Shown here: in pieces, positions 1 through 64,000 of the stretch
Numbering within the stretch: position 1 is the first letter of the stretch
Layout: every line of letters begins with the position of its first letter
Assembly (NCBI RefSeq): GCF_019795155.1
Contig: NZ_JAILYN010000028.1
Span: 1-64,000 of the forward strand
From: Marinobacterium arenosum
GTDB lineage: Bacteria > Pseudomonadota > Gammaproteobacteria > Pseudomonadales > Balneatricaceae
Length of the DNA: 64,000 bases
Direction: 5' to 3'
Program-made: the position numbers and the translations under genes
The notes under the pieces: model-generated
What the model was told of the DNA's origin: nothing
What the model saw: only the letters and a program-made list of their open reading frames with translations
The model's database searches: none

Positions 1-58
1 CGGTTTTGATGGATTTTGCGGCTTCGCGAGCGAAGGCCTCCAGTTGCTTCTTGTCCAT
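1..58 (-). CDS. IS256-family transposase, N-terminus (runs off the window)
   Basis: Only the first 19 codons are inside the window, on the minus strand. They read MDKKQLEAFAREAAKSIKT, which matches the usual start of IS256/mutator-type transposases (MDEKxLxALAxELAKxLKT). An AAGGA Shine-Dalgarno lies about 8 nt before the ATG (complement of 56-58), and a terminal-repeat-like sequence follows at 94-119. The family call rests on this short stretch plus the terminal repeat. Whether the rest of the gene is intact cannot be seen. Confidence 0.6.
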   Translation of the reverse strand, partial: MDKKQLEAFAREAAKSIKT

Positions 59-93
59 ACTGCCTATCCTTAGCCATTGCTGGCTCCATGATA

Positions 94-119
94 GGCAGTT
101 ACACAGTTTTATCTACAGT
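94..119. repeat. Terminal inverted repeat of the left IS256-family element
   Basis: GGCAGTTACACAG followed by TTTTATCTACAG lies just upstream of the minus-strand transposase start. It aligns in the same orientation with 211-238, GGCAGTTACCAG then AATTATTTACAG. Reading outward, both have the form expected of an IS end. Confidence 0.55.
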
Positions 120-206
120 CTCTGGACAATGCCCATCAGGAGCTGGAAGGCTGCCCTGAACCGCTTTATGATCGAGTTTGAAGACCGCTTGGCGGACTAT
201 ATTTAA
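120..206 (+). pseudogene. C-terminal remnant of an IS256-family transposase
   Basis: An open frame ending at the TAA at 204-206 reads LWTMPIRSWKAALNRF then MIEFEDRLADYI. The W-T-M-P-I-R-x-W...LNxF...FEDR pattern is the characteristic tail of IS256-family transposases. No N-terminal part precedes it on this strand. Instead the other IS256-like element, in the opposite direction, ends directly against it. This is best explained as one element inserted into or recombined with another, leaving this tail and its terminal repeat at 211-238. Confidence 0.6.
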
Positions 207-210
207 CCTT

Positions 211-238
211 GGCAGTTACCAGAATTATTTACAGGGTC
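211..238. repeat. Terminal repeat of the truncated IS256-family remnant
   Basis: Lies 5 nt after the transposase tail stop codon. It aligns with the repeat at 94-119 (GGCAGTTAC...TTTACAG core), as expected for the right end of a related element. The element boundary is therefore near 238-241. Confidence 0.5.
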
Positions 239-367
239 CTGGTGGGGTGCTTCCCATCTTATGCATATTGTTGTTTTTCTTGGCTTTTATGCTGATTCGC
301 TCTGTTGTTTGCTTAAGTGCGACACAAGGTGCGACACATAGCCCGATCTTCTGCTTACCTAGAACTC

Positions 368-530
368 TCTCGGCACTCCGTCTTTTACTTCCGTATCCGT
401 GTGCCCAAGGCGTTACGCTCGCTGATTCCGCGTACCGGCATTAGGCTTCCTTCAGACCAAATGTCGGCCTAAGCAGTCATTCGAAGCGCTATCCTGCTAG
501 AGTAAGTTCACGCTCTATTCACGTTAACTC
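368..530 (+). pseudogene. Decayed phage-type integrase N-terminus
   Basis: One frame reads SRHSVFYFRIRVPKALRSL then IPRTGIRLP, which resembles the YYFRxRVPxxLRxxxxRxEIRxSL start of tyrosine recombinases of phage and island type. Two in-frame stops and a probable small indel follow (AVIRSAILLE, stop, VHALF), and no catalytic domain remains. It is a relic next to the IS256 remnants and the partial repeat at 591-664, so the left edge is an old integration hot spot. Confidence 0.45.
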
Positions 531-590
531 AGGAGGGGATAAGGGGGGGATCTGACTGCAATTCATGAACTCTGCCAAAGGCCGCCCCTG

Positions 591-664
591 CGCCTGTAAT
601 CGTTGCCTTGATCTCTGATCGCTCCGAAAGCCAGAGGCCCAAGGAACTTGTTCACAGGTTCCCT
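591..664. repeat. Partial copy of a MITE-like repeat
   Basis: The stretch from CGCCTGTAATCGTTGCC to TTCACAGGTTCCC matches the reverse complement of 33192-33290 with few differences and one internal deletion. It carries the same terminal sequence as both ends of the full element at 33192-33405. No gene was recognised between 531 and 806 apart from this repeat. Confidence 0.6.
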
Positions 665-806
665 AGATGTGGGGGGACTGTGAGCATGACCAATCCGATA
701 TTGGAGTAAAGCTTTTTGGTGGTAATTGTTCTTATCCATATCTACTTTTTAGGAGCCTCCGAAAACGGTTGAGATCGAGAGCGCGCCCTGCTACGAGGAA
801 TTCGCT

Positions 807-1274
807 ATGGAATTCATTACCAAAGGTGAATCGATTAATTGCATTCGAGTTATAAAGGATAAAGATCCAAGTAAGGAAACCCGTATCACTGTGGCCTCAT
901 TCAACGCTCGAGTTGATCGGGTCCCTCCTCATGTTGCAGCGGAACTATACACTGAGGAGATAAAGGAGCTTGTGTTATGGCTGGAGGATCGAGTGCACCT
1001 ACAGTCTAGATTGGAGAGGCAGCCAATAGAAAATACTATCCTAGAGTCATTTCCGCTCTTAGTCCAACAGGCAACCCAGTCGCTTAAATCAATGGATCAG
1101 TTGGACTCTAAACTCCTTTATGAAATCAACGAAAGGTTGAAAGAACTATGTGAGGAGCTAACGAAAAAAAAGGGTTTTACTGCTGCTATCGAAGCCGGGT
1201 CGAAGCAGATGAAAAATAGTGAGATACAGAAAGAAAGGTTGGATAAGATCAAGAAAAATATAGAAGATAAGTGA
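807..1274 (+). CDS. Hypothetical protein (155 aa)
   Basis: Not recognised. The start is supported by GAGG 8 nt before the ATG. The product is charged and predicted mostly helical, with no signal peptide and no membrane segment. The last third is Lys/Glu-rich (ELTKKKGF, EIQKERLDKIKKNIEDK) and may form a coiled coil. Base composition is clearly more AT-rich than the copper genes that follow, and the gene sits beside IS and integrase debris, so it is probably accessory DNA. Possibly a short passenger gene of the degraded island. Confidence 0.55.
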   Translation: MEFITKGESINCIRVIKDKDPSKETRITVASFNARVDRVPPHVAAELYTEEIKELVLWLEDRVHLQSRLERQPIENTILESFPLLVQQATQSLKSMDQLDSKLLYEINERLKELCEELTKKKGFTAAIEAGSKQMKNSEIQKERLDKIKKNIEDK

Positions 1275-1394
1275 TGTCCGTCATCGGGTGATTATTTTGC
1301 CTGTGTTGATACTGGTGATTGCATGAATAACAATCGTTGTTATCGCTCCATAAGGATGGGTTATCGGGTTTGACGCTGGCTTAGGAGATGGCGG

Positions 1395-1850
1395 ATGAGA
1401 AAAACGCTGTTCGCGCTGTCGCTGCTACTGTTGGTGGCCTGCAGTGCCGGGAATGATATTGAGTCGGCCTCGCTGGAGGCCAAACCGGGCACCGGGCGCT
1501 GGTATACCGTCGAGCAACGGGATGCCGGTTTGGCACTGTTTCGTCGTCACTGTGCGCAGTGTCATGGTGAAAATGCCGAAGGTACCGCCGACTGGAAGAC
1601 GCCCGATGCCGATGGCAGTTACCCGCCGCCACCGCTGAATGGCTCCGCCCACGCCTGGCATCACCCACTGGCGATGTTACATAAGGTTATCGCCGAGGGT
1701 GGCGCACCCTATGGCGGCCGGATGCTCGCTTGGCAGGGGGAACTGACCGAAGCGGAGATGCTGAAGGTGATCGCCGGTTTCCAGAGCTTCTGGCCGGACG
1801 CTATCTATCAGCGATGGTTAGAGATTGAAAAGCGCAGCCGGGCTCCCTAA
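1395..1850 (+). CDS. Single-heme cytochrome c lipoprotein
   Basis: 151 aa. The N-terminus is a lipoprotein signal with lipobox L-V-A-C (Cys16), so the mature protein should be membrane-anchored in the periplasm. One heme c site, CAQCH (Cys53-His57), lies in a class I cytochrome c fold, and a Met-Leu-Ala segment (GGRMLAWQGELTE) probably supplies the distal ligand. It starts a run of plus-strand cytochrome and small secreted genes up to 5305 that faces the cus operon, suggesting a periplasmic electron-transfer role in the metal-resistance region. The partner oxidase or reductase is not identifiable. Confidence 0.8.
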   Translation: MRKTLFALSLLLLVACSAGNDIESASLEAKPGTGRWYTVEQRDAGLALFRRHCAQCHGENAEGTADWKTPDADGSYPPPPLNGSAHAWHHPLAMLHKVIAEGGAPYGGRMLAWQGELTEAEMLKVIAGFQSFWPDAIYQRWLEIEKRSRAP

Positions 1851-1881
1851 TATCGGATTACCTTCTATCAGGTCGAACCCT

Positions 1882-2238
1882 ATGAGACAGCGGATCAGGC
1901 TATTACTGGCGTTGGCGATGATGCTGCTTGGCAGCCTGCAGCCGTTGCAGGCGCACAGTCTTGCGGCAAGCGCCCAGCAGGCGGCGTTGCAGCATATGCT
2001 GCTGCATGCCGAGCACAGCGCCCACGGCCATGATCTTGATGGCACCGGGCCCGCCGGTCACGATGCCGCCGTTGTCGACCAGTTGCATCAGCAGTTGTGC
2101 CATGCCGGCTACAGCTTGTTCACCCCTGATCTGTATTGCGCCAGCAGTCGACGCCTGCCTGCGCAGCCTCTGATCGTGTATGCCTTGCAGCCGCGCGCGC
2201 CTGCGCAGCCGGTTGAGGTGCCGCCCCCGAAAGTCTGA
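1882..2238 (+). CDS. Small secreted His-rich protein, unknown
   Basis: 118 aa from the ATG at 1882, chosen because it gives a clean signal peptide (MRQRIRLLLALAMMLLGSL...LQAHS). A start at 1825 would add a non-signal-like extension overlapping the upstream gene. The mature part is rich in His (HMLLHAEHSAHGHD, GHDAAVVDQLHQQLCHAG) and has two Cys residues. It resembles the small variable proteins often found between copper genes, and metal binding is plausible but unproven. Confidence 0.6.
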   Translation: MRQRIRLLLALAMMLLGSLQPLQAHSLAASAQQAALQHMLLHAEHSAHGHDLDGTGPAGHDAAVVDQLHQQLCHAGYSLFTPDLYCASSRRLPAQPLIVYALQPRAPAQPVEVPPPKV

Positions 2239-2339
2239 CTCCACCCCGTTGTTCTACGTAACTGCGCAGTTTATGCGTAATTTCTGAGTGATTACAGGCG
2301 GAAAGCGCCTGTGCGATAGAGATCGAATGGAGTTGGATG

Positions 2340-2966
2340 ATGGAATTTAAAAATCTTCTGGGTGCTGTACTGGCATGTTCGCTGACCGTTACCTCCGTAG
2401 CTGCCGTAGCCCATGGTGGGGCGTCCGGTGTGGTAAAAGAGCGGATGGAAACGATGAAGGAGATGAAAACGTCGATGAAGTCGCTGTCCGCGATGTTCAG
2501 TGGCAAGGCTGCTTATGACCCGGACGAAGTGCGTGAGGCTGCCCTGGTATTGCAGCGCAATTCGGGGGACGCGTTAACCCGGCTGTTTCCCGAGGGCAGC
2601 CTGCACAAGCCGACCGAGGCCAAAGAGATAATCTGGCAGGAGTGGCGGCGTTTCGGACAGATGGCGGACGATCTTCAGCTGTTCAGCCAGGCCTTGGGCA
2701 AGGCCGCGGATCGACATGGTCAGGCTGGCTCACAAGGTGGTATGGGAAGCGGGCATATGATGGGCTCCGATTCAATGATGGGGGCCGGACATATGATGGG
2801 CTCCGACTCGATGATGGGAAGCGGGCATATGATGGGCGGCGGCATGATGGCCGGTACCCGGCCGTCCGAGGAGCATCTGGCGCAGATGCCGGCCGAGATG
2901 CTGTTCAAGATGGTCACCGACAGCTGTTCCAGCTGTCATACCCGTTACCGCCAGGAAGACGAGTGA
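2340..2966 (+). CDS. Cytochrome c'-like heme protein with Met/His-repeat insert
   Basis: 208 aa with a signal peptide (ACSLTVTSVAAVAHG). It is predicted helical, with a C-terminal CSSCH heme-binding motif followed by a short tail, the layout of cytochrome c'/c-556. The unusual part is an insertion of about 35 residues before the last helix: three GHMMGSDSMM-type repeats, GSGHMMGSDSMMGAGHMM and onward. Such Met/His strings bind Cu(I)/Cu(II) in copper proteins. ATG 2340 is preferred over 2337 because GGAG then lies 7 nt upstream. The stop is 9 nt before the next gene, so the two are probably co-transcribed. Confidence 0.75.
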   Translation: MEFKNLLGAVLACSLTVTSVAAVAHGGASGVVKERMETMKEMKTSMKSLSAMFSGKAAYDPDEVREAALVLQRNSGDALTRLFPEGSLHKPTEAKEIIWQEWRRFGQMADDLQLFSQALGKAADRHGQAGSQGGMGSGHMMGSDSMMGAGHMMGSDSMMGSGHMMGGGMMAGTRPSEEHLAQMPAEMLFKMVTDSCSSCHTRYRQEDE

Positions 2967-2975
2967 GGGACCGCC

Positions 2976-3866
2976 ATGAAGCGCTTGATTTTAGGCGTCG
3001 CCGGCGCGGCGGCGGCCGGTGCGCTGGTGTGGGGAGGGCTTGCGTTCTCCTCGATTGCCGAGCCGGTCTCGATTGCGGCCGACCAGGGGAATGTCGCACG
3101 TGGCGCCTATCTGGCCAGGGCGGGCGGCTGTATCGCCTGCCATACCGACATCGCCGGCGGCGGTAAGCCGCTGGCCGGCGGCGCGCCGCTGGATACGCCC
3201 TTTGGTACCTTTTATGCGCCCAACCTGACCCAAGACCCGCAACAGGGTATCGGCAACTGGACGCTGGAGGATTTCGCCCGCGCGCTGCGGCAGGGCGTTT
3301 CACCGGAAGGGGAGCCGTACTACCCGGCGTTTCCGTACAGCTTCTATACCCGTCTCAGCGACCAGGATATCGCCGACCTCTGGGCGGCCTTTCGGACGGT
3401 GCCCGCTGTTGCGCAACCGTCCAGGGAGCAGCAGCTGGAGTTTCCGTTCAATATCCGCAGCGGTCTGAGGCTCTGGCAGCAGCTGTACCTCGAACGGCAG
3501 CGCTTCCAGCCGTCCGCCGACGCTGATCAGCGCTTCAACCGGGGCGCTTATCTGGTGGAGGGAGCGGCGCATTGCGCTGCCTGCCATACGCCGCGCAACC
3601 TGCTGGGCGGGCTCGATCCTGATGCCGCCTTCCAGGGCGCATCGGGGCTGCCGGACGGCGGCTCCGCGCCGGCGATCACCGCTGCCGCGCTGCAAGCCAA
3701 CGGCTGGACGGTCGAGGATCTGGCGTATGCCCTGAAATCCGGCATCACCCCCGATGGCGATGTGCTGGGCGGCACCATGGGGGAGGTGATTCGTGATGGC
3801 ACCTCCTTCCTGAGCCAGGCCGACCGGGAAGCGATCGCCCACTACCTGCTGAATAACCGCAGCTGA
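2976..3866 (+). CDS. Diheme cytochrome c (membrane-anchored, dehydrogenase-subunit type)
   Basis: 296 aa with an N-terminal uncleaved-looking hydrophobic segment (residues about 4-28). Two heme sites, CIACH and CAACH, sit in tandem class I domains of about 120 residues each. Similar diheme proteins act as the cytochrome subunits of membrane-bound alcohol, aldehyde and gluconate dehydrogenases, passing electrons to the respiratory chain. No dehydrogenase subunit is adjacent, so its donor is unknown. A clear hairpin terminator follows at 3883. Confidence 0.8.
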   Translation: MKRLILGVAGAAAAGALVWGGLAFSSIAEPVSIAADQGNVARGAYLARAGGCIACHTDIAGGGKPLAGGAPLDTPFGTFYAPNLTQDPQQGIGNWTLEDFARALRQGVSPEGEPYYPAFPYSFYTRLSDQDIADLWAAFRTVPAVAQPSREQQLEFPFNIRSGLRLWQQLYLERQRFQPSADADQRFNRGAYLVEGAAHCAACHTPRNLLGGLDPDAAFQGASGLPDGGSAPAITAAALQANGWTVEDLAYALKSGITPDGDVLGGTMGEVIRDGTSFLSQADREAIAHYLLNNRS

Positions 3867-3882
3867 CCCGATTGAGGTGCCC

Positions 3883-3911
3883 AACCGGATACCCGAGGGT
3901 ATCCGGTTTTT
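3883..3911 (+). terminator. Rho-independent terminator
   Basis: AACCGGATACCC, loop GAG, then GGTATCCGGTT followed by T residues: an 11-12-bp stem directly after the diheme cytochrome gene. It should end the transcript covering the genes from 1395 to 3866. Confidence 0.8.
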
Positions 3912-4082
3912 CAATGGCGACGCTGGTTGGCGGCATCGCCGCTGACCTGGGTCAAATGACGGAAAGCCTCACAGAACCCGGCTTTACAGCCAGTCGCCGG
4001 GCCTCAATAATAACAGGGCGTCCCAGCGCCGGATTGGCGATTAACTGCGGACCTTATGTCGATCTGCCGGATTAGCCTGCCC

Positions 4083-4403
4083 ATGAAACATCTCTGTGCG
4101 CTGTTGGCGTTGCTGCTGACCCTGACCTCGCTTCAGGCGGCCGGTTTCGTATCGGGCGGCTCCGCCGGCTGTGCTCCTGAGCAGCATCTTATGTCCGGGC
4201 CGATGACGGATATGTCGTCGAATGTCGCTTGCGCGGACTTGCTGGATGATTGCGAGCGCAGCTGTTTCTCCAAGCAGCGCCCGCCGCTGAGCTATGCCGG
4301 TACACTTTTCTTGGCGCCTGACCGCGCTTTTATCGCCTCCAGGCTGTGCCCGCCGGTGCTGGCGGGGTTTGCCGCAGGCCCCGATCACCCTCCGAAGATT
4401 TAA
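4083..4403 (+). CDS. Small secreted Cys/Met-containing protein, unknown
   Basis: 106 aa. ATG 4083 gives a typical signal peptide (MKHLCALLALLLTLTSLQA). The mature part has Cys residues (GCAPEQH, ACADLLDDCERSCFS) and a Met/Ser stretch (LMSGPMTDMSSN). No family recognised. It belongs to the group of short exported proteins in this copper region (others at 1882, 16620 and 17268). Metal handling is inference from composition and place only. Confidence 0.55.
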   Translation: MKHLCALLALLLTLTSLQAAGFVSGGSAGCAPEQHLMSGPMTDMSSNVACADLLDDCERSCFSKQRPPLSYAGTLFLAPDRAFIASRLCPPVLAGFAAGPDHPPKI

Positions 4404-4580
4404 CGGCGCTTCCAGTCCGTACCTCTTGCCAGCCGGCGACCTCCGTTGTCACCCGGTGGCTGAAACGCGACTTGCCGCTACGCCGCGCTGGGCGCCGGCA
4501 ATCTCTCGCGTCATCTAGCCCCCGATAGCCGGTATCCGCCGGCTGGCCGCACAACCATTCAACGATGTTGGGAGACCGTT

Positions 4581-5000
4581 ATGAATTTACGGCGATCCAT
4601 GCAGGCCAGCCTGGCGCTGGCGGCAATCACGATATTCAGCGTACAGCCGGTAGCGGCGGATCATTTCCAGGGGCATGTCTCTGTGCAGGTGGGCGCTCTG
4701 TCGGCGCAGGCGCAGCAAGGGCAGCGGGTATTCAACGACAACTGCGCCGGTTGCCACGGCGTCAATGGGGCGGGCACCCGCAAGGGACCGCCGTTGATCC
4801 ATGCCATCTACAACCCGGGCCATCACGGCAATCGCTCATTCTATAACGCGGTCCGCAACGGGGTGCGTCAGCACCACTGGCCCTATGGCGATATGCCGGC
4901 GCAGCCGCAGGTTGGCTTCGCCGATATGGCGGCGCTGATCAAGTTCGTGCGCGAGCTGCAGCAACAAAACGGCATTGCCATCCGCAAGCATCAGATGTGA
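4581..5000 (+). CDS. Periplasmic single-heme cytochrome c
   Basis: 139 aa with a signal peptide ending near AADHFQG. Heme site CAGCH, and a conserved GDMPAQPQVG stretch for the distal Met. C-terminal helix LIKFVRELQQQNG is typical of class I cytochromes c. A GGGAG sequence lies upstream of the ATG. It is 68 nt upstream of the small SHOCT gene at 5069, probably in the same transcript, and convergent with the cus operon. Confidence 0.75.
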   Translation: MNLRRSMQASLALAAITIFSVQPVAADHFQGHVSVQVGALSAQAQQGQRVFNDNCAGCHGVNGAGTRKGPPLIHAIYNPGHHGNRSFYNAVRNGVRQHHWPYGDMPAQPQVGFADMAALIKFVRELQQQNGIAIRKHQM

Positions 5001-5068
5001 CCCGCAGCCAGATGGCTGCCGTTCACGGACGCCGCTGTTCGGCAACGGGGTTAAAGGAGGGGAGAACC

Positions 5069-5305
5069 ATGTTTCACGGTAACTACGAAGGTTGGATGTT
5101 CGGCCACGGCCTGTGGATGCTGTTCTGGCTGGTGGTGCTGCTGGTGATCGTCTGGCTGGTGGCGCGGGCCATTTTCCAGCGCAGCAGCGGCCTGAACGAG
5201 AAGCACCGATCGGCTTTGGAGATCCTGGACGAGCGCTTGGCTCGCGGCGATATCGACGAGGCCGAGTACCGCCGGCGTAAGTCGATGCTGGAGGATAACA
5301 AGTAG
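5069..5305 (+). CDS. SHOCT-domain small membrane protein
   Basis: 78 aa from the ATG at 5069, which has a strong AAAGGAGGGGAG Shine-Dalgarno. It has one membrane segment (residues about 12-35) and then the short C-terminal SHOCT motif (LEILDERLARGDIDEAEYRRRKSML), typical of this family. SHOCT proteins are widespread near metal-resistance genes, but their role is not established. The gene ends 45 nt before the convergent cusA stop. Confidence 0.75.
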   Translation: MFHGNYEGWMFGHGLWMLFWLVVLLVIVWLVARAIFQRSSGLNEKHRSALEILDERLARGDIDEAEYRRRKSMLEDNK

Positions 5306-5350
5306 CAGCGAAGATGGGCCGGGGCGACAGACCGTCGCCCCGGCGGTTGC

Positions 5351-8300
5351 TCAGCTGAGCTGGCGTTTGCGCCAGAGATAGTACACCGCCGGAATCAGCA
5401 GCAGGGTCAGGATCACCGCGCTGACCATCCCGCCGATCATCGGGGCGGCGATACGCTGCATCACTTCCGATCCGGTACCCTGGCCGTACATGATCGGCAA
5501 CAGGCCGGCGATAATGGCGGCGACGGTCATCATCACCGGCCGCACCCGCATGCCGGCCCCTTCGATCACCGCGGCGCGCAGATCATCCAGCTTGATCGGC
5601 TGCTCATGCTGCAGCTTGCGCTGCACCAGTTCGCCGTAGGCCTGGTTCAGGTAGACCAGCATGATCACCCCGATCTCGACCGCCACACCGGCCAGGGCGA
5701 TAAAGCCGACCCCCACCGCTACCGAGAAGTTGAAACCGTTGAGGTAGATCATCCAGATGCCGCCGACCAGCGCCAGCGGCAGGGTGCCCATGATCATCGC
5801 CACTTCGGCAAAGCGGCGGAAGTTCATGTACAGCAGGATGACGATGATCGCCAGCGTCAGCGGCACCACGTAGCTGAGCCGCTCTTTGGCGCGCAGCATG
5901 TACTCATACTGGCCCGACCAGTTGATCGCGTAGCCCGGCGGCAGTTGAACCTCCTCGGCCACCACCCGCTGGGCGTCGACCACATAGGAGCCGATGTCGC
6001 GGCCATCGATATCGACAAAGGTCCAGCCGTTGGGGCGGGCGTTTTCGCTCTTGATCCCCGGCGGGCCGTCCTCGATGTAGATATCCGCCACGTCGGCCAG
6101 GCCGATCCGCTGTCCCAGCGGGGTGATCAGCGGCAGCGCACGCAGCTGCTCCAGCGAGTCGCGGTAGCCCTGCGGATAGCGCACGTTGATCGGATAGCGC
6201 TCCAGCCCCTCGATACTCTGCGATACGTTCATGCCGCCGATCGCCGTGGCCACCACCGCCTGGACGTCGGCGATATTGAGGTCGTAGCGGGAGGCTTTGT
6301 CACGCTTGATATCCACCTTGATGTAGCGCCCGCCGGCGACCCGCTCGGAGTAGACCGAGGCGGTGCCGGGCACCTTGGCCAGCACCTGCTCCAGCTGCTG
6401 GCCGACCTGCTGGATCACCGCCAGGTCGGGGCCGCTGACCTTGATGCCGACCGGGGTCTTGATGCCGGTGGCGAGCATATCGATACGGGTTTTGATCGGC
6501 ATCACCCAGGCGTTGGTCAGGCCGGGGAAGCGTACCAGCTGGTCCAGCTCCTTCTTCAGCTTGTCGCTGGTCATGCCGTCGCGCCACTGTTCGCGCGGCT
6601 TGAGCTGGATAAAGGATTCGATCATGGTCAGCGGCGCCGGATCGGTCGCCGTATCGGCGCGGCCGATCTTGCCGAACACCGTTTGCACCTCCGGCACGGT
6701 GCGGATCAGCTTGTCGGTCTGCTGCAGCAGCTCGCGCGCCTTGCCGATCGAGATACCGGGGTAGGTGGTCGGCATGTACATCAGGTCGCCTTCATCCAGC
6801 GGCGGGATGAACTCGCTGCCGAGCTTGTCCACCGGCCAGAAACCGACCGCAGTGACCAGCAGCGCCAGGCTGATGGTGGCCTTGGGCCACTCCAGCACCC
6901 GTCGGATCACCGGCAGGTAAAGCGCGGTCAGCAGCCGGTTGAGCGGGTTCTTGTGCTCCGGCAGCACCTTGCCGCGCACGAAATAGCCCATCAGCACTGG
7001 TACCAGGGTGATCGCCAGGCCGGCCGCGGCGGCCATGGCGTAGGTCTTGGTGAACGCCAGCGGCGAGAACATCCGCCCCTCCTGGGCCTCCAGCGTGAAC
7101 ACCGGCAGGAAGCTCATGGTGATGATCAGCAGGCTGAAGAACAGTGCCGGGCCGACTTCGGCCGAGGCCTTGCCGATCACCTGCCAGCGGTTCTCGTCGG
7201 TCAGCGGGGTTCGCTCGATATGCTTGTGGACGTTCTCGATCATCACGATGGCGCCGTCCACCATCGCGCCGATGGCGATGGCGATCCCGCCCAGCGACAT
7301 GATGTTGGCGTTGATGCCCTGGTAATACATGATGATAAACGCCGCCAGGATGCCGACCGGCAGGCTGAAGATCACCACCAGCGACGAGCGCAGGTGGAAC
7401 AGGAACAGCGCGCAGACCACCACCACCACGATGAACTCTTCCACCAGCTTCTCGAACAGGTTGTCGACCGCCCGTTCGATCAGCCCGGAGCGGTCGTAGA
7501 CGGTCACCACCTCGACCCCGTCCGGCAGGCTGCGTTGCAGCTCCGTCAGCTTGGCCTTGACGCCGTCGATGGTTTTCTGGGCGTTTTCGCCGAAGCGCAT
7601 CACGATAACCCCGCCGACGGTCTCGCCTTCGCCGTTCAGTTCGGCGATACCGCGACGCATCTGCGGGCCGATCACCACCTCGGCCACATCGGACAGCAGG
7701 ATCGGCGTGCCGTTGACGGTGGCGCCCAGCGGAATCTGGCGCAACGCCTCGGCGCTGTCGATATAGCCCGAGGTGCGCACCATGTACTCCGCCTCTGCCA
7801 GCTCCAGCACCGAGGCGCCGGTCTCCTGGTTGCCGCGCTGGATGGCGTTGCGCACATGGGCCAGCGGCATGTCGAAAGCACGCAGTTTCTCCGGATCGAC
7901 CCGCACCTGGTACTGTTTCACCATGCCGCCGACGGTGGCCACTTCGGAGACGCCGGGCACCGTCTGCAGCTCATACTTCAGGAACCAGTCCTGCAGCGAG
8001 CGCAGCTGGGCCAGGTCCTGTTTGCCGCTGCGGTCGACTAGCGCGTACAGGTAAACCCAGCCCACCCCGGTGGCATCGGGCCCCAGCTGCGGCTTGGCGG
8101 TGGCCGGCAGGCTGGGCGCCACCTGGCTGAGGTACTCCAGCACCCGGCTGCGCGCCCAGTAGAGGTCGGTGTCCTCGTCGAAGATCACATAGACGTAGGA
8201 GTCGCCGAAGAAGGAGTAGCCGCGCACCGTCACCGCGCCGGGTACCGACAGCATCGCCGTGGTCAGCGGGTAGGTTACCTGGTCCTCCACCACCTGGGGC

Positions 8301-8470
8301 GCCTGGCCGGGGTAGCTGGTCTTGATGATCACCTGCACGTCGGACAGGTCGGGGATCGCGTCGATCGGGGTGTTCTTCACGGTGAAGGCGCCCCAGCCGA
8401 TCAGAATCAACGTCGCCAGCAACACGAAGAAACGGTTGGCCAGCGACCAGTGGATGATTTTCTCGATCAC
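5351..8470 (-). CDS. cusA: CusA/SilA-type heavy-metal RND efflux pump
   Basis: 1039 aa, the normal length for HME-RND pumps. Inner-membrane proton-driven transporter that takes Cu(I)/Ag(I)-type cations from periplasm or cytosol through a CusCBA tripartite channel. The N-terminus ([17 protein letters not shown]) and the TM4 motif ([17 protein letters not shown]) are diagnostic of the HME subfamily. Methionines in the porter domain (for example MPTTYPG and [16 protein letters not shown]) fit the Met-shuttle path of CusA. It starts with GTG in a GTGA overlap with the end of cusB, indicating translational coupling. Substrate (copper/silver) is inferred from family and neighbours. Confidence 0.9.
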
Positions 8471-10425
8471 TGCGCACCTCCGTTATCCATCCCCTGGTGC
8501 TGACTGTGATCCATCGCCGGCATTTCTTTCATCGCCGCCGGGCGCTGGCCCTGGCCCGCACTCTGGTCCATGCCGTGGTTCATCCCCTGGTGCTGGCTGT
8601 GGTCCATCGCCGGCGTTTCTTTCATTGCAGCCGGGCTCTGGACTTGGTCCGCACTCTGCTTCATACCGTGGTTCATCCCCTGGTGCTGGCTATGATCCAT
8701 CGCCGGCATTTTTTCCGTCGTCTGACCTTGGCCGGCACCCTGGTCCATACCGTGGTTCATCCCCTGGTGCTGGCTGTGATCCATCGCCGGCATTTTTTCC
8801 ATTGTCTGACCTTGGCCGGCACTCTGATCCATACCATGGTTCATCCCCTGGTGCTGGCTATGATCCATCGCCGGCATTTTTTCCGTCGTCTGACCTTGGC
8901 CGGCACTCTGGTCCATACCGTGGTTCATCCCCTGGTGCTGGCTGTGGTCCATCCCGCCGCTGGCTGCCGGGGCCAACTGATCGGGGATATGGATGGCGCT
9001 GACCAGGGCGCTGTTGCCGCTGCGGGTCATTTCGAAGTGGATCTCCTGACCGGTTTTGACGCCGTTCAGCGCTAGCCCCGGCTGGGTCTGGAAATCCATG
9101 GTCATCGCCGGCCATTGCCAGGCGTCGACGGGATCGTGGCTGATGGTCATCAGTTGACTATCCGGATTGACGCTCCGAACGATCCCTCGGGTCCAGACTG
9201 TTTCGGGCGGCAGCTCCCGCGGTGCCATGCGTTGAAAGTCGGAGCTGATGCTGGACTCCGAATCGAGCAGGAACTGGGCGGAGGTGACCACCTGGTCGTC
9301 CGGCAGCAGGCCTGCATTGATGGCGATCCGGTCGCCCGCCTGCGGGCCCAGCTCCACCGCCACCGATTTGAACTTGCCGTCGCCCAGTGCGACCACCACC
9401 CGCTGCTGGCTGCCGGTGCGGATCACCGCTTCGGCGGGCACGTGCAGGGTCGCGTCGGTCGCCTTGGCAGCAATATCCAGGCGCGCGAACATATTGGGTT
9501 TCAGGGCCTGGTCCGGGTTGTCGAAGCGCAGCCGGACCTTCACGGTGCGGGTCTTGGCGTCGAGCACCGGATAGATGTAGTCCACCGTGCCCTGCCACTC
9601 GCGGCCCGGTGCGTAATCCAGTTGCATGCTGGCGCGCTGGCCGACCTGCAGCCAGGCCGCCTGGCGTTCGAACACCTCGGCGGTCACCCAGACCTGGTCC
9701 AGCGGGCCGATACTCATCAGGGTCAGCGCGGGCTTGATGAACATCCCCTCGCGTACGTTCAGCTGACTGACGTAGCCGCCGCTTTCGGCGCGCACGACGA
9801 TGGTTTGCCGGGCGCTGCCGCGCCGGGCCAGGGCTTTGATCTCCTCGTCGGAAACCCCCAGGGCCCGCAGCTTGTCGCGGGCGGAACGCTGCAGCAGGCG
9901 GTTGTTGCTGCGCCGGGCGGCCAGGTATTCCTCCTGGGCGTTCACCAGCGTCGGAGCATAGAGCTCGTAGACCGGCTGGCCCGCCGCCACGTACTCCCCT
10001 TCGCTCTTCACGTGCAGCACCTGTATCCAGCCCTCCACCCGGGAGTGGAGATGCTTGAGCAGGTCTTCGTCGAAGCCCACGTAGCCGACGCTGCGGATCT
10101 CCGCCTGCAGCGGACCGAATGCGATCGGTGCGGTGCGCACGCCGAGGTTGTTGATCACCTCCGGCGAGATGGCCACGGTGCCGGGGGCGTCGTCGCCGCC
10201 GTTGAGATCCTCCTCGTAGACCGGGATCAGCTCCATCCCCATCGGCGACAGGCCGGGCTTGTCGCGCTTGTAGTTCGGGTCCATCGGGGCGACCCAGTAG
10301 AGCGGTTCGGCTTTACCGCCGGCAGCGGAGGAGGGCGAGGGGGCATCGGCCAGGTAGCTAGTGGCGAGATAGCCGGCGCCGGCGCCGAGGCTCAGCATCA
10401 GCAGGCTGTTAATAACTAACTTCAT
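8467..10425 (-). CDS. cusB: CusB-type membrane-fusion protein with HMBD, CusF-like domain and Met/His repeats
   Basis: 652 aa, much longer than E. coli CusB (about 400). Order: N-terminal anchor (1-25), heavy-metal-binding domain at about 43-70 ([20 protein letters not shown]), the hairpin/lipoyl/barrel adaptor core at about 80-385, a CusF-like copper-binding domain at about 405-480 ([11 protein letters not shown]), then a tail of six repeats (residues about 492-652) each starting [13 protein letters not shown]. The periplasmic adaptor links CusA to the outer-membrane channel. Here a metallochaperone domain and a large Met/His tail are fused to it. GGAGAG precedes the ATG, which overlaps the cusC stop (ATGA). 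Confidence 0.88.
8470..8952 (-). repeat. In-frame 84/93-bp tandem repeats encoding the CusB Met/His tail
   Basis: Six copies of a unit encoding [20 protein letters not shown] and about 8-11 further residues (three units of 28 aa, two of 31 aa, one truncated to 15). DNA copies are almost identical, implying recent expansion or homogenisation. Copy number probably varies between strains. Confidence 0.9.
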
Positions 10426-11723
10426 GGTGTGCTCTCCGCAAGGTCGTCGGCGTTGGCCAGGATGTAGTTCAGGTTGAGGACGCTCTGCTGCCGGGCGCTG
10501 GTCAGCCGGATCCGTTCCAGCCGGCTGTCCAGCTCGGCGATGGCGGCGCGCATCACTTCGGCGAAATCGCTGCTGTCTGCCGCGTAGGCCCGCATCGCCG
10601 CTTCGGTCTGGTGGCCCATCTGCCGCAGCAGACGCTGGTCGAACAGCGCTTCCCGCGCCCGCAGCTGGCGCCAGTTGGCATGTTCGCGGTAGAGCTCGGC
10701 GCGCAGCTCGCGCAGCGCCAGCAGTCGCTGTTCGCGCAGACCCTCATGCTGCTTCACGGTCGCCCGCCGCAGCGGGTCCTGGCGTCGCTCCGGGAACAGC
10801 GGCAGGTCGAAGCTGACCGCCAGGGTGAACAGGTCGGCACGCTCGCGGCCGTCAGGGCTGTCCAGCCGATACCCGTAGTTCGCATCCACCTTGAACTGCG
10901 GGCTGTAGGCCTGCTCACTGAGACTGATATCCTGCTGTGCCACCTTGAGCTGCTGGTCGATGATCTGAATGCGCGGATGTCGCAACAGGCGCTGCTCGTC
11001 GGCCGGCGATAACTGCTCGGCCAGATCGATGGCCGGCCGCAGCTGCGGTCGCTTGTCGGCCAGCGGCTGCAAGGCGGCCTGTTCCGGCAGCCAGCGTGCC
11101 AGCTCGCCGTAGAAGCGGTCACGCTCCTGCTGCAGGCGGGTGATCCGGTCGTCCAGCCGGGTCAGTTCCAGCTCCGCGCGCACCAGGTCGTGGCTGCGGC
11201 TGCCGCCCAGCCGGTAGTTGGCGGTGGCGACGTCGACCAGTTGACGGAACAGGTGACGGTTGTCATTGATCAGCCGGATCTGGGCCTCGCGGCTGTAGAT
11301 CTCCAGCCACAGCCGGCCCGCCATGCGGCGCAGCTGGGCGGCGCGTTCGGCACGCTGCCAGGGGTTGGCATCGGCCTGCAGCTGCAAGCGCTGCTCGCTC
11401 AGCGCCCGGCTGTCGCCGCGGGGAAAGGTTTGCGAGACACCGAACTGCAGCTGGGTCATGTTTTCCTGGTCCAGATCCAGCGTATCGGTGGGCAGATTGG
11501 CCATCGCCAGGCGGACCATCGGGTCGGGCAGGGCGCCGGCGGCGCTGGCCCGTTCGCGCAGCGCCTCCTCCTGCAGCCGGTTGTCGGTTTGCCAGGGGTC
11601 GTTTTGCAGCGCCAGCCTGATGGCTTCGTCAAAGGTCAGCTCTGCCTGGACCGGGCCGGACAGCAGGGCGGTGACCGCAGCGGCCAGCACGCCGGCGCGC
11701 TTTAAAGAAATATCTATCGACAT
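10422..11723 (-). CDS. cusC: CusC/TolC-type outer-membrane efflux protein
   Basis: 433 aa with a signal peptide (AAAVTALLSGPVQA) and two outer-membrane efflux repeats rich in long helices (LTFDEAIRLALQNDPW near the N-terminus). It forms the outer-membrane trimer of the tripartite pump. The ATG at 11723 is preferred over the GTG at 11735 because GAGTGA lies 8 nt upstream and the signal peptide is intact. First of the cusCBA cluster, with an ATGA overlap to cusB. The minus-strand gene at 11802-12203 lies 78 nt upstream and may be co-transcribed. Confidence 0.85.
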   Translation of the reverse strand: MSIDISLKRAGVLAAAVTALLSGPVQAELTFDEAIRLALQNDPWQTDNRLQEEALRERASAAGALPDPMVRLAMANLPTDTLDLDQENMTQLQFGVSQTFPRGDSRALSEQRLQLQADANPWQRAERAAQLRRMAGRLWLEIYSREAQIRLINDNRHLFRQLVDVATANYRLGGSRSHDLVRAELELTRLDDRITRLQQERDRFYGELARWLPEQAALQPLADKRPQLRPAIDLAEQLSPADEQRLLRHPRIQIIDQQLKVAQQDISLSEQAYSPQFKVDANYGYRLDSPDGRERADLFTLAVSFDLPLFPERRQDPLRRATVKQHEGLREQRLLALRELRAELYREHANWRQLRAREALFDQRLLRQMGHQTEAAMRAYAADSSDFAEVMRAAIAELDSRLERIRLTSARQQSVLNLNYILANADDLAESTP

Positions 11724-11801
11724 ATCGGGTTTCACTCGTAAGTAAACAGGTTTGGCTCCCGGGCGCGGACGCGAGGGAGTGACTGACGAGGAAACCGGGA
11801 T

Positions 11802-12203
11802 TTAATCCAGCAGGACGCTCTGGGTCAGGTGCAGGCGGGGGAAGCCGGGCAGGTATTTGCGCCTGGCCCGGAAGGCGAAACTGCGTGCTATATGCTGCAG
11901 CGGCAACAGGCCGAACAGCAACGGCAAGCTGAGTACCCACAGCAGCGGGAAGAACGCGACATTGCTGACCGTGGCGGACAGCGGCGATTGAACCTGGACC
12001 TGGCAGTCGGCTTGCTCCGGCGAACAGGTGGCGTGCTGGGCGCTGTCCTGGTGGGGCGCCACCTGGTGGTGGTTGGTTTGTTGTTCGGCACTGGCGGAGA
12101 GGCTCTGCAGGTTGGCCATGCAGCTGCCGATCAGGCAAGACAGCAGCGCGGCTATCAGCAGGATAGCCGGCAGGCGCCGTGAGATCTGTCTTGTCTGAGT
12201 CAT
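11802..12203 (-). CDS. Hypothetical membrane protein upstream of cusC
   Basis: 133 aa. N-terminal hydrophobic segment (AILLIAALLSCLIGSCMA), then a His/Gln/Cys-containing loop (HHQVAPHQDSAQHATCSPEQADC), then a second hydrophobic stretch (FPLLWVLSLPLLFGLLPL). No family recognised. Position at the head of the cus operon suggests a periplasmic metal-sensing or accessory role. A degenerate MerR-like promoter (TTGGCC, 20 bp, TACTAA, on the minus strand near 12260-12295) lies upstream and matches the better CueR-type promoters only weakly. Confidence 0.5.
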   Translation of the reverse strand: MTQTRQISRRLPAILLIAALLSCLIGSCMANLQSLSASAEQQTNHHQVAPHQDSAQHATCSPEQADCQVQVQSPLSATVSNVAFFPLLWVLSLPLLFGLLPLQHIARSFAFRARRKYLPGFPRLHLTQSVLLD

Positions 12204-12616
12204 CGGAAAGGTCCGCTTCGGAAAAAGCCGCCAGAGTGTATAGTGGCGCCGTTTTTAGTACCAGCTTCGAGATGGGGATTGGCCAAAAAGTTCCCTGTCT
12301 TGTAGAAGATCGGCGTGCAAGCGCCAAGCTGGACGTCGTGGCTGCGACCGCTGCAGTTATCTTGGCGCGGTCTGAGGCCACCAAGTGGGCCGGCTGAATA
12401 TCGGCCCTAAGCTCTGTTCTCTGGCAAGTATCAAGCGCCATGCACCGATTTTTCGGGTGGCGATATTTCAGGGCTTTTCAAGATTTTTCACGACCAGCCG
12501 ATTGGCGATAAAGCGTTGAAAATTGTCTATGGCTAAGGTTTTTATGGTGAATATAAACTTGTATTGATTTTGTATTGAGTGAGTGCTTTGTGAGGTTAAA
12601 AATACTGGCTGTTGCT
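12204..12616. other. Intergenic, no gene seen
   Basis: No convincing coding signal. An AT-rich stretch lies at 12480-12610. The left part holds the putative promoter of the minus-strand gene at 11802-12203; apparent open frames here are out of phase with any signal or family. Confidence 0.5.
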
Positions 12617-12644
12617 GATGCCAGCCGAGAACTCGGCTGGCATC
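12617..12644 (-). terminator. Hairpin terminator after the HYMM-repeat gene
   Basis: Perfect 13-bp stem GATGCCAGCCGAG / CTCGGCTGGCATC with loop AA, 8 nt after the minus-strand stop at 12653. The T-run on the minus strand is weak and distant, so it could also act as an mRNA-stabilising hairpin. Confidence 0.55.
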
Positions 12645-12652
12645 GAAAAGCG

Positions 12653-13069
12653 TCAGGCGCTATCGTGTGACGCTCCGTCCATCCAATACCCCTGGGGACC
12701 GTCGCCGCCGCGCATCATATAATGCCGTTTTTCCGATCGATCGGCATGACCATACTGCTCGACATGACCGCTCGAAGCCCCTTCGGCGTGGCTCTGTCCG
12801 GACATCAGATGGCCCTGGGGGCCGTCGCCGGCGTGCATCATGTAGTGCCGCCCCTGAGGATGTGCCGGCTCACCGTGGGACAGCGTCTCCCGGTGAGCGG
12901 AGCTTTGTCCGGCGTCGTGGGCTTTGCCCTGCATCGCATGTCCCTGCGGTCCATTGCCGCCGTGCATCATATAGTGCTGCTGGTCTGCTGTTTTTGTCAT
13001 ACCGGCCTGTGCCGCGGTCGAGATAGCCAGGGCTGAAACAATGACGGCCATTGTGCTTTTGATATTCAT
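12653..13069 (-). CDS. Secreted triple-repeat HYMM/GPQGH protein, CueR-regulated
   Basis: 138 aa from the ATG at 13069 (AAGGAG 6 nt upstream) with a signal peptide ending AAQAG. The mature protein is three copies of a unit of about 36 aa whose core is HYMMHGGNGPQGHAMQGKAH, then HYMMHAGDGPQGHLMSGQSH, then HYMMRGGDGPQGYWMDGASH, joined by Ser/His-rich linkers. His, Met and His again at fixed spacing strongly suggest metal sites. No known family recalled. The gene lies alone between cus and cop and has its own CueR-type promoter at 13124-13154, so it is very likely a copper-induced periplasmic binding protein (inference). Confidence 0.75.
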   Translation of the reverse strand: MNIKSTMAVIVSALAISTAAQAGMTKTADQQHYMMHGGNGPQGHAMQGKAHDAGQSSAHRETLSHGEPAHPQGRHYMMHAGDGPQGHLMSGQSHAEGASSGHVEQYGHADRSEKRHYMMRGGDGPQGYWMDGASHDSA

Positions 13070-13123
13070 GGTGGCTCCTTGTGTAACGATTAAATTGCTA
13101 TCTATCTCTAACTTTTGTAGGCA

Positions 13124-13154
13124 GTCTAAAGGTTTCAGCAGCTGGAAGGTCAAT
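13124..13154 (-). promoter_or_regulatory. CueR-type promoter of the HYMM-repeat gene
   Basis: On the minus strand: -35 TTGACC, 19-bp spacer beginning TTCC and ending CTGAAACCTT, -10 TAGACT. The overlong 19-bp spacer containing the activator dyad is the hallmark of MerR-family promoters, and the sequence is close to copA/cueO operators. It ends 54 nt before the start codon. Confidence 0.75.
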
Positions 13155-13262
13155 GGTTTTATTTAAGGTTTTTGGTGTTTTTATTTCGCAGAGGGGAATC
13201 TTGGTATGCCTTGATAAGGCCGGATGAGATGGAATGAAAAAGGATCATCGCGTTTAAGCCTT

Positions 13263-13300
13263 GTAGGGCGGGCATGTTTTTTGTGCCCACGTGGCGCTCG
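13263..13300. repeat. Dispersed GTAGGG-type repeat
   Basis: GTAGGGCGGGCATG, then TTTTTTGTGCCCACGTGGCGC. A related copy is at 54412-54450 (GTAGGGTGGGCACG...TGTCCACGCGGCGC). Palindromic GGGC...GCCC arms suggest a REP-like element. The rest of 13070-13343 contains the promoter described and no gene. Confidence 0.5.
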
Positions 13301-13343
13301 CTCACCTGGCGTAGGTGTTTCCGACCCATGCGCGAAGCCTTCT

Positions 13344-13379
13344 AAAAAAGAAAAAAAAGGAGGGAGCGAGGCTCCCTCC
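13344..13379 (-). terminator. Rho-independent terminator of the cop operon
   Basis: On the minus strand: GGAGGGAGC, loop CTC, GCTCCCTCC, then a run of eight T. It lies just after the copB stop (13389) and ends the minus-strand operon from 17000. Confidence 0.85.
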
Positions 13380-13388
13380 CGGATCGCT

Positions 13389-14096
13389 CTAAAACCAGGC
13401 GCGAATGCCGATCACCGCCTGCAGGTCGTCGGTCGACTCCCCCTCCTCGCGGGCGAAGTCGGCGGTGTCGCCAAACTTGCGCTCCCAGTTCAGGCCGATA
13501 TAGGGGGCGAACTCCCGGCGGATCTCGTAGCGCAGCCGCAGGCCCAGCTCCAGGTCCGACAGGCCTGAGCCGATGCCGCGGCTTGCGTCATCCTCGCCAT
13601 ACAGGTTGAGTTCGATCTCCGGTGACAGGATCAGCCGCTGGCTGAGCAGCAGCTCGTATTCCGCTTCCAGTCGCAGGGCGCTCTGGCCCCCCTCGCCGAT
13701 AAACGCCGTAGCGTCCACTTCGAACTGATAGGGCGCCAGCCCCTGCAGGCCGAAGGCCAGCCACTGCTGCGGCTCGGCCGGCTTGAAATCGTGGCGCAGG
13801 CCGAGTTGCAGGTCCCAGAACGGCGCCACCGCTCTGCCGTACAGCAGCTGCAGTTCGGCGGATTCGGTGCGGCCCGCCAACCGCTCGCCTTCGGACTTCA
13901 GCCAGAGCTTGTCCAGGTCGTAACCGACCCAGCCCTGGACATCCCAGCTCAGCAGGCTGCCGTCATCGGCATCGCGCCACTCCAACTGGTCGATGTTCAG
14001 CATGCCCAGCAGCGGGTCGTCCTCCGTCGCGGCCAGGCCGTTGCCGCTGAACAGCAGGCCGGCGGCGAGCAGCGCGATCAGTGTCTGTGGTTGCAT
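13389..14096 (-). CDS. copB: CopB-type outer-membrane copper resistance protein
   Basis: 235 aa from the ATG at 14096, chosen over 14102 because AGGAG then sits 9 nt upstream; signal peptide [15 protein letters not shown]. It has the pattern of the CopB/PcoB family: LDIDQLEWR-like start, [20 protein letters not shown], and alternating beta-strands ending in Trp-Phe (AVIGIRAWF), an outer-membrane barrel signature. The usual Met-rich N-terminal region is absent, so this is a short form. It works with the periplasmic oxidase CopA, encoded 13 nt upstream, to sequester or export copper. Confidence 0.88.
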
Positions 14097-14109
14097 ATGC
14101 ATTCGCTCC

Positions 14110-15933
14110 TTAAATGACATGGACTTCACGGAACATGCCCGGCATGTGGTAGAGCAGGTGGCAGTGGAACGCCCACTTGCCCGGTGCGTCCGCGGTCACC
14201 TGATAGCTGATGCGGGTGCCCGGCTGGACCACCACGGTGTGTTTGCGGGGCAGGTGGCGGTCGTCGCCGCTCTCCAGTTCGCTCCACATGCCGTGCAGGT
14301 GCATCGGGTGGTTCATCATGGTGTCGTTGACGAAAGTGAACCGCAGCCGCTCGCCGTAGTTCAGCTTGATCGGCTCCGCGTCGGCGAACTTGACGCCGTT
14401 GATCGACCACATATAACGGCTCATGTTGCCGGTCAGGTGCAGTTCGATCTCGCGCTGCGGTTCGCGCCGGTCCCGGGTCTCGTTCAGGTTGCGCAGGTCG
14501 GCGTAGCTCAGTACCCGGCGGCCGTTGTTGCGCAGTCCCACGCCGGGGTCGTCCAGCCGGTATTGCGGATTCTCCGCCCGCATATCCACATGGGGGCCGT
14601 ACTCGGTGGCCGCATGTTTGACCGGCTGAGGTGCGGTCGGCTGAGGTGTGGCCGGCGGTGACATCGCCGCCATATCGTGGCCGGCCTGTTCCGCCATCAT
14701 CCCATGGCGGCTGTGATCTATCGGCATCTGGTGCCCGCTATGGTCCATCTGCATCGCCTTCATGTCATGGCCCTGGTGGCCGCCGCCCGCCATCACATGC
14801 CCGCCGTTGGCCATCCCCATATCGGCATGGCTCAGGATCGGCAGCGGGTCCATCGGCGGTACCGGGGCGGTCAGCCCGGCATCCGGTGTCAGGGTGCCGC
14901 GCGCATAGCCGCTGCGATCGATCGCCTGGGCGAAGACGCAGTAGGCCTGCTGATCGCTGGGCTCGACGATGACATCGTAGGTTTCGGCCACGCCGATGCG
15001 GAACTCGTCCACGCTGACCGGCTCGACATTCTGGCCGTCGGCCGCCACCACCGTCATCTTCAGGCCGGGAATCCGCACGTCGAAGAAGGTCATCGCGGCG
15101 CCGTTGATAAAGCGCAGGCGCACCCGTTCGCCCCGTTTGAACAGCCCTTGCCAGCCCTGCATGGGTGTCTGGCCGTTCATCAGGAAAGTGTAGGTATAGC
15201 CGGTCACGTCGGACAGGTCGCGATCGCTCATCCGCATCCGCTCCCACATCGAGCGGTCCCGCCAGGTGGCGGCCGCTCCCTGGCGGCGCAGATCGGCCAG
15301 CGTGTCGTCCAGCGTGCGCTCGTTGAAGTTGTAGTAGTGGCTCAGTTTCTTCAGCTTGGCGTAGATTGCGTGTGGGTTTTCATCGCTCCAGTCCGACAGC
15401 ATCACCACGTAGTCGCGATCGTAGCTGAACGGCTCCGGCTCCAGCGGATCGATAATGATCGGACCGTACAGCCCGGTCTGCTCCTGAAAGCCGGAATGGC
15501 TGTGATACCAGTAGGTGCCGCTCTGCTGCACCTTGAAGTGGTAGATGAAGGTTTCACCGGGCGGGATGCCGTCAAAGGAGATGCCCGGCACCCCGTCCAT
15601 GCCGGTGGGCAGGATCAGGCCGTGCCAGTGGATGGAGCTGGTCTCGCGCAGCCGGTTGGTGACCCGCAAGGTGACCTCTTCACCCTGTTTCAACCGCAGG
15701 GTGGGGGCCGGCAGGCTGTTGTTCACAGTGGTGGCGAAGCGCGAGCGACCGGTGAAGTCCACCCGCTGGGCGCCGATCGTCAGGTCGATCCGGTTACCGC
15801 TCAACAGCGGAGGCTGTTGGTTGGCGGCCGGGGCGGCGAGCAGCTTGCCGCCCGGCACGCCCAGGCCAGCCACCACGCCGCCCAGTGCCAGCCCTTGTAC
15901 GAATTGCCGTCGGTTCAGATTGATGTTTTTCAT
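14110..15933 (-). CDS. copA: CopA-type periplasmic multicopper oxidase
   Basis: 607 aa with a twin-arginine signal ([12 protein letters not shown], residues 8-19), so it is exported folded. Three cupredoxin domains. The copper ligands are all present: HWHG (102-105), WYHSHSG (142-148), and C-terminal HPMHLHGMW and [12 protein letters not shown] Met/His-rich insert ([20 protein letters not shown], then [23 protein letters not shown]) lies at roughly 375-425, as in PcoA/CopA. It oxidises Cu(I) and binds extra copper. GGAGGAG precedes the ATG. Third gene of the CueR-controlled minus-strand operon. Not to be confused with the P-type ATPase also called CopA (18364-20652). Confidence 0.93.
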
Positions 15934-15952
15934 TCACGTCTCCTCCGCTGGC

Positions 15953-16501
15953 TTAGCGCACGTCCAGTGTTGCTTTCATGCCGGCCTCGTAATGGCCGGG
16001 CAGGTTGCAGGCGGCTTCGAAAGTGCCGGGCCGGCTGAAGGTCCAGATGAGTTGTTGGGTTTCGCCGGGCGCCATGCTGACGGCATTGCCCTCGTCATGC
16101 GCCATATCCGGCATCTCGCGCATCATCTGTGCGTGCCGGCGCATCTCGTCTGAGTCGCCGATAGCGAATTCGTGGCGCAGGCGGCCGTTGTTGGTGACGA
16201 TAAAGCGAATGGTTTCACCGGCGTTTATCCGCCAGCTGTCCGGCGAGAAGCGCATGCTGTCATCGGCACTGACCTGAAGGGTGCGGTCGATATCCGCCAG
16301 CCGGCCAGGATGGCCGGCGGCGGATCCGATATGGCCGCGCCCCGGATGTGCCCCGTCGGGCATTTCCGGGTGATGCGCCATGCTGCCGTGGCCGTTGTGG
16401 CCGTTGTGGCCGTTGTCCATGCCATGTCCGGCTGAGCTGCCGGCGACAGCCGGAGCGCCGAGAATCAGAGCAGCCAGGGCGAATGGAGTGACTTTGTTCA
16501 T
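15953..16501 (-). CDS. Cupredoxin-like copper-binding protein (CopI type)
   Basis: 182 aa with signal peptide LILGAPAVAGS. A His/Met-rich N-terminal segment (HGMDNGHNGHNGHGSMAHH) is followed by a single plastocyanin-like domain with the type 1 copper ligands: His in RLRHEFAIGD and the C-terminal Cys-His-Met set (EAACNLPGHYEAGM). CopI/CopC-like cupredoxins of this type help periplasmic copper tolerance. It lies 19 nt upstream of copA in the same operon. Confidence 0.85.
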   Translation of the reverse strand: MNKVTPFALAALILGAPAVAGSSAGHGMDNGHNGHNGHGSMAHHPEMPDGAHPGRGHIGSAAGHPGRLADIDRTLQVSADDSMRFSPDSWRINAGETIRFIVTNNGRLRHEFAIGDSDEMRRHAQMMREMPDMAHDEGNAVSMAPGETQQLIWTFSRPGTFEAACNLPGHYEAGMKATLDVR

Positions 16502-16619
16502 GGTTTGACCTCGTTAAAAAATCTGTCGGGTGATGTCGAGTGCAGCCGGGGCTGATCGGTGCCCGGCTGATGATCGCCTCCGAAAATGGCCCGCATCACG
16601 GAATGCCGGCCTGGGGGCG

Positions 16620-17000
16620 TCAGAACCGAGGTCGGGGAGGGCGTTTAAGCGGGAACTGGCGTATCGACGGCGGCATCGTGGTCGCGCCGGCCTGCAGGTA
16701 ATGGATCGGAGCCGCGGGGGAAAACAGGTCGGCCGGACAGAGGTCGCAGCCTTGCAGGCAACAGCCGCAGTCCAGTATGCCGCCGCACTGCGCCGCGCAG
16801 TCGTTGGCGCATAGCGCCTGCATCACCGACATCTGATCGTGCTGCTGCCCATGACCGGTGGCGCCCTGTGTATGTTCCACAAGAGAGCCGGTGCCCTGTT
16901 CGCTTGGCGGCGGGTAGAAACCGGCACTGCTGGTTGCCGGCCCCGCTAGCAGCAGCAGGGCGAACAGGCAACTGATGAGGCTCTGTAGCCGGAAAGTCAT
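16620..17000 (-). CDS. Secreted Cys-rich protein heading the cop operon, unknown
   Basis: 126 aa from the ATG at 17000. A signal peptide (LISCLFALLLLAGPATSSA) precedes a mature part with a dense Cys cluster (CANDCAAQCGGILDCGCCLQ, then GCDLCPADLF) that could bind Cu(I) or form disulfides. An earlier ATG at 17057 is ruled out because it falls in the -10 of the promoter at 17056-17086. The Shine-Dalgarno is distant (AGGAG about 13 nt upstream). First gene after the CueR-type promoter, so copper-induced; no family recognised. Confidence 0.6.
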   Translation of the reverse strand: MTFRLQSLISCLFALLLLAGPATSSAGFYPPPSEQGTGSLVEHTQGATGHGQQHDQMSVMQALCANDCAAQCGGILDCGCCLQGCDLCPADLFSPAAPIHYLQAGATTMPPSIRQFPLKRPPRPRF

Positions 17001-17055
17001 GGGCAGGGAACAACTCCTGGATATTGGTTGGCGGTCGGTGGACTCGCGTTGGGCC

Positions 17056-17086
17056 AAGGTAAGGCTTCCAGCAAGGGAAAGGTCAA
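17056..17086 (-). promoter_or_regulatory. CueR-type promoter of the cop operon
   Basis: Minus strand: -35 TTGACC, 19-bp spacer TTTCCCTTGCTGGAAGCCT, -10 TACCTT. The spacer is nearly identical to the E. coli copA CueR operator (TTCCCCTTGCTGGAAGG). It should drive the genes from 17000 down to copB. Confidence 0.85.
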
Positions 17087-17267
17087 GCCCGTTTGCTATT
17101 TAGCATATTTAGCAATAGCGGCTTAGCCGCAGCCGCTCCTGATGATAAAAATAGGCCCAGCGGCTGAAACTTGCCTGAAAACGTGCATTCTCTATATCGA
17201 TCGGGAACTTTTCTCTGTGACCGCATATCTCAGCCGTGCACCAAGATCTGATTGAATGGAATTCGTT

Positions 17268-17594
17268 ATGCGCCAGGCGCTACGCACAGTCATGCTGCTC
17301 GTTCTGATTGCCGCCGGGGCGGTTGCGCCCGTGTCGATGGCAGGGGCTGGCCAGGCTGCCGTGATGAGCCATCTGGCGCTGTCGGACGATGGCTACCTGC
17401 CGCAGGCCGACTGTACCGACCGCGGGCTGTGCGAGGATGGCGTCAGCTGCGCCAGCCACTGCGTCATCGCTGTCGCTGCGTCTGCGTCGCTTGGTCCGGC
17501 AGCGGCGTCCTGGTTCGATCAGCCGGTAGGCGATCCGCCCTCATTTCTTGTATCCCTCCAAACCCCTCCGCCACGGCACGTGACGCCGCTCTGA
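17268..17594 (+). CDS. Small secreted protein next to cueR, unknown
   Basis: 108 aa from the ATG at 17268 (an ATG at 17256 would add four residues). A signal peptide (TVMLLVLIAAGAVAPVSMA) precedes a mature part with Cys residues (ADCTDRGLCEDGVSCASHCV). No family recognised. It resembles the other short Cys-containing exported proteins of the copper region. No promoter was identified; it is divergent from the cop operon and 91 nt upstream of cueR. Confidence 0.45.
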   Translation: MRQALRTVMLLVLIAAGAVAPVSMAGAGQAAVMSHLALSDDGYLPQADCTDRGLCEDGVSCASHCVIAVAASASLGPAAASWFDQPVGDPPSFLVSLQTPPPRHVTPL

Positions 17595-17685
17595 ACATGT
17601 CGGGCGAGCCTGCCCGAACTGACCCGCGTTCAGGCAGCCGGTTGCGGCTGCTTGTCACTATGATCGGTTCCAAGGGGGTACCACC

Positions 17686-18087
17686 GTGAACATCTCTCAG
17701 GCGGCCAGCCAGACTGGCCTTAGCAGCAAGACCATCCGTTTCTATGAGCAGCAGGGCATTATCCGCCCGGCGGCCCGGGCGGAGAACGGTTATCGCACCT
17801 ACAACGCCGCGCAGATTGCGCAGTTGCGGTTTATCAAGCGGGCGCGCGATCTCGGCTTCAGCCTGCAGGAAAGCCATGAGTTGCTGCAGTTGGCGGAAGA
17901 TCCGCAGCGGCGCAGTGCCGATGTGAAGCGGAAGTTTCTCGAGAAACTGGCCGCCCTCGAGGCGGAGATCGATCAGCTGCAACAGAAGCGGGCACTGATG
18001 CTGGGTACGGTGGATCGCTGTCCGGGTGATGAGGGGGCCCGCTGCCCGATTATCGACCAGTTGACGGCCGGGGAGTCGGCATCCTAA
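17686..18087 (+). CDS. cueR: CueR-type copper-responsive MerR regulator
   Basis: 133 aa starting at GTG 17686. An N-terminal MerR winged helix (MNISQAASQTGLSSKTIRFY) is followed by the dimerisation helix and a Cu(I)-binding loop with Cys112 and Cys120 (RCPGDEGARCP). These positions and spacing match E. coli CueR, so it should sense monovalent Cu/Ag/Au. It activates promoters with a 19-bp spacer; three such promoters occur within 5 kb (13124, 17056, 18196). Confidence 0.92.
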   Translation: MNISQAASQTGLSSKTIRFYEQQGIIRPAARAENGYRTYNAAQIAQLRFIKRARDLGFSLQESHELLQLAEDPQRRSADVKRKFLEKLAALEAEIDQLQQKRALMLGTVDRCPGDEGARCPIIDQLTAGESAS

Positions 18088-18195
18088 GCCGCTTTCTGCA
18101 TGATGTGGTCCCGCATCGTCCCCGTGGGCGGTGCCCTAGTGTTCGGCGGAACTGATCCAGGTCATGAGGTGGCGGCGATTTCGGCCGTGCAGCTG

Positions 18196-18226
18196 TTGAC
18201 CATCTAGCGACTGGAACCTTTAGTTT
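18196..18226 (+). promoter_or_regulatory. CueR-type promoter of the copper ATPase gene
   Basis: -35 TTGACC, 19-bp spacer ending GACTGGAACCTT, -10 TAGTTT. The right half of the dyad matches the promoters at 13124 and 17056; the left half is degenerate. It lies about 140 nt upstream of the ATPase start, in a stretch otherwise without a gene (18088-18363). Confidence 0.65.
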
Positions 18227-18363
18227 GATTATGGAGAAACGCTCTGTCGGCACCGGCGCCTTCTGTCTACGCTGCCAGGGCGCGCCATTTAACCAGCTGC
18301 GCGGTTAGCTTCTGCTGACAATCGAAGCGGGCGTCCGCGCATGCATTAACAGCGGTGAATACC

Positions 18364-20652
18364 ATGGCGTCCGTACAAGACCAGGAGCAATGCCACAGTC
18401 ACGCTCAACCAGGACAGTCCGCCGCCCGCCGGGAACTGCTGATCGAAGGCGCCGGCTGTGCCAGCTGCGTCGGCAAGATCGAAAAGGCCCTGAAACAGGT
18501 GCCGGGGGTGCAGGACGCGGTGATGAACTTCGCCCAGCGCACCGTCACCGTGACCGGCGACGCCGCCGAGGCGCAACTTATCAAGGCGGTCGAGGCGGCC
18601 GGCTACAACGCCCGGGGCACCGAAGCGGAAGCGGAAAGCGACCTGCTGGCGGAGAAGGAGCAGGCGGACTGGGCCTACTACAAGCGGCTGATGCGCGAGA
18701 TGGCCATCGCGCTGGCGCTGGGCATTCCGCTGATGATCTACAGCATCGTCGTCGGCGAGATGACGGTCACCACCAACCTGGAGCGGCTGGCCTGGCTGCT
18801 GGTGGGCCTGCTGACCCTCGGCGTGATGCTGTTTTCCGGCCGCCATTTCTATGTCGGCGCCTGGAAGTCTTTTCTCAACCACAGCGCCAATATGGACACC
18901 CTGATCGCGCTCGGTACCGGTACCGCCTGGCTGTACTCGATGGTGGTGGTGTTCTTCCCGCAGGCGGTGCCGGAGATGGCGCGCCACGTCTACTTCGAAG
19001 CCACCGCGATGATCATCGGTCTGATCGACCTGGGGCTGGCACTGGAGGTCAAGGCACGCGGCCGCACCTCCGAGGCGATCAAGCGGCTGATCGGCCTGCA
19101 GGCGAAAACCGCCCGGGTGATCCGCGACGGCCAGGAGCTCGATATTCCCATCGAGCAGGTGTTGGCGGACGACCGGGTACGGGTGCGGCCCGGCGAAAAG
19201 ATCCCGGTGGATGGGGTGGTGACCGACGGACATAGCGCGGTGGATGAGTCGATGCTGACCGGCGAGCCGATGCCGGTGGAGAAGGGCGTCGATGACGAGG
19301 TGGTCGGCGGCACCCTCAACAAGACCGGCTCGCTGGTGTTCCGGGCCACCCGCGTCGGCAAGGACACTGCGCTGGCGCGGATCATCCAGATGGTCAAGCG
19401 GGCGCAGAACTCCAAGCCGCCGATCGGCCGGCTGGCGGACCTGATCGCCGGCTATTTCGTGCCGGTGATCATGATCATCGCGGTGCTCAGTGCGCTGGCC
19501 TGGCTGAATTTCGGTCCCGAGCCGGCGATCGCCTTCGCCATCGTCTCGGCCACCACCGTGCTGATTATCGCCTGCCCCTGCGCGCTGGGGCTGGCCACGC
19601 CGATGTCGGTGATGGTCGGGGTCGGCAAGGCGGCGGAGGCCGGGGTGCTGATTCGCAACGGCGAGGCGCTGCAGACCGCCTCGAAAATCAGCGCGATGAT
19701 CCTCGACAAGACCGGCACCATCACCGAAGGCACGCCCCGGGTGACCGAGATCCACCGCACCGCGCAGCGCAGCGAGGCTCAGCTGCTGCAACTGGCGGCC
19801 AGCCTGGAGGCGGGCTCGGAACACCCGCTGGCGGTGTCGATCGCCGAGTCCGCCCGCGCGCGTAGCCTCCCGCTGGATGCTGTCGAGCAGTTCCAGGCCC
19901 TGGCCGGCCAGGGGGTACGCGGCAGGGTGAATGGCCATGCCCTGCTGTTCGGTAACGAAAAGCTGATGCGTGGCGCAGGTGTCGAGATCGCCGGCCAGGT
20001 CGACCGGGCGCAACAGCTGGCGGCACAGGCGCAAACGCCGATGTACTTCGCCGTTGACGGTCAGCTGGAGGCGATCATCGCGGTGGCCGATCCGCTCAAG
20101 GAGGATTCCATCGCCGCCATCAAACGGTTGCAGGACGACGGTATCCGGGTGGTGATGCTGACCGGCGACAACCGTGCGACCGCCGAGGCGGTGGCCGCCA
20201 AGGCCGGTATCAGCGAGTTCTTTGCCGAGGTATTGCCGGAGGATAAGGCCGGCAAGGTGGTCGAACTGCAGCGCCAGGGCGAGGTCGTCGGCATGACCGG
20301 CGACGGCATCAACGACGCCCCGGCGCTGGCCCAGGCCGATGTCGGCTTCGCCATCGGCACCGGTACCGATGTGGCGATCGAGAGCGCCGACGTCACCCTG
20401 ATGCGCGGCTCGCTGCACGGTCTGGCCGATGCGATCGCGGTCAGCAGGGCGACCCTGCGCAATATCAAGCAGAACCTGTTCGGCGCCTTCATCTACAACG
20501 TGGCCGGGGTGCCGTTCGCCGCCGGTGTGCTGTACCCGTTCTTCGGGCTGCTGCTCAGCCCGGTGATCGCCGGCGCGGCGATGGCGTTCTCATCGCTGAC
20601 GGTGGTCAGCAACGCCAACCGGCTGCGGTTGTTCAAGGCGCAGCAACACTGA
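18364..20652 (+). CDS. copA: Copper-exporting P1B-type ATPase
   Basis: 762 aa. One N-terminal HMA domain with GCASC near residues 31-35, preceded by a His-containing lead (CHSHAQ). Eight membrane segments. The transport-site motif CPC ([12 protein letters not shown]), phosphorylation motif DKTGT, ATP-binding SEHPLA and hinge [11 protein letters not shown] are all intact. Cys-Pro-Cys with downstream YN and MSS ([25 protein letters not shown]) defines the P1B-1 Cu(I) exporter class. Starts possible at GTG 18355 or ATG 18364; neither has a strong Shine-Dalgarno. Driven by the CueR-type promoter at 18196 and followed by a cupredoxin gene 13 nt downstream. Confidence 0.93.
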
Positions 20653-20665
20653 GGAGGAGCGACGG

Positions 20666-21028
20666 ATGGTGCTGGTCAATATTCTGGGATTGCTGCTGAT
20701 CGGGCTGATCGTCTGGTGGTTCTGGCTCTACAAGCCGGGCGAGGCCAGCGCCGGCGACGGCGCGATCACCGTGATCGTCGAGGACGGCGTCTATCAACCG
20801 GCCCGCATCCGGCTTCCCGCCGGCCAGCCGGCCACCCTGCGCTTCCTGCGCAGGGACGCCTCGCCCTGTGCCGGCACAGTGGTGTTCGCCGATCTGGATA
20901 TCAGCGAAGAGCTGCCGGTCGACAAGGTTAAGGAGATCAGCCTGCCACCCCAGCCGCCCGGTACTTATGCCTTCACCTGCCAGATGCAGATGTATCGCGG
21001 CGAGCTGCTGGTGGAGGCGCAGTCATGA
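20666..21028 (+). CDS. Membrane-anchored cupredoxin-like domain protein
   Basis: 120 aa. GAGGAG lies upstream of the ATG. One N-terminal membrane anchor (VNILGLLLIGLIVWWFWLY) is followed by a small cupredoxin-like beta-sandwich (DGVYQPARIRLPAGQPATLR). Conserved Cys (SPCAGTVVF) and a C-terminal CQMQM resemble the cupredoxin_1 domains often fused to, or next to, copper ATPases. Probably hands Cu to or from the exporter in the periplasm (inference). It lies 13 nt after the ATPase gene and is probably co-transcribed. Confidence 0.75.
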   Translation: MVLVNILGLLLIGLIVWWFWLYKPGEASAGDGAITVIVEDGVYQPARIRLPAGQPATLRFLRRDASPCAGTVVFADLDISEELPVDKVKEISLPPQPPGTYAFTCQMQMYRGELLVEAQS

Positions 21029-21149
21029 ATATCTGGTGGGGACTGGCAATGCAGTGCGTTGGCTATAGGCTATGGTTTTGTAAGGCCTGGCCTGTGCGGT
21101 GTATTGGCGGGCTGGATCTATCCTCCGCTCTGTTACAAGGAGCAAGCCT

Positions 21150-21623
21150 ATGCCGAATGAAATGATACTGATGCTGCACGCCTCCTTCGGTGTTCTTGCC
21201 ATTCTTGCCTCGGTCTGGGTATTTGCCGAAACGCTCACCAATAGTGTCGCCAGCCAAGGGCGTATCCGGTGGGTTAGCCTGGCAGGGGCGGCTCTGATGT
21301 GGCTGAGTTATCTGATTGGTGGTTATTGGTACGTGGTTTATTACGGCGCGGACAAGGCTCTGATCAAGGAGGGGCCCTGGCCGTTCGCTCACAGCTTTTT
21401 CATGGAGGCGAAGGAGCATATCTTTTTCAGCCTGCTGTTACTGTCGACCTATTTACCGATGGTTGCATTACGATTAGCACCGGAGCGTCCCCAGGTAAGG
21501 GGACTGGTCCTTTGGTTGTCCGGTTGGATAGTGCTGTTGGGGCTAGCGATGGAGGGGGCAGGCGCGCTGATCGCTATGGGCGTCAAGGTTGCACTGCTGG
21601 CTAAAGGGGCGATGGGGGGCTGA
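21150..21623 (+). CDS. Integral membrane protein, unknown (pair with 21625)
   Basis: 157 aa from the ATG at 21150 (AAGGAG 6 nt upstream). Four predicted membrane helices; charged loops include EGPWPFAHSFFMEAKEHIFF, where conserved-looking His, Glu and Lys could bind heme or metal. No family recognised with confidence, though it has the look of a small quinone- or heme-associated membrane protein. It is adjacent to the next membrane gene (1 nt between stop and start), so the two are an operon. Confidence 0.6.
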   Translation: MPNEMILMLHASFGVLAILASVWVFAETLTNSVASQGRIRWVSLAGAALMWLSYLIGGYWYVVYYGADKALIKEGPWPFAHSFFMEAKEHIFFSLLLLSTYLPMVALRLAPERPQVRGLVLWLSGWIVLLGLAMEGAGALIAMGVKVALLAKGAMGG

Positions 21624-21624
21624 C

Positions 21625-21933
21625 ATGAAAGAAACCGGAGTCGACAGTAAGACCGCTGCCTTTGGACTGGCGCTGGCTATCACCAGTTTGCTGAGTGCGA
21701 TTCTAGTGGTCATTAAAGAGCTGAATCAGGATACGGTGCTGGCTCTGATGAAGTCGGCGACCGGCCACCACTGGGTGAGCCATGGCATTTTTGTGCTGAT
21801 CGTCTTTCTGGTGCTTGGCTGGGTGCTGGCTCGGGGCGAGGTAGGCAGCCGCCTGAGTGGTAATGCGCTAAGCGCGATCATCTCCGCCAGCATAGTGCTG
21901 AGTGCTCTGATCATTGCAGGCTTTTTCATATAA
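21625..21933 (+). CDS. Small membrane protein, unknown
   Basis: 102 aa with three predicted membrane helices (AFGLALAITSLLSAILVV, GIFVLIVFLVLGWVLA, ISASIVLSALIIAGFF) and a HHWVSHG turn. No family recognised. The start codon follows the stop of the preceding membrane gene by 1 nt. Possibly a two-subunit membrane complex; composition is less GC-rich than the cop genes. Confidence 0.55.
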   Translation: MKETGVDSKTAAFGLALAITSLLSAILVVIKELNQDTVLALMKSATGHHWVSHGIFVLIVFLVLGWVLARGEVGSRLSGNALSAIISASIVLSALIIAGFFI

Positions 21934-22119
21934 AGCCCCGTCGGTACATTCCGTGCGGAACCTGTAGATGGTTCCTACAGGTTTCACCTGTTGCCCTGGC
22001 GGGTGATTCTCGAATTCTTCAGGTGTATGATGCGCCTCAATTATACCAAATGGCTATGTCTGGCTGTTTTTGGTATTTCTTTTTCTTATAAACAAATTCC
22101 TGAATGTTTGGAGAATTCC

Positions 22120-22872
22120 ATGCTGAAAATGATGCGTAAGGCGGTCCTGGCGCTGGGTATCGCTCTGGCGGCGCAGGGCGCGCTGGCGGCGGAAGTGGTC
22201 AAGGTGGGCATGTCCGGTCAGTACTTCCCGTTCACCTTCGTCAAGAAGGACGTGCTGCAGGGCTTCGAGGTGGATATCTGGAACGAGATCGGCAAGCGCA
22301 ACGACTACCAGGTCGAGTTCGTCACCTCCAACTTCTCCGGCCTGTTCGGTCTGCTGGAGAGCGGCCGTATCGACACCATCTCCAACCAGATCACCATCAC
22401 CGACGAGCGTAAGGCCAAGTACCTGTTCTCCAACCCGTACGTGGTGGACGGCGCCCAGGTGGTCACCCGCAAGGGTAGCGACATCAAAGGCATCGAGGAC
22501 CTGGCCGGCAAGACCGTAGCGGTCAACCTGGGTTCCAACTACGAGCAGCTGCTGCGCGCCTACGACAAGGACAACAAGATCAACATCAAGACCTACGACA
22601 CCGGTATCGAGCAGGAGCTGATGCTGGGCCGGATCGATGCGTTCGTGATGGACCGTGTCTCCTCGATGGCGCTGATCAAGGAGCACAACCTGCCGTTCGT
22701 ACACGCCGGTGCAGCCTTCGAAACTATCGAAAACGCCTGGCCGCTGCTGAACAACGAAAAAGGCAAGCGCCTGCAGACGGAGATCAACAAGGCGTTGGCG
22801 GCGATGAAAGCGGACGGTGCCCTGAAGGCGATCTCCGAGAAATGGTTCGACGGTGATATCACCTCCCACTAA
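22120..22872 (+). CDS. Amino-acid ABC transporter substrate-binding protein (cystine-like)
   Basis: 250 aa from the ATG at 22120 (TTTGGAG upstream), signal peptide AVLALGIALAAQGALA. Family 3 periplasmic binding protein (SBP_bac_3): FEVDIWNEIGKRNDYQVEFV, the central DLAGKTVAVNLGSNYEQLL and IEQELMLGRIDAFVMDR are typical of FliY/TcyA cystine-binding proteins. First gene of a three-gene uptake operon with permease and ATPase; the exact substrate cannot be fixed from sequence alone. Confidence 0.88.
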   Translation: MLKMMRKAVLALGIALAAQGALAAEVVKVGMSGQYFPFTFVKKDVLQGFEVDIWNEIGKRNDYQVEFVTSNFSGLFGLLESGRIDTISNQITITDERKAKYLFSNPYVVDGAQVVTRKGSDIKGIEDLAGKTVAVNLGSNYEQLLRAYDKDNKINIKTYDTGIEQELMLGRIDAFVMDRVSSMALIKEHNLPFVHAGAAFETIENAWPLLNNEKGKRLQTEINKALAAMKADGALKAISEKWFDGDITSH

Positions 22873-22890
22873 CGGGCGGTTCGCGCGACC

Positions 22891-23562
22891 ATGAATTTTG
22901 ATCTGAGCTACTTCATCGAGCTGATCCCGCTGCTGCTGCGCTATCTGGGCATCACCATGCAGATGGCGCTGCTGGGGCTGGTATTTGCCCTGCTGCTGGC
23001 GGTGGTGATGGCGGTGGTGCGGGTGTTCCGCGTGCCGCTGCTCGACTGGCTGGTCCAGCTCTATATCTCGTTCTTCCGGGGCACGCCGCTGCTGGTACAG
23101 CTGTTCCTGCTCTACTACGGGCTGCCGCAGATGTTCCCGCCGCTGGTCGGCATCGATGCCTTCACCGCCGCGGTGATCGGTCTGTCGCTGCACTTCTCAG
23201 CCTACATGGCGGAGAGCATCCGGGCGGCGATCATCGGTATCGACCGCAGCCAGATGGAAGCGGCGCTGTCGATCGGCCAGTCGCCGCTGATGGCGATGCG
23301 CCGGATCATCCTGCCGCAGGCGGCGCGGATCGCGCTGCCGTCGCTGATGAACCAGTTCGTCGACATGATCAAGTCCACCTCGCTGGCGTTCACCCTCGGC
23401 GTCGCCGAGCTGATGGCGCGGGCCCAGATGGAAGCCTCCTCCAGTTTCAAGTTCTTCGAAAGCTTCCTGGCGGTGGCGTTGATCTACTGGGTGGTGGTGG
23501 TACTGTTCACCCGGCTGCAGCTGCGACTGGAAACCAAACTGAACCGGGCCTACCAACGATGA
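22891..23562 (+). CDS. Amino-acid ABC transporter permease
   Basis: 223 aa, His/Glu/Gln-type permease with five membrane helices and the cytoplasmic EAA-like loop ([20 protein letters not shown]). Similar in length and motifs to the cystine permease TcyL/YecS. It lies 18 nt after the binding protein and overlaps the ATPase start by 4 nt (ATGA), so assembly as a 2:2 transporter with the next gene is expected. Confidence 0.9.
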
Positions 23563-24296
23563 TCCGTATCCGTAATCTGGTAAAAACCTTCAATGGCACG
23601 CCAGTGCTGAACGGTATCGACCTGGATATCGCCGAAGGGGAGATCATCGTGGTGATCGGCCCGTCCGGTACCGGCAAGTCGACCCTGCTGCGCTGTATCA
23701 ACCTGTTGGAGCAACCTGACCAGGGGGTGATCGAGATCGACGGTGACGCGGTTGATGTCGGCCACGCCAGCAAGAAGGATGTGCTGAAGCTGCGTCGCAA
23801 TACCAGCTTCGTGTTCCAGAACTACGCGCTGTTCGCCAACAAGACCGCGTTGCAGAACATCGCCGAGGGGCTGATCACGGTCTGGAACAAGCCGCGTCGA
23901 GAGGCGCTGGCGGAGGCGCGGTCGATCCTGGCCGATATCGGTCTGGCCGACAAGGAAAACAGCTACCCGGCGGCGCTGTCCGGCGGTCAGCAGCAGCGGG
24001 TCGGTATCGGCCGGGCGATGGCCTCCCATTCCAAGGTGATGCTGTTCGACGAGCCGACCTCGGCGCTGGACCCGGAGTGGGTTGACGAGGTGCTGCAGCT
24101 GATGAAGCGGCTGGCCGAGCGCAAGCAGACCATGGTGGTGGTCACCCACGAGATGAGCTTTGCCCGCGACGTAGCCGACCGGGTGCTGTTCATGGAGGGC
24201 GGCCGGATCGTCGAGCAGGGCCCGCCGCAGAAGATCTTCGCCGAGCCGGACGACCCGCGCACCCAGGCGTTCCTGCGCAAGGTGCTGCGCCGCTGA
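23559..24296 (+). CDS. Amino-acid ABC transporter ATPase
   Basis: 245 aa. Walker [11 protein letters not shown]-loop FVFQNYALF, signature [15 protein letters not shown], Walker [16 protein letters not shown] and H-loop VVTHEM are all intact. Member of the polar amino-acid (PAAT) ATPase group, closest in feel to TcyN/YecC. Energises the permease encoded just upstream. Confidence 0.92.
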
Positions 24297-24318
24297 GCGG
24301 TTTTTCTGTCATCCCCCA

Positions 24319-24350
24319 CCAGCCGGCTGTCCTGATAGGCAGCCGGCTGT
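24319..24350 (+). terminator. Possible terminator after the ABC operon
   Basis: Two copies of CAGCCGGCTG separated by 10 nt can pair into a 10-bp stem 23 nt after the ATPase stop. There is no strong T-run, so termination is uncertain. 24351-24665 shows no gene. Confidence 0.35.
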
Positions 24351-24665
24351 ACTTTACCTCCCCCTCCAACATAGACCGGCTGTAGAGCCGAATCCCGCTT
24401 GATTCAAATTGTTATTAGATTCTCGCGCTAGACGCTGAGCCCGCCGCTGATGGGGGCTGTTCCTTGTGTCCGCTTATCGGTAGGCTCGAGAGCTAATTGG
24501 ATGGTGTCATGGTGACCGCTCCCGGCGTCCGGATGGACTGGCGTGCGACCCTGCCGATGTCGGTGATTGGCTTAATATGTAAACCAATCTTTACAGTTTT
24601 GGCCGGCTCTTCGATTCCGGTTTCGAGTAACTTGCTGATATTTAACTTCTATTGAGGTGGTATAT

Positions 24666-24812
24666 ATGTTGCGTGGTCTTGTTCAGTCATCGCTGCCGAG
24701 GTTGTTCGTCATGAAGCGTCGCGTGCTGACCTACCTGATCGCGTTGTACGCCGTGCTCGCCGTGGCGATGTTCCTGTTCGGCTTTATCACCACCTTGCAG
24801 CTTTTCCTCTGA
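24666..24812 (+). CDS. Short single-pass membrane peptide
   Basis: 48 aa: basic N-terminus with MKRRVLTYLIALYAVLAVAM followed by FLFGFITTLQLFL. GAGGTGG lies 5 nt before the ATG, and an AT-rich stretch with possible promoter elements is at 24570-24600. The peptide is almost entirely one transmembrane helix behind a positively charged lead. Too short for family assignment; could be a regulatory small membrane protein or a non-expressed open frame. An internal ATG at 24711 would give 33 aa. 24813-25018, up to dnaX, shows no gene. Confidence 0.4.
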   Translation: MLRGLVQSSLPRLFVMKRRVLTYLIALYAVLAVAMFLFGFITTLQLFL

Positions 24813-25018
24813 ATAGATGAGGCGGTTGGCCGCTGTTCCCCGTTGAACTTTATTGTTGGCGCCGCTGTCGCAAGTTCCGAAGACCCGCTCTCTTTGCTTT
24901 GCTGCTGATTCCAAAGCGCTTTTCTGCCGTTGGCGAGGGCGCGAAACTGGCGCTGACGGCGCCTTACCGGTAGCATTAGCGCCTGTTCTTCCCAATTGAA
25001 CCGCCGTGGATCTGTCCG

Positions 25019-27067
25019 ATGAGTTATCAGGTGCTCGCCCGCAAGTGGCGACCGAAAACCTTCCAGGAGATGGTGGGGCAGGAGCATGTCCTGAAGGCGC
25101 TGGTCAACGCGCTGGATGACGACCGCCTGCACCACGCCTATCTGTTTACCGGTACCCGCGGGGTCGGTAAAACCTCCATCGCCCGGCTGTTCGCAAAATC
25201 CCTGAACTGTGAGCAGGGGGTGTCGTCACGGCCCTGTGGCCAGTGCAGCGCCTGTACCGAGATCGCCGAGGGCCGCTTCGTCGACCTGATCGAGGTGGAT
25301 GCCGCCTCGCGCACCAAGGTCGAGGATACCCGCGACCTGCTGGAGAACGTCCAGTACGCGCCGACCCACGGCCGCTACAAGGTGTACCTGATCGACGAGG
25401 TGCACATGCTGTCGACCCACTCCTTCAACGCGCTGTTGAAGACGCTGGAGGAGCCGCCGCCGCACGTCAAGTTCCTGCTGGCGACCACCGATCCGCAGAA
25501 GCTGCCGGTCACCATCCTGTCGCGCTGCCTGCAGTTCAACCTGAAAAACATGATCCCGGAGCGGATCGTCGATCACCTGAAGACGGTGCTCGGCGCCGAG
25601 CAGATCCCGTTCGAAGAGCCGGCGCTCTGGCTGCTGGCCCGCTCGGCCGACGGCTCGATGCGCGATGCGATGAGCCTGACCGACCAGGCGATCGCTTTCG
25701 GCGCCGGCCAGGTCAACGAGGCCGATGCGCGAGCGATGCTCGGTACCATCGACCAACGGCTGGTTTACCGGATGCTGGAGCAGCTGGCCGACGGCGATTG
25801 CCGCGCGTTGCTGGAGACGGTGACCGAGCTGGCCCAGTTCTCGCCGGACTACGATACCGTGCTGGCCGATCTGATCAGTCTGCTGCACCGGATCGCCATC
25901 GCCCAGGCGGTGCCCGAAGCGGTCGACAACAGCCTCGGTGACAAGGCACAGGTGGAGGCACTGGCCGGCCGGCTGAGCGCCGAAGATGTGCAGTTGTACT
26001 ACCAGGTGGCGTTGATGGGCCGCAAGGACCTGCCCTATGTGGCCGATGCCCGTGAGGGGCTGGAGATGGTGCTGCTGCGGATGGCCGCGTTCCGACCGGC
26101 CGGCGCAGCACCACGCGTCGACATGGGCGAGCGGACCGGCACCGCTGCACAGCAGCCGGCTGCCGCGCCGAATCCGGCGGCAACTCAGTCGGCAACCCAG
26201 GCGACGGCTCCGGCACAGCCCAGCGGCGTCGAACCGGTAGCCAATCAGCAGCGCGCAACGCCGGTACCGCAATCGACACCGCAGCCGGCCGCCGTGCAAT
26301 CTGCGCAGCAGCCGCCACTGCATCAAGAGCGGCAACAGGCGCCGCAGCAAACGCCGCAACCGGTTGCCGCGCCGCAGCCGCTGGCCCAGCCGGCTCCGGT
26401 GTCGGCACCGACTGCGTCTGATGATCCGCCGCCCTGGGACGATTACGACCTGCCGCCGGCCGGCAGCTATGAGGATGCCGCGCCGGTAAAAAAGCCTGAA
26501 GCGCCGCCGCGCGCCGCTCCCGTAGCGGCGCCTGAAGCCGTGGCCGTTGCGGTCGAACCGGCGGTTGCGACAGCGCCGTCCGCTCCGACCGCTGAACCGA
26601 TGGCCGCGGTTGCTGTTAACAGCGACAAGGTGCTGGCGCCGGATCAGGCGGACGAAGAGGTCAGTCTCGATCAGCTGCAACCGGCACATTGGGTGACCCT
26701 GGTGCACCGGATCGGCGTCAGCGGTATGACCGACAGTCTGGCGCGTACCCTGTCGCTGGAGGCGGTGGCCGGCAACCAGTTGCGGTTCCACTATACCGAG
26801 GCGCAGGAAGCGTTGCTCAGCGAAGTGCAGCGCGAACGGATCAGCACCGCGCTGAGCAACTATTTTGCCAGCCAGCTTCAGGTAGACTTTGAAAAAGGTG
26901 AGCAGACCCGCGAGACCCCGGCCGAGTACCAGGAGCGTAAGCGCCAGGAGCGGTTGGCCAGAGCGGTCAGCGATATCCAGAATGATGCCACGGTGCAGGC
27001 GATCATCGCGCAGTTCAACGGCCGGATCGAACTGGACACCGTGGTGCCGATCGATGAACCGGCATGA
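25019..27067 (+). CDS. dnaX: DNA polymerase III tau subunit (gamma by frameshift)
   Basis: 682 aa. AAA+ clamp-loader core: Walker A GTRGVGKTS, Cys4 zinc module (CEQG...CGQCSAC), Walker B LIDEVHML, sensor SRC. Domain III ends near residue 365, then a Pro/Ala/Gln-rich linker to about 540, then the tau-specific C-terminal domain that binds DnaB and the polymerase alpha subunit. The programmed frameshift signal at 26488 falls at codons 490-492 and would yield a gamma form of about 493 aa. First gene of the dnaX-ybaB-recR cluster. Confidence 0.97.
   Translation: MSYQVLARKWRPKTFQEMVGQEHVLKALVNALDDDRLHHAYLFTGTRGVGKTSIARLFAKSLNCEQGVSSRPCGQCSACTEIAEGRFVDLIEVDAASRTKVEDTRDLLENVQYAPTHGRYKVYLIDEVHMLSTHSFNALLKTLEEPPPHVKFLLATTDPQKLPVTILSRCLQFNLKNMIPERIVDHLKTVLGAEQIPFEEPALWLLARSADGSMRDAMSLTDQAIAFGAGQVNEADARAMLGTIDQRLVYRMLEQLADGDCRALLETVTELAQFSPDYDTVLADLISLLHRIAIAQAVPEAVDNSLGDKAQVEALAGRLSAEDVQLYYQVALMGRKDLPYVADAREGLEMVLLRMAAFRPAGAAPRVDMGERTGTAAQQPAAAPNPAATQSATQATAPAQPSGVEPVANQQRATPVPQSTPQPAAVQSAQQPPLHQERQQAPQQTPQPVAAPQPLAQPAPVSAPTASDDPPPWDDYDLPPAGSYEDAAPVKKPEAPPRAAPVAAPEAVAVAVEPAVATAPSAPTAEPMAAVAVNSDKVLAPDQADEEVSLDQLQPAHWVTLVHRIGVSGMTDSLARTLSLEAVAGNQLRFHYTEAQEALLSEVQRERISTALSNYFASQLQVDFEKGEQTRETPAEYQERKRQERLARAVSDIQNDATVQAIIAQFNGRIELDTVVPIDEPA
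26488..26531 (+). promoter_or_regulatory. Programmed -1 frameshift signal in dnaX
   Basis: Heptamer A AAA AAG at 26488-26494 lies in the correct phase (GTA AAA AAG). Slippage by -1 reads GCC then TGA (26497-26499), ending gamma after one extra residue, exactly as E. coli reads GAG TGA. A stem GCGCCGC (26501-26507) / GCGGCGC (26525-26531) starts 6 nt downstream, and an alternative 8-bp stem uses 26511-26518. A GAGG at about 26471 may serve as the internal Shine-Dalgarno stimulator. Confidence 0.85.
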
Positions 27068-27085
27068 GCCGGGCCGATCTGAACC

Positions 27086-27250
27086 TAGCAGCCTGTCGGG
27101 CTTGACCGATCGTCGCGAGGGAAAACGGAATTGAGGCAGATTTTTCGAACGATTGAGGCGAATAGCGAGCTATTTAACGAAATCGTTCGATAAAGATGAC
27201 CAATATCCGTTTTTCCGCAGTAGATTAGTGTTAAGTCCGGCAGGCTGCTA
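27086..27250. repeat. Long near-palindromic MITE-like element
   Basis: 165 bp with ends TAGCAGCCTGTCGGGCTT and AAGTCCGGCAGGCTGCTA. Inner arms also pair (GGAAAACGGAATTG with CCAATATCCGTTTTTCC; CGAACGATT with AATCGTTCG), with the centre AATAGC-GA-GCTATT. The whole element can fold into one long hairpin. It sits between dnaX and ybaB and would be transcribed with them. No coding capacity. Confidence 0.75.
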
Positions 27251-27288
27251 GCAGCAATTATCCGAATTGAGTTAACGAGGTAGATACC

Positions 27289-27615
27289 ATGATGAAAGGT
27301 GGTATGGGCAACCTGATGAAGCAGGCCCAGAAGATGCAGGAGAACCTGCAGAAAGCCCAGGAAGAGATCGCCAATATGGAAGTCACCGGCGAGTCCGGCG
27401 CGGGCCTGGTCAAGGTGGTGATGACCGGTCGTCATGACGTCAAGCGTATCAACATCGATGATAGCCTGATGGAAGAGGACAAGGAGATCCTGGAAGACCT
27501 GATCGCCGCGGCGGTCAACGACGCCGTGCGTAAGGTGGAAACTACCTCCCAGGAGAAGATGGCCAAGGTGACCGGCGGGATGCAGATGCCGCCGGGCTTC
27601 AACATGCCGTTCTGA
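27289..27615 (+). CDS. ybaB: YbaB/EbfC nucleoid-associated protein
   Basis: 108 aa; the family is about 110 aa. N-terminal [20 protein letters not shown] and central [17 protein letters not shown] are signatures. Dimeric, tweezer-shaped DNA-binding protein. It lies between dnaX and recR, its conserved position, with recR starting 5 nt after its stop. Confidence 0.95.
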
Positions 27616-27619
27616 TGCC

Positions 27620-28219
27620 ATGGCTTTCAGTCCTCTGATCGAACAGTTGATCGGCAGCCTGCGTTGCCTGCCGGGCGTGGGGCCCAAGTCGGCCCAGCGG
27701 ATGGCGTTCCATCTGCTGGAGCGTGACCGTCAGGGCGCGGGCGAGCTGGCCGATGCGTTGAACGAAGCGATCGACAAGGTCGGTCGCTGCAGCCGCTGCA
27801 ATACGCTGTCGGAAAGCGAGCTGTGCGAGCTGTGCAGCAGCGAGTCGCGCGACGACAGCTTGTTGTGCGTGCTGGAAACGCCGCTCGACGTGCTGGCGAT
27901 CGAGCAGACCGGCGGCTTTGGCGGTCGCTACTTCGTGCTGGGCGGCCATTTGTCGCCGATCGACGGAGTCGGACCGGAAGACCTGGGGATCGACAAGCTG
28001 CTGGCGCGGGTGCGGGAAGGGCAGGTCAAGGAGTTGATCCTGGCGACCAATCCGACCGTGGAAGGCGAGGCCACCGCGCATTACATCGCCGCCCAGCTCA
28101 ATGACCTGGGTATCAAGCTCAGCCGCATCGCCCATGGCGTCCCGGTGGGTGGTGAACTGGAATATGTCGACGGCGGCACCCTGGCCCATGCCTTGGCCGG
28201 GCGTCGTTCACTGCTTTAG
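27620..28219 (+). CDS. recR: Recombination protein RecR
   Basis: 199 aa. Helix-hairpin-helix N-terminus ([20 protein letters not shown]), Cys4 zinc finger ([16 protein letters not shown]), Toprim domain ([15 protein letters not shown]) and C-terminal Walker-B-like segment. Acts with RecO and RecF in loading RecA on SSB-coated gaps. Confidence 0.97.
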
Positions 28220-28227
28220 GAATCAGC

Positions 28228-29406
28228 ATGTCAAACTCCGAGGCTTACGACTGGCGCCGGCTGGAAGCTGCCGCCGAGCACCCGGTTTGGGTGGAGAGCA
28301 ACAGCCAACTGGTTGAGCTGGCAGCGCACTGGCGCAGCCTGCCGCTGGTGGCGCTGGATACCGAATTCCAGCGGGTCGACACCTTCTACCCGATACCCGG
28401 CCTGATCCAGCTGGCCGACGACCAGCGCTGCTACCTGATCGATCCGCTGTCGATCAGCGACTACACACCGCTGAAGGAACTGCTGGAGGATCGCTCGGTA
28501 TTGAAGGTGCTGCACGCCGCCACCGAGGACCTGGAACTGTTCATGAACAGCGTCGGCGCCCTGCCGCAGCCGCTGTTCGACACCCAGATGGCGGCCGCCT
28601 ATGCCGGCTGGGGTTTCTCGATGGGGCTGAGCCGGATGCTGGAAAGCTTCCTGGGGGTGACGTTGGACAAGGAGGAGACCACCTCCGACTGGCTGCAGCG
28701 ACCGCTGACCCCGGCCCAGGAACGCTATGCCGCGCTGGATGTGGCCTACCTGCCGGCGGTGGCGACCGAGTTGCAGCGGCTGCTGGATGAACAGCAGCGC
28801 AGCGAGTGGGCCGCCCAGGAGTTCGAGACGCTGCTGGCGCAGATGCCGGACAGCGACCCCGACGGCGTGCACTACTACAAGCGTTTTTCGCAGATGTACC
28901 GGCGCAACGACGTTCAGCTGGCGGCATTGCGTGATCTTTCCGCCTGGCGCGAACAGACCAGCCGGCACGACGACCTGCCGCGTAACCGGGTGCTACGCAA
29001 CCAGGCCCTGTTGCAGCTGATCGACCGTTGGCCGCAGAACAAACCGCAGCTGGGACGGCTCAGTGAGATGCGCCAGCGCTCGTTGCGGTTGTATGGCGAT
29101 ACTATTCTGCAGATCATGCAGAATGCCGAGCGCAGCGCGGCGGAAAATCCGCCGGAGCCGATTCCGCAGCCGTTGCATGTGCACTGGGCGCCGCATATGA
29201 AGGCGCTGAAGACCGCCGCCCGCCAGCTGGCCGAACAGTGGCAGGTGCCGCCGGAAGTGCTGTTGCGCAAGAAAGAGCTGGAAGCGATCATCCGTTCGCG
29301 CAGTGAACAGGGCCAGTACCAGCTGCCGGCGGAGATGTGTGAATGGCGTCAGCAGCGGGTCGGACCGGTGCTGCTCGAGGCGCTGCAAGCTTTAGAGAGC
29401 AAGTAA
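28228..29406 (+). CDS. rnd: Ribonuclease D
   Basis: 392 aa. DEDD exonuclease motifs: ALDTEFQRVDTFYP (ExoI), LHAATEDLELF (ExoII), ERYAALDVAYLP (ExoIII with Tyr). Two HRDC-type helical regions follow from about residue 215. 3'-5' exonuclease that trims tRNA and other small RNA 3' ends. It starts 8 nt after recR and is followed immediately by ycgL. Confidence 0.95.
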   Translation: MSNSEAYDWRRLEAAAEHPVWVESNSQLVELAAHWRSLPLVALDTEFQRVDTFYPIPGLIQLADDQRCYLIDPLSISDYTPLKELLEDRSVLKVLHAATEDLELFMNSVGALPQPLFDTQMAAAYAGWGFSMGLSRMLESFLGVTLDKEETTSDWLQRPLTPAQERYAALDVAYLPAVATELQRLLDEQQRSEWAAQEFETLLAQMPDSDPDGVHYYKRFSQMYRRNDVQLAALRDLSAWREQTSRHDDLPRNRVLRNQALLQLIDRWPQNKPQLGRLSEMRQRSLRLYGDTILQIMQNAERSAAENPPEPIPQPLHVHWAPHMKALKTAARQLAEQWQVPPEVLLRKKELEAIIRSRSEQGQYQLPAEMCEWRQQRVGPVLLEALQALESK

Positions 29407-29407
29407 C

Positions 29408-29695
29408 ATGAAAATTGTAAGTATCTACAAGAGTCCGCGTAAGGATGAGATGTACCTATACGTGGACAAGCGCGATCAGCTCGGCAAGGTGCCCGAGCCA
29501 CTGCTGCAGATGTTCGGTGAGCCGGTCCACGTGATGGATATGCCGCTGAAGGCCGACAAGAAGTTGGCGCGGGTGGAGACCGACAAGCTGTTGTCCGAGC
29601 TGGACGACAAGGGCTTCTACCTGCAGATGCCGCCGCCCAAGGACGACTACATGCTGGACCTGTACCGGGAACGCCCGGAAACAGGGGTACGCTAA
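29408..29695 (+). CDS. ycgL: YcgL-domain protein
   Basis: 95 aa, typical length. The start MKIVSIYKSPRKDEMYLYVD and the end LPPPKDDYMLDLYR-like segment (MPPPKDDYML) match the YcgL family, a small alpha/beta fold of unknown biochemical role. Only 1 nt separates it from rnd, the conserved gammaproteobacterial order. Confidence 0.93.
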   Translation: MKIVSIYKSPRKDEMYLYVDKRDQLGKVPEPLLQMFGEPVHVMDMPLKADKKLARVETDKLLSELDDKGFYLQMPPPKDDYMLDLYRERPETGVR

Positions 29696-30133
29696 GTGGC
29701 CCACGAAGTCTTCTGGCGCAGCACGCCGCTCGACAAGATGACCCCATCGCAGTGGGAATCGCTCTGCGACGGTTGTGCGCTCTGCTGCCTGCACAAGGTG
29801 GAGGACGAGGATACCGACGAGGTGTTCTACACCACCGTGGTTTGCCATCTGCTGGATTTCGAAACCTGCCGTTGCACCAAGTACGAGGAGCGTACCAACC
29901 TGGTACCCAGCTGCGTGAAGCTGCGGCCGCAGGATGTCAGTGCATTCCACTGGCTACCGCCCAGTTGCGCCTATCGGCTGGTACATGAAGGCAAGGAGCT
30001 GCCGGAGTGGCACCCGCTGGTCAGCGGCGACCCGGCTTCGGCGGTGGATGCCGGCGTGTCGGTGCTGAACGTCTATGAAGTGCGTGACGATGAGATCAGC
30101 GAAGAGGAATTGGTCGATTACGTGATCGACTGA
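29696..30133 (+). CDS. ycgN: YcgN family (UPF0260) Cys-cluster protein
   Basis: 145 aa starting with GTG at 29696, directly after the ycgL stop. Conserved Cys residues CDGCALCC (near 29-36) and VVCHLLDFETCRCTKYEER resemble the Fe-S or zinc-binding CxxCxxCC set of UPF0260/YkgJ-like proteins. Function not established. Confidence 0.9.
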   Translation: MAHEVFWRSTPLDKMTPSQWESLCDGCALCCLHKVEDEDTDEVFYTTVVCHLLDFETCRCTKYEERTNLVPSCVKLRPQDVSAFHWLPPSCAYRLVHEGKELPEWHPLVSGDPASAVDAGVSVLNVYEVRDDEISEEELVDYVID

Positions 30134-30466
30134 GTTTCACGACAGCTAGTTACCAGCAGTAAGCCCCAAGCTCCAAGCTACTGGTCGAGGCTGGCAGTTC
30201 GGCGCGATGCGGATCGAATGTCGGCACTGCTAGCCAAACGCCAGTAGGCGTTTTCAGCCGCCTGCGGCGGTGGCGCCCCGGGTGGCGCCCTACAGGGGGG
30301 GCGCTTCATAGCAGCCCGCTCCGAGGGCGACCGGAATCAAGGTACGAATCCCGATACCTGTCGCGGTCAGTACCCAAAGGGGATGCCACGCCAGCTGCTA
30401 CAGGGGCCCGGTCACGGCAAGCTTTTACCCTCCACCGCCAGGCTTTTTCTTCGGATAAAAATTCTT
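30134..30466. other. Intergenic with REP-like repeat fragments
   Basis: No gene seen. It contains GGTGGCGCC...GGCGCCCTACAGG (related to 59750-59785 and 47585-47630) and AGCAGCCCGCTCCGAGGGCGACCG (related to the units at 41634 and 51400). Both families are palindromic and intergenic. Confidence 0.55.
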
Positions 30467-30883
30467 TCACCCCATCTGCCGGGCCACGAACATCGCCGTC
30501 ATGGTATCCATGGTCGCCAGGTGGTTGTTGAACCAGGGCAGTACGGTTTCCGTCAGGTAGCGCTGCAGGTGGCCCCGGTCACGCCGGGTCAGCCAATAGT
30601 TGGCCATCTGATCCATCTCCGCCAGCACCCGCTCGTGTTCCCCTTTGTGTACCGGGTAGGCCGGGAAACCGTAGTCGCGCATATGCTGCTCTTCGCGGCC
30701 GAAGTGGCTGCGATTGTGGTCGAGGAAACTGGCCAGCAATTCATCGATCTGCTCATCTTCACCATCCTGCAGGGCTTCATTGAGCCCATTCATCAGTTCT
30801 ACTGCTTCGTGGTGATCGTCGTTCATGAAGGCCAGTGCCACCTGCGGGATCTGATCGGTGGCCATCAGCAGGGTGTCGGTCAT
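30467..30883 (-). CDS. Bacteriohemerythrin
   Basis: 138 aa single-domain hemerythrin. The di-iron ligand pattern is present: His in NDDHHEAVELMN, HNRSHFGREEQHM (His, His, Glu, His), and HKGEHERVLAEMD, with a C-terminal FNNHLATMD His/Asp pair. It binds O2 reversibly at a non-heme di-iron site; roles include oxygen storage or delivery. Stands alone on the minus strand. Confidence 0.9.
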   Translation of the reverse strand: MTDTLLMATDQIPQVALAFMNDDHHEAVELMNGLNEALQDGEDEQIDELLASFLDHNRSHFGREEQHMRDYGFPAYPVHKGEHERVLAEMDQMANYWLTRRDRGHLQRYLTETVLPWFNNHLATMDTMTAMFVARQMG

Positions 30884-31035
30884 GGGTCGGCTCCGCTATC
30901 GATATCAAAGATGCGGAAAATATACATTAATAAGGCCGTGTACCCCAGACGCCGCCACCCCAAACTCAGCCCGGCCTGATCTGGATCAGCAAAAAACCGA
31001 CCGATGGGCCGGGCGCGAGCGTTATGGGCGGGTAG

Positions 31036-31533
31036 CTAGTAGTTGCTCAGATCCGGCACATCTTCCGGCGCGCAGCTGATCTCGCCATGGGGTTTGTTCT
31101 TCAGCAGCTTCATGTAGTCCCTGCCGCTGACATGCACCAGGTGGCGGTGATCGCCGGCTTCGAAGTAGATCTCTTCATCGCCGCTCAGCCGGTCGTCCCA
31201 GATGATCGGCATGCCGAACGGCTCGCCGACCGGCGGCACGGCACCGATCTCGCAGTCGCCGAACAGTTTCGGCAGTTCGTTTTCTTCGGCCAGTTCCAGA
31301 TGGCGCCCCATCAGTCGGCTGACTTCCGGCAACAGCAGCTTGTTCATCGCCGGGATCGCTGCCAGCAGATGGTAGTCGCCGTCACGCAGTACCACGGCCT
31401 TGACCACCTCCTTGACCGGCAGCTGGCTGGCATGGGCGGCTTCCAGCATATGCTCGCTGAAGCCGTGGCTGATCAGTTCGTAGGGGGTATGCTGCTCGGA
31501 CAGGTATTGTTCCAGGGTGCTGGACATGCTCAT
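31036..31533 (-). CDS. YbaK/EbsC-type aminoacyl-tRNA deacylase
   Basis: 165 aa with AGGAGG 6 nt before the ATG. The family fold shows in EVVKAVVLRDGDYHLLAAIP (catalytic-type Lys in the VVKAVV strand), GDCEIGAVPPVGEPFGMP and the C-terminal YFEAGDHRHLVHVS. Trans-editing hydrolase of mischarged tRNAs (ProXp/YbaK group); exact specificity cannot be decided from sequence. Confidence 0.88.
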   Translation of the reverse strand: MSMSSTLEQYLSEQHTPYELISHGFSEHMLEAAHASQLPVKEVVKAVVLRDGDYHLLAAIPAMNKLLLPEVSRLMGRHLELAEENELPKLFGDCEIGAVPPVGEPFGMPIIWDDRLSGDEEIYFEAGDHRHLVHVSGRDYMKLLKNKPHGEISCAPEDVPDLSNY

Positions 31534-31764
31534 GATGACCTCCTGTGCTGTCGTTTGCGGTTCGTTGTTCAGATTGTTAGCAGTATGGGCCCACCGTCGA
31601 GCGATTTCCTTTTCCGGGCGGCGTATTTCTCGTCAGCGGCTGCCAAATTGTTGTACAATTTCGCGCCATATTTTCAGACAATACCGCACGGCAGGCGCCG
31701 CGGGCGGGCCTGATCGGCCTTGATCCTGCGCCGGGCGGCACAGCAGTGAGCAACTGGAATCGCA

Positions 31765-33186
31765 ATGCATACAGTCGAGAAGATCGGCGGCACTTCGATG
31801 AGCCGCTTCCGTGAGTTGATGGACAACATCCTGGTCGGCAAACGCACCGGGGATCAGCTGTATAACCGAATCTTCGTGGTATCGGCGTATGGCGGTATTA
31901 CCAACATGCTGCTGGAGCACAAGAAGACCGGCGAGCCCGGTGTCTACGCCCGCTTCGCCAATGCCGAGAGCGAAGAGGCCTGGGTGGAGGCGCTGAACCA
32001 GGTTCAGGTGCGGATGCAGGAGATCAACGCCGAGCTGTTCGACACCGAGTTCGAGCTGCACGCCGCCGATCAGTTCGTCATCGCCCGGCTGAACGACGTG
32101 CGCGATTGCATGAAGAGCCTGCACAACCTCTGCTCCTACGGCCACTTCCAGCTGGACGAGCACCTGTTGAAGGTGCGCGAGATGCTGGCGTCGATCGGTG
32201 AAGCGCACAGCGCCCACAACTCGGTGCTGGCGCTACGGGCCGAGGGTATTAATGCCCGCCTGGTCGATCTGACCGGCTGGCACATGGAGCAGCCGCTGCC
32301 GTTCGAAGAGATGATCGCCAAGCAGTTCGAGGGGATCGAGCTGGACAAGGAGCTGGTGATCGCCACCGGCTACACCCACTGCCAAGAGGGGCTGATGAAG
32401 ACCTTCGACCGCGGTTACAGCGAGATGACCTTCTCGATGATCGCCACCGTCACCGGTGCCGACGAGGCGATTATCCACAAGGAGTATCACCTGAGTTCGG
32501 CCGACCCGATGCTGGTCGGCTCCGAGAACGTGCGCACCATCGGCCGCACCAACTACGACGTGGCCGATCAGCTGTCCAACCTCGGCATGGAGGCGATCCA
32601 TCCGAAAGCGGCCAAGGGGCTGCGCCGTAACGGTGTCAAGTTGCGCGTCAAGAACGCCTTCGAGCCGGAGCACGAAGGTACCCTGATCAGCCAGGACTAC
32701 CACAGCGAAACGCCACGGGTGGAGATCATCGCCGGCCGTAAGGACGTGTTCGGCATCGAGATCTTCGACCAGGAGATGCTCGGCGACGCCGGTTACGATA
32801 TCGAGATCTCGACGCTGCTGCGCCAGCTGCGGCTGTACGTGGTCAACAAGGACGCCGATGCCAACTCGATCACCTACTACGTGTCCGGCTCCCGCAAGAT
32901 GGTCAATCGTGCTACCCGTCTGATCGAGGACAAGTATCCGGAAGGTTCGGTGCAGCTGCACAACCTGGCCATCGTTTCGGCGATCGGTTCCCATATGAAG
33001 GTCCAGGGGATTCTGGCGCGTACTGCGTCGGCGCTGGCCGAGGCGGGTATCAACGTGCAGGCGCTGCACCAGTCTATCCGCCAGGTGGAGATGCAGTGCG
33101 TGGTCAGTGAAGAGGACTACGAACAGGCGGTCATCGCCCTGCATCAGGCGCTGATCGAGCCGCGAGCCGACGAAGCCGCCGCCTGA
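31765..33186 (+). CDS. ask: Aspartate kinase, ectoine-associated type
   Basis: 473 aa. It phosphorylates aspartate as the first step of the aspartate-family pathway. The N-terminus is VEKIGGTSMSRF (kinase Lys-x-Gly-Gly-Thr-Ser motif), with an unusually long helical insert near 60-150, then VTGADEAIIHKEYHLSSADP and two C-terminal ACT domains (about 315-473). This architecture matches the Ask_Ect subgroup, normally found with ectABC and thought to be insensitive to feedback. No ect genes are in the window. Next to a MarR regulator and betaine transporter, so an osmoadaptation role is likely but inferred. Confidence 0.85.
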   Translation: MHTVEKIGGTSMSRFRELMDNILVGKRTGDQLYNRIFVVSAYGGITNMLLEHKKTGEPGVYARFANAESEEAWVEALNQVQVRMQEINAELFDTEFELHAADQFVIARLNDVRDCMKSLHNLCSYGHFQLDEHLLKVREMLASIGEAHSAHNSVLALRAEGINARLVDLTGWHMEQPLPFEEMIAKQFEGIELDKELVIATGYTHCQEGLMKTFDRGYSEMTFSMIATVTGADEAIIHKEYHLSSADPMLVGSENVRTIGRTNYDVADQLSNLGMEAIHPKAAKGLRRNGVKLRVKNAFEPEHEGTLISQDYHSETPRVEIIAGRKDVFGIEIFDQEMLGDAGYDIEISTLLRQLRLYVVNKDADANSITYYVSGSRKMVNRATRLIEDKYPEGSVQLHNLAIVSAIGSHMKVQGILARTASALAEAGINVQALHQSIRQVEMQCVVSEEDYEQAVIALHQALIEPRADEAAA

Positions 33187-33191
33187 TGCTT

Positions 33192-33405
33192 GGGAACCTG
33201 CGAACAAGTCCCTTGGGCCTCTGGCTTTCGGAGCGGTCAGAGATCAATACCCACACGCAAGGGCATAAAGGCAACGATTACAGGCGTACTGGTTGTCCCC
33301 GGCGCGCCGGCCGGACGTAAATCGTTAACGCAGAGCTCTGATCGCCCGGGTGCCGGACCACCGAAAGCCCCGCAGAGAACATAAGGGACTTATTCACAGG
33401 TTCCC
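33192..33405. mobile_element. MITE-like element with long terminal inverted repeats
   Basis: 214 bp. Left end GGGAACCTGCGAACAAGTCCC, right end GGGACTTATTCACAGGTTCCC; further inward the arms still match (CTCTGGCTTTCGG / CCGAAAGCCCCGCAGAG and GGTCAGAG / CTCTGATC). No coding capacity. A partial copy lies at 591-664. No clear target-site duplication was seen. It begins 5 nt after the aspartokinase stop codon. Confidence 0.7.
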
Positions 33406-33442
33406 TTGCCAACAGCCAGCAGGACTGGCATCGTTGAAACAG

Positions 33443-33474
33443 AGGGGGGCGCGTCGAGTCCCCCGTTTTTTTTT
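33443..33474 (+). terminator. Rho-independent terminator
   Basis: G-rich and C-rich arms (GGGGG at 33445-33449, CCCCC at 33460-33464) followed by nine T residues, downstream of the aspartokinase and the MITE. Confidence 0.75.
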
Positions 33475-33540
33475 GTTCGGTAGCCGGGCCAGCTGTGAAA
33501 CTGCCGGTTGGCTGCCGTAGGAAATCGGATCTATCCCATC

Positions 33541-34044
33541 ATGAGCAAATCCTCTGCCGAACTCTGTGATGATGTGCTGGTATCACTACGTCGGATTATC
33601 CGGGCGGTCGACCTGCATTCGCGGCGGCTGGCTACCCAGTACGGCCTGACCGGGCCGCAGACGATGCTGCTGAAAGCGATCATCGAATCACCGGGGATGC
33701 CGGCCGGTGAGCTGGCCCGCCGGGTCAGTCTCAGCCAGGCGACCATCACCGATATCCTGAAACGGCTGGAGCAGCGGGAGCTGGTCCGGCGCGAACGCAG
33801 TGACAGCGACCGTCGCAAGGTGTTCGTATTTGCCACCGACAAGGCGATGGCGGTGATCGAATCGGCACCACCGTTGCTGCAGGAGAAGTTTGTCGAGCGG
33901 TTCTCCCATCTGCGCGACTGGGAGCAGATGCAGCTGCTGGCCTCGCTGCAGCGCGTGGCCGAGCTGATGGATGCCGAAACCATCGATGCGGCGCCGCTGC
34001 TGGTGTCCGGCCAGTTGGGCGAGACTGCCGACGTTAAGAAGTAA
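33541..34044 (+). CDS. MarR-family transcriptional regulator
   Basis: 167 aa from the ATG at 33541. Winged helix-turn-helix: GLTGPQTMLLKAIIESPGMP, then GELARRVSLSQATITDILKR recognition helix, then the wing ERSDSDRRKVFV. Related regulators (EctR, CosR) control ectoine or betaine genes in marine gammaproteobacteria. Its place between an Ask_Ect-type kinase and a betaine ABC transporter supports a similar role, but no operator could be demonstrated. Confidence 0.85.
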   Translation: MSKSSAELCDDVLVSLRRIIRAVDLHSRRLATQYGLTGPQTMLLKAIIESPGMPAGELARRVSLSQATITDILKRLEQRELVRRERSDSDRRKVFVFATDKAMAVIESAPPLLQEKFVERFSHLRDWEQMQLLASLQRVAELMDAETIDAAPLLVSGQLGETADVKK

Positions 34045-34171
34045 GTTTGATTACGGCAGGTCTGGAAGCCGATCACTCCAGCTGCGGGGGCGATCGCTTG
34101 CGGCAGAGACGACCTGCCACCCGAAGGGCGCTCCGAGTACGCCCGGCAATGTGGGCCTTAAAGCCATAAAT

Positions 34172-34209
34172 AAAACAAAACAGGCGCCGGATGGCGCCTG
34201 TTTTGTTTT
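34172..34209. terminator. Bidirectional terminator
   Basis: AAAACAAAACAGGCGCC, loop GGAT, GGCGCCTGTTTTGTTTT: a 17-bp perfect stem with A and T runs, located between the convergent MarR gene and the betaine ATPase gene. Confidence 0.92.
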
Positions 34210-34221
34210 GCGAGGAGGGTA

Positions 34222-35388
34222 TCAGGCGACCAGTGAGATCAGCTTCTCGCAGCTGACCCAGCCTTTGAAGCCGCCATCCTTGCCGGTTACCGCGATCGGT
34301 GCGCCGTTGTTGCTGAGGATGTTCGGCAGGATCTGCTCCAGTTCGGTATCGCTGCGCACGCTTTCGACACTGGACAGGTAGTTGGCCAGGCTGTCGGCGT
34401 TGTCGTTCAGTGCCCGCTGGGCATCCAATACCGTGATAAGTCCTTTAAGCTGGGTGCCGTCCAGTACGCAGGCGTACTCGCTGCTGTGCTCCTTGAGCAG
34501 TTCCACCGCCTGTTGCGGCTTGCTCTTCAGGGTTACGGTCAGTTTGGCCGGTGCCAGTACATGGCTGGCGGTCAGTACGCGGGCGCGGTTGACGTCCTGC
34601 ACGAACGCCTGCACGTAATCGTCGGCCGGTTTCAGCAGGATCTCTTCCGGGCTGCCCACCTGGACCAGTTCGCCGTCACGCAGGATGGCGATCCGGTCGC
34701 CGAGCCGCAGCGCTTCGTCCAGGTCGTGGGTGATGAACACGATGGTTTTGTGCAGCTTCTGCTGCAGCTCCAGCAGCTGGTCCTGCATCTCGCGGCGGAT
34801 CAGCGGATCCAGCGCGCTAAACGCCTCGTCCATCAGCAGGATCTCCGGGTCGGTGGTCAGCGCCCGGGCCAGCCCGACCCGCTGCTGCATGCCGCCGGAC
34901 AGCTGGTGCGGGTACTGCTCCTCGAAACCCTTCAGGCCGACCTGCTCCAGCCAGTAGCCGGCTTTCTCGGCCCGCTCGGCCTTGCCCACCCCCTGGATCT
35001 GCAGGCCGTAGGCGGTGTTGTCGAGTACCGACTTGTGCGGCAACAGGCCGAAACGCTGGAACACCATGCTGATCTTATGGCGGCGGAAATCCTCAAGCTC
35101 ACGTTCCGGCAGTGCCATCACGTCCTGGCCGTTGATGATGATATGGCCGTCGGTCGGCTCGATCAGCCGGTTGAAGTGGCGGATCAGGGTCGATTTGCCG
35201 GAGCCGGACAACCCCATGATGACGAAGATCTGGCCCTCCTCGATATCCAGGCTGATGTCGTTCAGCCCGAGAGTGTGGCCGGTCTCGTCAAGCAGCGCCT
35301 CCTTGCCCATGCCCGCCTTTACTTTGCCCAGCTGGGCCTCCGGCTTGTTGCCGAAGATCTTGTAAATGTTTTTTACCTGAATCTTCAT
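34222..35388 (-). CDS. proV: Glycine betaine/choline ABC transporter ATPase with CBS region
   Basis: 388 aa from the ATG at 35388. Walker A GLSGSGKST, signature LSGGMQQRVGLARAL, Walker B ILLMDEAFSALDP, H-loop ITHDLDEAL. The N-terminal extension (KIFGNKPEAQLG...DETGHTLGLNDIS) is the hallmark of the ProV/OpuAA group. C-terminal residues about 275-388 form a CBS pair-like region that can gate transport by ionic strength. It overlaps the permease stop (TGATG), so it is coupled to it. Confidence 0.92.
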   Translation of the reverse strand: MKIQVKNIYKIFGNKPEAQLGKVKAGMGKEALLDETGHTLGLNDISLDIEEGQIFVIMGLSGSGKSTLIRHFNRLIEPTDGHIIINGQDVMALPERELEDFRRHKISMVFQRFGLLPHKSVLDNTAYGLQIQGVGKAERAEKAGYWLEQVGLKGFEEQYPHQLSGGMQQRVGLARALTTDPEILLMDEAFSALDPLIRREMQDQLLELQQKLHKTIVFITHDLDEALRLGDRIAILRDGELVQVGSPEEILLKPADDYVQAFVQDVNRARVLTASHVLAPAKLTVTLKSKPQQAVELLKEHSSEYACVLDGTQLKGLITVLDAQRALNDNADSLANYLSSVESVRSDTELEQILPNILSNNGAPIAVTGKDGGFKGWVSCEKLISLVA

Positions 35389-36248
35389 CACGAATCCTGC
35401 TGTGCTACGGACATGCGTTTACCCAGCGACTGGGTGATACGGTCGAACAGGATCGCCAGCGCGACGATCGCCAGGCCGGCCAGCAGGCCACGGCCCACTT
35501 CCAGCCGGTTGATGCCGATCAGCACCTCCTGGCCGAGGCCGCGGGCGCCGATCATCGACGCAATCACCACCATCGCCAGCGCCATCATGGTGGTCTGGTT
35601 GATGCCCGCCATGATATTGGGCAGTGCCAGCGGCAGCTGAATGCCGAACAGTTGCTGGCGGCGGTTGGCGCCGAACGCCCGTGAGGCTTCCAATACATCG
35701 GCATCGACCAGCCGGATGCCCAGGTCGGTCAGTCGGATCAGCGGCGGTACCGCATAGATGATGGTGGCGAAGATCGCCGGCACCTTACCGAGGCCGAACA
35801 GCATCACCACCGGGATCAGGTATACGAAGCTCGGCATGGTCTGCATGATATCCAGCACCGGCAGCATTATTTTGCGGAACCGGTCGTAGCTGGCCATCAG
35901 GATACCGACCGGGATGCCGATCACCACCGACAGGCCGGTTGCGACCAACATCAGCGCCAGGGTTTGCATCCCCTGGTCCCACAGGCCGATGGCGCCGATA
36001 AAGAACAGCAGTGCGCTCATACCCAGCGACAGCAGCCAGCTGCGGCTGGCGGCATAGCTGACCAGCGCCACGCCAAGGATTACCGCCCACCAGGGCGCGC
36101 CGCGCAGCAGCTGTTCAAGCCAGATCAGGATGGCCAGGAAGGGTTGGGTCAGCGCTTCGAAGCTGTCGGCGTAGTTGGTGACCAGCCAGTCGACGCTGCC
36201 GTCGATCGATTTGCGCAGTTCTCGGGTCGAGAAAAGTTCTGGGAACAT
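35388..36248 (-). CDS. proW: Glycine betaine/choline ABC transporter permease
   Basis: 286 aa, ProW/OpuAB type: N-terminal loop (SVDWLVTNYADSFEALTQPFL), then six or seven membrane helices, with the EAA-like loop ASRAFGANRRQQLFGIQLPL. Membrane pore of the transporter with the ATPase encoded immediately downstream. Confidence 0.92.
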   Translation of the reverse strand: MFPELFSTRELRKSIDGSVDWLVTNYADSFEALTQPFLAILIWLEQLLRGAPWWAVILGVALVSYAASRSWLLSLGMSALLFFIGAIGLWDQGMQTLALMLVATGLSVVIGIPVGILMASYDRFRKIMLPVLDIMQTMPSFVYLIPVVMLFGLGKVPAIFATIIYAVPPLIRLTDLGIRLVDADVLEASRAFGANRRQQLFGIQLPLALPNIMAGINQTTMMALAMVVIASMIGARGLGQEVLIGINRLEVGRGLLAGLAIVALAILFDRITQSLGKRMSVAQQDS

Positions 36249-36261
36249 AAAGACTCCAGTA

Positions 36262-36283
36262 GGGCGGCGCTCAGGCGCCGCCC
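36262..36283 (-). promoter_or_regulatory. Intercistronic stem-loop between proX and proW
   Basis: GGGCGGCGC / GCGCCGCCC, a 9-bp stem with a 4-nt loop, lies in the 42-nt gap between the binding-protein stop and the permease start. Such hairpins often protect the upstream mRNA 3' end or partly terminate transcription, giving more binding protein than permease. Role here is inference. Confidence 0.55.
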
Positions 36284-36290
36284 CTTCGGG

Positions 36291-37268
36291 TTACAGCGAG
36301 GACTTGACCTTGTCGGCGACGTCGGCCGGCACCCACTGGGTCCACAGCTGCGGGTAGTTCTTCAGGAAGTGCTCGGCCACCTCGGCGGACTCTGCGCCGT
36401 TATCGTCGGCCCAGGCCAGCAATTTGGATACAGTGTCGGTCGGCACCTGCACTTTGTCGAGAAACGCAGTCAGCTGCGGTGCCTGTTCGGCGAAACCGGT
36501 GTTGACCGCGGTTTCGATACGGGCTGCAGGGTAGGCGCCCGGGTACGGCTTGGTGCAGTTCGGATCAGTGTTGCAGGTGTGGCCTTCCGCGTTATAGGCC
36601 GGCATCTCCAGCTTCACCAGATCGTACTTGCCGACCAGCGGGGTCGGCGTCCAGTAGTAGAACAGCACGTTGCGCTTGCGCTTGATGGCCGACGAGATCG
36701 CCGCCTTCAGTGCCGCGCCGGTACCCGGTGAGTACAGCACGTAGTCATCCTGCAGGTCGAATGCCTTGAACAGGTTGCTGTTGATCACCTCGCAGGCCCA
36801 GCCGGCCGGGCAGGTATAGAGACGGCCCTTGTTCGGTTCTTCCGGATCCTGGAACAGGTCCTTGTATTTCGGCAGGTCGGCCACCGATTTCAGGCCCGGG
36901 TTCTGGTCGGCCACGTATTTCGGAATCCACCAGGCTTCCACGCCGCCGGTATAGATATCACCCAGCGACTTGACCTTGCCGTCTGCCACGCCTTTGTTGA
37001 ATACCTCTTCGATGCTGTTGATCCAGCCTTCGGTCATTACATCGACATCGCCGCGGATGATCGCCGTCAGCATCGGCAGGGTGCCGCCGGTTTCAACCGC
37101 GGTCTTGCAGCCATACCCCTTCTCGATAATGGTGCGCTCGACATCCACCATTACCATGTTGGACAGCCAGTTCATGCCGGCAAAGCGTACCTCGCGATCT
37201 AGTTCGCAAGCGGCCCAGCTGGAGCTGGCGCAGAGCAGCGCGGCGGCTGCCATCAAGTGCTTGATCAT
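36291..37268 (-). CDS. proX: Glycine betaine/choline-type substrate-binding protein
   Basis: 325 aa with signal peptide LMAAAALLCASSSWA. OpuAC fold: REVRFAGMNWLSNMVMVDVE and Trp/Tyr residues for the quaternary-amine cage (EAWWIPKYV, LFYYWTPTPLV). Two Cys in GHTCNTDPNCTKPYPG may form a disulfide. Periplasmic binding protein of the proXWV operon read on the minus strand. Ligand (betaine, proline betaine or choline) not decided. Confidence 0.9.
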   Translation of the reverse strand: MIKHLMAAAALLCASSSWAACELDREVRFAGMNWLSNMVMVDVERTIIEKGYGCKTAVETGGTLPMLTAIIRGDVDVMTEGWINSIEEVFNKGVADGKVKSLGDIYTGGVEAWWIPKYVADQNPGLKSVADLPKYKDLFQDPEEPNKGRLYTCPAGWACEVINSNLFKAFDLQDDYVLYSPGTGAALKAAISSAIKRKRNVLFYYWTPTPLVGKYDLVKLEMPAYNAEGHTCNTDPNCTKPYPGAYPAARIETAVNTGFAEQAPQLTAFLDKVQVPTDTVSKLLAWADDNGAESAEVAEHFLKNYPQLWTQWVPADVADKVKSSL

Positions 37269-37558
37269 TGTTGTTGTCCTTATTGGTCAGATACTTGAAA
37301 TTGGCTTGATCATTAGGGCTCAAATGATTTAATCCAAAATATTCTAACCTTATTCTTGCCGTAATGTCTTGTTTTTGGGCGAGTTTGCCAGGGGGGTAGG
37401 CGACTTTTGCTGGTGGTGTCCGGTGGGAAATCGATAGGGCACGCCATAAAAAAATCGCGCTACCAACGTTAAGTTTAGAGCTCTAATGGTATTGCTGCTT
37501 GGCTGGCGGCTTTGGGCCTGAGGGAGGGGCGGGGGTGGGGAACAGCGGCGGGTGGGAT

Positions 37559-37591
37559 AAAAAAAACCTCGACGATCACTGACCGTCGAGG
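37559..37591 (-). terminator. Rho-independent terminator of the phasin gene
   Basis: Minus strand: CCTCGACG, 9-nt loop, CGTCGAGG and a run of T, 48 nt after the phasin stop. Confidence 0.85.
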
Positions 37592-37638
37592 ATTTTGCCG
37601 GGCTGACAAATAAGACCTTGGAGGTCTTACCGCTAACC

Positions 37639-37944
37639 TTACTTGGTGATGTTCTGCAGTTCAGCCATCGCCGCTTCGCGAGCATCGTTGGCGATAGTGG
37701 TGAACGCTTCACCCTGGTTTTTCAGCAGTTCGAACAGCGCTTTGTTGGCGTCGATGTTGAACTTGATCACCTCTTCCGGCGTCTTCAGCTGCTTGGCTTT
37801 CTCAGCTTCGCTCTGGAAGAAGGAGGTCAGTTGCTGGCCGGATTTCTGCTGCTGCTCAAACGCCTTGGTCATCGCCTCAGCCTGCAGGTTCATCAGTTTC
37901 TGTACGGTTTCGAACGGCTTCTGAAAATCAACGTTGGCATTCAT
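37639..37944 (-). CDS. Phasin (PHA granule-associated protein)
   Basis: 101 aa from the ATG at 37944; the upstream ATG at 37953 directly abuts the GGGAG Shine-Dalgarno, so it is unlikely. Amphipathic helical protein (FQKPFETVQKLMNLQAEAMT...KAFEQQQKSGQQL) typical of the phasin_2 family that coats polyhydroxyalkanoate granules. No PHA synthase in the window. Short form of a family usually 100-190 aa. Confidence 0.85.
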   Translation of the reverse strand: MNANVDFQKPFETVQKLMNLQAEAMTKAFEQQQKSGQQLTSFFQSEAEKAKQLKTPEEVIKFNIDANKALFELLKNQGEAFTTIANDAREAAMAELQNITK

Positions 37945-38365
37945 GGTTAGCATCTCCCGAGCTATGTTTTGTTGCGGTGCACAATAGGGCTCATTCTAGG
38001 TGGTTTTTTAACCAAGTCAACACTTATTTGTGCGTTGCACAAAATCAGCATTTCCATTCCTGAGCCGGTAGCTTGATGAACACTGCCGATGGACGATCGC
38101 CCTGCTACCGGGCCGTCAGTCTACGGAACAAATATGAACGCTTTATTTAGCTGTATCGATCGGCGTGGCATCGACTTCGGCCGGGACATCAGCGTCGAAA
38201 GCATGGCTTTAACGGTGGTCGCATATCGATTGGGGGCACTTCTGCAGTGCGGGTATCTATAGTGGAATTCACTGTTGCAGCCCGATATTCCTGTTGCCGG
38301 CAGGGACGGCGGGCGCTAGTTTGATTGCCCCGCAAACCGTAGCCAACTTTAAGGGACATTAAAAG
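37945..38365. other. Intergenic, no firm gene
   Basis: Holds the phasin promoter region (repetitive TTGTGCGTTGCAC / TTGTTGCGGTGCAC) and a 42-codon open frame at 38134-38262 without a convincing ribosome site, which is not called. Confidence 0.5.
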
Positions 38366-39295
38366 ATGCTGGCCAGCCTTCAGGTAATCGTACCGTTGTT
38401 TCTGTTGATCGGACTGGGTTACCTGGCCCGTCGAATGGTATTGACCTCCGAGGGGCTGATCGGTCTGAACCAGCTGGTTTACTTTTTTGCGCTACCGGCA
38501 ATGCTGTTCGATGCCGCCCGTCGGCAGCCGATCGATAAGCTGGTCGACCTGCCCTATATAGGCGCCTTCCTGCTGGCGGTCGCGTTGGTGGTCTTGGTCA
38601 CCGTACTGGGCAGCCGCTGGCTGCTGGGCCGTCGCCAGGGTGAAGAACTGGTACTGCATGGCCTCAATGCGATGTTCGCCAATTACGCCTACATGGGGAT
38701 TCCGCTGATCAGCGGGGTAATCGGCGAGGCCGCCTACGGGCCGATGCTGGCGATCATCCTGACCGGCAACCTGCTGATCTGTGGCGGCCAGGTGATCATG
38801 GAGGCGTTGCGCAGCGACAGCCTGGGCTGGCGGGCGATCAGCGGTATCCTGCAGCGCTCGCTACTGCAGAGCCCATTGTTCCTGTCGCTGGTCGGCGGGA
38901 TTCTTGTGGCCGCCTGGCAACTGCCGATGCCATCGCTGGTGGCGGGAACGCTGGAACTGCTGGCGCCGGCAGCGGTGCCGGTGGCACTGTTCTGCCTGGG
39001 GGCCAGTCTGCAGTGGCGGGAAACGCCGATCGCCAAACTGGAGCTGGGCTGGTTGCTGCTGATGAAGTTGCTGATCCACCCGCTGCTGACCTACGGTGTG
39101 ATGGTGATATTTGGCATTACGGATCCGGACCGATTGCTGGTGGCGGTGTTGTTGACCGCGTTGCCGACCGGTGCGCTGGTGCACGTGGTGGCGATGCGCT
39201 ATCAGCACTATGTGCGCGAAACCGCGATGGTGGTGATGGTCAGCACGTTGCTGTCGATGGTCAGCGTTTCGCTCTGGATCGATCTGATGATTTGA
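38366..39295 (+). CDS. AEC (auxin efflux carrier) family transporter
   Basis: 309 aa, about 10 membrane helices in two five-helix repeats. N-terminus LQVIVPLFLLIGLGYLARR and the central NAMFANYAYMGIPLISGVIG fit the family, which exports organic acids or related metabolites in bacteria. Substrate cannot be predicted. A TTAAGGGACATTAAAAG sequence precedes the ATG. Confidence 0.88.
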   Translation: MLASLQVIVPLFLLIGLGYLARRMVLTSEGLIGLNQLVYFFALPAMLFDAARRQPIDKLVDLPYIGAFLLAVALVVLVTVLGSRWLLGRRQGEELVLHGLNAMFANYAYMGIPLISGVIGEAAYGPMLAIILTGNLLICGGQVIMEALRSDSLGWRAISGILQRSLLQSPLFLSLVGGILVAAWQLPMPSLVAGTLELLAPAAVPVALFCLGASLQWRETPIAKLELGWLLLMKLLIHPLLTYGVMVIFGITDPDRLLVAVLLTALPTGALVHVVAMRYQHYVRETAMVVMVSTLLSMVSVSLWIDLMI

Positions 39296-39447
39296 GTCTT
39301 GAGTTAACAGTTCAGAGTTAACAGTTTCCGGCTGAGCGCTGGCAGGTGCCGGGTTTCGCTTGTCGCTTGTCGCTTACAGCTTCAAGCTTTCAGCTGCGTT
39401 ACAATAGCGGCAGATAATCTTTGTCCTGTCTGCGATACGTTCTGCCT

Positions 39448-41571
39448 ATGACCCTGAGCCAGCTGGCCAACTGCCTGCGCAATCACGCCCAACAATCCGA
39501 TCATCGCCGCCTGCTGGTGCTTAGTGGCGAGCGCCGCTGGTGCCGTCAACAGCTGCTGGCCTGCGGCCTGCCGCATGGCAGCGTCTGGCTCGGCGAACAG
39601 CCGCCGCTGGAGATCGAATGCCTCAGTAGTAAGCAGGCCCAGCGGCTGCTGGGCCGTTCGATCAGCCAACTGGTGATCGACGCCTTCGATGGCCTCAACC
39701 CCAATGCGTTGGGCCAGGCCAGCGGTGCCTTGAGTGGTGGCGGCCTGCTGGTTCTGCTCTGCCCGCCGCTGGCGGATTGGCCTGCGTACGAAGACCCCGA
39801 GCACCGGGCGCTGGCGGTATCGCCCTATTGCAGCGCGCAGGTGGGGCGTCGGTTCGTCACCCGGCTGATCCGGCTGCTGCGGCAGGACAGCGCTACCTTG
39901 ATCGTCGAGCAGCACCAGCCGCTGCCGGACTGGCCGACCGCCCCGCGCGCAGCTGCGCGCCGGCACAGCGACAGCGAAGTGCCGCAACCGACGCTGGATC
40001 AGCAGCGGGCGGTCTCGGCGATCCTCAATACCGCCCGTAACCGTCGCCAGCCGCTGGTCATCACCGCCGACCGTGGCCGCGGCAAATCGGCTGCGCTGGG
40101 GATGGCGGCGGCCCGGCTGATGGAACAGGGCCAGCAGGTGCTGCTGACCGCGCCGAACTACCAGGCGGTCAGCGAGGTGTTCGCCTTTGCCCGCCGGCTG
40201 TTGCCGCAGGCGGAGCAGGGCAGCGGCGAGCTGCGTATCGAGCAGGGCGCGTTGCGCTACCTGGAGCCCGAACAACTGCTGCTGCAGCCGTCCGATGGCC
40301 GGGTACTGCTGGTGGACGAGGCGGCGGCTATCCCGGCGCCGATGCTGGGCCGCTTGCTGGAGCAGTTCAACCGGATCGTTTTCTCCTCCACGGTGCATGG
40401 TTACGAGGGCACCGGGCGCGGTTTTGCGGTCCGCTTCCGGGCCCGGCTTGACCAGCGCACGCCGCGCTGGCGCGGTATAACCCTCAGCCAGCCGGTACGC
40501 TGGGCCAGCGGCGATCCGCTGGAAGCGCTGATCTTCGATCTCCTGTTGATGGACGCCGAAGCGGCGGACGACAGTGCGGTCGCCGCCCTGTTCCAAGGTG
40601 CGGCAAAACCTGTGTTGCAACTTGGCGAGCTGGATCGCGACCAACTGCTGCTGGATGAGGAACGGCTACGGGCGTTGTTCGGCTTGCTGGTGCTGGCCCA
40701 CTACCGCACCACGCCGGGCGATCTGCGCATTCTGCTGGACAGCCCCAACCTGCGGATCTGGGCCGCCGAAGCCGACGGGCAGCTGCTCGGCTGCGTACTG
40801 CTGGCCGACGAGGGGCCACTGGAGCCAGCACTGGCGCAGGCGGTCTGGGCCGGAAACCGGCGTCCGCCCGGCCACCTGCTGCCGCAGACACTGATCGCCC
40901 AAGCCGGCGTGCTGGAGGCGGCGCCGCTGCGCTGCGCCCGGGTGATGCGGATTGCGGTGCATCCAGCGGCCCAGCGGCGCGGTATCGGCGGTCGGCTGTT
41001 GGCGGCGATCGCCGAGCAGGGCCATCAAAATGGTTTGGATTATCTGGGTTCCAGCTTTGCCGCCAGCGCCGATCTGCTACCGTTCTGGCAGCAGGCTGGC
41101 TTCGAGCCGGTACGGCTCGGTCTGAGTCGAGATGCGGTCAGCGGCAGCTATGCGGTGCTGGTGATGCAGGCGCTGTCGGAGCCGGGCCGGCAACTGCAAC
41201 GGCAACTGCGCCAACGTTACGGCGAACAGTTGCCGGAATTGCTGTACGGCCTGTTGGCCGACCTGGAGCGGGAGCTGATTCCGCAACTGCTGCAAGGTGT
41301 GGTGCCGGCGATGCCACTGAACCAACAGGACCGGCGCGATCTGGAAGGCTTCGCCCACTACAACCGGACCCTGGACAGCAGCCGCTTCGCCTTGCGCAAG
41401 CTGGCGCTGCAACTGCTTGGTGAACGGGTGGCGTTAGAAGATGACCGGCTGCAGGCGTTGCTGATTGAGCAGTTGCTGCCGCAGGGCCGAGAGGGCGGCG
41501 AGCCGAAATGGCGTCTGCAGCAGTTGCGCGAACTGGCGGCGCATTGTTTGGCGCTGTTGGATCAGGCTTAA
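39448..41571 (+). CDS. tmcA: tRNA(Met) cytidine acetyltransferase
   Basis: 707 aa from the ATG at 39448. RNA helicase-like ATPase module: Walker A TADRGRGKSAALG, Walker B LLVDEAAAIPAP. GNAT module: RVMRIAVHPAAQRRGIGGRLL. C-terminal tRNA-binding tail. Makes N4-acetylcytidine at the wobble base of elongator tRNA(Met). Immediately followed by a large tandem repeat. Confidence 0.95.
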   Translation: MTLSQLANCLRNHAQQSDHRRLLVLSGERRWCRQQLLACGLPHGSVWLGEQPPLEIECLSSKQAQRLLGRSISQLVIDAFDGLNPNALGQASGALSGGGLLVLLCPPLADWPAYEDPEHRALAVSPYCSAQVGRRFVTRLIRLLRQDSATLIVEQHQPLPDWPTAPRAAARRHSDSEVPQPTLDQQRAVSAILNTARNRRQPLVITADRGRGKSAALGMAAARLMEQGQQVLLTAPNYQAVSEVFAFARRLLPQAEQGSGELRIEQGALRYLEPEQLLLQPSDGRVLLVDEAAAIPAPMLGRLLEQFNRIVFSSTVHGYEGTGRGFAVRFRARLDQRTPRWRGITLSQPVRWASGDPLEALIFDLLLMDAEAADDSAVAALFQGAAKPVLQLGELDRDQLLLDEERLRALFGLLVLAHYRTTPGDLRILLDSPNLRIWAAEADGQLLGCVLLADEGPLEPALAQAVWAGNRRPPGHLLPQTLIAQAGVLEAAPLRCARVMRIAVHPAAQRRGIGGRLLAAIAEQGHQNGLDYLGSSFAASADLLPFWQQAGFEPVRLGLSRDAVSGSYAVLVMQALSEPGRQLQRQLRQRYGEQLPELLYGLLADLERELIPQLLQGVVPAMPLNQQDRRDLEGFAHYNRTLDSSRFALRKLALQLLGERVALEDDRLQALLIEQLLPQGREGGEPKWRLQQLRELAAHCLALLDQA

Positions 41572-41633
41572 TTTCGAAGTCAGCGTTCACAAGCCACGAA
41601 ACATGACGGTGATATTTGGCGACCAACTCTGTA

Positions 41634-42580
41634 GCAGCGGGCTCCGACCGCGACAGATTCACGCAGTCCACAGGTGTCGCCCTCAGAGCGGGCTGCGACG
41701 AAGCATGAAACCCTGTAGCTGCGGGCTCCGACCGCGACAGATTCACGCCGTCCACAGGTGTCGCCCTTAGAGCGGGCTGCGACGAAGCATGAAACCCTGT
41801 GGCAGCGGGCTCCGACCGCGACGGATTCACGCAGTCCACAGGTGTCGCCCTCGGAGCGGGCTGCTACGAAGCATGAAGCCCTGTAGCAGCGGGCTCCGAC
41901 CGCGACGGATTCACGCAGTCCATAGGTGTCGCCCTCAGAGCGGGCTGCGACGAAGCATGAAACCCCGTAGCAGCGGGCTCCGACCGCGACAGACTCACGC
42001 AGTCTACAGGTGTCGCCCTCAGAGCGGGCTGCGACGAAACATGAAACCCTGTAGCAGCGGGCTCCGACCGCGACAAGATGGCCGTAGTTCGTGGATGTCG
42101 CCCTCGGAGCGGGCTGCGACGAAGCATGAAACCCTGTAGCAGCGGGCTCCGACCGCGACAGATTCACGCAGTCCACAGGTGTCGCCCTCGGAGCGGGCTG
42201 CGACGAAGCATGAAACCCTGTGGCAGCGGGCTCCGACCGCGACAGATTTACGCAGTCCACAGGTGTCGCCCTCAGAGCGGGCTGCGACGAAGCATGAAAC
42301 CCTGTAGCAGCGGGCTTCGACCGCGACGGATTCACGCCGTCCACAGGTGTCGCCCTCAGAGCGGGCTGCGACGAAACATGAAACCCGGTAGCAGAGGGCT
42401 CCGACCGCGATAGGCTCACGCAGTCCACAGGTGTCGCCCTCAGAGCGGGCTGTGACGAAGCATGAAACCCTGTAGCAGCGGGCTCCGACCGCGACAGACT
42501 CACGCAGTCTACAGGTGTCGCCCTCAGAGCGGGCTGCGACGAAGCATGATACCCTGTAGCAGCGGGCTCCGACCGCGACC
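41634..42580. repeat. Twelve 84-bp tandem REP-pair units
   Basis: GCTCCGACCGCGAC recurs at 41641, 41725, 41809, 41893, 41977, 42061, 42146, 42230, 42314, 42398, 42482 and 42566: a period of 84 bp with one 85-bp step. Each unit has AGCAGCGGGCTCCGACCGCG and, inverted, CGCCCTCAGAGCGGGCTGCG, so the array is a string of facing palindromes. One unit (about 42061-42145) has a diverged middle (AAGATGGCCGTAGTTCGTGG). Because 84 is a multiple of 3 the array creates long, meaningless open frames on both strands. Confidence 0.95.
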
Positions 42581-42641
42581 AACGTCGTTCAGGCAAAGCC
42601 ACGGCGCTTCTTCTTTCATTCCCCTTCTTGGTTTGATCAAC

Positions 42642-43187
42642 CTAGAGCGGTAGCCGCAGGGTCAGGGTGCCGTCGCGCTGTTCCAGCTCCAGGTGTTTCA
42701 TAAAGCTCATGCCCAGCAGAATGGTGTCGCCGGTCATATGCGGGTTGATGCTGGCGGCGATACTGTGCAGCAGCAGGCCGCCCAGTTCGATACTCTCCAA
42801 CCGGGTGGCATAGACCTTCACCGTGCCGTTGGCGGTGTGCGCCAGCATTGGGGTGCCCCGGTGCAGCATCAGCCGGTTGGCGACCGGCCCGGGAATGCTG
42901 ACATGGGTGGCGCCGGTATCGATCAGGAAGGTGACCGGTTGACCGTTGATCCGGCCCGGTGCCACGTAGTGACCGGCGCGGTTGCGTTCCAGCACCACCT
43001 CGTTCAGTGGCTGGCCGGTCGGGCTGGTCTGGTTCAGGTGGCGGTTGGGATTCTGCTGTTGCTCCTGGCGGAAGTTGAAGAACAGCACCAGCAGGCCGAA
43101 CAGCAGAATCCAGAACAGCACCGAGAACAGCCGGCCGAGGCGGATATGGATCGGTTTCAGGTCGTCGTCGTGTTGCGGATCATTCAT
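42642..43187 (-). CDS. Membrane-anchored retropepsin-like aspartic protease
   Basis: 181 aa. One N-terminal membrane anchor (LFSVLFWILLFGLLVLFF) and a retropepsin-like domain with the catalytic FLIDTGATHVSIP motif, a flap-like region and ILLGMSFMKHLELEQ. Active as a dimer in known members (TIGR02281 group); substrate unknown. Confidence 0.85.
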   Translation of the reverse strand: MNDPQHDDDLKPIHIRLGRLFSVLFWILLFGLLVLFFNFRQEQQQNPNRHLNQTSPTGQPLNEVVLERNRAGHYVAPGRINGQPVTFLIDTGATHVSIPGPVANRLMLHRGTPMLAHTANGTVKVYATRLESIELGGLLLHSIAASINPHMTGDTILLGMSFMKHLELEQRDGTLTLRLPL

Positions 43188-43285
43188 GCCGGTTCTCAGT
43201 CCTTGCTATCCCTGCGGTAAGTCTGAGAGGTTGGAGTGGCGGCGACCGGCAGGGTTCCCGTCGCCTCTATTTCCGTTAGATTCCG

Positions 43286-43852
43286 TTAGACGCGGGAAAC
43301 GAACTTGCCGGTTTCGGTGTTGATCTTCACCTTCTCGCCGGTCTTCATATATTCAGGTACCTGTACCTCCAGGCCGTTGTTCAGCTTGGCCGGCTTGGTG
43401 CGACCGGTGGCACTGGCCGCCTGCATGCCGGGTACGCATTCGACGATCTCGAACACCAGGGTGTTCGGCAGCTCGATGGTCAGGATCTGGCCGTCGACCA
43501 GCAGCGCGGTGATCCCTTCCATGCCGTCCTGCAGGTAGGGCAATTGCGTCTCGATGGCGTCGCCGTTGAGACTGTACTGGCTGTAGTCCTCGATATCCAT
43601 GAAGGTGAACAGGTCGTCCTCGCGGTACAGGTAAGAGACCTGGCGCCGTACCAGCGATACCTCTTTCAACACCTGGTCGCCGGTGAAGGTCTCCTCGTAC
43701 TTGCCGCCACCGGGCAGCAGGCTGAAGCGCACCTTGTAGAGGGTGTTGGCGCCGCGCGAGGTGGGACTGCGCACGTCGATATGCCGGACGATATAACGGT
43801 GGTCGTTGATTTCAACCACGTTGCCTTTTTTCAGTTCCGATGCCTTGGGCAT
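43286..43852 (-). CDS. yeiP: Elongation factor P-like protein (YeiP/EfpL)
   Basis: 188 aa from the ATG at 43852 (GGAG upstream). N-terminal MPKASELKKGNVVEIND and SPTSRGANTLYKVRFSL with Arg at the loop tip, where EF-P has its modified Lys, identify the EfpL/YeiP paralogue. C-terminal EYMKTGEKVKINTETGKF is the oligonucleotide-binding signature. Helps ribosomes through polyproline-type stalls. Confidence 0.92.
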   Translation of the reverse strand: MPKASELKKGNVVEINDHRYIVRHIDVRSPTSRGANTLYKVRFSLLPGGGKYEETFTGDQVLKEVSLVRRQVSYLYREDDLFTFMDIEDYSQYSLNGDAIETQLPYLQDGMEGITALLVDGQILTIELPNTLVFEIVECVPGMQAASATGRTKPAKLNNGLEVQVPEYMKTGEKVKINTETGKFVSRV

Positions 43853-44005
43853 GCCGTTCTCCAATGCAGACAATCGCAATGGCCGGCATTGTAGTGGATA
43901 GTGCCGGGGCTGGGTAAGCCCCCGGCAACGTGGCCGTATGCTGTTCGGTTAAGAGGGGGCCAGTGAACAGCTTTCGGCAATACTCGGCAATATGAAAAAA
44001 CGCGA

Positions 44006-45223
44006 TCAGGCGATCTCGGACAGCAGCTGGCCGTAGTTCAGCCGGTAGGGTGCGGCGGGATCGAGCAGTTCGTCGACATCGTGCAGGTCGGCCAGCAGGA
44101 TGCGGTCGTCGTCCAGCGCCAGCGCCGAGGTCAGGCAGCGCTGACGGCTGTGGATATCCAGATAGGGGGAGGAGGTGACCAGTCGGCGTGACTGTTCCGG
44201 CTGGCCGAGCAGCTGGAAGAAGTAGGGCCGCCAGCTCCAGTTGTAGCCCAGGTGGCGGTTGTCGATCAGCCAGTGGCCGTTGTGATTCTCGTAGTTCGGC
44301 GAGATCTGCCGGCCGCGCCGGTCGCAGATATAGAAGCGCAACAGGTTGGGAGTGGCGATATAGTCGGTCAGGCTGACCTGCTTGTCACGGCTGAGCAGCA
44401 GCTCGCGCAATGCGATCAGCTCCGCCTGGATCCGTTCGCGCCGCCAGTGCAGCCGCGAGGTGCTCTCCAGCGCCAGGTCCAGGTGGTGGTCCAACAGCCG
44501 GGCCATCATCGCCCGTTTACTGTCGGCCGGGATCGGGTTCGGCAGTGCCCGTTCGAACAGGTAGCCCTGCAGGTAGGAGGCGTTGCAGCTGAGTGCGAAG
44601 AACAGCTCCTGCTCGGTTTCCACCCCTTCGCACAGCAGGCTGGCACCGAGCCGGTTGCCCAGTTCGCCGATCATCTGCACGATGGTGGTGCTGTCGCCCC
44701 CCGATGCACCATTTTTGAGCAGCTGCATATCCAGTTTGATGATATCCGGCTGCAGCGCCGCCACCCGATCCAGCTGAGAGAAACCACTGCCGAAATCGTC
44801 GATGGCGATCCGCATGCCGGCGCTGCGGTAGCGCTCGACCAGCCGCTGCAGCCGGTCGAGATCGGCCGCCAGTTCGGTGATCTCGATCACCACCTGCTCC
44901 GGCCTGCCGCCGCTCTGCAGGATCATCTCCAGCGTCGGCAGGTGATCGAGCGAATCCAGGTGATTCAGCCACTCCGGTGAGATATTGATGCTGATAAAGC
45001 TGTCGTCCGGCAGCTCGGGCAGGATCGCCAGCGCCTGGCGGCGGATCTGCCGGTCCAGCTCGCGGCGCTCTGTGGCGGCCAGGGTCGGGTCGGTGAACAG
45101 CCCGCCGGCCGACACCACCTTGCCGGTCATGTCGCGCATCCGTGCCAATGCTTCGTAGCCCCGGATCCGGCCGCTGGCGGTTTCGATGATCGGCTGGTAG
45201 TGGGGGATCAGCTTGAGGTCCAT
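44006..45223 (-). CDS. EAL-domain c-di-GMP phosphodiesterase with C-terminal Cache-like region
   Basis: 405 aa from the ATG at 45223 (GGAGCGACT upstream). The EAL domain (about 5-245) keeps all metal and catalytic residues: YEALARM, INISPEWLN, EITELA, AIDDFGSGFS, IIKLDMQLL, EGVETE, LQGYLFERAL. The C-terminal part (about 290-405) has Cache/dCache-like text (YICDRRGRQISPNYENH, WSWRPYFFQLL) although there is no membrane segment, so it may sense a cytoplasmic ligand. Probably active in cyclic-di-GMP breakdown. Confidence 0.9.
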   Translation of the reverse strand: MDLKLIPHYQPIIETASGRIRGYEALARMRDMTGKVVSAGGLFTDPTLAATERRELDRQIRRQALAILPELPDDSFISINISPEWLNHLDSLDHLPTLEMILQSGGRPEQVVIEITELAADLDRLQRLVERYRSAGMRIAIDDFGSGFSQLDRVAALQPDIIKLDMQLLKNGASGGDSTTIVQMIGELGNRLGASLLCEGVETEQELFFALSCNASYLQGYLFERALPNPIPADSKRAMMARLLDHHLDLALESTSRLHWRRERIQAELIALRELLLSRDKQVSLTDYIATPNLLRFYICDRRGRQISPNYENHNGHWLIDNRHLGYNWSWRPYFFQLLGQPEQSRRLVTSSPYLDIHSRQRCLTSALALDDDRILLADLHDVDELLDPAAPYRLNYGQLLSEIA

Positions 45224-45426
45224 AGTCGCTCCTGAAATCGGTTGTCCCGAAACGGGGTTGTCAGGAGAAAGCAAAGCGCGGGCCAGCTCGGCGATTGAGC
45301 GAATTTGCTGCGTTATGCGACCAAATCAGCAGCCATTTCGTTCTAAAGTACCATATTGGCCCTACCGGCCGATTTCTATCATCGAAGTTCCACTCGATTC
45401 ATCGACAACAACAAGAGGAATGCACT

Positions 45427-45498
45427 ATGTGGACTAAGCCGGCTTATCAGAACCTGCGGATCGGTTTCGAAGTCACCATGTACTTCGCCAACCGCTAA
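45427..45498 (+). CDS. pqqA: PQQ precursor peptide
   Basis: 23 aa, [20 protein letters not shown] then ANR. It carries the Glu15-x-x-x-Tyr19 pair that PqqE cross-links, in the conserved GFEVTMY context. AGAGGA lies 7 nt before the ATG. First gene of the pqq operon; the next gene starts 113 nt downstream after a hairpin. Confidence 0.95.
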
Positions 45499-45511
45499 CA
45501 CGGCCAGGCTG

Positions 45512-45538
45512 GCCCGGTCGGATCACGGCCGGACCGGC
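45512..45538 (+). promoter_or_regulatory. Hairpin between pqqA and pqqB
   Basis: CCGGTC (45514-45519) pairs with GACCGG (45532-45537), extended imperfectly by flanking GGCC. Without a T-run it is more likely an RNA-stabilising or attenuating hairpin that keeps pqqA mRNA in excess of pqqBCDE. Inferred. Confidence 0.35.
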
Positions 45539-45611
45539 CCCGCCAGCAGCAACTTACGCCAGGACGGCGTGCAGTGCCGCAGGACGCGGCCCGCAAATGG
45601 CCAGAATAATA

Positions 45612-46532
45612 ATGAAAATACAGGTTTTAGGCTCAGCCGCCGGCGGCGGTTTCCCGCAGTGGAACTGTAACTGCGCCAACTGCCGTGGTGTGCGTGAAGG
45701 CACCCTTAACGCCCAGCCCCGCACCCAATCCTCCATCGCCATCAGCGCCAACGGCGAGGACTGGATTCTGTTCAACGCCTCGCCCGATATCCGCGCCCAG
45801 CTGGAAAGCTTCGCGCCGATGCAGCCGGGCCGGGCGATCCGCGATACCGGTATCGCCGCCATCGTGCTGATGGATAGCCAGATCGACCATTGCACCGGTC
45901 TGCTGATGCTGCGCGAGGGCTGTCCGCATCAGGTCTGGTGTACCGAGATGGTTCATCAGGACTTGAGCTCCGGCTTCCCGGTGTTCAACATGCTCGAGCA
46001 CTGGAACGGCGGCCTGCAGTGGAACCGCATCCCGATCGAGCCGGGTGCCAACCGCTTCAGCATCCCGCAGGCGCCCGAGTTGAGCCTGACCGCGGTACCG
46101 CTGCGCTCCAGCGCACCGCCGTACTCGCCGCACCGCAACGACCCCCATCCGGGCGACAATATCGGCCTGCTGGTGGCGGACCGGCGCAGCGGCAAAACCC
46201 TGTTCTATGCACCCGGTCTTGGCCGGATCGAACCCCACCTGCGGCCGCTGATGGAGTCCGCCGACCTGCTGCTGGTCGACGGCACCATCTGGCGCGAGGA
46301 CGAGTTGATCCACAGTGGTGTCGGCGACAAACTCGGCACCGCGATGGGGCATCTGCCGCAGTCCGGCGAGGGTGGCATGATCGAGTACCTGGATACGCTG
46401 GCCAAGCCGCGCAAGGTGCTGATCCATATCAACAACACCAACCCGATTCTCGATGAGGACTCCGCCGAGCGCGCCGAATTGCACGCGCACGGCATCGAGG
46501 TGGCCTACGACGGTATGTCGATCGAGCTTTGA
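45612..46532 (+). CDS. pqqB: PqqB, metallo-beta-lactamase-fold oxygenase
   Basis: 306 aa from the ATG at 45612. Starts [20 protein letters not shown], the PqqB signature, with [16 protein letters not shown] and a late DGTIWREDE that match the fold. Needed for hydroxylation of the cross-linked peptide in PQQ maturation. An upstream ATG at 45597 lacks a ribosome site. Confidence 0.95.
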
Positions 46533-46557
46533 CGGGCAGATGAGCAGGAGAGAGCCG

Positions 46558-47313
46558 ATGAGCACCGCACAACCGATGAGCCGCGAGCAGTTCGAAGCCG
46601 CACTGCGCGCCAAGGGCGAGCTGTACCATATCCACCACCCCTACCATGTGGCGATGTATCAGGGGCATTCGACCCGCCAGCAGATCCAGGGCTGGGTCGC
46701 CAACCGCTTCTACTATCAGGTGATGATCCCGGTGAAGGATGCCGCCATCATGGCCAACTGTCCGGACCGCGATGTGCGCCGCCACTGGGTGCAGCGGGTG
46801 CTGGACCACGACGGCTACGACGGTGCCGAGGGCGGCATCGAAGCCTGGCTGCGGCTCGGCGAGGCGGTCGGCCTGAACCGCGACGAGATGCTCTCCCAGG
46901 AGCACGTATTGCCGGGGGTGCGCTTCGCGGTCGATGCCTATGTCAACTTTGCCCGCCGTGCCACCTGGCAGGAGGCGGCCAGCTCCTCGCTGACCGAACT
47001 GTTCGCGCCGACCATCCACCAGTCGCGGCTGGATACATGGCCGGGCCACTATCCCTGGATTGACGCCGAGGGCTACCAGTACTTCCGCAACCGGCTGACC
47101 GAGGCGCGCCGAGACGTGGTGCACGGCCTGCAGATCACCCTGGACCACTACCAGACCCGCGAGCAGCAGGAGCGGATGCTGGAGATCCTGCAGTTCAAGC
47201 TGGATGTGCTCTGGAGCATGCTCGATGCGATGTCGATGGCCTACGAGCTGGAACGGCCGCCATACCATACCGTGACCCGCGAGCGGGTCTACCATAAGGG
47301 GCTGTTACGATGA
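46558..47313 (+). CDS. pqqC: PqqC, PQQ synthase
   Basis: 251 aa from the ATG at 46558. Heme-oxygenase-like helical fold; signatures [27 protein letters not shown] and [17 protein letters not shown]. Performs the final eight-electron oxidation and ring closure of PQQ. Its stop overlaps the pqqD start by 4 nt. Confidence 0.96.
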
Positions 47314-47579
47314 TCGATCAAGCGAGCGTACCGAGCCTGAACCCGATGTTCCGGCTGCAATGGGAGCCGGCCCAGCAGGCCCATGTACTGCTCTATCCGG
47401 AGGGGATGGTGCGGCTGAACGGTCCGGCCGGTGAGATCCTGGCGCGGGTCGACGGCCAGCGCCCGGTGGAGCGGATCATCGCCGAGCTGGCGCTGAAATT
47501 TCCCGAGGCCGAAGGGATCGATGGCGATATCCTCGAGTTCCTGGCCGAGGCGGCGCAGCAGAACTGGGTTCAACTGTAG
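47310..47579 (+). CDS. pqqD: PqqD, peptide chaperone
   Basis: 89 aa (family about 90). Contains [18 protein letters not shown] and [13 protein letters not shown]. Binds PqqA and presents it to PqqE. ATGA overlap with pqqC. Confidence 0.94.
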
Positions 47580-47681
47580 GTCTGGCTCCGTTGGCGCCCC
47601 AGATGGCGCCCTGCCTTTCCCGTAGGGCGGAACCTGGCCTGCCAACAGATTAGAAAAGAAATTAAAAAAAGAGGTAGCGTG

Positions 47682-48842
47682 ATGGCCGGATCATCCTGCA
47701 ATGGCGCGCCGTCGCTCGAGGCGGTGCCGAGCCACGGTCAGCCGTTCTGGCTGCTGGCCGAGCTGACCTACAAATGTCCGCTGCAGTGCCCGTACTGCTC
47801 CAACCCGCTGGACTTCGCCGGCCATGACGGCGAGCTGAGCACCGCCGAGTGGATCGAGGTGTTCCGCCAGGGCCGCGAACTGGGCGCGGTGCAGCTGGGT
47901 TTCTCCGGCGGCGAACCGCTGGTACGGCAGGACCTGATCGAGCTGATCCGCGAGGCGCGTCAGCTGGGCTACTACTCCAACCTGATCACCTCCGGCGTCG
48001 GCCTCAACGAGCGCAAGGTGGCCGAGTTCCGTGAAGCCGGGCTGGACCATATCCAGGTCAGCTTCCAGGCCGCCGACGACGAGGTCAACGCGATGCTGTC
48101 CGGCTCCAAGAAGGCGTTCGAGCAGAAACTGCGTATCGCCCGCGAAGTGAAGGCGCAGGGCTACCCGATGGTGCTGAACTTTGTCACCCACCGCCACAAT
48201 ATCGACCGGATCGACCGGATCATCGAACTCTGCGTGGAACTGCAGGCCGACTATGTCGAGCTGGCCACCTGCCAGTACTACGGCTGGGCGTACGAGAACC
48301 GCCAGCAGCTGTTGCCGACCCGCGCCCAGCTGGAACGGGCCGAGCGGATCACCAACGAGTACCGCGACAAGCTGGCCGCCGAGGGCAACCCGATCCAGCT
48401 GATCTTCGTCACCCCCGACTATTACGAGGAGCGCCCCAAGGGCTGCATGAACGGCTGGGGCCAGGTGTTCCTGACCGTGACACCGGACGGCACCGCGCTG
48501 CCGTGCCACAGTGCGCGGATGCTGCCGATCGAGTTTCCCAATGTCCGTGAGCAGAGTCTCGAACAGATCTGGCACCGTTCCACCGGCTTCAACCATTTCC
48601 GCGGCGACGACTGGATGCAGGAGCCCTGCCGCTCCTGCGATGAGAAGGAGAAGGATTTCGGCGGCTGCCGCTGCCAGGCCTTCATGATGACCGGCGATGC
48701 CGCCGCCACCGACCCGGTCTGCAGCAAGTCGCCGCACCATGACCAGATTGTCTCTGCTCGCCGTCAGGCTGAACTAGGCTCAATAGAGAGTGAGTTCATC
48801 TACCGCAACGAGCGTAATTCCCGTGTCTTCTACAAGGGCTGA
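47682..48842 (+). CDS. pqqE: PqqE, radical SAM cross-linking enzyme
   Basis: 386 aa from the ATG at 47682 (GTG at 47679 is an alternative). Radical-SAM cluster CPLQCPYC, then SPASM cysteines ([36 protein letters not shown]) that carry auxiliary Fe-S clusters. Forms the Glu-Tyr cross-link in PqqA. Lies 102 nt after pqqD across a dispersed repeat (GGCGCCCCAGATGGCGCC); overlaps the next gene by about 50 nt. Confidence 0.95.
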
Positions 48843-50754
48843 TTTGCCCGAAGCGCGCCATGGCTTCTGGCCCACCGATTTCTCCGCCGCCGACGCGGTG
48901 CAGGGGCTGAAGGAGTACGGCCAGCTGGAGCTGGCCGCCGATGGCAGCCTGTACTGGCTGGAGTACCGACCGGCTGAAGGCGGCCGTAATGTGCTCTGCC
49001 GTTACCTGCCCGAAACACAGCATATCCAGAGCCTGACGCCGGAGGATTTCAGTGTCTGCAGCCGGGTGCATGAGTATGGCGGGCTGAGCTGGTGCCTGGC
49101 CGGCGAACAGCTGTACTTCGTCAACAGCCGCGATCAGCAGCTCTGGCGCCAGTCACGGCTGGGCGGCACACCCCATCCGGCCAGTCACGAAACCCAGAGC
49201 CGCTTTGCCGCACCCTGCTGGGATCGGCAGCGGAGCCGTCTGTTGGCGGTCGAGGAACTGCATCGGGACAGCGGGGTGGTCAATCGACTGGTGGCGGTCA
49301 GCGGCCACAGTGGCGCGGTCGAGGTGCTGCACCAGCAGCATGATTTCTACGGCGCGCCGGTGCTGTCCGATGACGGTCGTCAGTTGGCCTGGGTCAGCTG
49401 GGATCATCCCGACCAGCCCTGGACCCGCACACTGCTTTATCGCGCGCGAATCGACCAGGCCGGTCGCCTGTTCGATATTCAGCTGGTGGCCGGTCAGCAG
49501 CAACCGCAGGCGCTGACCCAACCGATGTTCGACCGGACCGGACAGCTCTACGCGATTAGTGATCGCGACAACTGGTGGGCGCTTTATCGTTATCCCGAAG
49601 GCGCTTCGGCCGGTTCCTCCACCGTCGAAGTTCAACGGTTGCTCGAAGGCGATGCGGCCGAAGATATTGAGTACGCCGCCGCGCCCTGGCAGCTGGGCCA
49701 GCGCACGGTCTGCCTGGGCGATGCTGAGGACTGGATCGGCTGCGGCCAGGCCGACGGGCGGGGGCTCTTGCTGCACCATAACTCCGGCCAATGCCGTCGG
49801 TTGGCCGAAGACTACAGCCATTTCCGCTGGCCGGTGGCGGCGGCGGGCAAGCTCTATTGCGTGGCCGGTTCGGAAACCCGTTTACCGGCGATCCTGCAGG
49901 TCTCGCTCGACGACGGTCGCTGCCGGGTGATCAGCGGTGGCGGCAGGCTGCTGCCGGCCGATGGCGTGTCTCGGCCGGAACATCTCAGCTTTCCGGTTGG
50001 TCCACGGGAGCGGGCCTACGCCTTTTTCTACCCGCCAGGCAACGGCCGGATTAATGGTTCCGACAGTCTGCCGCCGCTGTTGATCGTATTGCATGGCGGA
50101 CCGACCGCCGCCAGCTATCCGGTGCTGAGCCCGATGATCTAGTACTGGACCCAGCGCGGCTTTGCGGTGGCCGACCTCAACTACCGCGGCAGCACCGGCT
50201 ATGGTCGGGCCTACCGGTTACGTCTGAAGCACAACTGGGGGGTGACCGACGTGGCCGATGCGGCGGCGCTGATCGACCATCTGGCCGAGCAGCGGCTGAT
50301 CGACCCGCAGCAGGTGTTTATCCGTGGTCACAGTGCCGGCGGCTTTACCACCCTGGCGGCGCTGGCCGGCCACGACCGCTTCCGCGCCGGCGCCAGCCTT
50401 TACGGCGTGTCCGATCTGCTGAAATTGCGCGAGCACACACATAAGTTTGAATCGCGCTACCTGGACTGGCTGATCGGTACGCCGCAGCAACAGGCCGAGC
50501 ATTACAGCCAGCGTTCGCCGCTCAACAGCGCCGACCGGATCCGCTGCCCGGTGATCTTCTTCCAGGGGATGGATGACCCGGTGGTGCCGCTGCAGCAGAC
50601 CGAGGCGATGGTGGCTGCATTGAAGGCCAATGGCGTAGAGGTCAGCTACCATCTTTTCGTCGGTGAGCAGCACGGTTTCCGTAAGCCGCAGAACCAGCAG
50701 CTGGTGCTGGAGGAGGAGCTGGCGTTCTATCGTCGGGCGCTGGACAACGGCTGA
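48790..50754 (+). pseudogene. S9-family (prolyl oligopeptidase type) peptidase broken by one amber codon
   Basis: One frame spans 654 codons interrupted only by TAG at 50140-50142, in LSPMI-stop-YWTQRGFAVADLNYRG where the family normally has Gln: one base, CAG to TAG. Before it lies the beta-propeller; after it the alpha/beta-hydrolase domain with GHSAGG (Ser nucleophile), FQGMDDPVV (Asp) and EQHGFRKP (His), all intact. Such peptidases commonly follow pqqE, and one may process the PQQ peptide. The start is uncertain (GTG 48790 inside the pqqE end, or TTG 48844). A sequencing error or true inactivation are both possible. Confidence 0.85.
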
Positions 50755-50894
50755 CAGCGCCTGTCAGGCCGCCGATTGATCTGTGACAACCGGATTACAT
50801 TTGCCGAACTTGAATGGTTGTTTGGGCCGCAACGGGTTGGGAAGCTGTGCACTTCGCACAGGTCTGTGTTGCAGCGCATATTGAGGAGGCAATC

Positions 50895-51269
50895 ATGAAG
50901 GGATTTTCAATCGGCATTATCGGCGGTGGTCACGCGGCGATCGAACTGTTGCATCAACTGATGTCGGCTGAGTTCGTCGAGATCGTCGGCATTGCCGACC
51001 TGAAGACGGACGCGCCGGGCATCGAGCTGGCCCGCGCCCACAATATCCGCACCACCAGCCGGATGGCCGATCTGCTGGAGTTGGGCGAACAGGTCGATAT
51101 CCTGATCGACGTGACCGGCGTGCCGGCGGTGCGTGAGCAGCTGCGCCAGCATATGCAGCAGAGCGACAACCGGCACACGGTGATCATGCACGAGCGGATC
51201 TCGGCGCTGATGGTGTCGTTGGCCAAGGGCCAGCTGATCTCGACCCATGATAGCGACTATCGTTACTGA
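50895..51269 (+). CDS. Rossmann-fold NAD(P)-binding domain protein, small
   Basis: 124 aa from the ATG at 50895 (GAGGAGGCAATC upstream). Dinucleotide-binding signature FSIGIIGGGHAAIELLHQ at the N-terminus, then IVGIADLKTDAPGIELARA and VDILIDVTGVPAVREQL, resembling the N-terminal domain of Gfo/Idh/MocA or homoserine-dehydrogenase-like enzymes. The catalytic C-terminal domain is missing. It may be a ligand-sensing redox-binding domain standing alone. A good terminator follows at 51282. Confidence 0.7.
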   Translation: MKGFSIGIIGGGHAAIELLHQLMSAEFVEIVGIADLKTDAPGIELARAHNIRTTSRMADLLELGEQVDILIDVTGVPAVREQLRQHMQQSDNRHTVIMHERISALMVSLAKGQLISTHDSDYRY

Positions 51270-51281
51270 AACCCGCCCGAT

Positions 51282-51315
51282 ACCGGGGTGCATCATGCCC
51301 CGGTGTTTCTTTTTC
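51282..51315 (+). terminator. Rho-independent terminator
   Basis: ACCGGGG, 9-nt loop, CCCCGGT and a T-rich tail (GTTTCTTTTTC), 12 nt after the stop at 51269. Confidence 0.8.
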
Positions 51316-51399
51316 GAATGACCCCGTCACCTGAGCCGGCTCAGCCGTAGCCGCTCCCATCAGCGTAGGTTGCCGAACGATCCGTCGCAGCTCGCTTTG

Positions 51400-52105
51400 T
51401 TATGCCCGTGGCTGCCGCGAGCGACCGAATACGGTAGTGGTTTTAAGGTCTGATTGGTCGCGGCTGAAGCCCCTCCTACAAGGGGGGATTTTGGGTGATC
51501 CGCAGCAGCCGGCTCCGAGGGCGACATCCGCCGACTACGGCAACCTTGTCGCGGTCAGGGCCCGCTGCTACATGAGGAAGCGGCAAGCGGCAATCTTCAA
51601 GCGGCAAGCAGCTGGCCGAACCGGATAGACCGGCACGGTGCCGGTTGATTCGGGGTGCCCCGCTGCTATAGGGGAGGGGACCTGGTGATCCGTAGCAGCC
51701 CGCTCCGAGAGCGACCGAATACGGTAGTGGTTTTAAGGTCTGACTGGTCGCGGCTGAAGCCCCTCCTACAAGGGGGGATTTTGGGTGATCCGTAGCAGCC
51801 GGCTCCGAGGGCGACATCCACGGACTACGGCAACCTTGTCGCGGTCAGAGCCCGCTGCTACATGAGGAAGTTGCAAGCGGCAAGCAGCTGGCCGAACCGG
51901 ATAGCCCGGCACGGTGCCGGTTTATTCGGAGTGTCCCGCTGCTATAGGGGAGGGGGACCTGGTGATCCGCAGCAGCCCGCTCCGAGAGCGACCGAATACG
52001 GTAGTGGTTTTAAGGTCTGATTGGTCGCGGCTGAAGCCCCTCCTACAAGGGGTGCTTTTGGGTGATCCGTAGCAGCTCGCTCCGAGAGCGACCGAAGTTG
52101 GCACT
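51400..52105. repeat. Tandem repeat of about 280 bp containing REP-like palindromes
   Basis: GCGACCGAATACGGTAGTGG recurs at about 51421, 51711 and 51988 (spacing 290 and 277 bp). Units hold TGGTCGCGGCTGAAGCCCC, GTAGCAGCCCGCTCCGAG and GTCGCGGTCAGAGCCCGCTG elements, the same palindromic family as the 84-bp array at 41634, and ending CTACATGAGGAAG. No gene seen in 51316-52156. Confidence 0.9.
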
Positions 52106-52156
52106 GACTCGCGGATATGGCTGCTTACGACTGAATCCGCCCGGCTGCAGCCTCGG

Positions 52157-53335
52157 TTACAGATCGGCGATTGGTGACATCGGCGGCCAGATCTTGTCCA
52201 GGTTGGCCATCAGGTCACGGTTCTGCTGCGGGCAGACCACGCCCTTGATACTGCAGCCGGGGCTGCCGGCAAGGATCTGCTTGGGGCGGTTCAGGTATTG
52301 ACCCTCCGGGGTGGTCAGCAGCGTCAGCTCCGGATGGGTGAGGTCGCGGGTGCGGCCGGACACCACCCCCAGTGCGCCGCTGTCCAGCAGCACCATGCTG
52401 CCGGGCGAGAAGATGCCGAGCTCCTTGATGAACAGCTGGGCCAACTCTGCGTCGATGGTGTTGCCGCGCTGCTGGAACAGCTCCCGCAACGCCTCCTTGG
52501 GCAGCACCCGGTTGCGGTAGGCGCGCGGCCGGATCATCGCCGAGTAGCAGTCGGCGATCGACATCAACCGGCATTCGTAGCTGATCTGGTCGCCGCTCAG
52601 TTGGTCCGGGTAGCCACTGCCGTCGATCCGTTCATGATGATGCAGCACCGGCTCCAGCCAGCGCTCCTCGGTGACGCCCTGCTTTTTCAGCAGCTCGTAG
52701 GCGCGGCGCGGATGGGCCTTGATGATGTGCTCCTGTTCCGGCGTCAGCGGGCTCTGCTGCGTGTGCAGCTGCTCCTGTATCTGGAACATGCCGATATCGT
52801 GGGTCAGTGCCGCGGCGATGATCGGAAAACGGTCCAGCGGACCACGGCCGAGCCGTTTGCTGGCCACTTCGCAGAGGATCGCCGCATGCAGCGGGTGGGC
52901 CAGACCGTGCGGCGCGTCTAGGCTCAGTTGCATGGTACCGAGCATGGCGTCGGCATTTTCTTCGCAGACACCCTGGATATCGAACACTAATTGCATGATG
53001 CGGCGGGTGAAGGAGCGGTCGTTAGCATCCTCCACCACCTCGTAGGCCGCCTGCAGACGGTTCAGCAGAATCCGCACCAGTTCAACGGTGGTCAGTAGCG
53101 GGTTATCCTCTTCGGCGGGTGTTTCGATCGCGGGGATCATCTCGGCGCGCTGCACCAGCCGGTGGGCCCGGTTGGCCAGCAACCGGTCGACTTGTTGCGG
53201 GTTCTTGATCACGCTGCCCTGGCGCAACAGCAGGCTGCCGTTGCGGTCATAGACCGGCCAGGGCAGGGGCGCGCCGACCCGCAGATCGCTGCGCTTGAGG
53301 AGTTCTTCAACGTGCGAGAGCGGGGCCGGGTTCAT
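52157..53335 (-). CDS. HD-GYP domain protein
   Basis: 392 aa from the ATG at 53335 (AGGCGATCACC upstream). The N-terminal regulatory part (about 1-130) is unassigned. The HD-GYP domain (about 145-330) has AALTHDIGMFQIQ (HD), then HHERIDGSGYPDQL (HHE and GYP motif) and the MSIADCYSAMIRPRAYR segment. Probably hydrolyses cyclic-di-GMP. The N-terminus contains PilZ-like text (PVYDRNGSLLLRQGSVI) but no clear PilZ motif. No partner is adjacent. Confidence 0.88.
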   Translation of the reverse strand: MNPAPLSHVEELLKRSDLRVGAPLPWPVYDRNGSLLLRQGSVIKNPQQVDRLLANRAHRLVQRAEMIPAIETPAEEDNPLLTTVELVRILLNRLQAAYEVVEDANDRSFTRRIMQLVFDIQGVCEENADAMLGTMQLSLDAPHGLAHPLHAAILCEVASKRLGRGPLDRFPIIAAALTHDIGMFQIQEQLHTQQSPLTPEQEHIIKAHPRRAYELLKKQGVTEERWLEPVLHHHERIDGSGYPDQLSGDQISYECRLMSIADCYSAMIRPRAYRNRVLPKEALRELFQQRGNTIDAELAQLFIKELGIFSPGSMVLLDSGALGVVSGRTRDLTHPELTLLTTPEGQYLNRPKQILAGSPGCSIKGVVCPQQNRDLMANLDKIWPPMSPIADL

Positions 53336-53573
53336 GGTGATCGCCTGCCTTGGCAATTTAAGGAAGGGCAACAGGCTACCTAATTACATGTTAGGTAAAT
53401 TTGACCTATGTCACGAAGTGATCGTTCATTAACCAATTTGCCGATGGGGCGCCTTGATCATGCTCAAGTTGGATCGGTGCCTGGAACGCAGTAATCGATA
53501 ATGTTCGATATTGTTGCGAGTTTCTGAGGGCGTTAAGCTGGGCGCCGGTGCCGTAATGTCAGGGAGTTGAACA

Positions 53574-54395
53574 ATGTACCAGCCCAGTGAGATTGTCCGT
53601 GAGCCGAATCCGCCCCGCCTGGCAGAGCTGGATCTGACCGCCACGATCGCCGACCGTGAACAGTATCTGCGTCGGTTGAAAAAGTGGCAGAAGCGGATGC
53701 AGCGGGTACAGCAGGCCTACTACCACCAGAACCGGCGGGCGATCATCGTCTTCGAGGGCTGGGACGCCAGCGGCAAAGGCGGCGCCATCCGCCGGCTGGG
53801 TGAGCGGCTCGATCCGCGTGGCTACAAGGTCCATCCGGTCGGCGCGCCCACCGAAGAGGAGCAGGGCCGTCACTACCTGTACCGGTTCCAGAACCGATTG
53901 CCGATCCCCGGCACCCTGTCGATCTTCGATCGCTCCTGGTACGGCCGGGTGCTGGTCGAGCGGATCGAGGGCTACGCCAACAAACGGCAATGGCAGCGCG
54001 CCTATCAGGAGATCAACGAGTTCGAGCGGATGCTGGTGGATGACGGTGTGCGGATCATCAAACTGTTTTTGCATATCGATTCGCAGGAGCAGCTGCGCCG
54101 CTTCCAGGAGCGGCTGAACAACCCCTACAAGCGCTGGAAGCTGACCCACGAGGATATCCGCAACCGTGCCCGTTGGGCCGACTACGAAACGGCGACCGAT
54201 CAGATGTTCGCCCAGACCAGCACCGAGCAGGCTCCCTGGCGGCTGATATCGGCCAACCACAAGTGGTATGCCCGGGTGGCGGTGCTGAAGACCGTGACCA
54301 AGGCACTGGAGAAAGGGGTGGATGTGGTACCGCCGCCGATCGATCCGAAGATGGTGGAAGCCGCCTGGCGCGAACTGGGCCTGAGCGTCGACTGA
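53574..54395 (+). CDS. ppk2: Polyphosphate kinase 2 family protein
   Basis: 273 aa. P-loop FEGWDASGKGGAIRR (Walker A), IFDRSWYGRVLVER (Walker B) and lid RNRARWADYETA are intact. Single-domain PPK2 transfers phosphate between polyphosphate and nucleotides; the subclass cannot be decided here. Stands alone on the plus strand, after 240 nt without a gene. Confidence 0.9.
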   Translation: MYQPSEIVREPNPPRLAELDLTATIADREQYLRRLKKWQKRMQRVQQAYYHQNRRAIIVFEGWDASGKGGAIRRLGERLDPRGYKVHPVGAPTEEEQGRHYLYRFQNRLPIPGTLSIFDRSWYGRVLVERIEGYANKRQWQRAYQEINEFERMLVDDGVRIIKLFLHIDSQEQLRRFQERLNNPYKRWKLTHEDIRNRARWADYETATDQMFAQTSTEQAPWRLISANHKWYARVAVLKTVTKALEKGVDVVPPPIDPKMVEAAWRELGLSVD

Positions 54396-54411
54396 GTGTT
54401 GTTTTCAGCCT

Positions 54412-54450
54412 GGTAGGGTGGGCACGCTTTATGTGTCCACGCGGCGCTGG
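54412..54450. repeat. Dispersed GTAGGG-type repeat, second copy
   Basis: GTAGGGTGGGCACG...GTCCACGCGGCGCTGG, related to 13263-13300. Also REP-like, with GGGC / GTCC arms. Confidence 0.45.
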
Positions 54451-54504
54451 TTCCCCTGGTGTAGATGTTCCCTCAAACCCGCGAATTTCAGGACTGCCGT
54501 AGCA

Positions 54505-54907
54505 ATGCCTTGGCCACCGGGGCTCGACAAGACTGTGGTTGACCGTCGATTGGCGTTACCGCTCAGTCCTGCAATTGCAGTAGCAATGCTTCGGCCGCCG
54601 GGTCCGACAAGACTGCGGTTGACCGTCGATTGGCGTTACCGCTCAGTCCTGCAATTGCAGTAGCAGTGCTTCGGCCGTCGGGTCCGACAAGACTGCGGTT
54701 GACCGTCGCTTGGCGTTACCGCTCAATCCTGCAATTGCAGTAGCAATGCTTCGGCCGCCGGGTCCGACAAGACTGCGGTTGACCGTCGATTGGCGTTACC
54801 GCTCAGTCCTGCAATTGCAGTAGCAGTGCTTCGGCCACCGGGTCCGACAAGACTGCGGTTGACCGTCGATTGGCGTTACCGCTCAGTCCTGCAATTGCAG
54901 TAGCAAT
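54505..54907. repeat. Five 80-bp tandem units derived from the PfpI gene 3' end
   Basis: GCAATTGCAGTAGCA repeats at 54571, 54651, 54731, 54811 and 54891, exactly 80 bp apart; a degenerate unit precedes from about 54505. The last unit overlaps the coding end of the minus-strand DJ-1/PfpI gene (its EALLLQLQD stop region). The units therefore look like copies of the gene's 3' end plus 3' flank, exposed to slippage. No gene is present in 54451-54882. Confidence 0.9.
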
Positions 54908-55563
54908 GCTTCGGCCACCAGTTCCGACGAGGCCGGGTTCTGGCCGGTGATCAACCGGCCGTCCTGTACCATGAAAGACTGCCAGTCCGGCGCCTTCTCG
55001 TAGAGTGCGCCGCGCGCTTTCAGTTCATCCTCCAACAGATAGGGCACCACCGCATCCAGCCCGACCGCGCGCTCCTCGCTGTTGCTGAAGCCGGTCACCT
55101 TGAGGCCGCGTAGCAGCGGCTCGCCGTTCTCCTTGCGGGCCTCGAGCAGCACCGCCGGCGCATGACAGACCGCCGCCACCGGCTTGTGCCGGGCCAGGAA
55201 GTTTTCGATCAGTGCGATAGAGTGGCTATCCGACTTTAGGTCCCAGAGCGGGCCGTGGCCGCCCGGATAAAACAGCCCGTCGAACCGGTCGGCGCTGACC
55301 TGATCCAGCGGCAGTGTTTCGGCCAGTAGCTGCTTGGCTGCCGGGTCCGCCGCCAGGCGGCGGGTCGCCTCGGTCTGGGCGTCGGCTTGCTCGCTTTTCG
55401 GATCGACCGGTGCCGGGCCGCCAGCCGGCGAGGCCAGCGTAATGTCGGCGCCGGCTTCCTTCAGCAGGTAGTAGGGCGCGGCAAACTCCTCGGCCCAGAA
55501 GCCGGTTTTCTCGCCGCTGTCACCCAGTTGGTCGTGCGAGGTCAGTACCATCAGGATCTTCAT
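54883..55563 (-). CDS. DJ-1/PfpI superfamily protein (Hsp31-like)
   Basis: 226 aa from the ATG at 55563 (AAGG upstream). Nucleophile elbow AAVCHAPAVLLE with Cys, GHGPLWDL, and ITGQNPASSELVAEAL at the end are the family pattern; long Hsp31-type insert DPKSEQADAQTEATRRL. Likely stress or glyoxalase-type activity, undecided. The C-terminal codons double as the last unit of the 80-bp tandem repeat. Divergent from the soxC-type gene. Confidence 0.88.
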   Translation of the reverse strand: MKILMVLTSHDQLGDSGEKTGFWAEEFAAPYYLLKEAGADITLASPAGGPAPVDPKSEQADAQTEATRRLAADPAAKQLLAETLPLDQVSADRFDGLFYPGGHGPLWDLKSDSHSIALIENFLARHKPVAAVCHAPAVLLEARKENGEPLLRGLKVTGFSNSEERAVGLDAVVPYLLEDELKARGALYEKAPDWQSFMVQDGRLITGQNPASSELVAEALLLQLQD

Positions 55564-55779
55564 GGTGGACACCTTCAAGTTGGCAATTCGGGCCGGTTGC
55601 CTGCCCCCACTGGCCTGAAAACGATATGAGCGTAGGGGCATCGGCTGCTCTGTCCTACACTGTAGAAGATCGACTGCCCTCCGACGCGACAGGCAGGTAA
55701 ATCCGAACGGCCATCGAGCTGTAGGCCAGACGTGCTTATCTTCTTCACTAAGCGCAAACGAACTACAGGAGGTGGCACC

Positions 55780-57051
55780 ATGCGTGACTCCGACAAGCCG
55801 ACCCCGGCCGAACAGCAACCGCTCGATTCCACGGCAGCCTCGCGGCGCGGTTTCCTGCGCGGCATGGGCGGGGCAACCCTGGCATCGCTGCTGGGGGTGA
55901 GCGCGATCCCCTATCTGCGCAATCTGCCGGACGGGTTGATCCCGGTGGCACTGGCCGACGAGGCGGCCAACGTCACCCTGGCCGGCAAGGAGGGGCTGGT
56001 GGTCCTGAACGATCGGCCGGTCAACGCCGAAACGCCACCCCACCTGCTGGACGATGCCACCACCCCGACCGCCCGCCACTTTATCCGCAACAACGGCATC
56101 CCGCCGGCCAATATGGATGCCGACAGCTGGCAGCTGACCGTCGACGGTCTGGTCAACAAGCCGCTTCAGCTGAGCATCGCGGATCTGAAGAAAAACTTCG
56201 AAGTGATCACCCGCGAGCTGGTGATCGAGTGCGGCGGTAACGGCCGGGCGTTCTTCAATCCGCCGGCCAGCGGCAACCAGTGGACTTACGGTGCGGTGGC
56301 CTGTGCCAGCTGGACCGGCGTGCGGCTGGCCGACGTGCTGAAAGTGGTGGGCATCAAGCCCGGCGTGGTCTACACCGCCCATTATGGCGCCGACACGCAC
56401 CTGTCGGGGCAAGCCGGCAAACTGCCGATCTCCCGTGGCGTGCCGATCGCCAAGGCGATGGGCGACGAGAACCTGATCGCCTTCGCGATGAACGGTGCGC
56501 CCCTGCACCCGATGAACGGGGCGCCGCTGCGGCTGGTGATTCCCGGCTGGCCCGGCTCCTGTTCGCAGAAGTGGCTGACCCGCATTCAGTTGCGTGACCA
56601 GGTGCATGACGGGCCGAAGATGACCGGCACCTCCTACCGGGTGCCGAACCGGCCGGTGGCGCCGGGCGAGAAGGTCGACAAGAAGGATTTCGTGATCATC
56701 GAGCGGATGCCGGTCAAGTCGCTGATCACCCACCCGGCCACCGGCAGCGAAGTGAGCGGCCGCTCGCTGGAGGTGCGCGGCCACGCCTGGGCCGGCGACC
56801 GCGAGGTGAGGTCGGTGATGCTGTCGATCGACTTCGGCGCCAGCTGGCTGGAAGCCGAGCTGAGCGAGCCGGTCAATCCTGCCGCCTGGCAGCATTTCCG
56901 CGCCCAGCTGGAGTTCCCGCAGGCCGGCTACTACGAGATCTGGGCCAGGGCGACCGACAGTGACGGCGTCAGTCAGCCGTTCGCCATCGCCTGGAACCCG
57001 AAAGGCTATCTCAATAACAGCTACCACCGGGTGGCGGTGCGAGTTGCTTAA
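55780..57051 (+). CDS. soxC: SoxC/SorA-type sulfite dehydrogenase, molybdopterin subunit
   Basis: 423 aa from the ATG at 55780 (ACAGGAGG, ideal spacing). Twin-arginine signal (ASRRGFLRGMGG). Mo-cofactor domain: VIECGGNGRAFF, then AVACASWTGVRLADVL with the Mo-ligand Cys, then GAPLRLVIPGWPGS. C-terminal dimerisation domain with HDGPKMTGTSYR. Closest to SoxC/SorA proteins that oxidise sulfite or protein-bound sulfur. A diheme cytochrome follows 12 nt downstream as likely acceptor. No soxXYZAB genes in the window, so the SoxC label is provisional. Confidence 0.85.
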   Translation: MRDSDKPTPAEQQPLDSTAASRRGFLRGMGGATLASLLGVSAIPYLRNLPDGLIPVALADEAANVTLAGKEGLVVLNDRPVNAETPPHLLDDATTPTARHFIRNNGIPPANMDADSWQLTVDGLVNKPLQLSIADLKKNFEVITRELVIECGGNGRAFFNPPASGNQWTYGAVACASWTGVRLADVLKVVGIKPGVVYTAHYGADTHLSGQAGKLPISRGVPIAKAMGDENLIAFAMNGAPLHPMNGAPLRLVIPGWPGSCSQKWLTRIQLRDQVHDGPKMTGTSYRVPNRPVAPGEKVDKKDFVIIERMPVKSLITHPATGSEVSGRSLEVRGHAWAGDREVRSVMLSIDFGASWLEAELSEPVNPAAWQHFRAQLEFPQAGYYEIWARATDSDGVSQPFAIAWNPKGYLNNSYHRVAVRVA

Positions 57052-57063
57052 GGAAGGGTGGAG

Positions 57064-57795
57064 ATGGCGAATCAGTCGATGATTGACCGGGTGGTGGCGT
57101 GGCCAGTGCCGCGGCCGCTGTTATTGCTCCGGGGGCTGCTGTTGTGGGCAGTGATCGCAACCAGCGCAACCGCCGCTACGGAGCAGGCTGAGCAGTCGCC
57201 ATCAACCGGGGCAACGCTGAACGCGCCGGGGGCGCTGCTGGCGTTGGTCTGCAATGCCTGCCACAGCCTGCAGGCCGGTGCGCCACACAAACTGGGGCCG
57301 AATCTCTGGAACCTGATCGGTCGACCGGTGGCCTCCGCCGCCGGCTTCGACTACTCGCCGGCCATGAAGGCGCTTGGCGGTCATTGGAGTGCCGAGCGAC
57401 TGGACGGCTACCTGAAAGATCCGGCCGGCTTTGCGCCCGGCAACCGGATGGCATTTGCCGGCCTGCCGGATCAAAGCCAGCGCAAGGCACTGATCGCTTA
57501 TCTGGCGACCCTGTCCGATCAGCCGCCGGCTGTTAAGCAAGGCCAAGAGGCCGATGGTACGACTCCCTTCGACTACGGCGGCTTGCCGCCGGGCGAGGGG
57601 CGGGAGCTGGTGTATGGGCGCTGTTCCGCCTGCCACTCGCTGATGCTGGTCAAGCAGCAGGGGCTCAGTCGTGAGCGATGGCAGTACACCCTTGAGTGGA
57701 TGGTCGAGGAGCAGGGGATGGAGCCGCTGGCGGAGGAACAGCTGAAGCAGCTGCTCGATTACCTGAGCGAACACTATGGCGAAACGTCCCGCTGA
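57064..57795 (+). CDS. Diheme cytochrome c, sulfite dehydrogenase partner
   Basis: 243 aa from the ATG at 57064. Signal peptide (AVIATSATA). Heme domain 1 CNACHSLQAG with KLGPNLWNLIGRP; heme domain 2 CSACHSLMLV. Probably accepts electrons from the molybdoprotein encoded 12 nt upstream (SoxD/SorB-like). Positions of both CxxCH motifs and spacing (AGGAAGG 6 nt before ATG) support this start. Confidence 0.85.
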   Translation: MANQSMIDRVVAWPVPRPLLLLRGLLLWAVIATSATAATEQAEQSPSTGATLNAPGALLALVCNACHSLQAGAPHKLGPNLWNLIGRPVASAAGFDYSPAMKALGGHWSAERLDGYLKDPAGFAPGNRMAFAGLPDQSQRKALIAYLATLSDQPPAVKQGQEADGTTPFDYGGLPPGEGRELVYGRCSACHSLMLVKQQGLSRERWQYTLEWMVEEQGMEPLAEEQLKQLLDYLSEHYGETSR

Positions 57796-57859
57796 AAATA
57801 TCGGCGCGGAAGGCCGGTATCAGGCGGCCGTCGATTAAGCATTTATTGAGGTCAGAACA

Positions 57860-58165
57860 ATGAAGACCGTAGTCAACTTTGAATTCCCGATAGAGCCGTT
57901 CAATACATTGGTGCGTAACGGCACGGCAGGTCAGCTGCTGGAAGAGGTTCTGGAGGAGATCAAGCCGGAGGCGGTGTATTTCTATGCGCCGCATGGCTGT
58001 CGTGGCGGCACCATGGTGGTTGACCTGGCCGACCCGTCGCAGATCCCGTCGATCGCCGAGCCGCTGTTTCTGAAGTTCGACGCCAAGTGCCAGTTCTATC
58101 CGGCCATGACGCCGGAAGCGCTGGCCGACGCCGGCCTGGCGGAGCTGGGCAAACGCTGGGGCTGA
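57860..58165 (+). CDS. Hypothetical small alpha/beta protein
   Basis: 101 aa: MKTVVNFEFPIEPFNTLVRN, then GTAGQLLEEVLEEIKPEAVY, FYAPHGCRGGTMVVDL. It has the look of a dimeric alpha/beta-barrel-like small domain but no family was recognised. GAGG lies upstream of the ATG. It follows the sulfite dehydrogenase pair by 64 nt and may be part of the transcript. Downstream, a 9-bp hairpin (58217-58239) may end it. Confidence 0.6.
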   Translation: MKTVVNFEFPIEPFNTLVRNGTAGQLLEEVLEEIKPEAVYFYAPHGCRGGTMVVDLADPSQIPSIAEPLFLKFDAKCQFYPAMTPEALADAGLAELGKRWG

Positions 58166-58479
58166 GTTTTTACAAGCTGCCCATAACGCTCGATTTGTAC
58201 TAGGCTGTACCGATATCCGTTGCCGGCCCTCGGCAACGGTTGGCCCGGCTCAACGCCGTACCCGCTGGCCGTCTGGTCGGTCAGCAGAGTTCTGTCGCAT
58301 GGAAGCGAGTATCGAATCCCCTCAATATTCCCTTCCGTAAATATGATCATTGCCTCGTGGCCGGATACCGGCGCCTGGCGGTTGTTCCTGTCGGAACAAT
58401 GCGCTGGATAGGAACCGTCTGCTAGGGTTTCCGCCCCTATCTAGCCGAGCAGGGACTGAGAAAGCTCAAGGAGTGAACG
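58166..58479. other. Intergenic, hairpin only
   Basis: CCGTTGCCG / CGGCAACGG (58217-58239, loop GCCCT) is the only structure seen; no T-run follows. No gene. Confidence 0.5.
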
Positions 58480-58905
58480 ATGACCACGATTACCCTGACC
58501 GAAGGTCAACGCAAAGCCATCAAAGAGGATATGGAAAACCAGGTTGAGATGCTCTCCGACGACGAGGTGGAGGTGCTGGCGTCGAAACTGAATGAGCAGA
58601 TCGATATTCCCTTTATCAAGGAAGGTACTGAACAAACGATACTGGTGAAAACGGTCAAAAGGTTTGATCGTCTGCTGTACCAGAACCTGCCGAACGAACT
58701 GTACGGTTTGGTAAAACATTCACGGGACGGTATATCCGATACCGATGCGGCTGAGCTGGAATCGATACTCGGCAGCAGGCTGAACAAGAAGTTCGACATC
58801 CCCTATCTGCCGGAAGCGATCGAGCAGCATATTTTCGAACTGCTGGTCGGGCTGGTGGTGACGGCGATGCGCAAGGAGTTCAGCATCATCAATCAACCCG
58901 CTTAA
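58480..58905 (+). CDS. Hypothetical protein with internal duplication
   Basis: 141 aa, acidic. Two related halves: LASKLNEQIDIPFIKEGTEQ (about 35-55) and LGSRLNKKFDIPYLPEAIEQ (about 95-115), each beginning with an acidic helix and ending D-I-P-[FY]-[IL] and EQ. No signal peptide or membrane segment. CAAGGAG lies upstream of the ATG. Function unknown; a tandem-fold helical domain is likely. A strong bidirectional terminator follows at 58951. Confidence 0.6.
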   Translation: MTTITLTEGQRKAIKEDMENQVEMLSDDEVEVLASKLNEQIDIPFIKEGTEQTILVKTVKRFDRLLYQNLPNELYGLVKHSRDGISDTDAAELESILGSRLNKKFDIPYLPEAIEQHIFELLVGLVVTAMRKEFSIINQPA

Positions 58906-58950
58906 CCCGCTGGAGCGGCAGCCCCGTTCAAAGCGGCGCTGAAGCGGACT

Positions 58951-58987
58951 AAAACCCGGGATTTGAAGCACAAATCCCGGGTTTTTT
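58951..58987. terminator. Bidirectional terminator
   Basis: AACCCGGGATTTG, loop AAGCA, CAAATCCCGGGTT then a T-run, with A residues on the other side. It serves the plus-strand gene ending 58905 and the minus-strand XRE gene ending 59020. Confidence 0.9.
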
Positions 58988-59019
58988 ATGCAATTACAGC
59001 TGCCGCTTGCCGGCCGGGC

Positions 59020-59250
59020 CTATTCAGATTGCTCGCGTTGTTCGGCATCGCGGATCAGTTCCGACGCCTTGGTCTTCAGCGCGGCGGCGATCAGGCGCAG
59101 GGTTTTATAGGACGGCTGCCGGTTGCCGCGTTCGATATTGGAAATATAGGTGCGGTCCACCTCGCACTGTTCGGCCAGTTGCTCCTGGGACAGCTCCGCT
59201 TCCACACGTTGAACCTTGATTGCCTTGCCTAATGCCTTTTCCGGGGTCAT
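59020..59250 (-). CDS. XRE-family HTH regulator
   Basis: 76 aa, one Cro/C1-type helix-turn-helix (KVQRVEAELSQEQLAEQCEV, then DRTYISNIERGNRQPSYKTL). GGAGG precedes the ATG. Dimerisation region is short. Divergent from the small gene at 59417; palindromic sequences in the gap (59353-59371) may be its operators. Confidence 0.85.
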   Translation of the reverse strand: MTPEKALGKAIKVQRVEAELSQEQLAEQCEVDRTYISNIERGNRQPSYKTLRLIAAALKTKASELIRDAEQREQSE

Positions 59251-59320
59251 AGCGCCTCCTGCCAGATACTCGCTAAGGCTCGCTAATCGCTCCGAACGGA
59301 ACTACAGACTAATTGACTCT

Positions 59321-59371
59321 TTAGGTGTCTATATGTCACTTTTAGTAAATTCTAGTCATTCTAGGTGACTA
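59321..59371. promoter_or_regulatory. Candidate operators between the divergent XRE and small gene
   Basis: TAGTCA...TGACTA (59353-59358 / 59366-59371) is a perfect 6-bp dyad with a 7-nt spacer. A second, imperfect dyad with GTG...CAC arms lies about 30 bp to the left. TTTAGGTGTCTATATG and TCTAGGTGACTATTAG are near-repeats. The spacing fits two dimers of a small XRE repressor in a divergent promoter. Confidence 0.45.
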
Positions 59372-59416
59372 TTAGAGCGAAAGACCGTAATGGAAATGAG
59401 CACAGGGAGGTATTGG

Positions 59417-59650
59417 ATGCACGGTAAAGAAGAGTTACATGACGCGATCTTGATCCAGATCGATAAGTTGCAGGCATTGAGCAATGTCTGGATAAACATC
59501 GAATTCACCGAGTACAACCCGTCACCCGCAGTCCGTGCCCACTATGCGATGGCCATCGACGATATGCTGGAGCGGTTGAAGGAGATGATCGAACGCCTGC
59601 ATCGGCAGCGCGAAGGCGGTTCAGCGACGGCCAAGCCGACAGCGCATTAG
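59417..59650 (+). CDS. Small hypothetical protein divergent from XRE
   Basis: 77 aa from the ATG at 59417, which has GGGAGG 6 nt upstream; earlier ATGs (59390, 59396) lack a ribosome site. Helical, charged: HGKEELHDAILIQIDKLQAL and YAMAIDDMLERLKEMIERLH, which could be a coiled coil. No family recognised. Adjacent to an XRE gene, so a regulator-plus-partner pair is possible. Confidence 0.55.
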   Translation: MHGKEELHDAILIQIDKLQALSNVWINIEFTEYNPSPAVRAHYAMAIDDMLERLKEMIERLHRQREGGSATAKPTAH

Positions 59651-59786
59651 CATCCTGTGGCTCTGGCGCACTGTAGGGGGGCTCTGGTTGGTTGTAGGGT
59701 TGGCTCCGGCCGACCAGGAGCCCGCAGGGCTCCACTTATGGGTAAACCGCCTGTGGCGGTGGCGCACTGAACTGCGCCCTACAGGA
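59651..59786. other. Intergenic repeat fragment
   Basis: GGTGGCGCACTGAACTGCGCC then CTACAGG, the same style as 30260-30300. No gene. Confidence 0.4.
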
Positions 59787-60728
59787 TTAAGCCAACCGCC
59801 GGCCAAACTGCACCCGGTACTGCAGCGGCGACAACTGTAGGTACTTGCGGAAGTTATGGCGCAGGGTCACGGCGTTGTCGAAACCGGCCAGGGTGGCGAT
59901 CTGCTCCACCGACAGCTCGGTCCCCTCCAGCAGCTGCTTGGCCAGCTCGATCCGCTGCTGGCTCAGCCACTCATTGGGCGTCATGTTCAGCGAGGCGCGA
60001 AACTTGCGGTCGAAGGTCCGGCGCGACATATTGGCCCGCTCGGCCAACTGGTCGACGCTGATGCCGGCCGACAGGTTCTGCACCGCCCAGTCCAGGGTTT
60101 CGGCGAACTGGCTGGGCCGCTGCATCAGCGGCGTTTCGACGAACTGCGACTGGCCGCCGCTGCGGTGGGCTGCCATCACCAGCCGGCGCGCCACCTGGTT
60201 GGCGATCTGGTAGCCAAACTGGTCGCGAATCACCGCGATACCCAGGTCCAGTGCCGCCGAACTGCCGGCGGCGCAGCCGAGCCGGCCGTCATAGACGTAG
60301 AGCACATCCTCCACATAATCGACCGCCGTGAAGCGCTGCTTGAACCGCTCGGCATAACGCCAGTGGGTGGTGGCCTGGCGGTTGTCCAGCAGCCCGCTAT
60401 AGCCCAACAGGAAGGCGCCGGAGCAGAAGCTGATCACCATACCGCCCCGTGCGTACAGTGCGCGAATCTCTTCAACCAGCCGCTCACTGGGCTGGCGATC
60501 CACCGGCCAGCTTGGCACCACCAGCATCTGGTAATCCGCCAGACTGTCGACGGCCGTCACCTGCAGCTGGATATCGGCGGTGGCGCCCAGCGCGCCCCGC
60601 TCGAAACTGACCACCTCGGCCCGGTACCAGTCGTCGAACTCCGGCCGGGGCAGGGCGAACAGTTCCACCGCGCAGCCGAGCTCGAACAGAGCCGTGCCGT
60701 CATACGCCAGTATCGCAACCCGCTTCAT
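59787..60728 (-). CDS. FtrA-type AraC/XylS regulator with DJ-1/PfpI domain
   Basis: 313 aa. N-terminal DJ-1/PfpI-like domain (about 1-180; FCSGAFLLGYSGLL elbow with Cys) and a C-terminal AraC HTH (about 215-313; LAERANMSRRTFDRKFR, then GFDNAVTLRHNFRKY). This GlxA/FtrA layout occurs beside rhodanese-type genes. It is divergent from the rhodanese at 60943 and probably controls it. Confidence 0.9.
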   Translation of the reverse strand: MKRVAILAYDGTALFELGCAVELFALPRPEFDDWYRAEVVSFERGALGATADIQLQVTAVDSLADYQMLVVPSWPVDRQPSERLVEEIRALYARGGMVISFCSGAFLLGYSGLLDNRQATTHWRYAERFKQRFTAVDYVEDVLYVYDGRLGCAAGSSAALDLGIAVIRDQFGYQIANQVARRLVMAAHRSGGQSQFVETPLMQRPSQFAETLDWAVQNLSAGISVDQLAERANMSRRTFDRKFRASLNMTPNEWLSQQRIELAKQLLEGTELSVEQIATLAGFDNAVTLRHNFRKYLQLSPLQYRVQFGRRLA

Positions 60729-60942
60729 GGCGCTTGCCCCCTTTTTAAATATCGAAAAAGAATTCGAAGAAAAGCTCGAAGAAGAGCTCGAAAAAACTGA
60801 AAAACACTAAAAGAAGTTGGCTTGATATTATCGAATGTCGTCTTTCAAGCCAATGGCCAGAGTCTCCGGCTACCGGCAATAATGGTGGCCACAGATGTTC
60901 ATAAAGCAAACGAACAAGAAAACAAAAACGAAAGGAGGCTCC

Positions 60943-61341
60943 ATGTCATCCACCGTATCCCGACCGGCCGCCGCGCCGAGCGACGAAGCCCTGGTCCACT
61001 TCGAATCCCTGCTGCGCTTCGAAACCGACTGCTGGGATGTCCACCATGCGCTGACCAACAACCGGCAGGACTTCGTGCTGCTGGATGTACGCGGTGATGA
61101 AGCCTTTAAATGCGGCCATGTGGACGGCGCGATCAGCCTGCCGCACCCGCGGATCAACGAGGCCGCGCTGGCGGAGTACCCGGCCGATACCCTGTTCGTG
61201 GTGTACTGCGCCGGCCCGCACTGCAACGCCACCGAGAAAGCCGCTATCCGGCTGGCCAAACTGGGCCGCCCGGTCAAGAAGATGATCGGCGGCGTCACCG
61301 GCTGGCTGGACGAAGGCTTCAGTCTGGTGAGCCAAAGTTGA
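60943..61341 (+). CDS. Rhodanese-like sulfurtransferase
   Basis: 132 aa from the ATG at 60943 (AAAGGAGG upstream). Single rhodanese domain with active-site loop YCAGPHCNATEKAAI (Cys-Ala-Gly-Pro-His-Cys), CGHVDGAISLPHPRI. Divergent from the FtrA-type regulator, separated by about 215 nt with an AT-rich promoter region. Its stop overlaps a TTG start of the GNAT gene by 3 nt (TTGA). Confidence 0.9.
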   Translation: MSSTVSRPAAAPSDEALVHFESLLRFETDCWDVHHALTNNRQDFVLLDVRGDEAFKCGHVDGAISLPHPRINEAALAEYPADTLFVVYCAGPHCNATEKAAIRLAKLGRPVKKMIGGVTGWLDEGFSLVSQS

Positions 61342-61832
61342 GCTGCGAAACGGCAATCCGGGTGCGTGACGCCCGGACGGAGGATTGCGACGCGCTGCTG
61401 ACACTGATGCGGCAGCTGGCCCGGTTCGAGGGCTACGAGGACCAGTTCCGGGTCACCGCCGCCGATCTGCTCGAGCGTGGCGGCCGGGGCGACTTTCACG
61501 CGCTGGTGGCCGACAGCGGCCAGGGGCTGGCGGGGATGCTGGTCTACTACTTCCAGCCGTTCAGCTACGACCTCACCCCCTGGCTGGTGATCAAGGAACT
61601 CTATATCGACGCCCGCTACCGAGGCCAGGGGCTCGGCAGCCAGCTGATGCAAGCCGCCGCCCAACGCTGCCAGGCCGCCGGCGGCAGCCGGATGCGCTGG
61701 GATGTACTGACCGACAACCAACCGGCGCGGGCGTTCTACGAATCGCTGGGCGCGGAACCGCAATGCCAGTGGCAAGGGTATCAGATTAGCGGTGATGCGC
61801 TGCTGCAACTGGCGGAAACTGGTGCAGGCTGA
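61338..61832 (+). CDS. GNAT-family N-acetyltransferase
   Basis: 164 aa starting at TTG 61338 (TTGA overlap with the rhodanese; GTG 61362 possible). GNAT fold: VRDARTEDCDALLTLMRQL, then ELYIDARYRGQGLGSQLMQA (acetyl-CoA loop R-G-Q-G-L-G), and ARAFYESLGAEP. Substrate unknown. Same transcript as the rhodanese; terminator follows at 61880. Confidence 0.88.
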   Translation: MSCETAIRVRDARTEDCDALLTLMRQLARFEGYEDQFRVTAADLLERGGRGDFHALVADSGQGLAGMLVYYFQPFSYDLTPWLVIKELYIDARYRGQGLGSQLMQAAAQRCQAAGGSRMRWDVLTDNQPARAFYESLGAEPQCQWQGYQISGDALLQLAETGAG

Positions 61833-61879
61833 CGCGATTATTTTAATAACCGATATCACTTTCTCAGTGAACCACCGAA

Positions 61880-61921
61880 AAGTCCTTTCCGATTCTACTC
61901 GGAGAGGGCTTTTTCTTTTTT
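61880..61921 (+). terminator. Rho-independent terminator
   Basis: AGTCCTTTCCGA / TCGGAGAGGGCT imperfect stem then T-rich TTTTTCTTTTTT. Ends the rhodanese-GNAT transcript. Confidence 0.75.
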
Positions 61922-61993
61922 GGGCTATCTGCGTCGTACACAGCCTAAGCTGAAATTATTCTTAAACAAACGCTAAAAATATGGATGTCTATC

Positions 61994-62253
61994 CAGTTGG
62001 TTTGGCTGTGTATCCTGTTTGTGCGTCAAATATTTATTGATCTGCCACCAAAGAGGCATGAATCGCGCTGGAAGCTCGTGGAAAACTGTTGCAGAATCAA
62101 ACAGATGGATAGCGGGGCGGGTAGATAGTGAGACCCCGTATAATGCGGATATGAAGCATGCGTGGTTTGCAAGGAAGCAGATATCGAACACTCCTTAGTA
62201 TCTCCTTCCTTTTCAATCGGTTATCTCTACCTATGCGCAGTCTTGTATGGGGA
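61994..62253. repeat. Left copy of a ~260-bp direct repeat flanking the ATPase
   Basis: CAGTTGGTTTGGCTGTG through TTGCAAGGAAGCAGATATCG to TATGGGGAGA is repeated at 63738-64000. In translation the conserved part of both copies contains KRHExxWKLVE and, in another frame, a Cys-x-x-Cys stretch followed by KEADIEH. The copies are diverged (perhaps one difference in six), so the duplication is old. No gene is called in it. The gap 61922-62302 otherwise shows none. Confidence 0.8.
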
Positions 62254-62302
62254 GATATACGGCATGTTGTATATGCAAATGTTATAAATTTGCTTAACTC
62301 AG

Positions 62303-63616
62303 TTGGAAAAGAGAAATAAATTGGAAATCCATGAATTAAAGAAGGTCTTCACTCCTAGTAGACCTGCAAGAGTAACGTTTGTAGATCGCGATGAATTCAA
62401 CGATGATATCGTTACCGCACTAGAGCTTCCTGGAACTCAATTGGTTGTGTTTGGACACACGGGTTCTGGAAAAAGTACGTTAGTTCAAAACCTTCTACAT
62501 CGAGTGTATGAGAAACAAATAACTACCAATTGCATGAAAGGCATGACATTTGAAGAGGTTGTTCTAGATGCTTTTGATGAGTTGGGTGAGTTTTACATTG
62601 ATGAGGTAACCAATAATGTTAAATCATCAATCAATGGTAGAGCTAAAGCTAATTATTTAGCTATTCAAACTCAGCTCCAAGCCAGTATTGAAAGCGGTCA
62701 AGCTCATAAACAAAAACGTTACTTGCCACCACAATTAACACCTCAGAGGTTAGCTAAACTTCTCGGTGAGGCTGGATATTGCTGGGTGCTTGAAGATTTT
62801 CATAAAATTGAGGGTGAAGAGAAAGAGAAGTTAGCACAAATGATGAAAGTGTTTGTTAACTTGTCTGATGAGCACGAAGATTTGAAAGTTATTGCAATCG
62901 GCGCTGTAAATTCAGCAAGGGAGGTTGTGGAAACTGATGCAGAAATGAATACCAGAATTTCTGAATTTCAAGTTCATTTAATGAACAATGATGAAATACG
63001 AGAAATAATCAAAAAAGGTTGTAAAGCCTTAAATATAATCATTCCTGAAAGATTACAAGATGAAATCATCCATTACTCTAATGGTCTTGGATCCATTTGC
63101 CACAAGCTTTGTTATTTTATGTGTGATGCTGCACTTGTAAAGGAAACGGTTCCCCAGCCTATTGAATTTGACTACAACGATCTCAAAGAAGCTTTGAAGC
63201 GGTATATTAAAAGTGTAGAAGACACTATTAAAAAATCGTTCGACAAGGCGATGAAGGTTCCCTCAACGGAAAACACTTTGCGTATCGTTGCTCATCAGGA
63301 ACAGGATGGTGCTCAGCTTGAGGCTCTACATGACTGGGCTGCAGAACACCATATAAAAATATCTAAGAATAAACTCAAAACAGATCTGGCAAAGTTGGAA
63401 AAAGAAGACTTCGGTGAGCTGATTAAGTTCGATGAAAATTCTTGGAAATATAGTTTTTCAAATCCATTTTATGGTGCGTTTGCATTGGCTTATTTCGAAG
63501 AGCAAGACAAGAAAATGCATTCTGCCAAGAAAAAGTCTCAAAAAGAAATGATGCAACTGCTTAATGAAGCCTTCAAGACATTTTCTAGTAATGTTGCACC
63601 GGAAGACGGAAACTAA
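62303..63616 (+). CDS. AAA/STAND-like P-loop ATPase, acquired cassette
   Basis: 437 aa, probably starting with TTG at 62303 (a TTG at 62321 is an alternative; no in-frame ATG is near the N-terminus). Walker A GHTGSGKST (51-59), Walker B-like CWVLEDFHKI, sensor-like VIAIGAVNSAREVVE, and an Arg-containing NTRISEF. The C-terminal third is Lys-rich and helical and looks like a winged helix. The family is that of Orc1/Cdc6-like or STAND-type ATPases. Clearly AT-rich against its neighbours and bracketed by direct repeats, so it is likely horizontally acquired. Role unknown; a single-protein defence ATPase is a guess only. Confidence 0.75.
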   Translation: MEKRNKLEIHELKKVFTPSRPARVTFVDRDEFNDDIVTALELPGTQLVVFGHTGSGKSTLVQNLLHRVYEKQITTNCMKGMTFEEVVLDAFDELGEFYIDEVTNNVKSSINGRAKANYLAIQTQLQASIESGQAHKQKRYLPPQLTPQRLAKLLGEAGYCWVLEDFHKIEGEEKEKLAQMMKVFVNLSDEHEDLKVIAIGAVNSAREVVETDAEMNTRISEFQVHLMNNDEIREIIKKGCKALNIIIPERLQDEIIHYSNGLGSICHKLCYFMCDAALVKETVPQPIEFDYNDLKEALKRYIKSVEDTIKKSFDKAMKVPSTENTLRIVAHQEQDGAQLEALHDWAAEHHIKISKNKLKTDLAKLEKEDFGELIKFDENSWKYSFSNPFYGAFALAYFEEQDKKMHSAKKKSQKEMMQLLNEAFKTFSSNVAPEDGN

Positions 63617-63689
63617 AAATTCTAACATAGCATTTAAGAGTAACTCCCAACGCTTAGAAAGTGAGGTCAGATGAAGATTTTTGGTTTGG

Positions 63690-63723
63690 GCGGAAAGTGG
63701 GGTCAGGCGGAAAGTGGGGTCAG
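63690..63723. repeat. Tandem 17-bp repeat GGCGGAAAGTGGGGTCA x2
   Basis: Two perfect copies (63690-63706, 63707-63723) directly before the right repeat copy; GTGAGGTCAGATGAAGATTT nearby is a diverged third. GTGGGGTCAG strings commonly occur at mobile-element ends in gammaproteobacteria. Confidence 0.65.
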
Positions 63724-63737
63724 ATGAGACTTTCATA

Positions 63738-64000
63738 CAGTTGGTTTGGCTACGTGACTGGTTTGCAGGTGAAATTTTCATTGACCTGACATCAAAGAGG
63801 CACGAATTGTGCTGGAAGCTCGTGGAAAAATGTTTCAGAATCAAGCAGATGGAATACGGGGCCGGGTAGCTAGAGAGGACTCCGTATACTGCAGATATGA
63901 AGCATGCATGATTTGCAAGGAAGCAGATATCGAACATTTATCATTATCACCTTCCTTCTCAATCGTCTATATCTGGCTATGTGTTTTCTGGTATGGGGGA
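63738..64000. repeat. Right copy of the ~260-bp direct repeat (reaches the window end)
   Basis: Aligns with 61994-62253. In this copy a frame is open from about 63785, with an ATG at 63830, to the end: MFQNQADGIRGRVAREDSVY, then CRYEACMICKEADIEH. It may be the beginning of a Cys-containing gene running past the window, of which the left copy is a damaged piece. Not called as a gene because its end is unseen. Confidence 0.6.

Follow-up and report, generated by a model that had tools for sequence, protein, structure and literature searches.

The HYMM-repeat gene and its surroundings

The locus lies in a 64,000-nucleotide stretch of Marinobacterium arenosum DNA that was analysed as a whole (the window), and its features are listed in Table 1. 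As originally predicted, there is a reading frame for a 138-residue protein, which we refer to as the HYMM-repeat protein. It lies on the minus strand, and the product has an N-terminal Sec-type signal (MNIKSTMAVIVSALAISTAAQA, recognised by eye). The protein is presumably exported to the periplasm; the predicted export stands, and we replace the earlier word 'secreted' by 'exported'. The mature protein of 116 residues contains 15 His, 10 Met and no Cys residues, and its predicted structure is of low confidence (mean pLDDT 39.6, from an input of two sequences).

The cueR gene and a set of copper genes are found within 10 kb. Three other features of the window are noted. The CusB protein (8467–10425, minus strand) has a fused CusF domain followed by a long C-terminal repeat tail that is another His/Met-rich array. 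Ahead of copI-copA-copB, and behind a second CueR box, is a gene for a small Cys-rich, exported-looking protein (16620–16997, minus strand) that matches no Pfam or NCBIfam family. The segment from 62001 to 64000 has a G+C content of 0.40, compared to about 0.62 elsewhere, and is perhaps foreign.

Table 1. Positions of the HYMM-repeat gene, its parts, its control sites and the neighboring copper genes in the window.
Feature	Position	Strand	Basis or remark
Downstream genes for Cu/Ag efflux, cusC-cusB(-CusF domain)-cusA	5351..11735	minus	cusB by family match; cusA and cusC by sequence and homologues
12-bp perfect hairpin after stop codon, possible transcript end	12617..12644	minus	z -5.0; no U-run directly behind
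HYMM-repeat protein CDS (P0001)	12653..13069	minus	138 aa; ATG at 13069, stop ends at 12653; relatives found
Unit 3, HYMMRGGDGPQGYWMDGASH, residues 116-135	12665..12724	minus	unit alignment
Unit 2, HYMMHAGDGPQGHLMSGQSH, residues 75-94	12788..12847	minus	unit alignment
Unit 1, HYMMHGGNGPQGHAMQGKAH, residues 32-51	12917..12976	minus	unit alignment
Signal peptide, residues 1-22, ending AQA before G	13004..13069	minus	by eye
Shine-Dalgarno AAGGAG, 5 nt 5' of ATG	13075..13080	minus	read from DNA
CueR-type promoter, TTGACCTTCCAGCTGCTGAAACCTTTAGACT, TTGACC-19-TAGACT, 19-bp spacer	13123..13153	minus	consensus from PMC1526738
Terminator-like site 3' of upstream copB operon, separating it from the HYMM gene	13358..13380	minus	terminator scan
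Copper genes beside the HYMM gene: copI-like, copA (multicopper oxidase), copB	13389..16501	minus	Pfam/NCBIfam matches
Second CueR box, before orf16620-copI-copA-copB	17056..17086	minus	template and pattern match
CueR, presumed regulator	17686..18087	plus	TIGR02044, above cut-off
Third CueR box, weaker, before Cu(I) P-type ATPase gene	18196..18226	plus	template score 17/24
Copper-exporting P-type ATPase CopA	18355..20652	plus	read from sequence; 75-80% identity to homologues in relatives' loci

The repeated unit

The repeat is not a chance resemblance. Reading the window in all six frames gives exactly three matches to the pattern HYM-x3-G-x-G-x-QG-x2-M-x-G-x2-H, each of them within the HYMM-repeat protein. 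The units, each 20 residues long, start at residues 32, 75 and 116 and are thus spaced 43 and 41 residues apart, not the 36-residue unit first proposed. The three spaced His/Met units that had been described as copies of HYMMxGGxGPQGHxMxG are present, but the third (HYMMRGGDGPQGYWMDG) reads GPQGY and is missing the His of GPQGH. At the DNA level the three are 70–73% identical, with dN of 0.23–0.27 and dS of 0.67–2.3 (rough values, at 20 codons per unit), which suggests that they are old repeats kept by selection at the protein level. Among relatives, position-matched units differ with dN of about 0.13–0.43 and synonymous sites near saturation, and the pattern is still conserved.

An alignment of 28 units shows which positions are retained. 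Y2, M3 and H20 are present in all 28, and H1, G7, G9, Q11, G12, M15 and G17 in 27. The second Met of HYMM (M4) is found in 21 units, with Pro, Gly or Ser in the rest, and the His of GPQGH (H13) in 17, with Tyr in 8. Because M4 and H13 vary, the conserved candidate ligands are H1, M3, M15 and H20 (HYM...MxGxxH), rather than the HYMM plus HxM arrangement suggested at the outset; one metal site per repeat is plausible. The linkers between units are poorly conserved across relatives.

A CueR-type promoter and a probable separate transcript

CueR promoters have the consensus ACCTTCCC-(5)-TGGAAGGT with a 19-bp spacer (PMC1526738), and the prediction that the HYMM gene has a CueR-type promoter of its own is borne out. 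Scored with a 24-position template, the site before the gene (13153–13123) is the top match of the window at 20/24, a score that is descriptive in that the template was composed after the site was seen; in 20 Markov-simulated windows of equal length the maximum was 19. The pattern TTGACCTT-N17-TANNNT has two exact matches in the 4.8-Mb genome, and a reversed control pattern has one. The two lie before the HYMM gene and before orf16620-copI-copA-copB, in the same copper cluster and near cueR; the pattern was likewise picked after seeing the first site, and the position of the other match was unforced. The genome encodes CueR, and the dyad of the CueR regulon (ACCTTCC...GGAAGGT type, within the 19-bp spacer) is present with an imperfect right half-site, the half away from the -35 being GAAACCT compared to GGAAGGT. 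Searches for a generic ACCTT/AAGGT dyad, allowing three mismatches, performed at chance level, and the template combining promoter and dyad was used instead. An ordinary sigma-70 scan found no promoter here, as expected from the 19-bp spacer. The terminator-like site after copB and the strong hairpin after the HYMM gene indicate that the latter is probably its own transcript.

Relatives and their regulatory settings

The HYMM-repeat protein has no match to a family in Pfam or NCBIfam, and nothing significant for the family emerged from sequence and profile searches of the PDB, in agreement with the earlier view that no named family covers it; nothing relevant was found in the literature on HYMM or GPQGH with copper. 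A single match to SASP_sspL, an unrelated spore family, in one member was disregarded.

A whole-genome search found relatives in 5 of 57 sampled genomes of the same GTDB family (the window's own genome counted), and a profile search in 11 of 116 genomes of that family, representing 6 of 16 genera and including Neptunomonas marina (genus g12). No relatives were seen outside the GTDB family in samples of the order (391 genomes), class (369) and phylum (398), which as samples do not prove absence elsewhere, and searches of plasmids and viral contigs gave no homologues outside it either. Carried by only about 10% of the family's genomes, the gene is dispensable. Most relatives have three units with near-identical spacing, whereas two units are present in G106 and in the second G030 copy. 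Two HYMM genes per cluster are found in genus g16 (113–385 and 3694–4101 in locus L009; 8049–8456 and 11762–12172 in L033), the second copy having two units in G030 and three in G095. A tree of ten family members contains just one well-supported fork.

Two regulatory settings are seen. In genus g16, TTGACCTTCCAGTTAGGGGAATATTTAAACT-like CueR-type boxes occupy the same position before the gene (with one base missing in G097), L033 has a similar box before its copper ATPase gene, and the g16 genomes with the HYMM gene have CueR. The regulation could nonetheless be different in g16, since the nearest MerR-type regulator there is not CueR but CadR/PbrR-like, with a different box. Also beside the HYMM gene in g16 is a gene for an 84-residue, small exported-looking protein without a family match (L009, 4215–4469, minus strand; L034, 323–577, plus strand); its own CueR-like box scores very well (21/24).

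In Neptunomonas (g12), G106 and g8, the HYMM gene and a gene for a copR-type response regulator (TIGR01387, above cut-off) are divergently oriented, with a TTACA-N4-TGTAA dyad between them. Each 20-kb locus has one or two copies of this dyad, against an expectation of 0 to 0.3. By sequence comparison the dyad is close to TGACA-N4-TGTCA, which CopR and CusR bind (PMC12428095). In g5 and g7, the HYMM gene is preceded only by one-mismatch versions of the dyad. The family therefore appears to belong to the copper regulon under two unrelated regulators, CueR in some genera and CopR in others.

Most loci with enough sequence have copper genes, of the ATPase, CusCBA, CopA/CopB or CopC kinds, within about 10 kb (L034 is too short to judge). 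The copper surroundings of the relatives, together with their CueR or CopR boxes, strengthen the link of the protein to copper, and the family is a genuine, lineage-restricted and uncharacterised one within the copper response.

A proposed role in copper buffering

Because the relatives keep both the units and the copper setting, the HYMM-repeat protein is probably an undescribed periplasmic copper buffer or carrier. More specifically, we think it likely that the protein is induced by copper and binds Cu(I)/Ag(I) in the periplasm, where it buffers about three Cu(I). In favor of this reading are the CueR box, the copper genes around it, the control boxes and copper genes of the relatives, the invariance of the candidate ligands, the His and Met content and the Ag+ binding of SilE peptides. 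Counting against it are the imperfect half-site of the CueR dyad, the CadR/PbrR-like neighbor in g16 and the small share of family genomes that carry the gene. A rise in cytoplasmic Cu(I) would activate CueR, which, judging from the box, would switch the gene on from its own promoter, and the Sec pathway would export the product. Each flexible unit, HYM-x3-G-x-G-P-Q-G-x2-M-x-G-x2-H, could then close at the GxGPQG turn, gripping one Cu(I) between its His-Tyr-Met half and its Met-x-Gly-x2-His half, using two His and two Met residues. The three units would hold about three Cu(I) until efflux by CusCBA or oxidation by CopA, with this stoichiometry and these partners as presumed ones. We advance more tentatively, as something a little short of an even chance, that the unit is a new modular two-His two-Met clamp for Cu(I)/Ag(I) closed by the Gly-Pro turn, and that its protein family, undescribed so far and limited to a single GTDB family, was separately recruited into the CueR and CopRS regulons.

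The extent of conservation within the unit bears on two alternatives. Y2, Q11 and the glycines vary as little as the His and Met residues do, which is beyond the need of a plain sponge, and CusCBA genes are near in the window and within 10 kb of the HYMM gene in the g8, g5 and g7 loci, with CopA in others. The protein might accordingly serve not as a buffer but as a dedicated shuttle, handing Cu(I) on to, for example, the CusF-bearing CusB or the multicopper oxidase CopA, with the invariant Tyr and the Gly-x-Gly-Pro-Gln-Gly stretch as a docking surface. We regard this as unlikely, because no single partner gene adjoins the HYMM gene in all loci (in g12 its immediate neighbors are copR and the copper ATPase gene) and the window's CusB already has a CusF domain of its own. 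The same conserved Tyr, Gly, Pro and Gln residues could also mark a member of the copper regulon without metal binding, e.g. an envelope-stress or surface protein whose His and Met content serves something else, metal binding being deduced from the sequence; this is quite improbable given that H1, M3, M15 and H20 rank with the best-conserved residues across genera while the linkers are poorly conserved. Finally, the protein could be the precursor from which a ribosomally synthesized copper-binding peptide is made by enzymatic modification, as in the Cys-based bufferin/HvfA RiPPs. Such a precursor would likewise be small, exported and under copper-type control, and there is a weak NCBIfam HvfA match (E 0.11, 13 bits versus a cut-off of 95), but since the protein lacks Cys and the genome's four MNIO genes (PF05114) are all on other contigs, we consider this very improbable.

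Comparison with known copper-binding proteins

If the buffering role is correct, an unnamed family joins the few listed buffers of copper in the periplasm, with a compact, repeated metal site within one 20-residue peptide. The kind of function is known, and the family and its unit appear not to have been described previously. The HYMM gene also exemplifies retention within the copper response under differing regulators, CueR in some genera and CopR in others.

CopM of Synechocystis is a copper-binding resistance protein whose gene is beside copRS (PMC4335983), as at the Neptunomonas locus. We distinguish the two by the absence of any family match, and of any significant PDB match, for the HYMM family.

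CusF/SilF, a small Cu(I)/Ag(I) chaperone of the periplasm, is encoded beside CusCBA and has a His and Met Cu(I) site in a folded single-site domain. The HYMM-repeat protein is similarly His/Met-containing, predicted to be periplasmic and encoded near CusCBA, but it does not match PF11604, hhalign also shows no relation, and the window's CusF-type domain is the one fused to CusB.

The closest parallel is with SilE/PcoE, periplasmic Ag+/Cu+ sponges that are disordered until the metal is bound. They resemble the HYMM-repeat protein in size (143 compared to 138 residues), export, a metal-responsive promoter of their own, repeated His/Met motifs and Cus/Sil-type efflux genes nearby. The sequences are unrelated, in that NCBIfam NF047789 scores a SilE control at 250 bits and the HYMM-repeat protein not at all, and BLASTP and hhalign found nothing between them. 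SilE is a six-ion sponge with motifs at helical i,i+3/i+4 spacing, MxxHxxxxxHxxM and HxxMxxxHxxM (PMC5008109), which the HYMxxxGxGxQGxxMxGxxH units do not fit, although HYMM itself fits the SilE motif HXXM, and this piece is found in 21 of the 28 units; SilE peptides carrying HXXM and HXXMM motifs bind Ag+ (PMC10080550). The HYMM units are Gly/Pro-rich, with conserved H-x-M and M-x4-H, and are unlikely to form a SilE-like helix, so the geometry of the site would differ. Buffering or shuttling of Cu(I)/Ag(I) in the manner of SilE/PcoE, by an unrelated and lineage-restricted family whose metal binding we infer, is the most likely role.
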